NCBI GenBank assembly: GCA_016869045.1
Contig: VGFC01000007.1
Coordinates: forward strand, 1 to 47,672
Length of the DNA stretch: 47,672 bases
Source of the DNA: Armatimonadota bacterium
GTDB taxonomy: Bacteria > Armatimonadota > Zipacnadia > Zipacnadales > VGFC01
Reading direction: 5' to 3'
Below are positions 1 to 47,672 of the stretch, piece after piece. The notes beneath the pieces were generated by a model. That model searched no databases and had not been told where the DNA came from. It saw only the letters and a program-made list of their open reading frames with translations. The position numbers and the translations under genes are program-made. The stretch's first letter is position 1. Each line of letters opens with the position of its first letter.

Positions 1-45
1 CCCACGAGTCTGCGGCTCCAACCTGACGGGCACAGGGGTGCTCAT
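1..45 (-). CDS. 5' end of an unidentified gene, cut by the left edge
   Basis: An ATG at 45-43 on the minus strand is preceded by AGGAGG (plus-strand complement at 54-59) with 8 bases between them, an excellent ribosome binding site. Fifteen codons, MSTPVPVRLEPQTRG, are readable before the window ends. There is no hydrophobic stretch, so an export signal is not apparent. It lies 78 bases downstream of the prepilin-like gene on the same strand and could be cotranscribed with it. The visible peptide is too short to assign a family. Confidence 0.55.
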   Translation of the reverse strand, partial: MSTPVPVRLEPQTRG

Positions 46-123
46 GGCGACCACCTCCTGCTCCCATCATACCAGCCCGACCCGAGCCTGGCAAGACTCA
101 ATATCTATTTCAGGGACTGAACA

Positions 124-810
<687 letters not shown>

Positions 811-964
811 GGGGCGTCCCTCCTAAGGATGGCAGGCTGATCCTAACTGTTATTCGAGGGCTCCATCGGAGATTCCTTCTTGCTCCTGCAGAAGGTCACA
901 CTTTTTTTGGGTGGGAACCCACCTCCCGAAGGCCGTGTAGGGCACCCGCTGGCAGGGATGAGCC

Positions 965-1996
965 ATGACCCCTCGCGAACGCGTCCTGTGTGCCATCGCC
1001 GGCGAGCAGCCCGATCGTACGCCGCGGGACTTCTGGGCGGAGCCGCCGACGTGGAATCGGTTGCTGATGCATCTCGGGCATGGGGACCGAGAGCGCGTTC
1101 TGCGTGAGTTGGGTGTGGACATTCGGCACACCGATGCGGCTGCGCCGAGGGAGCGCGAGGTGCGGCCGGGCGTGTTCCGCAACATGTGGGGCGAGCAGTA
1201 CGTGTACCAGGAGACGGGCTGGGGGCCGATGCGGGAGGATGTGAAGGGTGCGCTGGCGGGGGCGGAGAGCTTAGCGGAGCTGGAGGGCTTCGACTGGCCG
1301 AGGGTCGATGACCTGGACTATTCGCAGCTTGCGGCCCAGTGCCGCGAGCATGAGGAATACGCGCTGCTGTATGGCTCGGCGGACGTGTGGCAGCGCCCGG
1401 CGCTGGTGCGCGGGTGGGAGGGGATGTTCATCGACATGGTGGAGCGGCCGGAGTGGGTGCACTACCTGTGCGGGCGGTTCTGCGACTTCTACCTTGAGGA
1501 CTACACTCGCGCGGCAGAGGTCACGAATGGCCGCATTGGCCTCTACCTCCTGATCAGCGACCTGGGCAGCCAGACCGCGCCGCTGATCTCACCCCGGATG
1601 TTCCGTGAGTTCGTGGCGCCTTACGTGCAGCGCATGGCGGAGTGCGTCCACGGACTGGGCGGCAAGGTGTTGTTCCACAGCTGCGGGGCGATTCAGGCCT
1701 TCATCCCCGAGTTGATCGCGCTCGGCCTAGACGTACTCGACCCCATCCAGCCCGTGGCGCCCGAGTTGGCCCCTGAGCGCCTGAAGGCCGAGTACGGGGA
1801 CCGGCTTGCGTTCCACGGCGGCATCGACATGCAGCGGTTGCTGCCCGGCGGGACGCCGGAGGAAGTGCGGGCGGAGGTGCGGCGCTACTGCGAGGTCCTC
1901 GGCCGAGGGGGCGGCTACATCCTGTCGCCCGCCCACCTCTTCCAGCCCGACGTGCCGCCCGAGAACCTCCTGGCGATGTACGACGCCGCCCCGTAG
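965..1996 (+). CDS. URO-D / MtaA-like family protein (paralogue 1)
   Basis: A 343-residue protein of the uroporphyrinogen decarboxylase superfamily, opening MTPRERVLCAIAGEQPDRTPRDFW as members do. Near residue 238 it has HSCG, the start of the His-x-Cys zinc site seen in methylcobalamin:CoM methyltransferase-like (MtaA/MtbA) members, then GLDVLDPIQP, a FHGGIDMQ loop and the terminal GGGYILSPAHLFQPDVPPENLLAMY. The HxC site argues for corrinoid-linked methyl transfer rather than haem synthesis, but no corrinoid protein is adjacent, so the substrate is unknown. Two other paralogues occur in the window (16830-17909 and 35261-36355, both minus strand). It is divergent from the prepilin-like gene and ends before a 17-bp palindrome. 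Confidence 0.9.
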   Translation: MTPRERVLCAIAGEQPDRTPRDFWAEPPTWNRLLMHLGHGDRERVLRELGVDIRHTDAAAPREREVRPGVFRNMWGEQYVYQETGWGPMREDVKGALAGAESLAELEGFDWPRVDDLDYSQLAAQCREHEEYALLYGSADVWQRPALVRGWEGMFIDMVERPEWVHYLCGRFCDFYLEDYTRAAEVTNGRIGLYLLISDLGSQTAPLISPRMFREFVAPYVQRMAECVHGLGGKVLFHSCGAIQAFIPELIALGLDVLDPIQPVAPELAPERLKAEYGDRLAFHGGIDMQRLLPGGTPEEVRAEVRRYCEVLGRGGGYILSPAHLFQPDVPPENLLAMYDAAP

Positions 1997-2031
1997 CCGC
2001 GCCTTCGGCTCGAGACACCTGCCCGGACTCG

Positions 2032-2075
2032 CCACGCGAGGCGTCGCCCATGGACGCCGGCGACGCCTCGCGTGG
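2032..2075. repeat. Perfect 17-bp inverted repeat (hairpin) between convergent genes
   Basis: The arm at 2032-2048 (CCACGCGAGGCGTCGCC) is exactly reverse-complementary to 2059-2075, with a 10-base loop at 2049-2058. It lies between the stop of the URO-D gene on plus (1996) and the stop of the lipoprotein gene on minus (2117), the position of a bidirectional terminator. Neither side has a T-tract, so it may be a REP-like palindrome or a transcript-stabilising hairpin rather than a classical intrinsic terminator. Confidence 0.85.
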
Positions 2076-2116
2076 GATCTCGTCACTGGTTGTGTGCGCT
2101 GCCCGCGAGGGTCGTG

Positions 2117-2458
2117 CTACTCGCCGGTCTTCGCGGGGGCCTTCTCCTCGGGCTTCTCCTCGGCTGCGCCCTCTGCGGGCTTCTCGCCGCCCTCGGCGCC
2201 CTCCGCCTTGGCCTCCTCGCCCTTCTCCGTGCCGGCGGCCTCGGCGCCCTTCTCAGTCTCCTCTCCCGTCGCCGGAGCGGCTTCCTCGCCCTTCTCCTTC
2301 TCACCGGACGGCGCGACGGCGGAAGGAGGCACGGTCTCCGTGGACTTCGCCCCGGCTCCCTCGGGTGGGGTCTCGGCCTTCGGCGGGCACCCGGTCAGCA
2401 GTATGCTCACGCCCACCAGCAGGATGACCAGCGCCAGTACACCCAGAAGCGGTCTCAT
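2117..2458 (-). CDS. Small Glu/Ala/Lys-rich lipoprotein of unknown function
   Basis: A 113-residue protein. Residues 1-24 form a lipoprotein signal, with a long hydrophobic run ending LLTGC, a good lipobox with Cys24 as the acylated residue. The mature part is low-complexity, rich in Glu, Ala, Pro, Lys and Gly with repeated EKGEEA- and EGGEKP-like units, and has no recognisable fold. An AGGTGG motif lies about a dozen bases before the start. It sits downstream of the broken corA gene on the same strand. A surface or periplasmic tether is plausible, but no function can be assigned. Its strong shadow reading frames come from the biased composition; the lipobox supports this frame. Confidence 0.75.
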   Translation of the reverse strand: MRPLLGVLALVILLVGVSILLTGCPPKAETPPEGAGAKSTETVPPSAVAPSGEKEKGEEAAPATGEETEKGAEAAGTEKGEEAKAEGAEGGEKPAEGAAEEKPEEKAPAKTGE

Positions 2459-2566
2459 CTAGTTCCAGCACCACCTTTGCATAGGAGTCGTATTGCTGCG
2501 CTGCTGCAGCTCGCAGGAACTCCCTTCTGCGTCCGCCGGCGTTCTCCTCCTTCGCCATCCCCCGAT

Positions 2567-3628
2567 TCACAGCCAACCCTTGCGGCGGAAAACGCACAGC
2601 ATCCAGACCGCAATGGCCGCCATGGCGCTCAGGACAACGGGGTAGCCCCAAGGCGAGCGGAGTTCAGGCATGTGCTCGAAGTTCATGCCGTAGACCCCGG
2701 CGATGAAGGTTAGCGGCATGAACACGGTGCCGATGACCGCCAGGAGCTTCATCACGACATTCAGCCGGTTGCTGATGCTGGACAGGTAGATGTCGAGCAT
2801 CCCCGAACCGATGTCCCGCAACGCCTCGATGGTGTCGATCACCTGGATCGTGTGGTCGTACAGGTCGCGCACGTACGGCTCGATGGCCCTCCCAATCAGC
2901 GGCGTCTCCCGCCGCTCAAGCGCCCCTACGACCTCTCGCAGCGGCCAAGTCGCCTTGCGCAGGTAGATCGTCTCACGCTTCAGGCGATGGATGCGCTGCA
3001 GCAGCTCCGGCGTCGGGTTCTCGGCCACATCGTCCTCCATCAGCTCCACCTCCTCGCCGAGCTTCTCCAGCGCCACGAAGTACTTGTCCACCACCGTGTC
3101 CAGCAGCGCATAGGCCAGGTAGTCGGCGCCCATCGTCAGGGCCCGCGCCTTCCCGGAGGCCAGCCGCTCGCGCAGGGCGGCAAACACATCCGGCTCGGCC
3201 TCCTGGAAGGAAAGCACGAAGCTCGGACCGAGGATGAGGCTGATCTGCTCGGAGACCACTTCGTCCGTCTGGGGGTCCCATTCGATGGTCTTGACGATGA
3301 TCTACAGGTAGTCGGCGAAGTCCTCCACCTTCACCCGCTGGTCCGTATTCATGATGTCCTCGAGCACGAGCCCGTGGAGACCAAAGCACGCACCAAGCCG
3401 CTCCAGCACCTGCTGATCCCCGACCCCGACCACGTTGATCCAGGTCACTCCCGGGCCCGTCTCGATAGCGGGGCAGCCCTCGGACAGGTCGAACTGCTGT
3501 TCCTCGTACCGACCGTCTCCGTACCGAGTCACCATGGCGCGGGGCCGCTCCGGCGCCCGCTCCCCGATGTGCACGAGTGTGCCCGGCTCAAGACCGGCGG
3601 CCGTGGACTGCTGCAGTAGCTTGCGCAT
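2567..3628 (-). pseudogene. corA: corA Mg2+ channel gene interrupted by one in-frame TAG
   Basis: Read through the stop, this is a full-length CorA of about 353 codons. The N-terminal part (3628-3302, 108 residues) has the family segments GVTWINVVG, LHGLVLEDIMNTDQRVKVEDF and ends DYL. A TAG at 3304-3302 follows, and the same frame continues IIVKTIEWD...VVSEQISLILG (known CorA: NYVFIVLKM at this place). The long coiled helix, KRETIYLRKATWPLREV, YDHTIQVIDTIEALRDI, the first membrane helix, the YGMNFE signature with the GMN selectivity motif, the second helix and a basic tail FRRKGWL follow. Restart at an internal GTG (3259) would give a 230-residue fragment lacking the N-terminal cytoplasmic domain. 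Everything else is intact, so the stop is recent or a sequencing or assembly error. Confidence 0.88.
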
Positions 3629-3681
3629 GGCGATCCTCGCTACTTGGGAGAATCCGGTGGACACCGACGACGACCCGGTCG

Positions 3682-3710
3682 GCCGGCCCGCACTTCCCCT
3701 CCGGGCCGGC
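3682..3710. repeat. 9-bp hairpin in the corA/ankyrin divergent spacer
   Basis: GCCGGCCCG at 3682-3690 pairs perfectly with CGGGCCGGC at 3702-3710 across an 11-base loop. A smaller hairpin (CCCC-TGC-CGGGG) follows at once. The 12-mer CCGGGGAGGTCC occurs twice in the spacer, at 3720-3731 and 3787-3798; the second copy holds the ribosome binding site of the ankyrin-repeat gene. The spacer separates two divergent starts, so the structures fall in a 5' leader. Confidence 0.6.
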
Positions 3711-3804
3711 TGTCCCCTGCCGGGGAGGTCCCTTCGCCAACCCGACGGAAGCTGAGACGGCCAAGGGTTGCCTGTCTCGCTCTCCCCCGGGGAGGTCCAG
3801 CGCA

Positions 3805-5229
3805 ATGGCTCTTCGGTTCCTCGTCGCGAGCGTGCTCGTCTATGCCACAGGCGTCTGTGCCGCAGCCACCGACCCCGTCTTCCAGGCCATCTGGGACGGC
3901 GACCTCGCCGCGCTGCAGAAGCTGCTGGACGACGGCGCCGACCCCAACCTCCTCGGCTACCGGCAGGCCAGGCCCCTGCACGATGCGGCACGCAAGGGCA
4001 ACCTCGGCATGGTGGAGCTGCTGATTGAGCGCGGTGCCGACGTCAGCGCGCTGGATGACCAGCGAAGTGCGCCGCTCCACCGAGCCGTGGAGTCCGGTCA
4101 CGCCGACATTGTAAGGGCACTGCTGGCGGCAGGCGCGGACCCGAACGGGGTGAACGACTGGAAGCAGAGCCCCATGTCCCTGGCCGTCGGCCAGCATCGT
4201 GTAGACATCGTGCAGATGCTGCTGGATGCCGGGGTGCCGTGGACCCTCAGCCTGGCGGCCCTCGTCGGGAATGTTGGCAAGGTCACCGAGTTCCTGGACG
4301 CGGGCGCGGACGTGAACGCCCTCGATGCGGATGGCGTGGCGCCCCTGCACGTCGCAGCCTGGCACGGTCAGCTCGACGTCGTGAAGCTGCTGCTTGGCCG
4401 GGGGGCCAAGGTCGACGCTCACGACGCCGGCGGCCTCACGCCCCTGCATCACGCTGCTCACGCCGGCCAAGCCGACGTCGCAGAGGCGCTGGTGAAGGCG
4501 GGAGCCGACCTCCACGCCACGAAGCCGAATGGCGCCACCGCCCTCCATTGCACTGCGTATCTGCCGTGGCCGCGCGAACCCGAGCCAATGGCCCGGCACG
4601 CCGAGACGGCCCGCCGGCTAGTCGCCCTCGGCGCCGACGTGAACGCGAAGACCGCGGATGGGGCCACGCCCTTGCACCGGGCGGCCGAGAGCGGGCTCGA
4701 AGGGGTCGCGCGGGTCCTGCGCGAGGCAGGCTGCGCCGCCAATGTCGAAGACCTCCAGGGGAGGACAGCTCTCGACTATGCCGGCGATACCACAAGGGAC
4801 CCACTCATCGCGGCCGGCGCCAAGCGCGGCCTTGAGCACGCACTGGCGGAACCTGACCTCCACCGTCTGCAGGAGATCCTCGACGCGGGCCGGCCGGTGA
4901 ACGACCGCAACATCGCCGGCGCGACGCTGCTGCACCGCGCGATCGCCTACGGCCACGCCGACGTGCTGAAGCTGCTCCTGGAGCGCGGCGCCGACGTCAA
5001 CGCCAAGGATGACAGGGGCAGAACGCCCCTGCACTGGGTCTGCGAGGGGCCCAACTCGAACGCCTCGTACAGCGACGAAGCGGTGGCTGTGGAACTTGCC
5101 GAGGTGCTCATAGCCCACGGCGCCAACGTCAACGCCAAGGACGACAACGGTGAGACCCCCCTGAAGGTCGCAAAGGACTGGGAGAACCGCGCCGTCGCCG
5201 CCCTCCTCCGCAAGCACGGTGCCCGGTGA
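3805..5229 (+). CDS. Exported ankyrin-repeat protein
   Basis: The start chosen is the ATG at 3805, preceded by GGGGAGG, giving 474 residues and a signal peptide (MALRFLVASVLVYATGVCAA). The frame stays open further upstream, but that stretch is not protein-like. The mature protein is almost wholly about a dozen ankyrin repeats, with many canonical units such as ADVNALDADGVAPLHVAAWHG, ADVNAKDDRGRTPLHW and ANVNAKDDNGETPLKVA. Two units near the middle (GVPWTLSLAALVGN and KRGLEHALAEPDL) are degenerate. Ankyrin arrays bind proteins; a periplasmic or extracellular location follows from the signal peptide. No enzymatic domain is present and the partner is unknown. Confidence 0.93.
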   Translation: MALRFLVASVLVYATGVCAAATDPVFQAIWDGDLAALQKLLDDGADPNLLGYRQARPLHDAARKGNLGMVELLIERGADVSALDDQRSAPLHRAVESGHADIVRALLAAGADPNGVNDWKQSPMSLAVGQHRVDIVQMLLDAGVPWTLSLAALVGNVGKVTEFLDAGADVNALDADGVAPLHVAAWHGQLDVVKLLLGRGAKVDAHDAGGLTPLHHAAHAGQADVAEALVKAGADLHATKPNGATALHCTAYLPWPREPEPMARHAETARRLVALGADVNAKTADGATPLHRAAESGLEGVARVLREAGCAANVEDLQGRTALDYAGDTTRDPLIAAGAKRGLEHALAEPDLHRLQEILDAGRPVNDRNIAGATLLHRAIAYGHADVLKLLLERGADVNAKDDRGRTPLHWVCEGPNSNASYSDEAVAVELAEVLIAHGANVNAKDDNGETPLKVAKDWENRAVAALLRKHGAR

Positions 5230-5254
5230 CAAGATGAGCCTTGACCGCGAGTGC

Positions 5255-5280
5255 TTACAGTGTTAGCATATCTGCTGTAA
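5255..5280 (+). promoter_or_regulatory. Candidate operator/promoter of the toxin-antitoxin pair
   Basis: The inverted repeat TTACAG (5255-5260) and CTGTAA (5275-5280), 14 bases apart, lies 24 bases before the antitoxin start in one of the few AT-rich patches of the window. TGTAAT occurs twice at its right edge (5276-5281 and 5281-5286) and could supply a -10 element. Ribbon-helix-helix antitoxins usually repress their own operon by binding such dyads. This is inferred from position and symmetry only. Confidence 0.35.
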
Positions 5281-5304
5281 TGTAATCACTCTCGGAGGCC
5301 CGCC

Positions 5305-5553
5305 ATGGTACGCACGCAGGTGCAGTTGACGGAGGAGCAAGCGGCCGCCGTTAAGCGGCTGGCGATGGAGCACAACATCTCGCAGGCGGAGGTGCTCCGA
5401 CGGTGCGTGGATGACTACATCGCCCGGAATGGCCGGTCGGGGAGGGACGAGATCTGGGAGCGGGCGCGGGCGGCTGTGGGGTTCATCAAGAACGGCCCCA
5501 CGGATATGGCGGCGCGCCATGACGACTACCTGGCGGAGGCCTACGAGGAATGA
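5305..5553 (+). CDS. Ribbon-helix-helix antitoxin (CopG/VapB type)
   Basis: An 82-residue protein. The first about 45 residues match the ribbon-helix-helix fold: a beta strand VRTQVQLTEEQ, then helices AAAVKRLAMEHN and ISQAEVLRRCVDDYIARN. The charged tail would contact the toxin. The ATG at 5305 follows CGGAGG. Its TGA overlaps the ATG of the PIN-domain gene (ATGA), the usual translational coupling of a toxin-antitoxin operon. The expected role is to neutralise the downstream nuclease and repress the shared promoter, where an inverted repeat is present. The symbol vapB is not given because the family of RHH antitoxins is broad. Confidence 0.88.
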   Translation: MVRTQVQLTEEQAAAVKRLAMEHNISQAEVLRRCVDDYIARNGRSGRDEIWERARAAVGFIKNGPTDMAARHDDYLAEAYEE

Positions 5554-5966
5554 GGGTCTTCGCGGACACATCCGCCTTGATCGCCGTGTCGCTGGCCACC
5601 GACCGCTCCCATGGCGCAGCGAGGCCGGTCTGGGACAGGCTTACGTCGACGCACACCCCACCGATCGTGACGAACTACGTGCTGCTCGAGCTGCACGCCA
5701 TGCTGCAGAAGCGCTTCGGGATGACCGCTGTCCACGAGTTCGCCAACCGCATCGAGCCGGTTCTCCAAGTTCACTGGGTCGGTGAGGACACCCACCGGGC
5801 CGCCCTGGCAGCCCTCTTGTCTGCCAATCGCCGTGAACTGAGCCTCGTGGACTGCGCCAGTTTCATCGTCATGCGCAACCTCGGCCTCACGCGCGCTTTC
5901 ACCCTCGACCCCCATTTCGCCGAGCAGGGCTTCGAGGTCATCCCCGAAGCCCCACCGAGCACATAG
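5550..5966 (+). CDS. PIN-domain ribonuclease toxin (VapC type)
   Basis: A 138-residue PIN domain protein of normal VapC length. The acidic metal-binding residues are in place: Asp6 in VFADTSALIA, the Glu of VLLELHAML, the Asp of ELSLVDCASF and the late Asp of FTLDPHFAEQGFEVIP. These coordinate Mg2+/Mn2+ for RNA cleavage in the family. It overlaps the antitoxin gene by four bases and is translationally coupled to it. It ends 20 bases from a convergent gene. The active site looks intact, so a functional toxin is likely; the target RNA (tRNA or rRNA in studied VapCs) cannot be read from sequence. Confidence 0.92.
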   Translation: MRVFADTSALIAVSLATDRSHGAARPVWDRLTSTHTPPIVTNYVLLELHAMLQKRFGMTAVHEFANRIEPVLQVHWVGEDTHRAALAALLSANRRELSLVDCASFIVMRNLGLTRAFTLDPHFAEQGFEVIPEAPPST

Positions 5967-5986
5967 CCGCCTTCCCACGGTCCGGC

Positions 5987-7174
5987 TCAGCCGTCCCGCA
6001 CGCAGCGCACCAGGTTCAGGATGCGGATGGCGTCGCCCTGCGGGCCGCGTCCGTAGGGGAACTGCGAGGGATCGCCCGTCTTGGGGTCGCTGCGCTGGGC
6101 GCCGGCGCCGTGCACGTCCATCCAGTACCCGCCCATGCAGCCGTAGGCCTCGCCAAAGCACACATAGCACGCCGCGGCGCCCGCGACCGGCCCGTCCAGG
6201 TGCGTCGTGCTGGTCCAGTAGCACCCGAAGGTCGGGCGCCCATCTTCGCCCGTGATGGGCGTGCACGCGAACAGCGGGTCGATCGCTGCCGAGTTGGTCG
6301 TCCGCGGCGACCGCGTGTAGTCCACGATGCTCTGCAGCTCCTTCGCGTTCGGCAGGCGCCAGTCGTCGTGCCCGGCCAGCCCGAGGCCCTCTGCGTAGGC
6401 CAGGGCCCCCTGCCAGTTACGGGCCACGCCGTCATCCGCCTGCTGCCACATCAGGCCCGTGGCCCGGTCGCTGACCGTGCCGTCGCCGTTGTCCACGAAG
6501 CTGTTCCTTCCGTAGGCCGGGTTGCCGCGCACGTACAAACAGCAGAACAGCTTCGCCTGGCCGCCGCCGGGCCCGGGCCTGACCTTCGGGTAGCCCTTGA
6601 TCCGCCCATCCGCGAAGTTCACCCCGAACACCGTGGGGTTGCCGTTCATCGTGGTGCTCACATACTCGGTGCTGGAGCAGTACTGGCTGTCGATGGGGCG
6701 CTCGCCGCGGGCCGGGTCACCGTACGAGAAGACGAAGTAGCGCGTGTCGATGTAGGGCTTCCAGCCGTTCGGGCCGGGGCTGATTGACCCCGTGAACTCG
6801 ATCAGCGAGTACAGCTCCTTGATCGTCGGCAATCGCCAGTCCGTGTGCCCCCCCAGCCTGCAGTCCGCCGCTCCGGCGACCGCCTGCTCCCAGCTGACCT
6901 TCGGCCCGGGGTCCTTCTGCCACATGAGCCCCGTGTTCAGGTCGCTGATCGTTCCGTCGCCGTTGTCCCGGTAGCTCGGAGTCGGCCCCGCGTGCTGCCC
7001 ATCCTGGCCGTAGAAAGGCTGCCCCGGCGCGGGCAGGTCGATCTGCCGCGCGTTGTCATAGCACGCCGTCTGCCCCGTGTCGACGACCACGTAGGTCACA
7101 TCGGTCGCGGCGTGCTGCCCGACCGGCAGGACCATCCAGCCCAGCGCTGCCAATGCATGGCTCAGGATCGTCAT
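5987..7174 (-). CDS. Exported protein with two DUF1566 (Lcl C-terminal-like) domains
   Basis: A 395-residue protein with an N-terminal hydrophobic signal (ILSHALAALGWMVLPVG). It contains two DUF1566 units. The first runs about residues 60-215 (DNGDGTISDLNTGLMWQKD, GHTDWRLPTIKELYSLIEF, YCSSTEYVS). The second runs about 225-395 (DNGDGTVSDRATGLMWQQ, GHDDWRLPNAKELQSIVDY, CYWTSTTHLDG, CVRDG). Each unit resembles the lectin-like C-terminus of Legionella collagen-like adhesin and formylglycine-enzyme folds, and lacks a known catalytic site. Its start is 22 bases after the stop of the 1150-residue exported protein, so the two probably form an operon. An adhesive or carbohydrate-binding role is inferred. 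Confidence 0.87.
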   Translation of the reverse strand: MTILSHALAALGWMVLPVGQHAATDVTYVVVDTGQTACYDNARQIDLPAPGQPFYGQDGQHAGPTPSYRDNGDGTISDLNTGLMWQKDPGPKVSWEQAVAGAADCRLGGHTDWRLPTIKELYSLIEFTGSISPGPNGWKPYIDTRYFVFSYGDPARGERPIDSQYCSSTEYVSTTMNGNPTVFGVNFADGRIKGYPKVRPGPGGGQAKLFCCLYVRGNPAYGRNSFVDNGDGTVSDRATGLMWQQADDGVARNWQGALAYAEGLGLAGHDDWRLPNAKELQSIVDYTRSPRTTNSAAIDPLFACTPITGEDGRPTFGCYWTSTTHLDGPVAGAAACYVCFGEAYGCMGGYWMDVHGAGAQRSDPKTGDPSQFPYGRGPQGDAIRILNLVRCVRDG

Positions 7175-7196
7175 CTGAGAACTCGGCTTCCTCCCG

Positions 7197-10100
7197 TCAT
7201 AGGTCCCGCCACACCGAACTCCCGGCGGGGATGTCCATCGTCTCTTCGGTGAACGCCTTACCCTTCAGCGGATCGAAGTGCGGGTTCTTGCGCACCGTTA
7301 CGCGCAGAGCTTGGTCGGTGGGATTATGAACCTCGACCTTCCAGGCCTCGGCGCCGGTCTGGGTGACCTGCAGCCAGACGTCCGGGTTGTCCGCCGTCAC
7401 AGGGTGCCCGACGAACAGGTCCAGCGACTGGCTCAGGCTCACAGTCGCCCACGCCTGCCCCTCGAACATGCCGACGGGCCGCGCCTTGCCCTGGGCGCGG
7501 TCAAGCAGACACGCCGACCACCGGTCGTTCAGGCCCGAGACGCGGATCGGCAGACTCGATACCAGGCGCCCGGTCAGTTGCCCGGAGAAGCACTGCTCCG
7601 CCGCGCCGTCGATGTCCAGGATGTACCGCTGCCCCGTCACGCGGCCCACCTGGAGCGCGATCTGGTAGGCCCCCGTTCCGCCGTCCAGCCCGAATTCGTG
7701 GCAGAAGCGCTCAACGACCTCCGTGCTCGGGCTCGGAAGCTGCTTCGTGAAGGCAGTAGCACGGGGAATGCCTACGAACAGCAACTCCACGCGGCCTGTC
7801 TCGCCCGCCTTCTGCGGAGCGATCGCCACGGGCAGTCGCGCGTTGAGCCGGCTCCGGCCCGGCAGGTTCAAGTCGGCCTCCAGGCCGTCCGTCAGCGAGT
7901 ACATCGCCGCCCCGCCCAGCGGCGAATCGAGAAACGCGCCGTAGGCCCCCGGCCCGAACGGCTGGACGAGCTGGCGCCCCTCGCTGAGCGCCGTGTCTTC
8001 CCAGAGGCCGGAGTAAGTCGCGCCCTCGCTGCTACGCAAGGCCCACAGGCGCGACTCCGCTGGCTGCAGGAAGGCCACCCAGAAGCCGTCGTTCGGCAGG
8101 TCGCGCAGCAGGCGGATGTCCCACTGCCAGACGAACACGGCCAACGGGCTGTCGGGGTTCACCTGGAAGCAGTGGCTGCGGCGCGTCACCGTGAAGTCCG
8201 TCGCCGGCTCCGTCCGCCAGAGCGTGTGCCACACGTTGTACGCCCCCACGCCGTCGGCGAAGTTGTGTTCGAAGCGGCCCTCGCCAATGTGCACGTCCCC
8301 CGTGTGGAAGAGCCGCCGCGACTCGCTAACATTGGGCGAGCGCGCCTCACGGCCCTCGGAGTGGGTGAGCACCTGCTCGATCATGTCCGGCTCACCGCCC
8401 GCCGCACCATCGAAGGCCGGAGCTCCGAGCAGGCCGTCGTTCTTGAACGTGCCGGCGGGCGAGATGCTCGGGGCCATGCGCTTGTTCGGCGTCGCGAGGG
8501 TCTGATTGCCGCCGAGCATGAGGCCGGTCCCGTCGCTGCGGGTCAGGTAGCCATACGAGAGCTGGTTGTTGCGGTCCGAGCACATGAACTCCTCGAGCCG
8601 GTGGTTGCGATCCCATTGCTCGCCGCTGATCGCGCGACCCCCATTCGCATCGGTCGCCACGATCACCAGGTTGTGCTGCTTGTCGTGGTTCAGGTCGAGG
8701 GTGAACTCAAACTCCTTCGCGCCCTGCGGCAGATACCGACGGAAGGGCTCGGTCCCATCTAGAACGGCGACCTCCCGCAAGCCCGCGTCCGACGTGACCC
8801 TCCCCTTCAGCGGCCAACGGTAGTTCTCCCACACGAAGTCACCCGGGTTGTCGCCGCCGTAGTCGCGCTGTCCCGTGTAGCACCAGCTCTCGATCTGTGG
8901 CCCGCTCGTGACGTACGGCTTTGCGGGGTTATCCGGGTAGAAGTTCCATTGGTTCCAGTAGTCGGCGATCTTGGTGTCCGGGCCGAGCTTCCCTGAGATC
9001 GTCTGGCCGCCGTTCTCGGGCAGTCGCAGGACCATCCGCCACTTCGCCTTCGCCAGCGCCGAGGGGTCATCCATCAGGTCGATGGCGAGCGGCGTCGGCC
9101 CGTTGCCGAAGTCCACCAGCTCCAGGTACTCGCGCACCGCCTCCTCGACCGGCTCGCCGTTCACACTGCTCACCACGCCCATCGCATCCCAGTTAGAGAA
9201 GAAGTTCGCGAAGGGCGAAGCATCCTTGCTGAACAGGTAGTTGCCGCCGGTCAGCTTGAAGCTCCCGATCGAGTAGGCGTAGTCCAGCGTGGTCATCGCG
9301 AGCTGGCCGGGCACATAGGGGTCCTTCGGGCCGATCTCAGCATCACGCGAGACGAACGTCTTCCCGTCCTTCGTCAGGAACTTGGCGTCCGGGTACGGGA
9401 AGGTGGTCCCGAAGTAGAAGTAGTGGTTGCCGACCTCGTCGTCGATCGTGAAGCCGGGAATCGCGGTGAACTCCCGCGACGAGACCGCCGTGCAGTCGGC
9501 CTTCAGCTTGCCGAACTCACCGGAGGACAGCTCTCGGAAGTCCTCCAGGAACACGACGAACGCGAGCGCCTGGGCCTGGGCCGCGGCCGCCCACTCCGCC
9601 ACCGTCGCCTTGCCGGTCGAGTAGCGCGTCCGCGCGCCGATGAGGCCGGGATACGCCGGCTCGACCGCCGGGAAGCTCACCCCTTGCGACCAGTCCGATG
9701 GGGTGCCGAAGCGCGTCTTGTGCGGGTCCTCCAGCATCGCCGCGTCCTGCGTCGCCCCGCCGAGTTCCCCGCCACCCATCGAGGGCTGGGCCAGCCACTT
9801 CAGCGCGTTCTCCAGGAGCCGATAGCCGTCGGACGGGACGCCACGCATCCCGCGCTCCAGCACGATCCCTTCCAGGGTCGTCATCGCGTTGCCGCCGATC
9901 AGGTACTCCGGCGTGATTCCCACGTACACGATCCGCCCCTTACCGACCTCGCGCGAAGCGATGATCGGCACCTCGCTCTGGTAGGTCCCAGGATCGGTCG
10001 GCGAACCCGCCTGCAGCGGCCCGGCCTTGGTGAGCGAGGAGCGCTCGCCCTTCACCAGCACCGTCCAGTTCGCATCGGCGGTGAAGGGAATCGTGTGGTT

Positions 10101-10649
10101 CTGCGCGCCGATGCGGTAGTGCGGCGTTGGGTACCACAGCGACGCCACGCCTTCCGTCACCGGCGAGGCGGCCATGCTGCCCGTATGGGAGAACGGGATC
10201 TTCCAGGCCGTGCCGATCACCTCGGTCCCCGGGTCGGCCGGCATCTCGGCGAACAGAGGCGTGAGGCCGAGCGGGTTCAGGAACGCGTCCTGTGGGGGCT
10301 TGTCCGTCGCCATCTGCCCGAAGTTCGAGAACCACACGATGCCCCCGCCCGCGTCGAGGAACTTGCCCAAGGTCTCGATGGTCTGCGTGGTCCTTGCCGG
10401 CAGCGTCATGTCGGCATTCGCCCGCCCGAGGCCGACCACCGCGATGACGTTGTAGCCCTTCGCCTGGTCCCACGTCAGCGCGTTCTCCTCGAACCCCGGG
10501 TACGGCATCCCGCGCAGGGCGAACCCCGCGGCGTTGAGCTTCCGCGCGACCTCAAACGCGCACCCGCCACCGCTCGTCCCGGCGAAGAGCACGGCGGGCT
10601 GCTGCGCACTCGCGCTGATGCCGCACAACATGAGCCCAAAGACCAACAT
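7197..10649 (-). CDS. Large exported protein with GATase-like N-terminus and PHP-like region
   Basis: The start chosen is the ATG at 10649, after GGGAGG, giving 1150 residues and a signal peptide (MLVFGLMLCGISASA). The frame is open another 330 bases upstream but overlaps the divergent lyase gene. Residues about 18-300 resemble a class I glutamine amidotransferase/ThuA-like fold (PAVLFAGTSGGG, FLDAGGGIVWFSNFG, GKGRIVYVGITPEYL). Residues about 350-480 recall a PHP-type hydrolase domain (ATVAEWAAAAQAQALAFVVF, FTAIPGFTIDDEVGNHYFYFG), but the usual metal-binding His/Asp cluster is not clear, so it may be inactive. The remainder is beta-rich and unrecognised, ending in a PHFDPLKGKAF strand module. 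It shares a 73-bp divergent promoter region with the lyase gene. Function is unknown; secretion with carbohydrate enzymes is suggestive. Confidence 0.82.
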   Translation of the reverse strand: MLVFGLMLCGISASAQQPAVLFAGTSGGGCAFEVARKLNAAGFALRGMPYPGFEENALTWDQAKGYNVIAVVGLGRANADMTLPARTTQTIETLGKFLDAGGGIVWFSNFGQMATDKPPQDAFLNPLGLTPLFAEMPADPGTEVIGTAWKIPFSHTGSMAASPVTEGVASLWYPTPHYRIGAQNHTIPFTADANWTVLVKGERSSLTKAGPLQAGSPTDPGTYQSEVPIIASREVGKGRIVYVGITPEYLIGGNAMTTLEGIVLERGMRGVPSDGYRLLENALKWLAQPSMGGGELGGATQDAAMLEDPHKTRFGTPSDWSQGVSFPAVEPAYPGLIGARTRYSTGKATVAEWAAAAQAQALAFVVFLEDFRELSSGEFGKLKADCTAVSSREFTAIPGFTIDDEVGNHYFYFGTTFPYPDAKFLTKDGKTFVSRDAEIGPKDPYVPGQLAMTTLDYAYSIGSFKLTGGNYLFSKDASPFANFFSNWDAMGVVSSVNGEPVEEAVREYLELVDFGNGPTPLAIDLMDDPSALAKAKWRMVLRLPENGGQTISGKLGPDTKIADYWNQWNFYPDNPAKPYVTSGPQIESWCYTGQRDYGGDNPGDFVWENYRWPLKGRVTSDAGLREVAVLDGTEPFRRYLPQGAKEFEFTLDLNHDKQHNLVIVATDANGGRAISGEQWDRNHRLEEFMCSDRNNQLSYGYLTRSDGTGLMLGGNQTLATPNKRMAPSISPAGTFKNDGLLGAPAFDGAAGGEPDMIEQVLTHSEGREARSPNVSESRRLFHTGDVHIGEGRFEHNFADGVGAYNVWHTLWRTEPATDFTVTRRSHCFQVNPDSPLAVFVWQWDIRLLRDLPNDGFWVAFLQPAESRLWALRSSEGATYSGLWEDTALSEGRQLVQPFGPGAYGAFLDSPLGGAAMYSLTDGLEADLNLPGRSRLNARLPVAIAPQKAGETGRVELLFVGIPRATAFTKQLPSPSTEVVERFCHEFGLDGGTGAYQIALQVGRVTGQRYILDIDGAAEQCFSGQLTGRLVSSLPIRVSGLNDRWSACLLDRAQGKARPVGMFEGQAWATVSLSQSLDLFVGHPVTADNPDVWLQVTQTGAEAWKVEVHNPTDQALRVTVRKNPHFDPLKGKAFTEETMDIPAGSSVWRDL

Positions 10650-10722
10650 GGCGACCTCCCGGCAGGACTCCGCCTCCCGTGCACGGAACGATGGACGGTG
10701 CTCCGGACGGAGGAGGACTCCC

Positions 10723-11859
10723 ATGCGTGTGCTCACCTGGCTCCTCTCAGGTTGTGTCCTCGTCGCACTGATTCCTCTGTGCGTGGTGACCCAGCAGGCG
10801 GCTCCGGTCGATCCCCCGGAGGGCTTCGGCGCGACCGCGCGCGGCGGCGAGGGCGGGCGGGTCATCACCGTCACCAGCCTTGCCGACAGCGGGCCGGGCT
10901 CTCTCCGGGAGGCGCTCGCCGCCCCTGGCCCGCGAATCATCCGCTTCGGCGTTGAGGGCACGATCGACCTGCAGAGCAAGATCCGGGTGACGAACGGTCA
11001 GGTTACCGTCGATGGCTCCACCGCGCCCGGGAGTGGGATCACGATCCGCGGGTATGTGATCCAGTTCGCGGGCGACTGCGACGACCTCATCCTCCGACAC
11101 CTCCGGGTGCGCACGCTTTATGGCGCGGAGGAGGGCGACTGCCTCTGCTTCTGGGGCAAGGACGGCGGCACGGTCGAGCGCGTCCTGATCGACCACTGTT
11201 CGCTGATGTGGGCGACGGATGAGGTGGTCAACACGTGGGGCCAGGTGCGCGACCTCACGTGCCAGTGGACGATCATCGCCGAGGCGCAACTCCCGCACAG
11301 CAAGGCCTGGCTGTCGGGCGTCGGCTCGGATCGCATCACGATCCACCACTGCCTCTTCGCGCAGAACGCTGATCGCAACCCGAAGCTCGAAGGCGGCACG
11401 TATGATGTCGTCAACAACGTCGTCTACAACTGGGGCAACAACAACGGGGCGAAGATCGAGACCGGCGCGCACGTGAACCTGCGCGACAACGTCTTCCTCC
11501 CCGGCGCCGACTCGGCGAGCGCGAAGGGCTGCGTGTTCCTCGATGGGCTCCAGCAGGGCACGCAGGTCTTCCTCCAGGGCAACGTGTCACCGTTCTCGCC
11601 CACCGGCGCGGAGGAGCAGTGGCCGCTGGCGACGTACTACGAGCAAGCCGGCGGGAAGTGGATCGAGCACCGCCCCGCTCCGGACGCATTCTGCGCGCAG
11701 CGGCCGTTCGCCGTGGCGCCGGTGACAACGCAGCCGGCCGCTGAGGCGTATGACCTCGTCCTCGCCCGTGCGGGGGCGCAGGTTCGCGACGCCGACGACC
11801 TGCGGGTCATCGAGGCAGTCAAGGCGCGCACGGGGAACGTCGGGCGCGGCTCTCGGTAG
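10723..11859 (+). CDS. Pectate-lyase-like right-handed beta-helix protein (PL1-like)
   Basis: The ATG at 10723, following GGAGGAG, gives 378 residues with an N-terminal hydrophobic export segment. The motif order is that of bacterial pectate lyases: GFGATARGGEGG, VITVTSLADSGPGSLREAL, PRIIRFGVEGTIDL, QVTVDGSTAPGSGITIRG, then beta-helix rungs including LILRHLRVR, VLIDHCSLMWATDE and ITIHHCLFAQNADRNPK. Catalysis would be Ca2+-dependent beta-elimination of polygalacturonate; substrate preference is inferred from family. The divergent neighbour is the 1150-residue exported protein and the GH172 gene follows after 20 bases, so lyase, GH172 protein and amidohydrolase probably form one transcript. Confidence 0.88.
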   Translation: MRVLTWLLSGCVLVALIPLCVVTQQAAPVDPPEGFGATARGGEGGRVITVTSLADSGPGSLREALAAPGPRIIRFGVEGTIDLQSKIRVTNGQVTVDGSTAPGSGITIRGYVIQFAGDCDDLILRHLRVRTLYGAEEGDCLCFWGKDGGTVERVLIDHCSLMWATDEVVNTWGQVRDLTCQWTIIAEAQLPHSKAWLSGVGSDRITIHHCLFAQNADRNPKLEGGTYDVVNNVVYNWGNNNGAKIETGAHVNLRDNVFLPGADSASAKGCVFLDGLQQGTQVFLQGNVSPFSPTGAEEQWPLATYYEQAGGKWIEHRPAPDAFCAQRPFAVAPVTTQPAAEAYDLVLARAGAQVRDADDLRVIEAVKARTGNVGRGSR

Positions 11860-11879
11860 CGACCAACCAGGAGGGAAGC

Positions 11880-12968
11880 ATGTCTCAGTTCAACGGCCTC
11901 GGTATGCACTTGGCCAACCTCTCGCGGCTCTCGGACGCAGAGACGCGGTCAATCTGTGCGGAGAACTTCACGGGCGAGAAGGGCAAAGCCGCAATGGCCA
12001 CCGAGGGCACCGGCGCCGGCTGCGCACGGGACCTCGGGCAGGGCTGGAAGGTCTCGCCCAGCACGGTGATCGCCCCCGGCGAGAACCGCATGCTCGCCGA
12101 CATCGAGGGCATGGGGGCGATCCAGCAGATGTGGATCACCGGCGACCTGGCGCGGCGCGGGCCCGGTGCACGCTTCTACATCCTGCGCATCTACTGGGAG
12201 GACGAGGAGCAGCCCGCGGTCGAGTGCCCGGCCGCCGACTTCTTCGCCACGGGCTGGGGGCGGTATCACCAGATCAACTCGCTGGCGGTCTGCGTGAACC
12301 CGAACCGCGGCTACAACTGCTTCTGGGAGATGCCCTTCCGCAAGCGCTGCCGCATCATGCTGGAGAACCGTCATCGCGAGCCCGTGACGGTGTACTATCA
12401 GATCAACTACACGCTCACCGACGTGCCGGATGACTGCGCCTACTTCCACGCGCAGTTCCGGCGCACGAACCCGCTTCCGTACAAGACCGAGTACACCATC
12501 GTGGACGGCATCCGGGGCGCAGGACAGTATGTCGGGACCTCGATGGCGTGGGGCGTGAACAACAACGGGTGGTGGGGCGAGGGGGAGATCAAGTTCTACA
12601 TGGATGGCGATACGGAGTTCCCGACGATCTGCGGCACCGGCACGGAGGACTACTTCGGCGGCGCCTACAACTGGGATGTCGATGGGCAGTACGTGCCCTA
12701 TTCCGGCCCGTACATGGGCATGCAGGTGATCCGGCCCGACGGCACGTACCGCGCACAGCAGCGCTTCAGCCTCTATCGCTGGCACATCGTCGATCCGATC
12801 CGCTTCAAGCAGGACCTGCGCGTCACCATCCAGGCGCTCGGCTGGCGCGACGGCGGCCGCTACCTCCCGCTCCAGGACGACATCGCCTCCGTCGCTTACT
12901 GGTACCAGACGCTGCCGACCGCGCCCTTCCCGCAGCTGCCGGACAACGACTACCTCGAGATCATCTGA
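11880..12968 (+). CDS. GH172 / DUF2961 family glycosidase
   Basis: A 362-residue DUF2961 protein, now glycoside hydrolase family 172, whose studied members act on difructose anhydride, arabinofuranosides or fructofuranosides. Visible family segments are SAENFTGEKG-like CAENFTGEKGKAA, WKVSPSTVIAPGE, IQQMWITGD, RFYILRIYWEDEEQPAVECP, the strand MPFRKRCRIMLENR, and the highly conserved ICGTGTEDYFGGAYNWD that carries a catalytic-region Glu. There is no signal peptide, so it is probably cytoplasmic. The ATG follows GGAGGGAAGC. It stands 20 bases after the lyase and about 90 bases before the amidohydrolase, consistent with an operon for plant-polymer sugars. Confidence 0.92.
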   Translation: MSQFNGLGMHLANLSRLSDAETRSICAENFTGEKGKAAMATEGTGAGCARDLGQGWKVSPSTVIAPGENRMLADIEGMGAIQQMWITGDLARRGPGARFYILRIYWEDEEQPAVECPAADFFATGWGRYHQINSLAVCVNPNRGYNCFWEMPFRKRCRIMLENRHREPVTVYYQINYTLTDVPDDCAYFHAQFRRTNPLPYKTEYTIVDGIRGAGQYVGTSMAWGVNNNGWWGEGEIKFYMDGDTEFPTICGTGTEDYFGGAYNWDVDGQYVPYSGPYMGMQVIRPDGTYRAQQRFSLYRWHIVDPIRFKQDLRVTIQALGWRDGGRYLPLQDDIASVAYWYQTLPTAPFPQLPDNDYLEII

Positions 12969-12971
12969 CGG

Positions 12972-12999
12972 CAGGTTACAGGTCACAGGTGACAGGTGA
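12972..12999. repeat. Four tandem 7-bp repeats CAGGTNA
   Basis: Four consecutive heptamers CAGGTTA, CAGGTCA, CAGGTGA, CAGGTGA occupy 12972-12999 in the spacer between the GH172 and amidohydrolase genes. Only the sixth base varies. Heptameric tandem repeats of this kind are known as simple intergenic repeats in some bacteria. The array could change length by slippage and so alter spacing before the downstream gene, but no function is shown. Confidence 0.8.
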
Positions 13000-13058
13000 C
13001 GGGAACGGCAATGGCGCAGACCGACGGCAGGCGGCCTGCATCGATAGGAGGCCAGAGC

Positions 13059-14192
13059 ATGAGCGAATGGGCTTCGAGGATGAGCGGCATCGTGGACGGG
13101 CATGTGCATCCGGGAGGGCCGGATACTGTGGCGGCGCTGCTATCGCTCTGCGAGGCGACGGGGATCGACAGGATGGGGCTGGTGGCGATCCAGAACCCGG
13201 AGGCCGGGGCGGGTCTGCCGGGCGCCCTGTACGCGAAGGCGCTCCATCCCGAGCGCTTCTACGTGTTCGCGGGGCTGAACCACGCTGGGATTCGGGGACA
13301 TGACCCAATTCACGCCTCATCGAATTGGGATCGTGTCCCCGAATCCCTATCCCTCGCCGAGCAGGCCGAGGCCTTCGTCGCGATGGGCTGCGACGGGATC
13401 AAGATGATCGAGGGCAAGCCCACCTCGCGCCAGCGCATGGACGTGCCCGTCACCGATCCGTACTTCGCGGACTACTGGAGCCGTGTCGAGGAGCTGGGCC
13501 TGCCCATCGTGTGGCACGTGAACGACCCGGAGGAGTTCTGGGACCCTGAGAAGACCCCCGGCTGGGCGAAGGAGCGCAACTGGGGTTACGGGCCGCAGGA
13601 CGTGCAGAAGGAGGAGCTGTACGCCGAGGTCGATGAGACCCTGCGCCGTCACCCGAAGCTGAAGGTGATCTTCGCGCACTTCTACTTCCTCTCGGCCGAC
13701 CTCCCGCGCGCCACGCGCTTCCTCGACGAGCACCCGAACGTGTGCTTCGACCTCGCGCCCGGCGTCGAGATGCTCTACAACATCTCGCGCGACCCCGAGG
13801 CAGGCCGCGAGTTCTTCATCCGCCACGCGAGCCGCATTGTCTTCGGTACGGACCTGTCGGCCGGCATGAGCAACGAGCCGGGCGTGTACCGCGCGGGGAT
13901 CGTCTTTCGCTGGCTGGAGAGCGACGATGAGTTCCGCATGCCCGACGGCGCCGACTTCCTCCTCGGCCCGCCGGAGGACGGCATCGTGCGCGGCCTCTCA
14001 CTTCCCGACGACGCCCTCACCGCCATCTACCGGGGAAACCTCACACGGCTCGCGGGCCCAGAGCCCAAGCCCCTGAACGTCCCGCGCGTCATCGAGGAGT
14101 GTAACCGCCTCGCCTCCATCGCCGCGGCCCTCTCAGGGAAGCCTGCCGCCGACACCGAGGCCGCCCAAGTCGCCCAACGCCTGGCGCAGTGA
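13059..14192 (+). CDS. Amidohydrolase-2 family metal-dependent hydrolase carrying a palindromic insert
   Basis: The ATG at 13059 with GGAGG seven bases upstream gives 377 residues; upstream in-frame starts fall in the heptamer repeat and lack a ribosome site. Family metal ligands are present: HxH in IVDGHVHPGG, His of LPIVWHVNDP, His of KVIFAHFYFL and Asp of RIVFGTDLSAG, in the order of a TIM-barrel amidohydrolase_2. Residues 77-97 (GIRGHDPIHASSNWDRVPES) are encoded by a 61-bp palindrome that also occurs in the GH2 gene at 24888-24950. The surrounding sequence, FYVFAGLNHA and SLAEQAEAFVAMGCDGIKMIEG, reads as continuous family sequence with the insert between. Substrate unknown. A hairpin overlaps its stop. 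Confidence 0.9.
   Translation: MSEWASRMSGIVDGHVHPGGPDTVAALLSLCEATGIDRMGLVAIQNPEAGAGLPGALYAKALHPERFYVFAGLNHAGIRGHDPIHASSNWDRVPESLSLAEQAEAFVAMGCDGIKMIEGKPTSRQRMDVPVTDPYFADYWSRVEELGLPIVWHVNDPEEFWDPEKTPGWAKERNWGYGPQDVQKEELYAEVDETLRRHPKLKVIFAHFYFLSADLPRATRFLDEHPNVCFDLAPGVEMLYNISRDPEAGREFFIRHASRIVFGTDLSAGMSNEPGVYRAGIVFRWLESDDEFRMPDGADFLLGPPEDGIVRGLSLPDDALTAIYRGNLTRLAGPEPKPLNVPRVIEECNRLASIAAALSGKPAADTEAAQVAQRLAQ
13287..13347 (+). repeat. In-frame palindromic element, copy 1
   Basis: A 61-bp palindrome inside the amidohydrolase gene. The outer arms GGGATTCGGGGACA and TGTCCCCGAATCCC pair over 14 bases. The inner arms CCCAATTC and GAATTGGG pair over 8, with a small asymmetric bulge between and a 10-base loop (ACGCCTCATC). 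The central 55 bases match copy 2 at 24890-24948 (approximate edges) except for one A/G in the loop. The element contributes about 20 residues without a stop. The same register on the other strand is also open. Confidence 0.93.
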
Positions 14193-14208
14193 CGGCGCCA
14201 GGCGCCGT
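14192..14208. terminator. GC-rich hairpin overlapping the amidohydrolase stop
   Basis: ACGGCGCC at 14192-14199 is the reverse complement of GGCGCCGT at 14201-14208, with one central base; a realistic fold is six pairs with a five-base loop. It begins at the last base of the amidohydrolase TGA. It is well placed as a transcription end before the pilT-like gene, but no T-tract follows, so intrinsic termination is uncertain. Confidence 0.4.
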
Positions 14209-14316
14209 CGGGCGCCCCGGGGAGGAATTCCCATTCGCACGGAGGAACTTGTTAACCCACGGCGAAGAGTCGATAGCAGCTGGTGGCCCAACTTGGCCGA
14301 ATCCGAGGTGAGTTGA

Positions 14317-15516
14317 ATGGCGACCGCACAGCGGGAGAAAGTCAAGGGCCCGGACGAACTTGCACAGGCGGCAGGTCGGACGCTTGATGGGGCCGTGATG
14401 GAGGTCCTGCTGGGGGGCTGCGTCAAGCTCGACGCCTCTGACCTACACCTGACTGTAGGCCAGGAGCCTATCTACAGGATACACGGACGACTGCGGGGGC
14501 TGGCCGGGTACCGGGAGCTTACCCATGAGGACCTGGTGGGCGCCGTGGAGTGCTTCCTCGGTAAGGAAACCGCGGAGAGTCCCTACTGGACCAGGTTCAA
14601 CGAGCACGGCGGGGCAGACATTGGCTACGCATTTGGCACACTGGCGCGCTTCCGGGTCAGCATTTTCCAGCAGCGGCGGCACCCCGCCGTGGCTCTGCGT
14701 CTCATCCCGTATGAAATGCTGACCTTTGAGCAGTTGGGCTTGCCTTCGGACCGACTGAAAGACCTCCTGCACCGACCCAGAGGCGTCATCCTGCTCACCG
14801 GCCCCACCGGGTGCGGCAAGACCACCACCATCGCCTCCATGATCAACTACATCAACGAAGAGCGCGATTGCCACATCATCACCATCGAGGACCCCATCGA
14901 GTATTATCACGAGAGCAAGCGAAGCCTCATCAACCAGCGTGAGGTCCGGGTGGACGTGTCCAGCTTCTCGGAGGCGGTCGTGCGCAACATGCGCTCTGAC
15001 CCCGACGTGATGCTGGTAGGCGAGATGCGAGACCTGGAGACGATGAGGACGTGCCTGCAGGCTGCGGAAACGGGCCACTTGGTGTTCTCGACGCTTCACA
15101 CGGTGAGCGCACCCAAGACGGTGGACCGATTGGTGACCGCCTTCCCGGCTCTCGAGCAGGAGGAGATCCGGGCCATGGCCTCCACCTCGCTGGCGGCGGT
15201 CATCTCTGAGGAGTTGATACCGAGGGTCGACAAGCACGGCCGGATTGCCGCTTATGAAATCATGATCGGGGAGCCGGGCGGATCGCCCGCCATCGGCAAC
15301 CTGATCCGCGAGCGCAAGACGTCCCAGATGCGCACCGTGATCCAGAGCAGCGGCCGGATGGGCATGCAGCTCCTGGAGGCACATCTGGCCCGTCTCGTCA
15401 GGGATGGGAAGATCAGTTTCGACGAGGCGTACAACCGCTCCAACGAGAAGCACGACTACATCAACTTCATCGGGCCCGACAATGTGCCAGACGAGTACAA
15501 GCACGCTCTGGAGTAG
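14317..15516 (+). CDS. pilT: PilT-type twitching/retraction ATPase
   Basis: A 399-residue secretion ATPase of the GspE/PilT superfamily, closest in layout to PilT. The N-terminal domain has VKLDASDLHLTVGQEPIYRIHG. Walker A GPTGCGKT is at residues 162-169. The Asp box TIEDPIEYYH, Walker B DPDVMLVGEMRDLET and His box TGHLVFSTLHT follow. The C-terminal GNLIRERKTSQMRTVIQ matches the AIRNLIRE retraction signature, with Ile-Gly replacing Ile-Arg. It would power pilus retraction at the inner membrane. The gene stands alone here without pilB, pilC or pilM-Q, as PilT often does. The start at 14317 follows GAGGTGAG. Two small membrane-protein genes follow on the same strand. Confidence 0.93.
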   Translation: MATAQREKVKGPDELAQAAGRTLDGAVMEVLLGGCVKLDASDLHLTVGQEPIYRIHGRLRGLAGYRELTHEDLVGAVECFLGKETAESPYWTRFNEHGGADIGYAFGTLARFRVSIFQQRRHPAVALRLIPYEMLTFEQLGLPSDRLKDLLHRPRGVILLTGPTGCGKTTTIASMINYINEERDCHIITIEDPIEYYHESKRSLINQREVRVDVSSFSEAVVRNMRSDPDVMLVGEMRDLETMRTCLQAAETGHLVFSTLHTVSAPKTVDRLVTAFPALEQEEIRAMASTSLAAVISEELIPRVDKHGRIAAYEIMIGEPGGSPAIGNLIRERKTSQMRTVIQSSGRMGMQLLEAHLARLVRDGKISFDEAYNRSNEKHDYINFIGPDNVPDEYKHALE

Positions 15517-15646
15517 GCTGGGAGTGCCGCGGTTGGGCTGGGCCGCCTGTGTTGGTCAGAGATGGCTGGGATAGCCAGGCGACCGCTGCGGGCACGAGGC
15601 GGCAAGGGCTTCGCCGCAGGCAGACCGTAAGCGGGAGGGAATGGAC

Positions 15647-16288
15647 ATGCAGCTGAGCTTGGCGGCGCGCTACTACCTCGCGATGGTTTGGTGTCTGGTC
15701 CTTGCGGTCGCGGGTGTCTGGCTGTGCTCGGCGTTCTTCACGACCACCGCGCCGAGCCTGGGGGCCTCCGTGGCACTCGTCGTAGGCTTGACCCTCACCG
15801 TGGTGGCCGTGTTTGGCATGGTGGAATCGACGCACCTGTGCGTGGTGGCGGTCGCCAGCACCATCGATGACTGCGCCCGGCAAGCGGGGGCTCTGCTGAC
15901 GCGGGCGCACCGGCAAGTGCTGATCGTCGCTGGAGAGGGGAGCGCCCAGTTCTGGGATAGACCGGAGGTGGCTGAGCCTTTGAGGGCCGCGGTGAGCCGC
16001 GGGGTGTCGGTGGAGGTCATCATCGGCGCCAGGGCCATGGCCACCAGCGAGATGCTGGTCAACCTGGTCGGCACCGGACGCATCCAACTCGCCGAGGTGC
16101 CCTACGTGCCCTCCCCTCACTTCATGGTCGTTGACTCCTCCGGCTTCCGCATCGAATCTCCGCACGCGCGCCAGGCCGAGACCCGGGAGGGGTTCGCCTG
16201 GCAACATGGCCCCATGGGCGCCAGGATCCTGGAGGAGCACTTCGCCGCCCTGCGCGCCGAGGCCGTCCAGTGGGGCCCGGGAAGGTAG
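15647..16288 (+). CDS. Two-helix membrane protein with a PLD-like cytoplasmic domain
   Basis: The ATG at 15647 is eight bases from GGGAGGG, better spaced than the ATG at 15641; the product has 213 residues. Two membrane helices are visible near residues 7-30 and 38-60. After residue 80 the pattern LLTRAHRQVLIVAGEG, LRAAVSRGVSVEVIIGA, GRIQLAEVPYVPSPHFMVVDSSGFRIE and FAWQHG resembles one half of a phospholipase-D fold. The HxK catalytic pair is replaced by HFMVVD, so it is probably not an active nuclease or lipase. It follows pilT by 130 bases; that spacer contains a TGGCT/AGCCA hairpin at 15563-15577 and a GCGGC/GCCGC one at 15599-15617. Function unknown. Confidence 0.72.
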   Translation: MQLSLAARYYLAMVWCLVLAVAGVWLCSAFFTTTAPSLGASVALVVGLTLTVVAVFGMVESTHLCVVAVASTIDDCARQAGALLTRAHRQVLIVAGEGSAQFWDRPEVAEPLRAAVSRGVSVEVIIGARAMATSEMLVNLVGTGRIQLAEVPYVPSPHFMVVDSSGFRIESPHARQAETREGFAWQHGPMGARILEEHFAALRAEAVQWGPGR

Positions 16289-16343
16289 CCTGCTCACCCC
16301 GGGCGCCCACGTCCGGAATCTGAGGCGATTGGGGGAACCGCCG

Positions 16344-16739
16344 GTGACTCTGAGCGATTGCGTCGTCTACAGCGTGTTCTCCGCTGGCATTCTCCTGTTG
16401 GTGGTGTGCATTGCGGTGATCGAGCGGGAGAAGCTGGCGGGGCTGCCCTCCGGGGTGTGGCTGGCCCTGCGCGCTCTGGTCTGGGCAGCTCTGTTGGCGG
16501 CGTGGTTCGCGGCGTTCGCCGCCGCCTTCGGCCATGTTGTTGCGACGGGCTGCGGTGAGCGTCTGGGCATCGCTCGCGCGCAAGCCTCGGGCTCGGGCAT
16601 CGTCCCGTATTCGGCTGGCGGCGCGGTCGTCAGCCTCTGTGTCGCTCTCGCCACGACGGCCCTCGGCGTGTACCTGTACCGCAACCTCTGGCAACTCGCG
16701 GCCGTCCTGCCCCGGCTCAGACGTCGCGCCCACGAGTAG
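16344..16739 (+). CDS. Small integral membrane protein, unknown function
   Basis: A GTG at 16344, after GGGGGAA, starts a 131-residue protein; the open frame begins further upstream inside the preceding gene, but the upstream part is arginine-rich shadow. Three hydrophobic helices are seen: VVYSVFSAGILLLVVCIAVI, ALVWAALLAAWFAAFAAAFG and VVSLCVALATTALGVYLY, with a basic C-terminus (RLRRRAHE). It lies 55 bases after the PLD-like membrane protein and is probably cotranscribed with it, perhaps with pilT. No family recognised. Confidence 0.6.
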   Translation: MTLSDCVVYSVFSAGILLLVVCIAVIEREKLAGLPSGVWLALRALVWAALLAAWFAAFAAAFGHVVATGCGERLGIARAQASGSGIVPYSAGGAVVSLCVALATTALGVYLYRNLWQLAAVLPRLRRRAHE

Positions 16740-16829
16740 TTCCGGGCACACCGTACTGCCCGCCCGTCTCTGCCGCCGGAGCGCGTCCATGCTCCTTCGC
16801 GCCGCTCCTGTCCCTTGTTCACTGCCGTC

Positions 16830-17909
16830 TCACCCGTACGTCCCGTACCTCTTCGCCGCCTCATACATGGCGAGCACGTTCTCGGTGGGGGTGTTGTCCT
16901 GGATCTGGTGGGTAGGGGCGAGGCAGTAGCCGCCGCCGGGCATCATGACCTCGAGGGTCTCGCGGACGGTGCGGGTGACGTCCTCCACGGTGCCGTACGC
17001 GAGCGGGCCGGCGGTGCTGATGCAGCCGTGGAAGGCGAGGCGGTCGCCGAAAGCCTGCTTGAGGTGGGCGGGCGACATGTCCTTCGCCTCGGGTTGGAGC
17101 GTGTCCACGACGTCGATGCCCATCTCGATGAAGTCGTCGTAGGCCCAGCTGCTTGAGCCGCACGTGTGGATCATCACCGGGAGGTTGTGGCTCTTCGCGA
17201 GGTCGCAGAAGGGCTGATAGCGCGGGCGGATGTGTTTGCGGAACGTGTCGAGGCTGATGAGCGGGCCAATCTGCGTCCCAAGGTCCTCGCCGAGCCAGAT
17301 GAAGTCCACGCCGCCCTTGGCCGCCTCCAGGATGCGTGTAGTGACCTCCAACTGAATGCTCATTCGCCGATCCGCGAGCAGCAGCCCCGCCGACTCGTCG
17401 GTGATCAGGTCGATGAGCGTCTGCTCCATCCCTCGCAACATGCCGTTCCCATTGATGATGTCACCGAACCCCGCCGCCCCGTTGATCGCGTAGCGTTCGT
17501 ACCGCTTGCAGGCCTCAGCGATGCCCGAGTAGTCGTAGTCATCGGGCGAGGGCATCGGCCACGCGGCAACCTCCTCCACGCTCGCCTCCCGCAACGGGAA
17601 GTCGCAGAAGTCCCAGTACCCGCCCGTGTGGTGCTCGACGTAGCGCGTGCGAATGCCCCAGAGGGGATCGACGCGGCGGCCCGGCGCCTCCTCGTGCAGC
17701 CGCGGCCCGACATACGCCGCTCCGACGCCGCGGAAGTCCACCTCCAGGGCCTGCAGCAGGCCCTCGTAGTCTCCGTCCGCTAGGTCGAAGTGCTTCAGCA
17801 GCCGCCCGGTGATTCCCGGGTTGCCCGAGTAGTTCAGCGGGACCCGATCCGGCTCCCGCCTCGCGAACGCCGTCAGAACCCGATCCTTGGGGGTCACCTC
17901 AACGCTCAC
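16830..17909 (-). CDS. URO-D / MtaA-like family protein (paralogue 2)
   Basis: A 359-residue URO-D superfamily protein starting at GTG 17909 (SVEVTPKDRVLTAFARREPDRVPLN), preceded by a GGGGGGAAAGG site that forms one arm of a hairpin. HTCG at residues 248-251 (LPVMIHTCGSSSW) marks the zinc-type methyltransferase-like branch. GIDVVDTLQPEAKDM, the FHGCISTAG loop and PGGGYCLAPTHQIQDNTPTENVLAMYEAAK follow. It ends an apparent minus-strand group of xylose-isomerase-like protein, ABC exporter and this gene. As with paralogue 1, methyl or small-group transfer is more likely than uroporphyrinogen decarboxylation. Substrate unknown. Confidence 0.9.
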   Translation of the reverse strand: MSVEVTPKDRVLTAFARREPDRVPLNYSGNPGITGRLLKHFDLADGDYEGLLQALEVDFRGVGAAYVGPRLHEEAPGRRVDPLWGIRTRYVEHHTGGYWDFCDFPLREASVEEVAAWPMPSPDDYDYSGIAEACKRYERYAINGAAGFGDIINGNGMLRGMEQTLIDLITDESAGLLLADRRMSIQLEVTTRILEAAKGGVDFIWLGEDLGTQIGPLISLDTFRKHIRPRYQPFCDLAKSHNLPVMIHTCGSSSWAYDDFIEMGIDVVDTLQPEAKDMSPAHLKQAFGDRLAFHGCISTAGPLAYGTVEDVTRTVRETLEVMMPGGGYCLAPTHQIQDNTPTENVLAMYEAAKRYGTYG

Positions 17910-17916
17910 AGCCTTT

Positions 17917-17939
17917 CCCCCCTTCTGAAGGAAGGGGGG
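17917..17939 (-). promoter_or_regulatory. 9-bp hairpin overlapping the ribosome site of URO-D paralogue 2
   Basis: CCCCCCTTC (17917-17925) and GAAGGGGGG (17931-17939) pair perfectly around a five-base loop, in the 42-base gap between the ABC exporter stop (17952) and the GTG at 17909. On the minus-strand transcript the second arm runs into GGGGGGAAAGG, the likely ribosome binding site. The hairpin could lower translation of the downstream gene or protect a processed RNA end. No antiterminator partner was found. Confidence 0.55.
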
Positions 17940-17951
17940 CAGGGGGGTAGG

Positions 17952-20315
17952 CTACCCATCCACCACCTTGATCGCCGAGACCTGCCGCTGCAGCTCCACC
18001 AGCTTGTGGTACGTGCCGCGGGCCTCGAGGAGTTCGTCGTGGGTGCCCAGCTCTGCGACCTTGCCGTGCTCCAGCACGAGCAGGCGATGGGCGTTGCGCA
18101 GCGTGCTGAGCCGGTGGGCAATGGCGAAGGTGGTGCGCCCGGTGATGAGGCGCCCGATGGCCTCCTGAATCTGCTGCTCAGTCTCGGTGTCCACCGAGGC
18201 GGTCGCCTCGTCCAGGATGAGGATCGCCGGGTCGTGGAGGATCGCGCGGGCGATGCTGATGCGCTGCCGCTCGCCGCCGCTCAGTCGCGCCCCGCGCTCG
18301 CCGACGACCGTGTCGTACCCATCGGGCATGCGGATGATGAACTCGTGCGCGTTGGCTGCGCGAGCGGCACGGATGATCTCCTCCGGCGTGGCGGTCGGCT
18401 TGCCGTAGGCGATGTTCTCGGCGATGCCCCCGTTGAACAGGAACGGCTCCTGCAGCACCGCGCCGATCTGGCTGCGCAGGTCGGTCAGGCGCATGTTCTT
18501 CACGTCCACCGCATCGATCTCGATGGTACCGTCGTCCACGTCGTAGAACCGGCAGATCAGGTTGATGAGCGTGCTCTTGCCCGCCCCGGAGTGACCGACC
18601 AGGCCGATCATCTCGCCCGGCTGCACATCCAGCGTGATGTGCTGCAGGACCGGCACCGCCTTGTCGTAGCCGAAGGTCACATCCTGGACGTTCACGTGGC
18701 CCTTGATCTTCGGCACGACCACGGCTCCCGGCTTCTCGTACTCCTCCGGCTCGGTGTCGATGATCTCAAACACGCGCTCGGCGGCGGTGAACGCGCGCTG
18801 CATCCAGTCGTTCAACCGCGTGAGGGACTGCAGTGGCCCGTAGAACATGCCCACATAGAAGAAGAACTGCATGAGCTGGCCCAGCGTGAAGCCCGTCGCC
18901 GCCACGATCCGCTGGCCGCCGATCCACCAGATCAGCAGCTGCGTCGCGGCGATCACCAACCCGATGGCGGGGAAGTAGATCGACCAGATGCGGTCCGTCC
19001 GCACGCTCGCGCGGAAGAGGTCGAACGCCCTTTCGTTGACGGAATCGACCTCGCGCTCCTCCTGGGCGAAGGCCTTCACGACCCGCACGCCGGAGATCGC
19101 CTCGTTGATGCGCGAGAAGAGCTTCGACCAGCGGTGCCACAGCCGGTGGTACATGCGACGCACGCGGCGCCAGAAGAACGAGGTCGCCAGGACGATGATC
19201 GGGGCCGGGATCATCACGTAGATCGCCAGCCGCCAGTCCGTGACGAACAGCATCGTCGCGATGCCGAGCACCAGGAGCCCGTCGCGGACGATCACCTCGG
19301 CGCCCTCGGCGACCATGTGCTGGATGTAATCGCTATCGCGCGTGATGCGCGACATCAGCCCGCCCGTCTCCTTCTTGTCGAAGAACTTCATCGCGAGGTG
19401 CTGCATGGCGTTGTAGAGCTGGCTGCGCACGTCGAAGGTGATCCGGCCGCCCAGCCAGACCATCACATACCCGTGCGTCATCGTCAGCAGCGTGGCACCG
19501 ATCCGCACCAACACGAGGAGCACGAGGATTTGCGCCAGCAGGGCCAGCCGCTCCACCGAGGTCGGCGAGCCGGCCGTCGCGGGTACGTTGATGACCTTGT
19601 CGATGAGCCGCCGCATCAACGTGGGCGGGACCAACTCCAGCCCCGCCGACCCGAACGACACGAGCAGCGCGAACAGCGCCACACACCAGTAGGGCTTCAA
19701 GTAGGTGAAGAGCCGGCGGATGATCTGCCCGCGCGGCACGCAGGCCGGGCAGTTGGACGACCACGGCGGCAGAATCCGCCCGCACTTCTCGCAGACCTTC
19801 TCGTCCTCCGCCGGCTTGACCAGCCGCTCGATGTCGATTTCCTTCTCCGACTTCGTCCAGTCATCCAGCGCCCGCGAGAGCTTGCCGAACGCCGCCGCAT
19901 GGGTCTGCGTGTACCCGATCACGTCAACCGGCTGGCCGTCCATCGTGACCTGCAGGACGGCGCGACCGACCAGCATCTCGACGGTTGAGCCTTCGACGTC
20001 CTTCAGGGAGATGACCGTGCGGGGAGCGCCGTCGCCTTCGGCATCCGGCCCGAAGACCATGAGCTGCGACGACGTGACCACCAGCCACTGGCGGCCGAAG
20101 GTGCCCTCGGGCCCGAGGTCGGACTCGGCGACCAGCAGCAGGCGCTCGTCCCCCTCCAGGAGAGACTGCACCCGCTCGCGCAGGCCGCCGTCAACGTCCT
20201 CGCCCGGTGTGATAGCTACCCGATCGGGCAGGTCAGATTGCGCGAGTTTCCGGTTCCTTGGCACAGTTACGTATACGCCCACTCTGCAGCCGAGGTTCGT
20301 TCGGCCGCAGTTCAA
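17952..20315 (-). CDS. ABC exporter with PH-like and zinc-ribbon N-terminal extension
   Basis: A 787-residue ABC half-transporter. Residues about 25-150 form an extra N-terminal domain resembling a PH-like/lipid-contact fold (LLLVAESDLGPEGTFGRQWLVVTSSQL). A CEKCGRILPPWSSNCPAC zinc ribbon follows near residue 175. The six-helix ABCB-type membrane domain starts at FTYLKPYWCVALF. The ATPase domain has Walker A GLVGHSGAGKST, Q-loop GAVLQEPFLF, signature LSGGERQRISIARA, Walker B ILILDEATASVDTE and H-loop IAHRLS. As a homodimer it would export a lipid or hydrophobic compound. The start is uncertain: TTG 20315 and GTG 20282 or 20264 all lack a clear ribosome site. It lies 43 bases after the isomerase gene. 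Confidence 0.92.
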   Translation of the reverse strand: MNCGRTNLGCRVGVYVTVPRNRKLAQSDLPDRVAITPGEDVDGGLRERVQSLLEGDERLLLVAESDLGPEGTFGRQWLVVTSSQLMVFGPDAEGDGAPRTVISLKDVEGSTVEMLVGRAVLQVTMDGQPVDVIGYTQTHAAAFGKLSRALDDWTKSEKEIDIERLVKPAEDEKVCEKCGRILPPWSSNCPACVPRGQIIRRLFTYLKPYWCVALFALLVSFGSAGLELVPPTLMRRLIDKVINVPATAGSPTSVERLALLAQILVLLVLVRIGATLLTMTHGYVMVWLGGRITFDVRSQLYNAMQHLAMKFFDKKETGGLMSRITRDSDYIQHMVAEGAEVIVRDGLLVLGIATMLFVTDWRLAIYVMIPAPIIVLATSFFWRRVRRMYHRLWHRWSKLFSRINEAISGVRVVKAFAQEEREVDSVNERAFDLFRASVRTDRIWSIYFPAIGLVIAATQLLIWWIGGQRIVAATGFTLGQLMQFFFYVGMFYGPLQSLTRLNDWMQRAFTAAERVFEIIDTEPEEYEKPGAVVVPKIKGHVNVQDVTFGYDKAVPVLQHITLDVQPGEMIGLVGHSGAGKSTLINLICRFYDVDDGTIEIDAVDVKNMRLTDLRSQIGAVLQEPFLFNGGIAENIAYGKPTATPEEIIRAARAANAHEFIIRMPDGYDTVVGERGARLSGGERQRISIARAILHDPAILILDEATASVDTETEQQIQEAIGRLITGRTTFAIAHRLSTLRNAHRLLVLEHGKVAELGTHDELLEARGTYHKLVELQRQVSAIKVVDG

Positions 20316-20358
20316 CAGACCCAGACGGGCAGAGATCGCAGGTGCGGGCCCGTATCTC

Positions 20359-21510
20359 CTATCTCTCCAGCTTCATCATCGACGACAGGCCCTTGGCCTT
20401 CGGGTATCTCGCCCGGATGAGGGCGGCTTCGATGTAGCCGCGGGCCTTGTCGGGGTGGTTCGTGGCCCAGACGATGGCCTCGTGATCGAGGGAGTCGATC
20501 CGGTCATTCATGGCCTTCATCGCGTCCATGCAGTTCAGCAGGGCCTGGCGGGCCGGCATCCGCTCCGGGTTGAGGTCCAGGCCGAAGTACCCTTGGTAGC
20601 CGTGCATCTTGAGGACATACAGCGCGGCCTCGGTCTGCTCGGGGCTGACGACGCCGACGTTGAGGTCCTGGTCGTAGTTGCCCAGGGGCTGCGAGTTCCA
20701 GTGCGTGTGCGCGAGGCGGCCGTACTCCAGGATCAGACTCAGCGCGCTCGGCAAGTCCTCGAAGCCCATGTGCACGTGCCCGACCTCCGGGTTGAGGCAC
20801 ACCATCGCGTGGCCCTTGTCCAGGAGCTTCGTGTTCGTCGGGTTCTTCAGCAGGCTCTCGGTCCGCATCCCCATCAGCAGGCCCTCGGGCGTCGTCCCGT
20901 AGAGAATGTGCCCGCGCGGCTCGTAGGGCTTTGGCTCCTCGGCCACGCGCACGCCCGGCACGGTGTCCATCGCCTCCGCCAGGCCCTCGCAGAACCTCCG
21001 CCTTGCCGAGGCGAGGTCGTAACCGAACGGGTTCTCGTACCCATCGATGCCCGGCCATGTCACCGCGATCTCGACGTCGAGGCGCTTGCACATCTGAAGC
21101 GTCTCGATGGTGCGCTGGATCGCCGCCTTGCGCGCGCGGGGGATGGGGGAGGAGAGCGCGCCCCACTCGAACTGCTTGTCGAAGAAGATGAACGGGGCCA
21201 GCATCACGAGCTTCATGCCGGTGTCCTTCATGAAGCTCACCCACAGGTCCATGTTCTTCTCGGAGACCTCGTTGGGGTAGTGCGCCTCCAGGCCGCACAG
21301 GCCGTACGGCTTCAGGCCGGCGGCGATCTCCATGATCTCTTCCATCGAGAGCTTCCGGTCGAGGTACATGTCGTGGAAGCGCCCGCCGCCCGGCGCAAAG
21401 AACCACACGCCGGCCGAGAACTTCAGGTTCAGCGAGAACTCGTTGAGCTGCTTCACCATCGCCGCCGGTGACTTCAGCTTCGCCTGGGGGCGTAGGTCAA
21501 CGAAAGCCAT
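20359..21510 (-). CDS. Xylose-isomerase-like TIM-barrel sugar isomerase
   Basis: The ATG at 21510, after AAGGAG, gives 383 residues; the open frame upstream is arginine/glycine-rich and not protein-like. The sequence follows the XylA/AP-endonuclease-2 TIM barrel: KFSAGVWFFAPGGGRF, GLCGLEAHYPNEV, the metal-ligand strands HAMVCLNPEVGHVHM and AHTHWNSQPLGNYDQDLNVG, and FGLDLNPER. The WN/DQDLNVG region resembles actinobacterial-type xylose isomerase, but the protein is divergent enough that substrate (xylose, rhamnose or another aldose) is not certain. It is cytoplasmic, and divergent from the DUF4838 glycosidase-like gene across 155 bases, suggesting shared regulation. Confidence 0.85.
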   Translation of the reverse strand: MAFVDLRPQAKLKSPAAMVKQLNEFSLNLKFSAGVWFFAPGGGRFHDMYLDRKLSMEEIMEIAAGLKPYGLCGLEAHYPNEVSEKNMDLWVSFMKDTGMKLVMLAPFIFFDKQFEWGALSSPIPRARKAAIQRTIETLQMCKRLDVEIAVTWPGIDGYENPFGYDLASARRRFCEGLAEAMDTVPGVRVAEEPKPYEPRGHILYGTTPEGLLMGMRTESLLKNPTNTKLLDKGHAMVCLNPEVGHVHMGFEDLPSALSLILEYGRLAHTHWNSQPLGNYDQDLNVGVVSPEQTEAALYVLKMHGYQGYFGLDLNPERMPARQALLNCMDAMKAMNDRIDSLDHEAIVWATNHPDKARGYIEAALIRARYPKAKGLSSMMKLER

Positions 21511-21665
21511 CTGGGGCACTCCTTCTGGGCCTGCCATGCCACGGGCTCCGGCCCGCTGCTTCGCTGATTCGCCATTCCCGGCGCCGCACCTGCACGCTCC
21601 GAGGAGTGAAGGAGCCGGCCCTCGTCGAACAGGGGCATGGACCCACCGAAAGGGGATCACACACG

Positions 21666-24023
21666 ATGCGACGCTACGCGCTCAGCGCTCTGATCACTGT
21701 CCTGCTCTGTGCCCAGGGCTCCGCCGCCACCCTCGCCACGGGTGGGCAGGCTCGGGTCGCGATCGTCCGCGCCGCCGACGCCTCGCCCGCCGAGCTGACC
21801 GCCGCCGCTGAGCTGGCCGAGTACCTGGGCAAGGCGACGGGCGGGCGGTTTGCGGTTACCGACGAGGGCGACGGCAGCGGGCGGGCAGTCTACGTCGGGC
21901 CGACGCGCTTCGCGGCCGAGCATGGCATCGACGCGGGCGCGCTAGGGCCCGAGGAGTGGGTCATCCGCACCGTCGGTGACAGCCTCGTGATCGTCGGCGG
22001 CCGTCCCCGGGGGACGCTGTACGGCGTGTATCGTTTCCTCGAGGACGTCGTCGGCGTGCACTGGTGGAACGCCTACCGCGAGACCGTGCCAAACCGGCCG
22101 ACGCTCGATGTCGGCAACCTCGACCTCCGCGGCAAGCCGGTGCTGCGGTACCGAGACATCTACATGCTGTATGCCGACGATGGCGGGCGCTACGCCGCGC
22201 GCAACCGGCTGAACCGCCAGGGCGACGCGGGCATCGAGGGCGAGTACGGCGGCGACATGGGCTACGGTCCCCCGTACCATGTCCACACCTTCTACATGTA
22301 CGTCCCGCCCAAGGAGTACTTCGCGCAGCACCCCGAGTGGTTCTCGCTCATCGACGGCGAACGCAAGGGTGATGGATACTACCAGCTCTGCCTGACGAAC
22401 CAGGCCCTGCGGGACCTCATGGTGCAGAGGCTGAGGGCGTACATCGACAGCTCGCGCGCCGAGGCGGAGAAAGCCGGCAAGCCGCCGCCCGTGGTCTATG
22501 ACATCTCCCAGAACGACTGGGGTGGTGAGTGCCAGTGCGATTCCTGCCAGGCAATCGCGAAGGCCGAGGAATCCGGAGCCGGCCCGCTACTCGACTTCCT
22601 GAACTACATCGCCGACGCGGTCAAGGACGAGTACCCGGACGTCTACATCGACACCCTCGCGTACACGTACACGCAGAAGGCCCCCAAGACCATCAAGCCG
22701 CGCGACAACCTCATCATCCGCCTCTGCGATACAGGGAGCAACTTCACGCGCTCCATCACCGACCCCGAGAACGAAGCCTTCCGCGAGCACCTCTCCAGCT
22801 GGGCCAAGATCGCCAAGAACCTGCGCATCTGGGACTACGCGGTGAGCTATGCGCCCTACTACGGGCTCCCGCTACCGACGGTGCACACCTACCCGATGGA
22901 TTACCGCTTCTACGCGGAGCACAACGTCGAGGGCGTCTTCACGGAGCACGAGTACACGATCCTCGCCGACTGGCGCGACCTGAAGATCTGGATGATGATG
23001 AAGCTGCTGGAGGACCCGTACCAGGACTACGACAAGTTGGTGACCACCTTCACCGACGGGTTCTACGGCGCGGCGGGCAGGCGGGTCCGCGAGTACCTGA
23101 CGAAGCTGGAGGCTGCCTCCGCCGAGAAGATCAGCTACCTGAGCATGGGCGCCTCGCCGCCGAACTACCGCTATCTCGACCTCGCCTTCGTGACTGAAGC
23201 GCAGGGCCTCTTCGACCGGGCGGAAGCCGCCGTGCAGGCCGACGCGGAAGTGCTGCAGCGCGTGCGACACGCCCGCCTGCCGCTGGACCGGGCTGCGGTC
23301 GTCCGCTACCCGGCTCTCATGCGGGAGTGGCTGGCTCTCGGCAAGCCGCCCGACGAGATGCCTCTCAACCGAGACGCCATCGCCAGGCGCTATCAGCAGA
23401 CGTGGCACGAGCAGACCAACCTGCGGCTGCCCGAGAACCAGCGCGCGGCGGAGCGCGACCGGTGCGACGCGGAGGTGGCTGCGCTGACCTCCCGCAAGGC
23501 ATACGTCCCGCTGCCGGAGCGCTTCCGCAACCTCCCGCCGGGCACCGTGTTCGACTTCACCGCCGATGCGACGCGCAACTGGCAGGACATCGTGAAGGTG
23601 ATCCCCGCCGACACCGAGAGCGGCGTCACCAACCGCCTCGAACTCACCGATGGCCTCCTGCAGACCGATGGCGCCGGCCAGAGCTACGCGCTCCCCATGC
23701 CCTGGGGCCTCTACGACCAGGTCAACAAGCTAGGCGCCGGCGGCACGCCGATCAGGCCCGAGGACGTGCGCGGCCCCGGCTATCACTGGTACAAGATGGG
23801 CGTCCACAAGATCGTGCCCTCCCACTACCTCTACTTCTTCTGGAGTTGGATCATCCAGCTCGACATCGACAGCGTCATCGACCCGAGGAACCCGGACACG
23901 CAGTTCGAGGTCTGGGCGAACATCGCGTTCGAGGGTCCCGGCTTCCCGCACGGGGCGGCTGGGGACAGGAACGCGATCTGCGTGGAGCGCGTGGTGTTGG
24001 TCAAAGCAACGGAGGGCAGGTGA
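21666..24023 (+). CDS. Exported DUF4838 / alpha-glucuronidase-like protein
   Basis: The ATG at 21666 gives 785 residues with a signal peptide (MRRYALSALITVLLCAQGSA). Residues about 25-120 are the N-terminal domain shared with GH67 alpha-glucuronidases (AELAEYLGKATGGRF, YVGPTRFAAEHG, GTLYGVYRFLEDVVGVHWW). A DUF4838 TIM-barrel-like region follows, with YDISQNDWGGECQCDSCQAI, VYIDTLAYTYTQ, IIRLCDTGSNF and GVFTEHEY. The tail contains a beta-sandwich. DUF4838 proteins are predicted glycosidases of uncertain activity; the ECQCDSC motif is typical. The GH2 gene starts one base after the stop, so translation is tightly coupled and a joint role in oligosaccharide breakdown is likely. Confidence 0.9.
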   Translation: MRRYALSALITVLLCAQGSAATLATGGQARVAIVRAADASPAELTAAAELAEYLGKATGGRFAVTDEGDGSGRAVYVGPTRFAAEHGIDAGALGPEEWVIRTVGDSLVIVGGRPRGTLYGVYRFLEDVVGVHWWNAYRETVPNRPTLDVGNLDLRGKPVLRYRDIYMLYADDGGRYAARNRLNRQGDAGIEGEYGGDMGYGPPYHVHTFYMYVPPKEYFAQHPEWFSLIDGERKGDGYYQLCLTNQALRDLMVQRLRAYIDSSRAEAEKAGKPPPVVYDISQNDWGGECQCDSCQAIAKAEESGAGPLLDFLNYIADAVKDEYPDVYIDTLAYTYTQKAPKTIKPRDNLIIRLCDTGSNFTRSITDPENEAFREHLSSWAKIAKNLRIWDYAVSYAPYYGLPLPTVHTYPMDYRFYAEHNVEGVFTEHEYTILADWRDLKIWMMMKLLEDPYQDYDKLVTTFTDGFYGAAGRRVREYLTKLEAASAEKISYLSMGASPPNYRYLDLAFVTEAQGLFDRAEAAVQADAEVLQRVRHARLPLDRAAVVRYPALMREWLALGKPPDEMPLNRDAIARRYQQTWHEQTNLRLPENQRAAERDRCDAEVAALTSRKAYVPLPERFRNLPPGTVFDFTADATRNWQDIVKVIPADTESGVTNRLELTDGLLQTDGAGQSYALPMPWGLYDQVNKLGAGGTPIRPEDVRGPGYHWYKMGVHKIVPSHYLYFFWSWIIQLDIDSVIDPRNPDTQFEVWANIAFEGPGFPHGAAGDRNAICVERVVLVKATEGR

Positions 24024-24024
24024 G

Positions 24025-26577
24025 ATGGCGCCGATGACGATCTCGCTGGACGGTAGCGACTGGCGCGTGCTGCCGCTGATGCCGCGCGAGTGGGAGTGGC
24101 GGCGCGTGTGGGAGAAGCCGGAGACCGTCACGCCTGCGCTCTGGATTCCGGCGCAGGTGCCCGGCACCGTGCAGGACGACGCGTTCGACGCGGGACTGAT
24201 CCCGGACTACACCACGGACTTCCACAGCCGTGACTGCGAGTGGACGAGCGAGCGGGACTGGGTCTACCTGAAGGAGTTCGCCGCGCCCGAGGTACCCGAG
24301 GGCGGCGTCGTGCGGCTCATCTTCGAGGGCGTAGACTACGAGTGCCGCGTCTACCTCAACGGACAGTTCCTTGGCCACCACGAGGGCATGTACGATGCGT
24401 TCGAGTTCGAGGTCACGCGCCTCCTGAGCCGCGAGGGCCCGAACAAGCTGGTGGTGATCTGCGAGCACGCGCCCCGCGAGGTCGGGCAGATTGGCCGCAC
24501 GAGCGAGGTGCGGCTCTGGAAGGCGCGGTTCGCCTACGATTGGGACTGGTGCACGCGCCTCGTGCCCATCGGCATCTACGAGAGCGTGCGGCTGGAGGTG
24601 ACCGGCCCCGCCTACATCAGCGATGTGCAGGTGTACACGCAACTGAGCGAGGACCTGAGCGAGGCCGAGGTCGGTGTCTCGGTGGACATCGGCTGCGCGC
24701 TAGCCGCGCCAGTCACGGTCTACACCACCCTCCTGCAGGATGGGCGGAAGGTCGCCTCGCGCTCGGGTGAGGTGCTAGCGACGGGTGGCATGACGACCTA
24801 CTCAGTTCGCTGCCCGGTCCCGGAGCCCAAGCTCTGGTGGCCGAACGGCTACGGCGAGCAGCCCCTCTACGAAGCGGAGGTCTCACTGGGAATTCGGGGA
24901 CATGACCCAATTCGCGCCTCATCGAATTGGGATCGTGTCCCCGAATTCCCCCTTGACACGAAGACCGTCACCTTCGGCATCCGCCGCGTGCGGGCGCTCC
25001 CGAATGACGGTGCACCCGAGGACGCGAAGCCCTACGTGCTGGAGGTCAACGGCAAGCGCGTCTACATCAAGGGCTGGAACTGGGCGCCGATCCAGCAGCT
25101 CTATGGGCGGCCGGGCCACGAGATGTACGAGCGCTGGCTAACGCTCGCGAAGGACGCGAACTGCAACCTGCTGCGCGTGTGGGGCGGCGGATTGCTGGAG
25201 AAGGAGTGCTTCTACAGCCTCTGCGACCGCCTTGGCATCATGGTCTGGCAGGAGTTCATCCACTCCTCGTCGGGCATCGACAACCGGCCGAGCACCGCGC
25301 CCGGCTACCTGCGCTACATCCGCCGGCAGGCGATGAAGATGGTGCCCCGGCGGCGCAACCATCCGTCGCTGGTGATCTGGACCGGCGGCAACGAGCTGAT
25401 GCACGACAACTGGACGCCGCTGGATGACACGCATCCGGCGCTGGCGGTGCTGAAGGAGGTCGTGCAGCGCCTCGATCCCGGCCGCCTCTGGTATCCCACC
25501 TCCGGCTGCGGCCCGGTGGAGAACGCCAGCCTCGAGCATGTCGGCAAGATGCACGACGTGCACGGCCCCTGGCAGTACCAGGGCCCGGCCGAGCACTACC
25601 GGCTGTACAACGGGATCGACGCGCTCCTGCACTCGGAGATGGGCGTCGAGGGCGCCGCGAACATCGAGGCGATGCGCAAGATCGCCGTCAGGCAGCCCCT
25701 CTGGCCGCCGGACGAGACGAACCCCCTCTGGCTTCACCACGGCGCGTGGTGGGTACAGCGCCCGATGATGGAGCGCGTCTTCGGCAGGATCGAGGACCTC
25801 GAGACCTACGTGAAGCTGAGCCAGCTCCTGCAGGCCGAGGGCTTGCGCTACTGCCTGGAGGCCAACCGCCGCCGCAAGTGGCGCTGCGGTGGGACGATGC
25901 CCTGGCAGTTCAACGAGTCCTGGCCCAACCTCTCCTGCACCAACGTGGTGGACTACTACGGCCAGCCGCGCCCCGCCTACTGGTGGTGCCGCAACGCGTA
26001 TGAGCCCTTCCACGTCAGCGCGAAGTATGACAAGCTGGGCTGGCAACCGGGCGAGACCTTCGAGACGGAGGTCTGGGTCAACAACTCGCTGGACGCGGCG
26101 CCCGGGACGCGCGTGACCTGGACCCTTTCCGACCTTCACGACCGGACCCTCGCCGCAGGGGAGGCCACAATTGACGCGCCCGCCTGCGGCGCCCTGCGGG
26201 TGGCGACGGCCTCCTGGCAAGTCGAGCGCCTGGAAGGGGCGGTCTTCATTCTCCACCTCAACGCCCTGGCACCCTCGATGCGGGGCTCAGCCAACTACTA
26301 CCTTTTCTCAACCGCCGACGAGCCCCTCTTCGCCGGGCTCGTCAGCGCGCCGAGGACTGAGCTGGTGGTCTCGCGCGTCGGCCGCGAACTGGAGATCACC
26401 AATGTCGGTGGCGTGTGGGCGCTCGGGGTACACCTGACGCCGACTGATGGAGGCTGGATCCGGTTCGACTCGAACTACCTCTCGCTCGCGCCCGGGCAGA
26501 CGTATTCGATGTGCTTCCTGCCCGAGGAGGCGAAGCTGCAAGTGAGCGGCCTGAACGTCGATGAGCAGGAAGTGTGA
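24025..26577 (+). CDS. GH2 beta-mannosidase-like glycosidase carrying a palindromic insert
   Basis: An 850-residue GH2 enzyme of the beta-mannosidase type. The jelly-roll domain opens ISLDGSDWRVLPLMP and WIPAQVPGTVQDDAFDAGLI. WGGGLLEKECFYSLCDRLGIMVWQEF leads to the acid/base Glu457 in IWTGGNELMHDN, and the nucleophile is probably Glu538 in LLHSEMGVEG. No signal peptide is seen. Residues about 289-309 (GIRGHDPIRASSNWDRVPE) come from a palindromic element at 24888-24950, inserted between YEAEVSL and LDTKTVTFGIRRVR, which normally join in a short turn of the immunoglobulin-like domain. The catalytic domain is undisturbed. It would remove beta-mannosyl or related residues from oligosaccharides. 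Confidence 0.94.
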   Translation: MAPMTISLDGSDWRVLPLMPREWEWRRVWEKPETVTPALWIPAQVPGTVQDDAFDAGLIPDYTTDFHSRDCEWTSERDWVYLKEFAAPEVPEGGVVRLIFEGVDYECRVYLNGQFLGHHEGMYDAFEFEVTRLLSREGPNKLVVICEHAPREVGQIGRTSEVRLWKARFAYDWDWCTRLVPIGIYESVRLEVTGPAYISDVQVYTQLSEDLSEAEVGVSVDIGCALAAPVTVYTTLLQDGRKVASRSGEVLATGGMTTYSVRCPVPEPKLWWPNGYGEQPLYEAEVSLGIRGHDPIRASSNWDRVPEFPLDTKTVTFGIRRVRALPNDGAPEDAKPYVLEVNGKRVYIKGWNWAPIQQLYGRPGHEMYERWLTLAKDANCNLLRVWGGGLLEKECFYSLCDRLGIMVWQEFIHSSSGIDNRPSTAPGYLRYIRRQAMKMVPRRRNHPSLVIWTGGNELMHDNWTPLDDTHPALAVLKEVVQRLDPGRLWYPTSGCGPVENASLEHVGKMHDVHGPWQYQGPAEHYRLYNGIDALLHSEMGVEGAANIEAMRKIAVRQPLWPPDETNPLWLHHGAWWVQRPMMERVFGRIEDLETYVKLSQLLQAEGLRYCLEANRRRKWRCGGTMPWQFNESWPNLSCTNVVDYYGQPRPAYWWCRNAYEPFHVSAKYDKLGWQPGETFETEVWVNNSLDAAPGTRVTWTLSDLHDRTLAAGEATIDAPACGALRVATASWQVERLEGAVFILHLNALAPSMRGSANYYLFSTADEPLFAGLVSAPRTELVVSRVGRELEITNVGGVWALGVHLTPTDGGWIRFDSNYLSLAPGQTYSMCFLPEEAKLQVSGLNVDEQEV
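24888..24950 (+). repeat. In-frame palindromic element, copy 2
   Basis: A 63-bp palindrome inside the GH2 gene, with outer arms GGGAATTCGGGGACA and TGTCCCCGAATTCCC, inner arms CCCAATTC and GAATTGGG, and loop GCGCCTCATC. Its 55-base core differs from copy 1 (13287-13347) at one loop base. Relative to copy 1 it has one extra A in the left outer arm and one extra T in the right, so pairing is preserved. It is read in the same codon register as copy 1, giving the same peptide apart from Arg for His. Confidence 0.94.
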
Positions 26578-26591
26578 GGCGGTCGTCGTAG

Positions 26592-26610
26592 GTCGGAGCG
26601 CCGCTCCGAC
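26592..26610. repeat. Intergenic palindrome GTCGGAGCG-C-CGCTCCGAC
   Basis: Perfect 9-bp arms around a single base, in the 66-base spacer between the GH2 stop (26577) and the arsenite methyltransferase start (26644). A seven-pair stem with a five-base loop is the likely fold. It could end GH2 transcription, but no T-tract follows; a REP-like dispersed palindrome is the alternative. Only one copy is present in this window. Confidence 0.7.
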
Positions 26611-26643
26611 ACCGCCGTAACCTGAGGTTTGGAGGGTGCCAAG

Positions 26644-27501
26644 ATGAGCACACGCAAGGCGGACGAGACCAGGGAGACCGTACGGAAGCGTTACGGACAG
26701 ATCGCCACGGCAGGTGGGGGCGCCCAGGCCGCCGCGAACCAGTGCTGCGAACCCAAGGGAGATGCATCATGCTGTAGCCCGGAAGACACCCACGCCCACA
26801 CCTCGGCACGAATCGGGTACTCGGCAGAGGAGCTGGCGGCCGTGCCCGAGGGCGCAGACATGAGCCTGGGCTGCGGGAACCCGCAAGCGATCGCCGCGTT
26901 GCAGCCGGGCGAGACGGTGGTGGACCTGGGCAGCGGCGGGGGCTTCGACTGCTTCCTCGCGGCGCGGCAGGTCGGCCAGACGGGTCGGGTGATCGGCGTG
27001 GACATGACGCCCGAGATGATCGCCAAGGCCCGCGAGAACGCGCGCAAGGGCGGCTATACGAACGTCGAGTTCCGCCTCGGCGAGATCGAGCACCTGCCGG
27101 TGGCGGATGGGACCGCGGACGTCGTCCTGTCGAACTGCGTCATCAACATGTCGCCGGACAAGCAGGCGGTCTACCGCGACGCCTTCCGCGTGCTCAAGCC
27201 CGGCGGCCGGCTGGCCATCTCGGACGTGGTGCGGCTGCAGGAGTTCCGTGAGTCCATGAAGGACGACCCTGACTGGCTCTGCGGGTGTGTGACGGGCTCG
27301 GCGAGCGTGGAGGAGCTGGAGGCGATCCTGGCCGACGCAGGCTTCCGCGACATCCGAATCACCGTCAACCCCGCCAGCCACGAGTTCATCCGCGACTGGG
27401 CGCCGGGCACCGGCGTCGAGGACTACATCGCCGCCGCGGGCATCCAGGCCGTCCGGCCCCCAGCCGGCTGCGAGGCCTGCACGGCGTGCGACGGATTGTG
27501 A
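26644..27501 (+). CDS. arsM: Arsenite S-adenosylmethionine methyltransferase
   Basis: The ATG at 26644, after GGAGG, gives 285 residues. It is a class I SAM methyltransferase with motif I VVDLGSGGGFDCFLAAR, IGVDMTPEMIAKAREN and the post-motif FRVLKPGGRLAISDVV. The As(III)-binding cysteines of ArsM are in place: Cys165 in LSNCVINMSPD, and Cys213/Cys215 in DWLCGCVTGSAS. Cys34, Cys35, Cys43 and Cys44 in NQCCEPKGDASCCSPE and CEACTAC near the end form extra thiol clusters common in bacterial homologues. It would methylate arsenite for detoxification. No arsR, arsC or arsenite pump is adjacent, and it meets the creatininase gene tail to tail three bases away. Confidence 0.95.
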   Translation: MSTRKADETRETVRKRYGQIATAGGGAQAAANQCCEPKGDASCCSPEDTHAHTSARIGYSAEELAAVPEGADMSLGCGNPQAIAALQPGETVVDLGSGGGFDCFLAARQVGQTGRVIGVDMTPEMIAKARENARKGGYTNVEFRLGEIEHLPVADGTADVVLSNCVINMSPDKQAVYRDAFRVLKPGGRLAISDVVRLQEFRESMKDDPDWLCGCVTGSASVEELEAILADAGFRDIRITVNPASHEFIRDWAPGTGVEDYIAAAGIQAVRPPAGCEACTACDGL

Positions 27502-27504
27502 GGC

Positions 27505-28368
27505 TTACGCCGTCCCCACCATCCCGATGATCTCCTCGAACCGCTCCGCCGCGAGCAGCTCCCCGTAGGCGACGAAGTGCTGCATGTTCCGCCAGGCGGC
27601 CCACACGTCTCCCGCTGCGCCGCCGGTCTCCAGTTGGTGGCTCACCAACGCCTGCTCCGCGCGCAAGAAGCGGGCGCGGGTCGCCGCGTCCCAAGTGGGC
27701 ATTCGCTGGGCGAGCGTCGCGAGGCGGGCGACGATCACCTCACTGACGCGCTCGCCCTCCTCGGCGGTGCTCCGGCGCGGATCGCCGCCGCCGATGCCCT
27801 GGAAGGGCGGGTCGCCCTTGAGCTGCGTGAGGTCGGTCAGCCCCGGGATCAGCGCCATCAGCAGCGAGGTCTCGAACTGGCCGCCATGATCGCCGAGGTA
27901 CCCCGCGTCCAGCGCGAGCCAGTACTCGGGCGTGCCGAGGACGGGGATGGCGAGGCGCTGCGTCTCACGGACCGCGGTCTCACGAACGATCATCTGCTGC
28001 GACGCGCCGTAGTGGCCGGTCAGCATGATGATCGCGCGGAAGCCGACGCGCTTCAGCTCGCCGCACAGGATGCTGAGCCACGGCTCCAGCACGCGCGAGT
28101 GGAACGTCGGTTCCGACTCCATCACGACCGTGTACGGCTGATCGACGCCGCCCACGCCGCCGAACACCGGCGGCAGTACCGCTCCTCCGCCGCGTTGCGC
28201 GGCCCGCACGCACAGCGCGTGCGCCTTGATCGCATCCAGCCCCAGGGCATTCTGCACGCCATGCCACTCCAGCGTCCCGAGCGGCACGAAGGCCGTCGGG
28301 CAGTCGGCGAGGGCGGCCTCGATCTGGTGCGGCAACATGCGTTCGTACTGCACTTCGCGGTCGGCCAT
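27505..28368 (-). CDS. Creatininase-family hydrolase
   Basis: A 287-residue member of the creatinine amidohydrolase family. Metal and active-site motifs are present: PLGTLEWHG with the Glu and His ligands, LGLDAIKAHAL with the Asp, MLTGHYGASQ with the His, and GDHGGQFETSLLMAL with the final Glu. These bind two divalent metals in creatininase and the related MftE and formamide hydrolases; the actual substrate (a cyclic or linear amide) cannot be chosen. The start follows GAGGTGAT. It is third in a minus-strand set behind two RlaP-type nucleotidyltransferases, 12 bases after the second one's stop. Confidence 0.92.
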   Translation of the reverse strand: MADREVQYERMLPHQIEAALADCPTAFVPLGTLEWHGVQNALGLDAIKAHALCVRAAQRGGGAVLPPVFGGVGGVDQPYTVVMESEPTFHSRVLEPWLSILCGELKRVGFRAIIMLTGHYGASQQMIVRETAVRETQRLAIPVLGTPEYWLALDAGYLGDHGGQFETSLLMALIPGLTDLTQLKGDPPFQGIGGGDPRRSTAEEGERVSEVIVARLATLAQRMPTWDAATRARFLRAEQALVSHQLETGGAAGDVWAAWRNMQHFVAYGELLAAERFEEIIGMVGTA

Positions 28369-28380
28369 TGTGGGATCACC

Positions 28381-29160
28381 TCAGGGATCGCCGCTGGAGG
28401 CACAGCGGCCTGTGCCCGCTTCCAGCCTGATCCGGATGAGCACATCGTTCAGCGCGTCCCTTGCCGAGGACTGGGCCGGCAGCGAGCTCAGTCCATATGC
28501 CGTCTCGAGTTCGGCGCGGAGACGTTCGTACTCCGCCTCGTGCAGCTCCAGGTCACTCTCGCGTAGCTGCGAGCCTTCGCCGCCGCCCATCTTTGCAGCG
28601 ATGAGATCCGGGATGTACGGCAGCCGGAACTCCTCGTTCAGTCGAACGAGGTTCGCCTCGACCTCGCCGGTGCGCATGAGGTGGATGCCGGTGAGTAGCA
28701 CGCGGTAGACGTAGAGCAATGGCTTGACCCTTGGCGGGTCCTCCTTGCGGAACAGCTCCCACTGGGTTCTGGCGAAGCCAACGTAGTGGTGCGCGTGGTA
28801 GCGTGTGATGCACTGGGGCGCGAGCGCCTTCAGCTCCTCATGTTCCCGGGTCGTGTGCACGACCAGCGGCGAAAGGAGTTGCTCCAGCACGTAGCCGTTC
28901 TTCCTGAGCATCAGCCGGATGAACTTCGCCACGTCGTGCGTGACGAGGTCGATCTGTGGGACTGCCTGGGTGCGGTGGATCTCCACGGTCTCAGGGGGCG
29001 GGTCGAGCCCCACAACCCCACGCAGGGGAAGAACGTGCGCTCCGCGCAGATCATAGTCCGAGTCGGCGGACGGGAACCCATACAGGTGCGCGCCGCTGAT
29101 CGTGGCGAAGATCAGCGGATGCGGGTGGTCAGTGATCGCCGTACGCAGCACTGCTTCCAT
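28381..29160 (-). CDS. RlaP-type predicted nucleotidyltransferase (small copy)
   Basis: A 259-residue protein of the predicted nucleotidyltransferase family named RlaP (DNA polymerase beta superfamily). The core is ISGAHLYGFPSADSDYDLRGAHV, equivalent to the G-S-x-x-[YF]-G...D-x-D signature; here Ala replaces Ser. The two acidic residues of SDYDLR would hold Mg2+. Later PQIDLVTHDVAKFIRLMLRKNGYVLEQLLSP and LLYVYRVLLTGIHLMRTGEV are typical. It starts six bases after the stop of a larger paralogue, with no clear ribosome site of its own, so it is probably translated by coupling. Family activity is unproven; RNA or small-molecule nucleotidylation is proposed. Confidence 0.87.
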   Translation of the reverse strand: MEAVLRTAITDHPHPLIFATISGAHLYGFPSADSDYDLRGAHVLPLRGVVGLDPPPETVEIHRTQAVPQIDLVTHDVAKFIRLMLRKNGYVLEQLLSPLVVHTTREHEELKALAPQCITRYHAHHYVGFARTQWELFRKEDPPRVKPLLYVYRVLLTGIHLMRTGEVEANLVRLNEEFRLPYIPDLIAAKMGGGEGSQLRESDLELHEAEYERLRAELETAYGLSSLPAQSSARDALNDVLIRIRLEAGTGRCASSGDP

Positions 29161-29166
29161 GTTCGC

Positions 29167-30081
29167 TCACACCATGCTCCGGCGGGCCCTGACCAGGAAC
29201 GCGTTGGCTCGCCCGTAGTCGGGACGCTCCGGCAGGTCGGACCGGGCCAGCGCAGCATCGAACTCACGATGGAGGCGCCGCCGCCACGCCTCCAGGTCGT
29301 CGACGGACATCTCGCCGCGGCGGATCGCCAGCAGTTGCTCCCGATGCTCGCCCACGTCCACACGGATCGCGCCCTCGCGCAGGGCCGCGATCCCCGACAG
29401 CAGCAACCGAATCAGATGCATCGCGTGCTTCCAGTTCATCTCCCCCGTGGTGCGCAGGTGCCGGTTCATCTTGTGGAACTGCGACATCGCGTACCCGTTG
29501 TACGTCTGGTAGACCATCCGGGACACGAAGGCCCCCCGCATCTCCCGCAGTTCGGCGGCAAGCGGCGTCATGTACTCCACGAGCGGCGTGTAGAGACACT
29601 CGAGGATGTTCGGGTTCGCCTTCAGGGCCAGGTTGACGAACTTGCCGATCTCCCAGTAGCACTCCTCGTGGTCGTCCGTCTCGAGCTGCTCGGGCACACC
29701 CGCAATCGACCAGTGCAAGGCGGCCGGCGGCAGGTAGAAGCCGCGGCGGTCGAAGTCCGAGTCATCCTCCGCCAGTCCGTACGCGCGCGAGCCGATCACG
29801 CACCGGTAGATGACATGCTGCCACAGCTCGTCCTGCGTCGGCCCCTCCGCGATCTGCTCCAGACCTTCCCGGTGAACATGCTTGCGGATCGCCAGGTCCT
29901 CGCGCCTGAGACGGGCCGTTGCCCCTCCGGGGAAGCTGACGGCGTACACCTCCCCCTCGTCGGCGAGCAGTCCGCCCACCATTCCCGCCGCGCCTGCCGG
30001 AAGGTCGGCCGCCTGTACAGGGACGCGCGTGACAACGTGCGTGCCGACCGGGATGATCCACGACTGCGGCTCTGCGTCCAT
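29167..30081 (-). CDS. RlaP-type predicted nucleotidyltransferase (large copy)
   Basis: The ATG at 30081, after GTGAGGTG, gives 304 residues; the frame upstream is shadow. Residues about 1-70 are an extra beta-rich N-terminal domain (VGTHVVTRVPV, MVGGLLADEGEVYAVSFPGG). The nucleotidyltransferase core follows: RCVIGSRAYGLAEDDSDFDRRGFYLPP with GSRAYG and SDFDRR, then EIGKFVNLALKANPNILECLYTPLV and KHAMHLIRLLLSGIAALREG. It is the paralogue of the adjacent 259-residue protein but keeps the canonical GS motif. Tandem copies suggest a heteromeric or sequential system. The divergent neighbour is a DegT-family aminotransferase; a GTCTCCT/AGGAGAC hairpin lies in the shared spacer. Confidence 0.89.
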   Translation of the reverse strand: MDAEPQSWIIPVGTHVVTRVPVQAADLPAGAAGMVGGLLADEGEVYAVSFPGGATARLRREDLAIRKHVHREGLEQIAEGPTQDELWQHVIYRCVIGSRAYGLAEDDSDFDRRGFYLPPAALHWSIAGVPEQLETDDHEECYWEIGKFVNLALKANPNILECLYTPLVEYMTPLAAELREMRGAFVSRMVYQTYNGYAMSQFHKMNRHLRTTGEMNWKHAMHLIRLLLSGIAALREGAIRVDVGEHREQLLAIRRGEMSVDDLEAWRRRLHREFDAALARSDLPERPDYGRANAFLVRARRSMV

Positions 30082-30122
30082 CGGGCACCTCACGTGGGCG
30101 TCGCTTCCTCGGGCAAGCGAGG

Positions 30123-30140
30123 GTCTCCTTGACAGGAGAC
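30123..30140. repeat. 7-bp perfect hairpin in a divergent spacer
   Basis: GTCTCCT (30123-30129) and AGGAGAC (30134-30140) pair around TGAC in the 111-base spacer between the RlaP-type gene (start 30081, minus) and the aminotransferase gene (start 30193, plus). TTGACA, a consensus -35 hexamer, lies in it at 30129-30134, but no matching -10 is seen at 16-18 bases. An operator or leader hairpin is possible. Confidence 0.4.
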
Positions 30141-30192
30141 AGCGCCCGCTGCGCCGAACCCTCGTGCGCAAGTCACCCACTGGAGGCAGGTC

Positions 30193-31449
30193 ATGCCCGA
30201 AGGGAAGTCGCACGAGCGAGAAGTCCCGGTCTTCGTCCAGACCGCCGTCGAGATCATGCCGGAGGATGCGTGGGAGCAGGTGGGGGAAGAGGAGGCGCGG
30301 ATGGTGTACGAGATGGCGTTGCGCAACGAGCTGTCCGGCGGGACGCCGGTTGTCCGGCAGTTCGAGCAGGAGTTCCGCGACACCATCGGCACGCAGCTCT
30401 GCCTGACGACCTGCAACGGGAGCGCGGCGTTGTACTCGACGTACTTCGGCGTGGGCGTGGGGCCGGGGGATGAGGTCATCACGCCCTCGTACACGTGGAT
30501 CTGCACGATCGGGCCGGCGCTGCTGCTTGGCGCGAGGCCGGTGTTCTGTGAGATCGACCCGCGCACGCTGGTGATGGACCCCGCCGATGTCGAGCGGCGT
30601 ATCACCGAGCGCACGCGCGCGATCGTGCCGGTGCACTTGTGGGGCAGCGTGTGTGACATGGACCCGATCGTGGAGATCGGCCGGAAGCACGGGATCCGCA
30701 TCATCGAGGACTGCTCGCACGCGCATGGCGCGGAGTACAGGGGCAAGAAGGTCGGCTCCATCGGCGATGTGGGCGCGTTCAGCCTGCAGGGGAGCAAGGC
30801 GCTCAGCGCGGGCGAGGGCGGTGCGCTGGTCACCGATGATGAGGAGATCTTCAACCGCGCGTGCCTGATCGGGCAGGCAAACCGCTGGGGCCTGGACCTC
30901 CCGGGCGACCGCTACCAGGAGCTGCAGCCCCTTGGCCTAGGGATGAAGCTCCGCAGCCACCCCTTGGGCATCGGCGTGGCGCTCGTGCAGCTCCACAAGC
31001 TCGACGACCTGAACGCCTCGCGCGGCGCGTTCGTGGCGGAGGTCGAGGAGGGAGTCGCGGACCTCGACTGCCTTGAGCCCCTGCACGTCTACCCGGGCGC
31101 GAAGCGCGGCGGCTACTACGCCTTCCCGCTCATCTACCATCCCGACCGCAACGGCGGCGTGCCGACGACGGAGTTCCTCGACCGCTGCAAGCAGGCGGGC
31201 CTGAAGTGCGGGGACGGCTGGTACCCGCTGCTGCACCAGCTTCCGCTCTTCCGCGACGGCTTCGATGTCTTCACGCGCAACCGGGGACCGCTCGGCGAGG
31301 GCTACCGGCGCTACCGGACCGGCGACCTGCCGATCACCGAGGACGTGCGCTCGCGCCTCGTCTTCCCGCCGATCCTCACGAAGCCCAAGCCCGGCGCGGC
31401 GGAGGCCTACGTGAGGATGCTGAAGCATGCAGCACGGAGAGAGGCATAG
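30193..31449 (+). CDS. DegT/DnrJ/EryC1-family PLP aminotransferase
   Basis: A 418-residue sugar aminotransferase-family protein. Motifs: CLTTCNGSAALYSTYFGVGVGPGDEVITPSYTW, FCEIDPRTLVMDP, AIVPVHLWGSVCDMDPI, IIEDCSHAHGAEYRGKKVGSIGDVGAFS and LQGSKALSAGEGGALVTDD. The Lys in GSKAL is the Schiff-base lysine, and the Asp of EDCSH contacts the pyridine nitrogen. These enzymes usually aminate keto-sugars for surface polysaccharides or glycosides. No sugar-nucleotide dehydratase is nearby, so a scyllo-inosose- or AHBA-synthase-like role is also possible. The start follows GGAGGC; the HEAT/beta-helix gene begins nine bases after its stop. Confidence 0.93.
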   Translation: MPEGKSHEREVPVFVQTAVEIMPEDAWEQVGEEEARMVYEMALRNELSGGTPVVRQFEQEFRDTIGTQLCLTTCNGSAALYSTYFGVGVGPGDEVITPSYTWICTIGPALLLGARPVFCEIDPRTLVMDPADVERRITERTRAIVPVHLWGSVCDMDPIVEIGRKHGIRIIEDCSHAHGAEYRGKKVGSIGDVGAFSLQGSKALSAGEGGALVTDDEEIFNRACLIGQANRWGLDLPGDRYQELQPLGLGMKLRSHPLGIGVALVQLHKLDDLNASRGAFVAEVEEGVADLDCLEPLHVYPGAKRGGYYAFPLIYHPDRNGGVPTTEFLDRCKQAGLKCGDGWYPLLHQLPLFRDGFDVFTRNRGPLGEGYRRYRTGDLPITEDVRSRLVFPPILTKPKPGAAEAYVRMLKHAARREA

Positions 31450-31458
31450 GAGGCCGCC

Positions 31459-34434
31459 ATGCGCCAGCACGTTCTCTGCATGTGGCTCACCACCATCCTG
31501 TCCGCGACCTGCCTCGCGCAGCCTGAGCCCTCGCTCGACGGCAAGACCCTCTCCGAGTGGGTCGAGCTGATGAACCGCAACCCGGGCGACCACCTGGCCG
31601 CCAGAACGCTCGGGAAGATGGGTGAGGCGGCGATCCCGCCGCTCATCCAGGCGATGCGCACCCACCCGGATGGCGCGATCCGCTGGATTGCACATGAGTC
31701 CCTCGCGCAGATCGGTCGGCCCGCCCTGCCGGAGCTGGACAACGCAATGCAGGACGGCGACCCGACGGCGCGGATGCAGGCGGTGCTGTCCTTCGAGCTG
31801 ATCCTGGGCCGGGAAGCCATCCCGCGCCTGAAGCAGGCCCTGAACGACCCGCATCCGTTCCCTCGCGTTCGCGCACATGGGGCCCTGCTCCGGCTAGGGG
31901 AGCCGTCGGGGGAGCATCTGCGTGCCATGATCGAGGCCCTGCGGGACCCCAAGCAAGAGGCCCAGTGGATCGCGGCGGAGGCTCTGGGCATGTGCAGCGC
32001 GAAGGCGGCGGGCGCCGAGGAGGCTCTGGGTGAGGTCGCCCGCGCGTTCCCGGGCGGTATCGCAGACCGCGCGTGGCGCGCCCTCGAGGAGATCGGCACG
32101 GAGGCAGCCATGGAACAGCTTGGCCCGCATTGGGCGGAGGAGTTGGGCAATCCGAGGACTGACCTGAAGGCCCGCGTCGCGGCGGCGGTGCGGCTGGGGA
32201 AGACAGGGCCGAAGGTGAGCGCCGCGTTGCCTCATCTGCGGGCGATCGCCGCCGATTCGAGCGCCGACATCGTCCTGCGCGGCTACTGCGCGTGGGCCGG
32301 CGAGCAGATCGAGCCCTCGACCGGCCCGGCGAAGACGTACCACGTCGCGCGGCAGCACCCTAACGCCGATGACACGAACCCGGGCACTGCGGACCGCCCG
32401 TGGAAGACCATCCAGCGCGCGGCGGAGGCCCTCAAGCCCGGGGACACGGTGCTGATCCATGCGGGCGAGTACCGGGAGTGCGTGCGGCCCTTCCTCGGCG
32501 GCGCGAGCGACGACCGGATGGTCACCTGCGCCGCCGCGCCGGGCGAGCAACCGGTCATCAAGGCCTCGGATGTGTGGCAGCCGGAGTGGCGCGACGAGGG
32601 CGGCGGCGTCTGGTCGGCGCCCTACGAGCGCCATCCGTGGGACCACCCCGAGCAGTGGCCGACGCCCAAGTCCGGCCCCATGCACCGCGCCGAGCAAGTC
32701 CTCGTCGATGGGAAGCTGCAGACTCACGTCGCGACGATGGACGAGTTGCGAGCCGAGACAGGCCGGATGCTCACCGACGACGAGGCCGGGCGGCTCCTGA
32801 TCCACGTCGCGGGCAGCCCGGCGGATCACCTCGTCGAGCGCTCGATGCGCCAGCAATGCTTCGCTCCCGCCGCGCGGGGGCTCGGCTACATCCGCGTGCA
32901 GGGCCTCCGGATGATCGGCGGCGCGGCGCCGGAGTCCAACGGCGACAACTGGGGCGTCATCGGGCACCGGTCGGTGATGAGCACGCGCTCGGGGCACCAC
33001 TGGGTCATCGAGGACAACGTCATCGAGTGGGGCAACGCGCAGGGGCTGGACGTCGGTGCCGAGGGCTGGGGCGAGGACCTCGCGTGGCAGCCCGTGGTGT
33101 GCGAGAAGAGCGGCTTCCACCAGGTCCGCCGCAATGCGGTCAGCCACCACGGCGTCGCAGGCATCGTCGGCTGGAACGGCGGCGCCAACGGGCTGCTGCT
33201 GGAGGACAACGTCACCGATGACAACTGCCTGAAGGGCAACTTCTTCATGTACGAGTCGGCCGGGGTGAAGCTACACACGGCGAAGGACTGCATCATCCGC
33301 CGACATCGCTCGCACGGGAACCATGCTTTCGGCATCTGGCTGGACTACAACTGCGAGCGCAACCGCATCACCCAGTGCCTGCTCACCGACAACATGGGCG
33401 CGGGCATCTTCCACGAGGTTAGCCCCGGCCCGATCCTCATCGACACCAACGTCATTCTCGGCACGCGAAACGCCGGCGACGCCTGGGGCGAGGGCATCTA
33501 CTCCCACGACGGCAACCATGCAACCTGCGCCAACAACCTCATCGCCGGCTGCGCGAACTTCGGCATCCGCTTCCGCAACCTCTTCAGCCGCGTCGCCGAC
33601 GGTAAGCCCACCACCACCAGCCACAACCGCTTCGCCAACAACCTCATCTTCGACTGCGCGCGGGGCTGTATCAGCCTGAACCCCGAGGTCCCGAAGGCCG
33701 AGGACAACCGCTCCGACCAGAACCTCCTCTGGCACAAGGGCGCCGAGGTCTCGATGTGCCTGGAGGACGCGGGCTCAGGCGTGAAGTGGGAGGAGACGAA
33801 GGTCGGTCAGGCCCTGCAGAAGACCGGCGGCGGCGACCTGCCGGTCTCGCTCAAGCTCTGGCGGGACTGGGTCGGCAATGACGAGCACTCGCTCGCGGTA
33901 CCGACGGGGATGCTGCTCAAGGGCCAGACCCCCGAGCAGATCCTGGAGACGCTGAAGAGCCTCTGGCCGAAGGACGCACCGCCACTCGACGGGGGCTACG
34001 GCGAGTACGCGCCCGTCGAGGCGACGACGATTCTCGGCAAGCTCGTCCCGCGCCTGAAGGGCTTCGGGTTCGCGCACAGCCTCTCGCTAGGCCCTGACTT
34101 CGGCGTGCAGCTCTGGCAGCGCGGAGAGCAGATGCTCGAACTCCACTGGCGCGGAGACGAGGGCGAGATCAAGCCGCTCTCGGATCCCGTCCTCCGCAAC
34201 GCCCCCCTGCGCCCCGCACAGGACGTGCTGGAGATCGCGCCGGGCGGCGAACTCGTCCTCGAAGCCGACCCCGGCCTGCGCGTCGTGATGGCCGGCCTGC
34301 CAACCGAGATCAAGGCCGGCAAGCTCACCATCCGCGCGCCGGCGGACGCCGCGCCAGGCCTCTACGGCATCGTGACGACGATGGGCGAGCACTGGCAGTG
34401 GAGCGGGGTGAGGGTGACGGCGCCGCACCCGTAA
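31459..34434 (+). CDS. Exported HEAT-repeat plus right-handed beta-helix protein
   Basis: A 991-residue protein with signal peptide MRQHVLCMWLTTILSATCLA. Residues about 30-290 are HEAT-type alpha repeats (AARTLGKMGEAAIPPLIQAM, RWIAHESLAQIGRPALPEL, AVRLGKTGPKVSAALPHL). From about residue 295 it changes to a DUF1565/beta-helix architecture: TYHVARQHPNADDTNPGTADRPWKTIQRAAEAL, KPGDTVLIHAGEYRE, then rungs such as HHWVIEDNVIEWGNAQGLDVG, NGLLLEDNVTDDNCL and CERNRITQCLLTDNMGAGIF. This region resembles polysaccharide lyases and epimerases, but no catalytic residue can be assigned. The C-terminus is beta-rich. It is probably cotranscribed with the aminotransferase. Confidence 0.88.
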   Translation: MRQHVLCMWLTTILSATCLAQPEPSLDGKTLSEWVELMNRNPGDHLAARTLGKMGEAAIPPLIQAMRTHPDGAIRWIAHESLAQIGRPALPELDNAMQDGDPTARMQAVLSFELILGREAIPRLKQALNDPHPFPRVRAHGALLRLGEPSGEHLRAMIEALRDPKQEAQWIAAEALGMCSAKAAGAEEALGEVARAFPGGIADRAWRALEEIGTEAAMEQLGPHWAEELGNPRTDLKARVAAAVRLGKTGPKVSAALPHLRAIAADSSADIVLRGYCAWAGEQIEPSTGPAKTYHVARQHPNADDTNPGTADRPWKTIQRAAEALKPGDTVLIHAGEYRECVRPFLGGASDDRMVTCAAAPGEQPVIKASDVWQPEWRDEGGGVWSAPYERHPWDHPEQWPTPKSGPMHRAEQVLVDGKLQTHVATMDELRAETGRMLTDDEAGRLLIHVAGSPADHLVERSMRQQCFAPAARGLGYIRVQGLRMIGGAAPESNGDNWGVIGHRSVMSTRSGHHWVIEDNVIEWGNAQGLDVGAEGWGEDLAWQPVVCEKSGFHQVRRNAVSHHGVAGIVGWNGGANGLLLEDNVTDDNCLKGNFFMYESAGVKLHTAKDCIIRRHRSHGNHAFGIWLDYNCERNRITQCLLTDNMGAGIFHEVSPGPILIDTNVILGTRNAGDAWGEGIYSHDGNHATCANNLIAGCANFGIRFRNLFSRVADGKPTTTSHNRFANNLIFDCARGCISLNPEVPKAEDNRSDQNLLWHKGAEVSMCLEDAGSGVKWEETKVGQALQKTGGGDLPVSLKLWRDWVGNDEHSLAVPTGMLLKGQTPEQILETLKSLWPKDAPPLDGGYGEYAPVEATTILGKLVPRLKGFGFAHSLSLGPDFGVQLWQRGEQMLELHWRGDEGEIKPLSDPVLRNAPLRPAQDVLEIAPGGELVLEADPGLRVVMAGLPTEIKAGKLTIRAPADAAPGLYGIVTTMGEHWQWSGVRVTAPHP

Positions 34435-34466
34435 CGCATGTGCTCCCGGCTACGGCTATTGCGCCC

Positions 34467-35222
34467 CTACTTGTTCCCCTTCCCCAGCCCATGCGAGGTC
34501 AGGTACGCGTAGCTGGTCTTCACGTCCTCCATCATGTCGCCGTCGGAGAGGTCCTGCTCGACGATCAGCCACTGCGTGACGGTGGGGTCGAGCGCCCCGA
34601 TGGCGGCGACGAGGTTGACCTGCCCCGTTCCCAGCGCCTTGAAGTGGTACTGGTCGCCGAGCAGGCCGTCCTTCACGTGCACGAGTTCGACGCGCTTCCC
34701 GTGGTGCTCCAGGATGTCCACGGGGCTCGCGCCGCCGAAGGCCACCCAGTAGAGGTCGAGTTGGCTGAAGACGTACGGCGCCTGCTCCATGAGTATCTCG
34801 AAGGGGTACCGCCCGTCCTCGACGCGGTGGAACTCCCAGTAGTGGTTGTGGACGTGGACGGAGATGCCGTGCGGCTTGAGAAGATCGGCGGCCTTCTGCA
34901 GCTTGTCCGCGCAGGCCTTGCAGCCATCGACGGTCTTGAGGTCATCCGGCCCGAATCCCGAGACGAGCCGGGTGGACCCAAGCGCGCCCTGGAAGTCGAC
35001 GGTCTGCGCCAGCGTCTCCGGCGTCGGGAGGCCGCCGTGGTTGCTACTGATGCCCAGGCCCAGGTCCGCAGCCGCCCTCGCGATCTGCGCCGGCTCCTGC
35101 CCGTAGGCACCCCCGACCTCAATCCCCTTGTAGCCAACCTCCGCGACAGCCTTCAGCGTCCCGTGGAAGTCCTTCTCGAACGCGTCTCTCAGCGTGTACG
35201 TCTGCAACGCGACCGGCTTCAT
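34467..35222 (-). CDS. Sugar phosphate isomerase/epimerase-like TIM barrel
   Basis: The ATG at 35222 gives 251 residues; the longer open frame upstream overlaps the URO-D paralogue. It is an AP-endonuclease-2/xylose-isomerase-like barrel with KPVALQTYTLRDAFEKDFHGTLKAVAEVGYKGIEVGGAYG, LGISSNHGGLP, ISVHVHNHYWEF, FSQLDLYWVAFGG, VELVHVKDGLL and TQWLIVEQDLSDGDMMEDVKTS. The His, Asp, Glu metal ligands of the fold are present in HNHYWEF, QLDLYW and HVKD. Such proteins isomerise or epimerise sugars and inositols or act as dehydratases; the substrate is unknown. It follows the third URO-D-like gene by 38 bases. Confidence 0.9.
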   Translation of the reverse strand: MKPVALQTYTLRDAFEKDFHGTLKAVAEVGYKGIEVGGAYGQEPAQIARAAADLGLGISSNHGGLPTPETLAQTVDFQGALGSTRLVSGFGPDDLKTVDGCKACADKLQKAADLLKPHGISVHVHNHYWEFHRVEDGRYPFEILMEQAPYVFSQLDLYWVAFGGASPVDILEHHGKRVELVHVKDGLLGDQYHFKALGTGQVNLVAAIGALDPTVTQWLIVEQDLSDGDMMEDVKTSYAYLTSHGLGKGNK

Positions 35223-35260
35223 GGCATCCTCCTGGGTGTTGCCCTCCGAGTCCGGCGGGG

Positions 35261-36355
35261 CTACGAGGCGGTGTATTCCTTGACCAGCTCCACATACCTC
35301 ATCACGCTCTGGAACGAGATGTCCGGCAGGACCATGTCGTCGATGGCGGGGATGGTGCCGCCCTGCTCCGTGAGCCAGGGGACCTTCGCGGCGAACTCGC
35401 GCTCGACCGCGTCCGGGCCGTCCATGAGGGCCTGGCGGCTGATGTTGCCGATGAGCAGGATGTCGCGGCCGAACCGCCGCTTCAGCGCGACCGCGTCCAT
35501 GTCGGCGGCGACCTCCAGCGGACCGAAGAGGTTGATGCCTGCCTCCATGAAGCTCGGGATCAGCGGCGTGATGTTGCCGCTGGTGTAGTGGCCGATCACA
35601 TCGATCCCGTGCGCGCGCAGGAAGTCGGTGACGCGCTTCACGTAGGGCGCCCAGAAGGTCGCGTACATCTGCGGCGAGACGATCGTGCTGTTCTTGTAGG
35701 CCATCCCGTCTTCGCTGATCCACACGAAGTCCACGACGCCCGCCTCGACGATCGGCCGCGCCAGCTCGATGATGAACTCCGCCCAGTACTCGAAGATGTC
35801 GTGGACGAAGGCCGGGTCGTCGGTCAGCTTCTCTAAGAAGGCCTCCAGCCCGAGCATGTACCCGTTCTTGATCGACCGGCCCGGCCCCCACTCAAAGCGC
35901 AGGCCGACGGGGTTGGTCGTGGTGCGCCAGCAATCGAGCAGCTCAGGGCTCCACGAGCGCGGGTAGCGGCGCAGGTCCCGCGGGTCGTAGCGCTTCTTCA
36001 TCGCCTCCCAGTCCTCGCGCGAGAACATCGAGCCGCGAACGTAGTAGTAGATCGTCGGTGCAACGGCTTGGGCCTTGAGTGTGCGGACCGTGAAGCCGTA
36101 CGGGTCGATGGTCGTCTGCCACTCCTCGTCTTCCTCGATCACGCGCGGGACGAAGGTAGGGATCGGCATCGTGTCGAGCCCGCAGTACTCTACGGGATCG
36201 AAGCGCACGAAGTCGTGCACGTTATAGCCGGGCAGGAAGCCCTCGCTGCACCAACGCCGCACCGCCTGTTCGGTGATCCCCTCGGCATCCCAGAGGGGGA
36301 TTCGGTCGATGGGCCGGTAGTGCATCACGTTGCGGAAGCGCTCGCGGCAGGTCAT
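35261..36355 (-). CDS. URO-D superfamily protein lacking the zinc Cys (paralogue 3)
   Basis: The ATG at 36355 gives 364 residues (MTCRERFRNVMHYRPIDRIPLWD). The URO-D fold is clear: WGPGRSIKNGYMLGLEAFLEKL, VVDFVWISEDGMAYKNSTIVSPQMYATFWAPYVKRV and LLIGNISRQALMDGPDAVEREFAAKV. At the position of HSCG/HTCG in the other two paralogues it has GHYTSGN (His256), so the zinc-binding Cys is absent and the mechanism likely differs. It is distant from the other two in sequence. Downstream is a sugar isomerase-like gene 38 bases on. Substrate unknown. Confidence 0.9.
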   Translation of the reverse strand: MTCRERFRNVMHYRPIDRIPLWDAEGITEQAVRRWCSEGFLPGYNVHDFVRFDPVEYCGLDTMPIPTFVPRVIEEDEEWQTTIDPYGFTVRTLKAQAVAPTIYYYVRGSMFSREDWEAMKKRYDPRDLRRYPRSWSPELLDCWRTTTNPVGLRFEWGPGRSIKNGYMLGLEAFLEKLTDDPAFVHDIFEYWAEFIIELARPIVEAGVVDFVWISEDGMAYKNSTIVSPQMYATFWAPYVKRVTDFLRAHGIDVIGHYTSGNITPLIPSFMEAGINLFGPLEVAADMDAVALKRRFGRDILLIGNISRQALMDGPDAVEREFAAKVPWLTEQGGTIPAIDDMVLPDISFQSVMRYVELVKEYTAS

Positions 36356-36652
36356 GGAGGGGTGCACCTCGCGGGAGGGTGTGTACAACCTACCGCAAGG
36401 GCATCAGCATGTCAAACAGCTTGGGGCCTGCAATGCGCTGCCGGAGGAGGTCACGGAGTTCGTGGGGGCCCGAGCGGCCAGCAAACCCCGCCCATGGGTC
36501 CTCTTGGCGCGGATAGGCTTGCCATCCACGAGGGTGGTGACCTCGCGCGCCGAGGGCAGCGGACCGGGAATGGGGTGATGGATGATGCGACGGCCCATCA
36601 TGCCGTTCGTGGCGCGGGACTTTGCTCCGCGAGTGCCGTTCCCGCCCATCGC
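36356..36652. other. 297-bp intergenic stretch with no supported gene
   Basis: The stretch between the exported HEAT protein stop (36653) and the URO-D paralogue 3 start (36355), both minus strand, has open frames on both strands but none with a ribosome site, signal peptide or recognisable family. A weak CGCGG/CCGCG stem is near 36625-36645. It may hold the promoter of paralogue 3 and the transcription end of the HEAT gene. I see no RNA gene or repeat copy here. Confidence 0.4.
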
Positions 36653-38509
36653 TTACGGGCGCTTGCGCCTGCGCAGGAGCCAAACTCCGGCGGGAAGGAG
36701 CACGCTCACACCGGTTGCGATCGCCATCGGGATGGCCCCCGCTGGCCCAGGCCTCTCGCCCGTCAGTGGCGGGATCGCCACCTGTGCCGTTGGCTTGGGG
36801 GCGACCTGGAGCCCCATCGCCTTCAGCGCCTTCACTGCTTCCTCGCTGATGATCGGGTCTTCGTCGCGGGCCCACTCCTGAAGCCGGCTGATCGACTCAC
36901 GGTCCTTGCACTTGCCAAGCCACTCGATGGCGTGCGACCGGTCGAGGGCCTCGCCTTCGGCCGCCAGCCGGCGAAGCTCGGCCAGTCGCTCCGTCTCGCC
37001 CATCAGCGCCAGGGCGCCATATGCGATGGCGAGCGTCGCCTGCGTGCTGCTGATCTGGAACTCGTACTCCTGCTCCTGACCCTGGGCCTTCACCTTGGCC
37101 CAGTAGCCGGCCTTCCTTTCCGCCAGACTGCGGAGCGCCTCCTGAGCACCGGGCGGGCGCCGCTCGGCGAGAACGTCGCATGCATCCCAAAGCGAGAACA
37201 GATCGGGCGCCTTCCCGCCGACCCAGGCGACCGCCCTGCGGAGCGAAGGCTCGTCGCCGCGCCGGGCCAGGGCCAGGACCGCATCCTCGCGGTAGGCGAA
37301 GCCCTTGTCGTCAGCCAACCGGTGGAGGATACCATCGAGGTCCGCCGGCTCGGGCTCTAGCTCCGTCAGGGCGCGCATCGCCCAGAGGACGACCATGTCA
37401 CTTCGGTCCTGCAGGCCAGCGCGGAAGTACCTCTCGTCCTCGGCGCGAGGGTCCAGAGCGAGAGCGGTGATGGCGGCGACACGTATGCCCTCCTCAGGAT
37501 CGTCGAGCCACTCCCGGTGCCGCCGAACGGGCTCGGCCTGGTCGTCGCGAACCATGGCGCGGACGGCCGACCATCGGATCGTCCGGTTCTTGTGCTTCGC
37601 CAGGGCCTCCACGACAGCGCCCTTGTGCGCGACACCCGTCTCGCCAGCCACGGAGAGCCACTGGTCGAGCATCCAGAGGTTGTCCGTCTGCAGCCTGGGT
37701 TCGAGAAGGGGTAGGGCGTCGGGCCCCAGCAGGTTCACCAGCGCCCGCCCAGCCGCGAGCTGCACCGGGTACTCGGTACCCGAGACATCGCCGCCCTCGC
37801 AGGTGCCGCCCACACTCGGGTCGCGGAGCAGCTCCTCCAGCCTGGCGCGCGACTCGGTGTCGTGCAGAACGCCAGCGATGGTCGCACCCGTCTCGGGGTC
37901 GCTGTCCTTCCCAGGCTTCATGAGGTCCCGAGCACGGGCGATGGCCTCCTGCCTGATCGCCTCCTTGTCGGAGTCGCTCAGGGGCAGGCGGTTCCCCGTC
38001 GCCAGGTCGAAGGCGCGGATCGTGCCCCTCTGTGTGACGAAGGCGAACTGCGTGTTCTGGGCGCGGAAGAAGAACAGGCCCCCGTCACTCCACCAGCACG
38101 AGCTGATCGTGCGGCTCGCCTCCAGGACCTCGCTCTGCGTGAGGAACTCGTCGAGTTCGTACGTTCTGAGCGCCCTACCATCCGGGCCAACGAAGGCAAG
38201 AACGGTGCCCTCGCCAACCTGACCCCACCGGTCACGCAGCACTACGTGCCGAGCATCATCGGCAATGTACGCCGCCACCGGGGCCTCGCCCAGAGGTGAG
38301 GCGATGGACCAGCGCTCCTCAGGGCCAGCGAGGGTCTCCGCCCCCAGCGTCAGCCGGGCGGCGAACCCCCCTTCCACCCGCAGCACGGCCTGGCCGTTTG
38401 CCGACCGGTGCTCGGGCGTCGGTGGACCCCACGAGTCGGCACGAGCGAACCAGCACGGGCACCCGAGGCCCCACGCGACGATCCCAACAGCACATGCGAG
38501 GCGCACCAT
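36653..38509 (-). CDS. Exported, membrane-tethered HEAT-repeat protein
   Basis: The ATG at 38509, after GGAGGAGG, gives 618 residues with a signal peptide (MVRLACAVGIVAWGLGCPCWFARA). Residues about 30-170 are beta-rich (WSIASPLGEAPVAAYIADDARHVVLRDRWGQVGEG), suggesting a beta-propeller-like or sandwich region. Residues about 200-580 are HEAT/PBS-lyase-type repeats (GRALVNLLGPDALPLLEPRL, WSAVRAMVRDDQAEPVRRHREWLDDPEEGIRVAAITALAL, AVLALARRGDEPSLRRAV). The end has one membrane helix (AGAIPMAIATGVSVLLPAGVWLL) and a basic tail RRRKRP, so it is a tethered extracytoplasmic scaffold. No catalytic domain. It follows a small exported protein by 45 bases. Confidence 0.86.
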   Translation of the reverse strand: MVRLACAVGIVAWGLGCPCWFARADSWGPPTPEHRSANGQAVLRVEGGFAARLTLGAETLAGPEERWSIASPLGEAPVAAYIADDARHVVLRDRWGQVGEGTVLAFVGPDGRALRTYELDEFLTQSEVLEASRTISSCWWSDGGLFFFRAQNTQFAFVTQRGTIRAFDLATGNRLPLSDSDKEAIRQEAIARARDLMKPGKDSDPETGATIAGVLHDTESRARLEELLRDPSVGGTCEGGDVSGTEYPVQLAAGRALVNLLGPDALPLLEPRLQTDNLWMLDQWLSVAGETGVAHKGAVVEALAKHKNRTIRWSAVRAMVRDDQAEPVRRHREWLDDPEEGIRVAAITALALDPRAEDERYFRAGLQDRSDMVVLWAMRALTELEPEPADLDGILHRLADDKGFAYREDAVLALARRGDEPSLRRAVAWVGGKAPDLFSLWDACDVLAERRPPGAQEALRSLAERKAGYWAKVKAQGQEQEYEFQISSTQATLAIAYGALALMGETERLAELRRLAAEGEALDRSHAIEWLGKCKDRESISRLQEWARDEDPIISEEAVKALKAMGLQVAPKPTAQVAIPPLTGERPGPAGAIPMAIATGVSVLLPAGVWLLRRRKRP

Positions 38510-38554
38510 GGCAACCTCCTCCCGCCGACAGGCGGCCACGTCCTCCACGGACCT

Positions 38555-39034
38555 TCACCATCTCGCCCTCGCGTTCCTGCCGAAACCCGGCCTGCTCGGG
38601 TGGGCCACTCGCCACATCCTCTGCGGGGACCCGCCCGCTCCCGCGACCAAGGGAACCAAAGCCAGTCGGCAGGGATGTGGGAGCGCAGTCGCACCCTCAG
38701 GCGACCCCGCGCGCAGCTCTGCAAGGACGCCTACGGGCTCCAGGGGATTCCGGACGCCGACGGTGGTGGCGAAGGACCCATGGGGATCAGTCGCTACCGC
38801 GTTGAGACGGGGAACCTCCCGCGGGCCGTGGCTGAAGACCAGGACCTCACAACCTGCCGCCGGGTGCCCCTCGGGGTCGAGCACCTCGCCGGTGATGGTG
38901 ACCGGCGAGCTCTCAGCCGCCGCCTGGGCCTCTGCCGGCCGGCTCGCACCGTGCTTCGGCACGCAATGTGCTATGCAACTCAGCGCGATGATCGCGCCCA
39001 CGGCGCCCGCAATCGGCAGCCAGCGTCGTCCCAT
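38555..39034 (-). CDS. Small exported carboxypeptidase-regulatory-like domain protein
   Basis: The ATG at 39034, after GGAGGTG, gives 159 residues. An N-terminal hydrophobic segment (WLPIAGAVGAIIALSCIAHC) is a signal or membrane anchor. Residues about 40-110, VTITGEVLDPEGHPAAGCEVLVFSHG and AVATDPHGSFATTVG, match the CarboxypepD_reg beta-sandwich. The tail (LVPLVAGAGGSPQRMWRVAH...GFGRNARARW) is basic and unrecognised. The gene is upstream of the HEAT-repeat protein on the same strand and divergent from the fucosidase across 173 bases. The first Cys is not in a canonical lipobox. Confidence 0.72.
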   Translation of the reverse strand: MGRRWLPIAGAVGAIIALSCIAHCVPKHGASRPAEAQAAAESSPVTITGEVLDPEGHPAAGCEVLVFSHGPREVPRLNAVATDPHGSFATTVGVRNPLEPVGVLAELRAGSPEGATALPHPCRLALVPLVAGAGGSPQRMWRVAHPSRPGFGRNARARW

Positions 39035-39207
39035 CGTCGCACCTCCTGCCGCCCCAGTCCCTGCCCTCCTTGACAGATTCGCCACTGGGTTGGTTGCTCC
39101 TGCCGGCGCGAGCGTTGGTGCATCGTCTCCGAGGGGCGGAGGGACGCTCCCACGCCTCGGGGAACCCACAGCCTGACGTGATAGCCTCGGCCAAGGGGAG
39201 TTCCGCC

Positions 39208-40506
39208 ATGCCTGACGTCAGACCCACCGTTGGCGACTCGAGTTGGTTCGTGCACGACCGCTTCGGGCTGTTCATCCACTGGGGCATCTACGCGCTGCCT
39301 GCGCGGCACGAGTGGGTGAAGCAGTACGAGCAGATTCCCGATGGGGTGTACCAGAAGTACTTCGAGCACTTCGACCCCGACCTGTATGACCCGAACGCCT
39401 GGGCGGCCGCCGCCGCGGGCGCGGGGATGAAGTACTTCGTCATCACCACGAAGCACCACGACGGCTTCTGCCTGTGGGACACGAAGCTGACCGACTACTG
39501 CGTGATGAACACGCCGTACGGGAAGGACCTGATCCGGCCGATGGCCGAGGCCTTCCGGGCGCAGGACATGAAGGTCGGGTTCTACCACTCAGTGATCGAC
39601 TGGCACCACCCGGAGTTCATCATCGACGACCTGCACGCGATGCGCAACCATCCCGAGCGCGCGAAGCTGAACGAGTCGCGCGACCAGAGCAAGTACGCCG
39701 CGTACCTCCACGGCCAGGTGCGCGAGCTGCTGACCGGGTACGGCAAGGTGGACGTGCTCTTCTACGACTTCAGCTACCCGAACCCGGAGCCGGGTCGGGG
39801 CAAGGGGCGCGACGACTGGCAGAGCGAGGCGCTCGTCAGGATGACCCGCGAGCTGATGCCGGGCATCCTGGTGAATGACCGCCTCGATCTCATGGACACC
39901 GACCACGGCTGGGACTACCGCACCCCCGAGCAGTTCATGACGCGCGACTGGGTGACCGTGGACGGGCGGCCCGTGGTCTGGGAGACGTGCCAGACGTTCT
40001 CGGGCTCGTGGGGCTACTACCGCGACGAGTACACGTGGAAGAGCGTCGAGCAGCTCGTGAAGATGCTCATCGACACCGTGAGCAAGGGCGGCAACCTCCT
40101 GCTGAACGTCGGCCCCACGGGGCGCGGGGAGTTCGACGGGCGCGCGCTGGACCGGCTCGCCGGCATGGGGGAGTGGATGAAGCGCCACGGCCGCTCGATC
40201 TACGGCTGCACGCAGGCCCCGGCGGACCTCCCGACCCCCGCCGACTGCCGCCTGACGTACAACCCCGAGACCAACCGCGCGTACGTGCACATCCTCAGCT
40301 GGCCGATCGTGAACCTCCCGCTGGACGGCTTCGCCGGCCGGGTGAAGTACGCGCAGCTGCTGAACGACGCGTCCGAGGTGAAGATGGTCGAGGGGGCGGT
40401 CCACCACGGGTACACGGCTGAGTCGGACCGCAAGACGCTCACGCTGCAGCTACCCGTGCGCAAGCCGGATGCCGTCGTTCCGGTGGTTGAGCTGTTCCTG
40501 AAGTAG
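39208..40506 (+). CDS. GH29 alpha-L-fucosidase
   Basis: The ATG at 39208 gives 432 residues. The family order is clear: WFVHDRFGLFIHWGIYALPAR, WAAAAAGAGMKYFVITTKHHDGFCLWDTKLTDYCV, VGFYHSVIDWHHPEF, then the nucleophile Asp187 in KVDVLFYDFSYP, and WETCQTFSGSWGYYRDE, MLIDTVSKGGNLLLNVGPTGRGEF. The acid/base Glu is less conserved in GH29 and not assigned. No signal peptide is seen, so it probably acts inside the cell on imported fucosides. A C-terminal beta-sandwich follows. It ends 91 bases before the convergent aldo/keto reductase; a long hairpin lies between. Confidence 0.95.
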   Translation: MPDVRPTVGDSSWFVHDRFGLFIHWGIYALPARHEWVKQYEQIPDGVYQKYFEHFDPDLYDPNAWAAAAAGAGMKYFVITTKHHDGFCLWDTKLTDYCVMNTPYGKDLIRPMAEAFRAQDMKVGFYHSVIDWHHPEFIIDDLHAMRNHPERAKLNESRDQSKYAAYLHGQVRELLTGYGKVDVLFYDFSYPNPEPGRGKGRDDWQSEALVRMTRELMPGILVNDRLDLMDTDHGWDYRTPEQFMTRDWVTVDGRPVVWETCQTFSGSWGYYRDEYTWKSVEQLVKMLIDTVSKGGNLLLNVGPTGRGEFDGRALDRLAGMGEWMKRHGRSIYGCTQAPADLPTPADCRLTYNPETNRAYVHILSWPIVNLPLDGFAGRVKYAQLLNDASEVKMVEGAVHHGYTAESDRKTLTLQLPVRKPDAVVPVVELFLK

Positions 40507-40511
40507 ACCTG

Positions 40512-40582
40512 CAGGATGGGCAGGATGGGGCAGGGTACGGCAACGACGCGCGCCGTCATCCTGCCCTATCCTGTCTATCCTG
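40512..40582 (+). terminator. Long 23-bp stem-loop between convergent genes
   Basis: Left arm 40512-40534 and right arm 40560-40582 pair at all 23 positions if the plus strand is transcribed, with three G-U pairs; on the minus strand those three are A-C mismatches. An inner stem ACGGC (40537-40541)/GCCGT (40552-40556) continues the helix. The left arm carries a near-duplicate CAGGATGGG/CAGGATGGGG unit. It follows the fucosidase stop and is in place to end its transcript; it is also 16 bases from the aldo/keto reductase stop. There is no T-tract. Confidence 0.75.
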
Positions 40583-40597
40583 TTGGGTCGTTGTCGT

Positions 40598-41602
40598 TCA
40601 CGTCGCTCGGCTGTTCTCCGGGCTCTCCCAGTAGTCAAGGTCGGGCCCGAGCTTCGCCTTCGCCGGATCGGTCAACACGCTGAGCCGCTCGAGCACCTCC
40701 GGGCTCAGCTTCAGCGAGCAGCCGCGCGCGTTCGCCTCAAGCTGCGCGACATCGCGCGCCCCCGCGAGCACGCACGTCACGCCCGGCTGCGCCGCGACCC
40801 AGGCGAGGGCCACATCGCTCATCGGCTCCCCCAGCTCCTCCGCGATCCGGCGCATCCCATCCAGCGCCGCCTGGATCTCCTCCTCCGCGCCGGGCCCGCC
40901 GTGCCGCGCGCCGCGGCGATCCCCTCGGAAGTGCCGCGTCCGCAGGCGATACCACGGGACCTCCTCCAGCGTTCGGTACTTCCCGGTCAGGATGCCCTGC
41001 AGCAGCGGCATGTAGCCGACGACGCCGACCCCATGCTCGATGCACGCCGGCAGCGCCTCGTGCTCGATCGCCCGCGACAGCAGGCTGTAGTGCAGCTGGT
41101 TCACCGCCACCGTTGCGCCCGTAGCCAGGGCCTCACGGATGCAGGGGCCGGTGAAGTTGCTGACGCCGATGGCGCGGATCTTCCCCTCCTGCGCCAGGGT
41201 CATGAGCGCCCCGAAGGCCTCCTCCGCCGAGTGCTCCTGCAGCGGCCAATGGACCATGTAGATGTCGATACGGTCGGTGCCCAGCCGCCGCAGACTCGCC
41301 TCGCAGTGCTCCCTCACGCCCTCCCGCGAGCAGTTCTGCGGTAGGACCTTCGTCCCGAGCACCGCCTCGTCGCGCCGCGCCCCGAGCGCCTTCCCCAGCG
41401 ACTCCTCGCTCCGCCCGTCGTTGTACAGCTCGGCGGTGTCGAAGTAGCTCACGCCCATGTCCAGCGCCGCATGGACGATCCGCTCCACCTCCGTCTGCTC
41501 CTGGTTCCCCCAGTAGTCATCGGCCCCGCCCCCAAACGACCACGCCCCAATCCCATAGACCGAGATGTCAATGCCCGACTTCCCGCACGGCCGCTGCTCC
41601 AT
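40598..41602 (-). CDS. Aldo/keto reductase
   Basis: The ATG at 41602 gives 334 residues; the open frame runs much further upstream as shadow of the isomerase gene. The AKR tetrad is present: Asp55 and Tyr60 in YFDTAELYNDGRSEESLG, Lys85 in VLGTKV and His118 in DIYMVHWP. GKIRAIGVSNF and LAWVAAQPGVTCVLAGARDVAQLEAN (the NADPH-binding C-terminal segment) follow. It would reduce or oxidise a sugar or other carbonyl with NADP(H) in the cytoplasm. It is divergent from a sugar isomerase-like gene, so a joint role in sugar interconversion is plausible; the substrate is not given by the sequence. Confidence 0.95.
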   Translation of the reverse strand: MEQRPCGKSGIDISVYGIGAWSFGGGADDYWGNQEQTEVERIVHAALDMGVSYFDTAELYNDGRSEESLGKALGARRDEAVLGTKVLPQNCSREGVREHCEASLRRLGTDRIDIYMVHWPLQEHSAEEAFGALMTLAQEGKIRAIGVSNFTGPCIREALATGATVAVNQLHYSLLSRAIEHEALPACIEHGVGVVGYMPLLQGILTGKYRTLEEVPWYRLRTRHFRGDRRGARHGGPGAEEEIQAALDGMRRIAEELGEPMSDVALAWVAAQPGVTCVLAGARDVAQLEANARGCSLKLSPEVLERLSVLTDPAKAKLGPDLDYWESPENSRAT

Positions 41603-41663
41603 GGTGGCCTCCGGTGCTCCTGGTTGCGCAACAGGTATTGGCCTCAGGCCGGCCCGACGCCTC

Positions 41664-41688
41664 CTCGCGAGGGATCGCGGCTCGCGAG
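41664..41688. repeat. Paired CTCGCGAG palindromes in the divergent spacer
   Basis: CTCGCGAG occurs at 41664-41671 and 41681-41688, nine bases apart; each is self-complementary and the pair can form one 8-bp stem. It lies between the aldo/keto reductase start (41602) and the isomerase start (41738), where an operator shared by two divergent genes would sit. GACGCCTC nearby resembles part of the palindrome at 2032-2075, perhaps by chance. Confidence 0.5.
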
Positions 41689-41737
41689 GCGAAATGGGCA
41701 CCGCTCTAAGCGCCTGGGCCACCACAGGAGGTTCCCG

Positions 41738-42574
41738 ATGAGACTCGGAGCACCGTTGTTCGAGGATGCCAGCACGCCGGAGAGGTGGGTCGCCGCCCTG
41801 CGCAAGAAGGGCTACTCGGCGGCGTACTGCCCTGTGGGGACGGATGCGAGCGAGGCGGCGATCGCGGAGTTTGCGCAGGCCGCGAAGGAGGCCGACATCG
41901 TCATCGCGGAGGTCGGCGCGTGGAGCAGTCCGCTGTCCCGCGATGAGGCGACCGCTGCCGACGGCCGCAGACGCTGCGTGGAGGGCCTGCGGCTGGCGGA
42001 TCGGATCGGCGCGAACTGCTGCGTCAATGTGTCGGGGTCGCGCGGGCAGCCGTGGTATGGGCCCGACCCGGAGAACCTCACTCAGGCCACCTTCGACCTG
42101 ATCGTCCGGTTCGTGCAGGGGCTCATCGATGAGGTGAAGCCGACCCGCACGTGCTTCACACTGGAGACGATGGAGTGGATGTACCCCGATTCGCCGGAGT
42201 CCTACGCGCAGCTTGTGAGGGCCATCGACCGCGAGCACTTCGCGGTGCATTTCGACCCCACGAACCTCGTGTGCAGCCCGCAGCTGTACTACCGGACCGG
42301 CGAGATCATCACCGAGTTCGTGGCGAAGCTTGGCCCGAAGATCAAGAGCTGCCATGCGAAGGACATCTCGCTCTCCGACAAGGCCACCGTGCACCTCGAC
42401 GAAGTGCTGCCCGGCACGGGCAACCTCGACTACAGGACGTTCCTCCGGGAGCTCGATACCCTCGGCCCGGACGTTCCCCTGATGATCGAACACCTCGGCA
42501 GCGAGGAGCAGTACGACCAGGCCGCCGCCTTCATCCGCCAGACCGCGGCCGAGGTCGGTGTCGAGACTGTCTGA
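41738..42574 (+). CDS. Sugar phosphate isomerase/epimerase-like TIM barrel
   Basis: The ATG at 41738, after CAGGAGG, gives 278 residues. It is an AP-endonuclease-2-like barrel: RWVAALRKKGYSAAYCPVG, ADIVIAEVGAWSSPLSRD, EGLRLADRIGANCCVNVSGSRG, TCFTLETMEWMYPDSPESYAQL, HFAVHFDPTNLVCSP, IKSCHAKDISLSD, VLPGTGNLDYRTFLREL and PLMIEHLGSEEQYDQA. Metal ligands are the Glu of LETMEW, Asp of HFDPTN, His of SCHAKD and Glu of MIEHL. A sugar or inositol isomerase activity is likely; substrate unknown. A protease-thioredoxin fusion gene begins 56 bases downstream. Confidence 0.92.
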   Translation: MRLGAPLFEDASTPERWVAALRKKGYSAAYCPVGTDASEAAIAEFAQAAKEADIVIAEVGAWSSPLSRDEATAADGRRRCVEGLRLADRIGANCCVNVSGSRGQPWYGPDPENLTQATFDLIVRFVQGLIDEVKPTRTCFTLETMEWMYPDSPESYAQLVRAIDREHFAVHFDPTNLVCSPQLYYRTGEIITEFVAKLGPKIKSCHAKDISLSDKATVHLDEVLPGTGNLDYRTFLRELDTLGPDVPLMIEHLGSEEQYDQAAAFIRQTAAEVGVETV

Positions 42575-42630
42575 GAGCAGCCCCTGTCGCCGCACAGACA
42601 AGCGTGAACTTACCGATAGCGAGGAACAAC

Positions 42631-43839
42631 ATGCGACGCGCAAGCCCGGCCTTCCTGGTCGTCATCCTGGCGGTTGGCGCGGCGGTGGCTCAGGACACGA
42701 CCATCCCTCCGCCTCCCGAGTGGCTCACCCCGACCTTCCGCACCACCCTCAGCCATGGTCTGCAGTTGATGGCGAACGGGGACTTCGCGTTCGCCGACGG
42801 GCACTTCGTGGGGATCAAACCTCCGAAGCCCGCCCGCGTGTACGTCAACGTCTCGTGTGCCCCGCAGCCGCTACGACGACGGTGCGACCAGGCCGCCCTG
42901 GAGGCCATGAGCGTTTGGGGCAAGGCAAGCCCGGACCTGGTCGAGTTCGTGCCCACGGACGACGAAGACCTGGCGGACATCGTCTTGCAGTTTGAGCCCA
43001 GCGTGGCCGTCCTGCAGGATAGAGGGGCGAAGTTCGTGTGCGGCGTTACCTCGGTGCAGATGCCCCATGACGGGCAGGGCGTGGATCGTAGCGCCCTCGT
43101 GCGGGTGTCCGTCTCCCAGGCAGGAGCCGGCACGCACAGCACGGCGGAGATGGTCCATGTCGTCGGGCACGAATTGGGGCACTTCCTGGGGCTGGGTGAG
43201 TCCCCCAACAAGGCCGACATCATGGGCGAGGACGACCACAAGGCGGCGCCGAGCACGACGGTGACTGCGGATGACCTGGCGCGCTTCCAGGAGCTGCTTG
43301 CCCTGGGTGAGGCCATGAGCGCTCTGGCCCAGAGGAAGGAGAAGGTGGCGGTGCCTAGAGCGTGGCAGCCGCCCAAGGCCGCCGCCGCACCCTCGGAGCC
43401 GTCGCAGACGAGTCCCAAGCCCGGAGAGAAGGCGCTGGACTTCACCATGAAGGACCTGGATGGCAAGGAGGTCACGCTGTCTGCCCTCCAGGGCAAGCCG
43501 GTGTTGCTGGACTTCTGGGCTACGTGGTGCGGGCCGTGCAAGGCGGACCTGCCCAACTTCAAGAAGATCGTGGAGACCTATGGGCCCAAGGGCCTGATCG
43601 TCGTAGGGGTCAGCCTGGATGATGATGAGGCCAAGTTGCGCCGGTTCGTGGCGGACGAGCACATCGCCTGGCCGCAGCTCTTCGATGGCAAGGGGTGGCA
43701 GAACGCCATCGCCGTGCAGTACGGGGTTCACTCCATCCCGCAGTCCCTGCTGATCGGCCCGGACGGAATGGTGGTGCGGCGGGAGAACCAGGCCGGTACC
43801 TTTGAGGAAGACATCGCCCGGCTCGTCGGCGGGCGGTAG
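42631..43839 (+). CDS. Exported metzincin-like protease fused to a TlpA-type thioredoxin domain
   Basis: The ATG at 42631 gives 402 residues with a signal peptide (cleavage near AVA/QD). Residues about 65-230 resemble a matrixin-like metalloprotease: the zinc helix HELGHFLGLGE is at 180-190, with Glu190 where the third His or Asp usually is, and ADIMGED contains a Met-turn-like Met198. A Pro/Ala/Lys linker (residues 240-262) leads to a thioredoxin/TlpA domain at about 265-402 with WCGPC at 299-303, the TlpA sequence GKPVLLDFWATWCGPCKADLPNFKKI and cis-Pro370 in HSIPQSLLIG. Each part is intact and they join in one frame, so the fusion is not a frameshift product. The role is probably extracytoplasmic. 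Confidence 0.88.
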   Translation: MRRASPAFLVVILAVGAAVAQDTTIPPPPEWLTPTFRTTLSHGLQLMANGDFAFADGHFVGIKPPKPARVYVNVSCAPQPLRRRCDQAALEAMSVWGKASPDLVEFVPTDDEDLADIVLQFEPSVAVLQDRGAKFVCGVTSVQMPHDGQGVDRSALVRVSVSQAGAGTHSTAEMVHVVGHELGHFLGLGESPNKADIMGEDDHKAAPSTTVTADDLARFQELLALGEAMSALAQRKEKVAVPRAWQPPKAAAAPSEPSQTSPKPGEKALDFTMKDLDGKEVTLSALQGKPVLLDFWATWCGPCKADLPNFKKIVETYGPKGLIVVGVSLDDDEAKLRRFVADEHIAWPQLFDGKGWQNAIAVQYGVHSIPQSLLIGPDGMVVRRENQAGTFEEDIARLVGGR

Positions 43840-43880
43840 GCTGAAGCGGCGAGGCGGACGTGCTTTGAGGCACGCAGGCC

Positions 43881-45347
43881 TCAGGGTCGGAGGAACGTCC
43901 CCTCGATGGTGCACTCCGGCCCGCCATTGTTGAAGTAGTAGACCGCGAGCACGAGGCCGGGCTCTATCTCAATGGCGACCGGGTAGCCGAGGTCGGTGTG
44001 GCCGCCGTCGTCGCGCACGATGATCTCGTTGTCCATGTCCCAGGTGGCGCCCTCATCGGTGCTGACGCAGGCGCGGATGCCAAACGGCGGGCGCCGGTAG
44101 CCGTAGAGCGCCAGCAGCCGGCCGTCCTGCAGCCGAAGGATGAACGGCGGGCAGCCCCACATGCGCGTGCGCTGCGGAACCCCGAAGCTCTTGCCCCCGT
44201 CGGCTGACTGGTTCTGGTAGAGATACCCGTCGCGGTCCACGCGGTACAGGCAGAGCCAGCGCTCCGGGCTTAGCGGCAGCGCGAAGGGCTCGTCCCAGAA
44301 CTCGCTGACCCATGGCTGGTGGAACGGCAACGACTTGGCGGTGGTGATCGGGACCTGCCACGTCCGGCCGAGGTCCTCGGACTCCGCGATGTGCACCTCG
44401 TTGATCCCCATCTTCGTTGTGATGGCGCACCAGTAGAGCCGCCCGTCGGGCAGCTCGCGCGGACCGTGCGGTGCGAAGCCGGGCGCGGGCGTCGGCGCGT
44501 CCCACGTCTGCCCGCCGTCGGTCGAGCGCATCGTCACTCCGCCGCCCGAAGCCATCGAGACGATCAGCGTCCCGCCGGAGTGCTGCAGGATTCCGGGATC
44601 GCGCTCATCGACGTCCGGGTTGTCGTAGATCGTCTGGCGCGGCGACCAGGTGCGCCCGCCATCCGTCGAGCGGCACATCGCGACGCTACCACTCGGGTCC
44701 ACGTGCGCGGTGCCCTCGCGGAAGACGGCGGCGACGCTGCCGTCCGCGAATCTCGCGACGCCCGGGAACGCGAAGTGCCTGCCGGCCTCCTGGCAGATCA
44801 TCACATGGTCGGTCGCCACGCGGGCCGTGCCCTTGCGCATGGCGGGGGCCGGGACGAACTTCAGGTAGTCGAGATAGACCGCCTGGCCGAGGGCGTGGAT
44901 GATGATCTTCTCGCCGTCGAGCTTCACGTCGCGGCGGAAGCAGTACTCCCAGTCGTAGTGCACCTTCTCCGTGCCGCGCGGGCTGGTGATGATCGTGAAC
45001 TCCGCTTCACTCGCCAGCTTCAGGCCCATGCTGACCGTGAAGTGCGTGGCGCGGCTGCCGACGTGGATGTCGTACACCCCGCTCAGTTGCGGATCGTAGG
45101 TGAGGTCGGGCGGGTTGCCTACCGCGTTGAGCAGCGGTGTCGGCCAGTCCTTCGTGCGCAGTACCCACGAATCGGCCTTGCGCTCATCGCGGACCACGGC
45201 GCCCGCCGGCTCGCAGCGCTCGAAGTCCTCGCGGACGATCACCTGCCCCGGCTCCGGGGCCAGGTCAACCTCCCGCGTCTCCATGCGGCCGGGTTGGGCC
45301 AACGCCCCGGTCGTCAGCATGACGGCTCCCAGCGCAAGCTGCATCAT
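43881..45347 (-). CDS. Exported sialidase-like BNR/Asp-box protein
   Basis: The ATG at 45347, after GGAGGG, gives 488 residues with a signal peptide (MMQLALGAVMLTTGALA). Residues about 35-180 are a beta-sandwich (VIVREDFERCEPAGAVV, HFTVSMGLKL). Residues about 190-488 form the six-bladed propeller with Asp boxes STDGGRTW, STDGGQTWD, SEDLGRTW, SADGGKSFG and STDEGATWD. The classic sialidase Arg triad and FRIP motif are not clear, so neuraminidase activity is not asserted; many such proteins act on other uronic or deoxy sugars or only bind. It starts 17 bases after the stop of the upstream GH106-like gene, so the two probably form an operon. Confidence 0.9.
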   Translation of the reverse strand: MMQLALGAVMLTTGALAQPGRMETREVDLAPEPGQVIVREDFERCEPAGAVVRDERKADSWVLRTKDWPTPLLNAVGNPPDLTYDPQLSGVYDIHVGSRATHFTVSMGLKLASEAEFTIITSPRGTEKVHYDWEYCFRRDVKLDGEKIIIHALGQAVYLDYLKFVPAPAMRKGTARVATDHVMICQEAGRHFAFPGVARFADGSVAAVFREGTAHVDPSGSVAMCRSTDGGRTWSPRQTIYDNPDVDERDPGILQHSGGTLIVSMASGGGVTMRSTDGGQTWDAPTPAPGFAPHGPRELPDGRLYWCAITTKMGINEVHIAESEDLGRTWQVPITTAKSLPFHQPWVSEFWDEPFALPLSPERWLCLYRVDRDGYLYQNQSADGGKSFGVPQRTRMWGCPPFILRLQDGRLLALYGYRRPPFGIRACVSTDEGATWDMDNEIIVRDDGGHTDLGYPVAIEIEPGLVLAVYYFNNGGPECTIEGTFLRP

Positions 45348-45364
45348 CTCGACCCTCCTGCGCG

Positions 45365-47672
45365 TCACTGGCCGCGCCGCGCGACCTGCGGCAGCGCGAC
45401 GCTGAACCCGACCTGCTCGCCCTCCTTGCCGAAGTACCCGCCCCAGCCGATGCTAACGCGGGTGACCTCAGCGAGGTCCAGGCGGCTGTTTGCATCCTTC
45501 GTCCACCCGGCGAGGTCGAAGGCGCTCGGCAGGACGAAGGACCTCGCGTGTCCCGGCGCCGCGAGGGAGCGGTCGGCGCTGGCGATGTAGTCGGCCCCTC
45601 CCGCCTCATGGAGGATCACGAGGATCTGGCTGGGAGTCTGTTGCCCTTCGGGAACCCACGTGTCGATCACGACGCACGCGGCGTTGCTGAGGTCCACCTT
45701 GTTCGGGTAGGCAAAGACCACGAAAAGGAAGGTGTCAACATCGCTCTTGGTGAGCCTCGCGACGGTCTGCCACGCCGGAGCGCCCTGCTGCGACCGCGCA
45801 GCGTCCGGCGACAGCGATCCCTTCACAAACTCCCCGTGACCCTCGGTCGGCTCGGTGCTGGGCAATGGGGAGATGGCGAGGCCCGGCAACGGGCCGGGCT
45901 TCGGATGCTGCAGCTTCCGCTCGCGGGCCTGCGCGAAGCGCAGCAATGCGCCGCCGTAGGGTTCGAGGCTCAGCTTCACGTTCTCCCCGGAGGCCAGCGG
46001 CGTGGTCTTCCCGGACGCCGGATCGAGCAACTCGCCGGCACCCGCCACGGCTACGGAGACCGTCTGCTCCACCGGCTCGGCACTGTCGTTGATGACGAAG
46101 TACACCTCGTGGTCATCGAGACGCCGGTGCGTGACGCGGAGCGGCGAGGCCCCTTGTGCCGCGGCGAGGTCGGGCTCGATGATCGAGTCCAGCACCGTCG
46201 TAAGCAAGGCCGTCGCGCTGTGCGGGAGATAGACGCCAACACCACCGGCCCCGTTGGCGTTCACCTGAAGGTCATCTGAGTTCCCGAACATCTCAGCGCC
46301 GAGCTGCTGGATGCGAGGGGACGGGAACTCACGCGCGCTGTTGGCGGGCCGCGCGCCGACGGCGATCACCGCCCCGCCCTGCCGCCACAGCTCGCGCAGG
46401 TTCAGCCAGGCCTCATCCGGTAGCGTATCGACGCACGGCAGCACCACGACGCGCCAGCGCAGCTCGCCATGCACCAGCGCGCCGCCCTCCACGCGGGCCT
46501 CGGCGAGGGTACGCGAGTCGATGTACGTGAAGTCGCGTCGCGCCGCGTAGAGCCCGTTGCTGACCGCGTTGTAGATGCCGTCCAACTCGGCCGCCGAGTT
46601 GGAGGCAGTCGGTCCCTGCCGGGCCGGCGTGAAGCGCGTCCAGAGGCTCTCGATCGGGTAGACAACCGCTAGGTCGGTGACCTGGTGCCCGCCGCGCAGG
46701 GAGGTCGCACAGCGACCGATCCACTCATTCAGCCGGCGGAGCTGCTCGGCGGTAAGGCCGTAGAAGCTGTAGTAGCTCGTGATGGTGTTGATCCCGCCGA
46801 CCAGCTCGCGGTTGCAGGCGCCGCGGATCTGCTCCTCGGTGACGTCGATGGCGGGTCGCTCGTCACCCTTCGGCCGGTAGCGCTGCGCGAAGTCGGAGGT
46901 CTCGCTCATCGTGTACGGACGGCCGTCGAGGTCCGCGGCGCTGCCGATGAGCCGCGCGATCTGCCACGGCACCTGCTCCGGGATGCTCGTCAGGCAGTCG
47001 ATGCTCGGCGCATCCAGCCGCCGCAGGCAGCGGAAGAAGTCGCCGTACAGCGCGACATGGTTGCGGATGCCCTCCTCCATCAGCAGGTGCCCGCCGGAGC
47101 GCAGGTTCAGTTTGCCGCACGCGTCCTGGATCTGGCCGAAGAAGTTCTCCGACACCAGCTCGCCCACGGTCAGCCAGAAGTCGTGCCGCGCCTTCGCGGT
47201 GTCGGGCCCGGCGTCGGTGATGAGCGCAGGGATGAGCGGCGCCAGCGCGCGGCCGCGGCGGCGCTGGAACTCCTGGGCCAGGTTCGGCGACCACGGCAGG
47301 ACCTTGTAGGGCATCGGCCGCATGAAGTAGCTCATCAGCGAGGGCTCGTCGGTGAAGCTCGCGATGAAGTACTTGCCCAAGTCATTGCCCAGATGCTTGG
47401 CGTAGCCGCCGTAGGTCAGCTGGATGAACCGCTCGGTGGGCGCGGGGTCGAGCAGGTCGATGTAGTGCAGCTTGTCGGCGAGGCTCATCGAGGCGTGCGT
47501 GCCCTCGTACAGGAAGTCCTCGGTGATGGCCATGACGCGCCACTGGCCCTGCAGCGTCTCCCAGGTGAGCTTGCCGTCGCGGACGCTGCCCGCCAAGTCC
47601 ACGGCGGCGCTGGTGTCGATGACCCCGTCCTTCACCGGGTAGGCCGCGGCGGAGACGAGCTGACCGGGCGGC
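45365..47672 (-). CDS. Large GH106-like glycosidase, cut by the right edge
   Basis: The open frame continues to the window end without a start; 768 residues are visible. The order resembles the alpha-L-rhamnosidase-like GH106 group: HYIDLLDPAPTERFIQLTYGGYAKHLGNDLGKYFIASFTDEPSL, then FFGQIQDACGKLNLRSGGHLLMEEG, PSIDCLTSIPEQVPW and YTMSETSDF. The DEP, ECG-type and SET motifs lie on barrel strands. Later WRVVVLPCVDTLPDEAWLNLRELWRQGGAVIAVGARP is a GATase-like domain found in these enzymes, followed by a beta-sandwich and a C-terminal binding module. Rhamnosidase activity is inferred by resemblance and not certain. The N-terminal signal is not visible. Confidence 0.78.
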   Translation of the reverse strand, partial: PPGQLVSAAAYPVKDGVIDTSAAVDLAGSVRDGKLTWETLQGQWRVMAITEDFLYEGTHASMSLADKLHYIDLLDPAPTERFIQLTYGGYAKHLGNDLGKYFIASFTDEPSLMSYFMRPMPYKVLPWSPNLAQEFQRRRGRALAPLIPALITDAGPDTAKARHDFWLTVGELVSENFFGQIQDACGKLNLRSGGHLLMEEGIRNHVALYGDFFRCLRRLDAPSIDCLTSIPEQVPWQIARLIGSAADLDGRPYTMSETSDFAQRYRPKGDERPAIDVTEEQIRGACNRELVGGINTITSYYSFYGLTAEQLRRLNEWIGRCATSLRGGHQVTDLAVVYPIESLWTRFTPARQGPTASNSAAELDGIYNAVSNGLYAARRDFTYIDSRTLAEARVEGGALVHGELRWRVVVLPCVDTLPDEAWLNLRELWRQGGAVIAVGARPANSAREFPSPRIQQLGAEMFGNSDDLQVNANGAGGVGVYLPHSATALLTTVLDSIIEPDLAAAQGASPLRVTHRRLDDHEVYFVINDSAEPVEQTVSVAVAGAGELLDPASGKTTPLASGENVKLSLEPYGGALLRFAQARERKLQHPKPGPLPGLAISPLPSTEPTEGHGEFVKGSLSPDAARSQQGAPAWQTVARLTKSDVDTFLFVVFAYPNKVDLSNAACVVIDTWVPEGQQTPSQILVILHEAGGADYIASADRSLAAPGHARSFVLPSAFDLAGWTKDANSRLDLAEVTRVSIGWGGYFGKEGEQVGFSVALPQVARRGQ

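Follow-up and report, generated by a model that had tools for sequence, protein, structure and literature searches.

A probable REPIN-type mobile hairpin in an Armatimonadota genome that appears to replace short stretches of host proteins

A palindromic segment lying in frame inside an amidohydrolase gene of an Armatimonadota bacterium probably belongs to the copies of a mobile, non-autonomous REPIN-type hairpin, which would be mobilized by a RAYT and whose arrival would cost the host gene a short piece of its own DNA. The segment was found in a window of 47,672 nucleotides (contig VGFC01000007.1, assembly GCA_016869045.1) that carries a second copy in a gene for a GH2 protein. Both window copies are members of a dispersed family of imperfect palindromes of ~60 bp with ~90 copies in the genome.

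Results

The two copies in the window

The features of the two copies and of their host genes are collected in Table 1. As the initial annotation of this DNA had stated, the 55-base cores (13289-13343 and 24891-24945) differ by a single loop base, A or G, and the copies are read in frame in unrelated hosts, for which Pfam gives Amidohydro_2 and GH2, respectively. In both genes the element is translated as GIRGHDPI-(H/R)-ASSNWDRVPE. Folded as single-stranded DNA, each copy forms a single hairpin, whose stem has 25 or 27 pairs with one bulged A in the right arm and one G.T wobble and whose loop has 8-10 bases. The fold energies of -26.7 and -29.8 kcal/mol for copies 1 and 2 (z ~ -7.6 and -7.9) were never reached by shuffled sequences. 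The amidohydrolase gene probably starts with the ATG at 13059, which follows an AGGAGG; the longest ORF begins with GTG at 12996. Elsewhere in the window, an ORF at 3577-5229 contains spaced 62-nt direct repeats of ankyrin-like appearance (3917-5163; spacings 99, 270, 99, 228, 357, and 132).

Table 1. Palindromic elements and host genes in the window.
Feature	Position	Strand	Remarks and evidence
Palindromic element, copy 1	13287-13347, 61 bp	+	In frame in amidohydrolase gene; sequence, DNA fold, family search
Copy 1 arms	left 13287-13311, loop 13312-13321, right 13322-13347		Bulged A at 13330
Palindromic element, copy 2	24888-24950, 63 bp	+	In frame in GH2 gene; sequence, DNA fold, family search
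Copy 2 arms	left 24888-24914, loop 24915-24922, right 24923-24950		Bulged A at 24932
Amidohydrolase gene (Amidohydro_2), host of copy 1	13059-14192	+	Pfam, homologues
GH2 (beta-mannosidase-like) gene, host of copy 2	24025-26577	+	Pfam, orthologue, solved homologue

A dispersed family of imperfect palindromes

The genome of the window is a fragmented MAG of 7.87 Mb in 723 contigs with a completeness of 95%. The half-core motifs occur in it 95 (left) and 106 (right) times and not once in a reversed control, and the exact paired core gives 86 matches vs. 0 in the reversed control. From the DNA of this genome we catalogued 94 paired copies representing 85 distinct sequences. A 63-base query retrieved dozens of full-length copies besides those in the window. 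One 60-mer was found five times, at unrelated loci, which points to recent copying. The proposal that the element had recently moved or been copied into coding DNA is supported by the many nearly identical copies (five fully identical) at unrelated loci and by orthologues that lack the element. The ~90 copies also exclude a lone duplicate or an assembly artefact, the case that the initial annotation had set against itself, as does one copy on a contig of another MAG (L322, VGBK01000209.1). This 3.2-kb contig, filed under an 'Actinomycetota bacterium' MAG (M_DeepCast_400m), is 100% identical to contig C197 of the window's own genome over 3,180 bp and is therefore probably misbinned.

The consensus of the family reads GGAATTC GGGGACATGA CCCAATTC - loop of ~9-11 - GAATTGGG A TCGTGTCCCC GAATTCC. 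Its cores GGGGACATGACCC and GGGATCGTGTCCCC are nearly invariant, whereas the outer AATT arms and the inner AATTC arms vary, often via paired changes. Compensatory double changes occupy 76 cells vs. a shuffled mean of 12.5 and maximum of 23, a figure that is inflated by kinship among the copies. The outermost GG/CC pair is complementary in 96% of the copies; one base further out pairing drops to 57%, and beyond that it is at background. The two halves are clearly in inverted orientation, and each folds only weakly on its own (-4.0 and -4.2 kcal/mol, with 11-12 of 200 shuffles equally good). Within 15 bases on either side of the hairpin there is no conserved GTAG/GGAG or CGTC foot tag; CGTC does occur inside the loop in 25 of the 94 copies, without a GACG partner. 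One subfamily has an extra A in the right outer arm (CCCCAGAATTCC) and its own loop types (L121:4362, L130:1135, L101:1070, L111:3487, and L150:4459). Two further copies are chimeric (L098, minus-strand match at 4073, and L104:1777-1822), with the left outer arm swapped for another repeat (GACTGTCCCTTGTTGnCGTTG...); palindromes of this type are also found flanking the C8 RAYT gene.

Filled and empty insertion sites

The initial annotation had asked whether the segment might be an ancestral loop of its host. Comparison of both host proteins with homologues rules this out, since the homologues do not carry the element. Amidohydrolases of 58-70% identity have a loop of roughly 10 residues in its place, in several families one such as QKLSDGAVRTP between NHA and SLAEQ, and this loop is missing from the window protein. 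The same-genus orthologue of the GH2 protein (L190, 83% identity) reads AAPADTI where the window protein has 21 element-encoded residues (EVQVSL-AAPADTI-LDTKTV vs. EAEVSL-(21 residues)-LDTKTV), and a solved GH2 homologue, 5n6u, is also without the insert. The loop DNA at the empty L190 site, near position 2355, contains GGACACGATCC, an 11-mer that is identical, on the opposite strand, to the element's right-arm core and may be either a remnant of an older copy or a chance match.

For the measurement of host loss, the element codons were cut out and the remainder was globally aligned to a homologue, a procedure that may exaggerate the loss by as much as about one residue when boundary codons are cut. 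Fifteen sites had a usable homologue; eight in-frame copies had none, and two (L102 and L119) were omitted because their homologues are weak. At 13 of the 15 sites, between 1 and 14 host residues (most often 5-7) are missing no further than four residues from the junction; the amidohydrolase has lost 11 and the GH2 protein 7. Alignments at ≥55% identity show almost no gap elsewhere. The two sites without loss both have an adjacent partial copy. As the homologues are 40-83% identical (mostly 45-83%) and the loops variable, part of the loss at the weaker sites could reflect independent loop shortening. These alignments suggest that the hairpin usually replaces a short stretch of host protein and is apparently not a mere addition.

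When the host residues were lost is something we infer from the products: the element keeps its ends, and it is the host sequence that is trimmed up to the junction, which suggests that the loss occurs at insertion itself. Later selected deletion is the main rival. It holds that the hairpin was simply added, as for ordinary REPs and RPEs, and that host residues disappeared afterward through selected small deletions. The sites are variable loops and linkers that tolerate indels, the anthranilate synthase (L105) has lost only ~3 residues, and the two sites with adjacent partial copies have lost none, all of which would agree with such a course. It also predicts that the element should be cut as often as the host, yet its GG/CC ends are kept in nearly all copies and trimming to the junction on the host side is the rule. 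We therefore regard later deletion as unlikely, though a serious contender, and prefer loss at insertion.

Flanking direct repeats of 2-9 bases show no excess beyond chance. This absence of a target duplication led us to reject a classical MITE moved by a DDE transposase, which the family resembles in being short, non-autonomous, and present in many copies with inverted repeats; its continuous short-loop hairpin, in place of terminal repeats around a spacer, and the conservation of core and bulge make such an origin quite improbable as well.

Copies inside genes

Genes were called with a home-made Markov coding model trained on the genome itself, and for this reason the count of in-frame copies is approximate. 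At least 25 of the 91 classifiable copies (25/91) lie in frame inside a gene vs. 62% of random positions, so that genic copies are depleted yet common. A stricter setting of the model gave 21, and some copies called one-sided are also in frame, e.g., L112 and L089, each accepted under one setting or alignment and rejected under the other. This count, which the initial annotation had recommended, shows a mostly extragenic family with ~73% of its copies outside reading frames. The hosts of the in-frame copies are working genes that the element has not disrupted, and they include trpE (anthranilate synthase component I), an ECF sigma factor (between regions 2 and 4), a QueT/ABC transporter protein, a nitrilase-type hydrolase, NAGidase, a pyruvate-formate-lyase-like enzyme, and several glycoside hydrolases. 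Pfam domains in the host proteins are recognized across the insert or on both of its sides.

The in-frame copies are read in frames +2 (6), +0 (4), -1 (7), -2 (7), and -0 (1), and 24 of the 25 use a stop-free frame, with all four stop-free frames, on both strands, represented. The + frame that contains a TGA is never used inside genes. At gene 3' ends, seven or eight copies supply the stop codon (...NSGT* or similar), and out-of-frame copies on the same strand are found mainly at or past gene ends. The shared codon register of the two window copies, correctly observed in the initial annotation, is uninformative: four frames of the element are free of stops, and copies in genes use every one of them. 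The match in register is a coincidence of about one in four.

The 'byp' elements of yeast mitochondria are hairpins that are skipped by the ribosome. Were the in-gene copies left untranslated in the same manner, their very stable hairpins within mRNAs (folded here as DNA) would be accounted for, but stops and frameshifts should then be tolerated; the almost exclusive use of stop-free frames and the position of the out-of-frame copies speak against this, and we consider ribosomal bypass very improbable. A true protein-coding palindromic element kept for its peptide, in the manner of the RPEs and as the term 'protein-coding element' had implied, fits the stop-free, in-frame placement in many genes but is likewise very improbable and, as one fixed element with one peptide, is refuted by the spread of copies over frames, since four peptides arise by frame and strand, most copies lie outside reading frames, several end a gene, and copies in other phyla are almost all outside genes.

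RAYT genes

The genome (G000) contains ten Y1_Tnp genes, several of the RAYT type, in line with the suggestion that such a gene be looked for. Six of the Y1 proteins were checked and all match NCBIfam REP_Tyr_transpos, five with strong E-values and most just below the cut-off. A search beside all 10 Y1 genes revealed no copy of the family. At least four of these genes adjoin palindromes that have the GGGAC/GTCCC plan of the family and differ from it in sequence: GAAATTAGGGACAGGCCCCAATTTC-loop-GAAATTGGGGCCTGTCCCTAATTTC at the C183 gene, GGGACTGTCC types at the C8 and C18 genes, and an GGGGACAGCAT type at the C140 gene. The C140 RAYT gene is flanked by short arrays of GGGGACAGCAT..ATGCTGTCCCC and GGGGACACCAT..ATGGTGTCCCC palindromes (L135, ~5100-6000).

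In a Desulfocapsa genome (L327), an exact-core copy lies 80 bp upstream of the ATG of a RAYT gene of 138 aa. Among nine element-bearing genomes with ~48 Y1 genes, of which 30 were inspected, this was the only gene with a copy beside it. Its product falls into a clade (99/98 support) with RAYTs of 8 of the 9 element-bearing genomes from other phyla and with the C485 RAYT of G000, a protein of 331 aa with a DnaA-like C-terminal part. On this basis we regard the C485-type RAYT as the best candidate for the mobilizer, and as a candidate only. A relative (G022) has a close C485-type RAYT and no element.

Distribution in other genomes

Extending the core search to the full genome and to related Armatimonadota, as had been advised, added a single exact paired core, in a genome of the same genus that also holds a few decayed copies; 289 other genomes of the phylum contain none. 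Among the matches listed from a scan of 84,980 species genomes, Desulfobacterota, Acidobacteriota, WOR-3, Planctomycetota, and Bipolaricaulota have the exact core, so that the hairpin core is common to at least six phyla (at least five besides its own). Of 40 copies in other phyla, only 4 are crossed by long frames vs. 46% of random positions, and copies there are nearly always intergenic. Five IMG/VR viral contigs (L361-L365) have the exact core pair, and viruses or proviruses may therefore carry the element.

Discussion

The structure, the copy number, the absence of a target duplication, and the architecture shared with the RAYT-linked palindromes of the same genome argue for a REPIN-type hairpin. 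Its stem of ~25-27 pairs would be made up of two REP-like halves in inverted orientation, and the conserved bulged A and G.T wobble would give the two strands differing shapes. A RAYT (the Y1/HUH 'REP-associated tyrosine transposase') would mobilize the hairpin as folded single-stranded DNA, with roughly 15-35 bp of host DNA lost at the moment of insertion at most sites. A possible route is that the hairpin is captured over a short single-strand gap, or that template switching occurs, either of which may yield a replacement product. Genic copies would survive only in tolerant surface loops or linkers, where they are read in a stop-free frame and alter the local length by a multiple of 3. Taken further, a RAYT-type hairpin would be written over short target DNA and would act in genes as a natural exchange system in which surface loops of enzymes give way to one of four hairpin-encoded peptides, a reading that we put forward tentatively and to which we give somewhat less than an even chance.

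To our knowledge, the mode of REPIN insertion by RAYTs is unsettled. In a genome where over 20 coding sites are filled and empty counterparts can be read, the products of insertion can be seen directly; they favor replacement of target DNA over clean insertion or target duplication. The occurrence of one core in at least six phyla makes horizontal spread and the identity of the mobilizing RAYT testable. What looks new is the signature of replacement, together with how extensive the coding insertions are in an Armatimonadota-like lineage. The kind of element is already known: intragenic palindromes and their in-frame placement have been described (Di Nocera et al., 2013; PMC3733652), and our data extend intragenic palindromes, in core enzymes, to a lineage outside those described.

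The initial annotation had named the Rickettsia palindromic element as the closest concept. RPEs are palindromes in open frames of many genes, at tolerated protein sites (recounted in PMC3733652). The family studied here likewise lies in frame in many genes of one genome, and the comparison holds as an analogy. RPEs belong to another lineage, RPE-1 is longer, and RPE-4 and RPE-6 match CGTC REPs in the passages of PMC3733652, the comparison being one of descriptions. The other option that had been offered, REP palindromes and RAYTs, is the better filing. Palindromes in the coding mitochondrial DNA of Nematomorpha (PMC6649704) are also inverted repeats within protein-coding genes; by their description they are organellar, perfect repeats of up to 284 bp.

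Intragenic REP dimers encode 20-30 residues in unrelated proteins, and REP ends can supply the stop codons of genes (Di Nocera et al., 2013; PMC3733652). That REPs are 'usually intergenic', as had been objected, does not exclude a REP, because intragenic in-frame dimers are described in that study. Our family agrees with these GTAG/CGTC REPs in forming dimers in ORFs of unrelated proteins and in providing stops from its ends. It differs from them in being without GTAG and in having CGTC in some loops, never as a paired end tag. The passages of that paper available to us do not mention loss of host residues at insertion, and Armatimonadota are absent from its text.

REPINs are REP doublets that have been studied along with RAYTs (Bertels and Rainey, 2011; PMC3116915). 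In contrast to these, our family has no flanking RAYT in its own genome, another core sequence, and no GTAG tag; because of the missing tag we file it as REPIN-type, outside the GTAG/CGTC superfamilies. The REPIN study counted extragenic copies, whereas about a quarter of the family in this genome lies in genes. Like REPINs, it consists of a dispersed unit of two inverted REP-like halves in ~100 near-identical copies, in a genome that also holds Y1 transposases and structurally similar palindromes.
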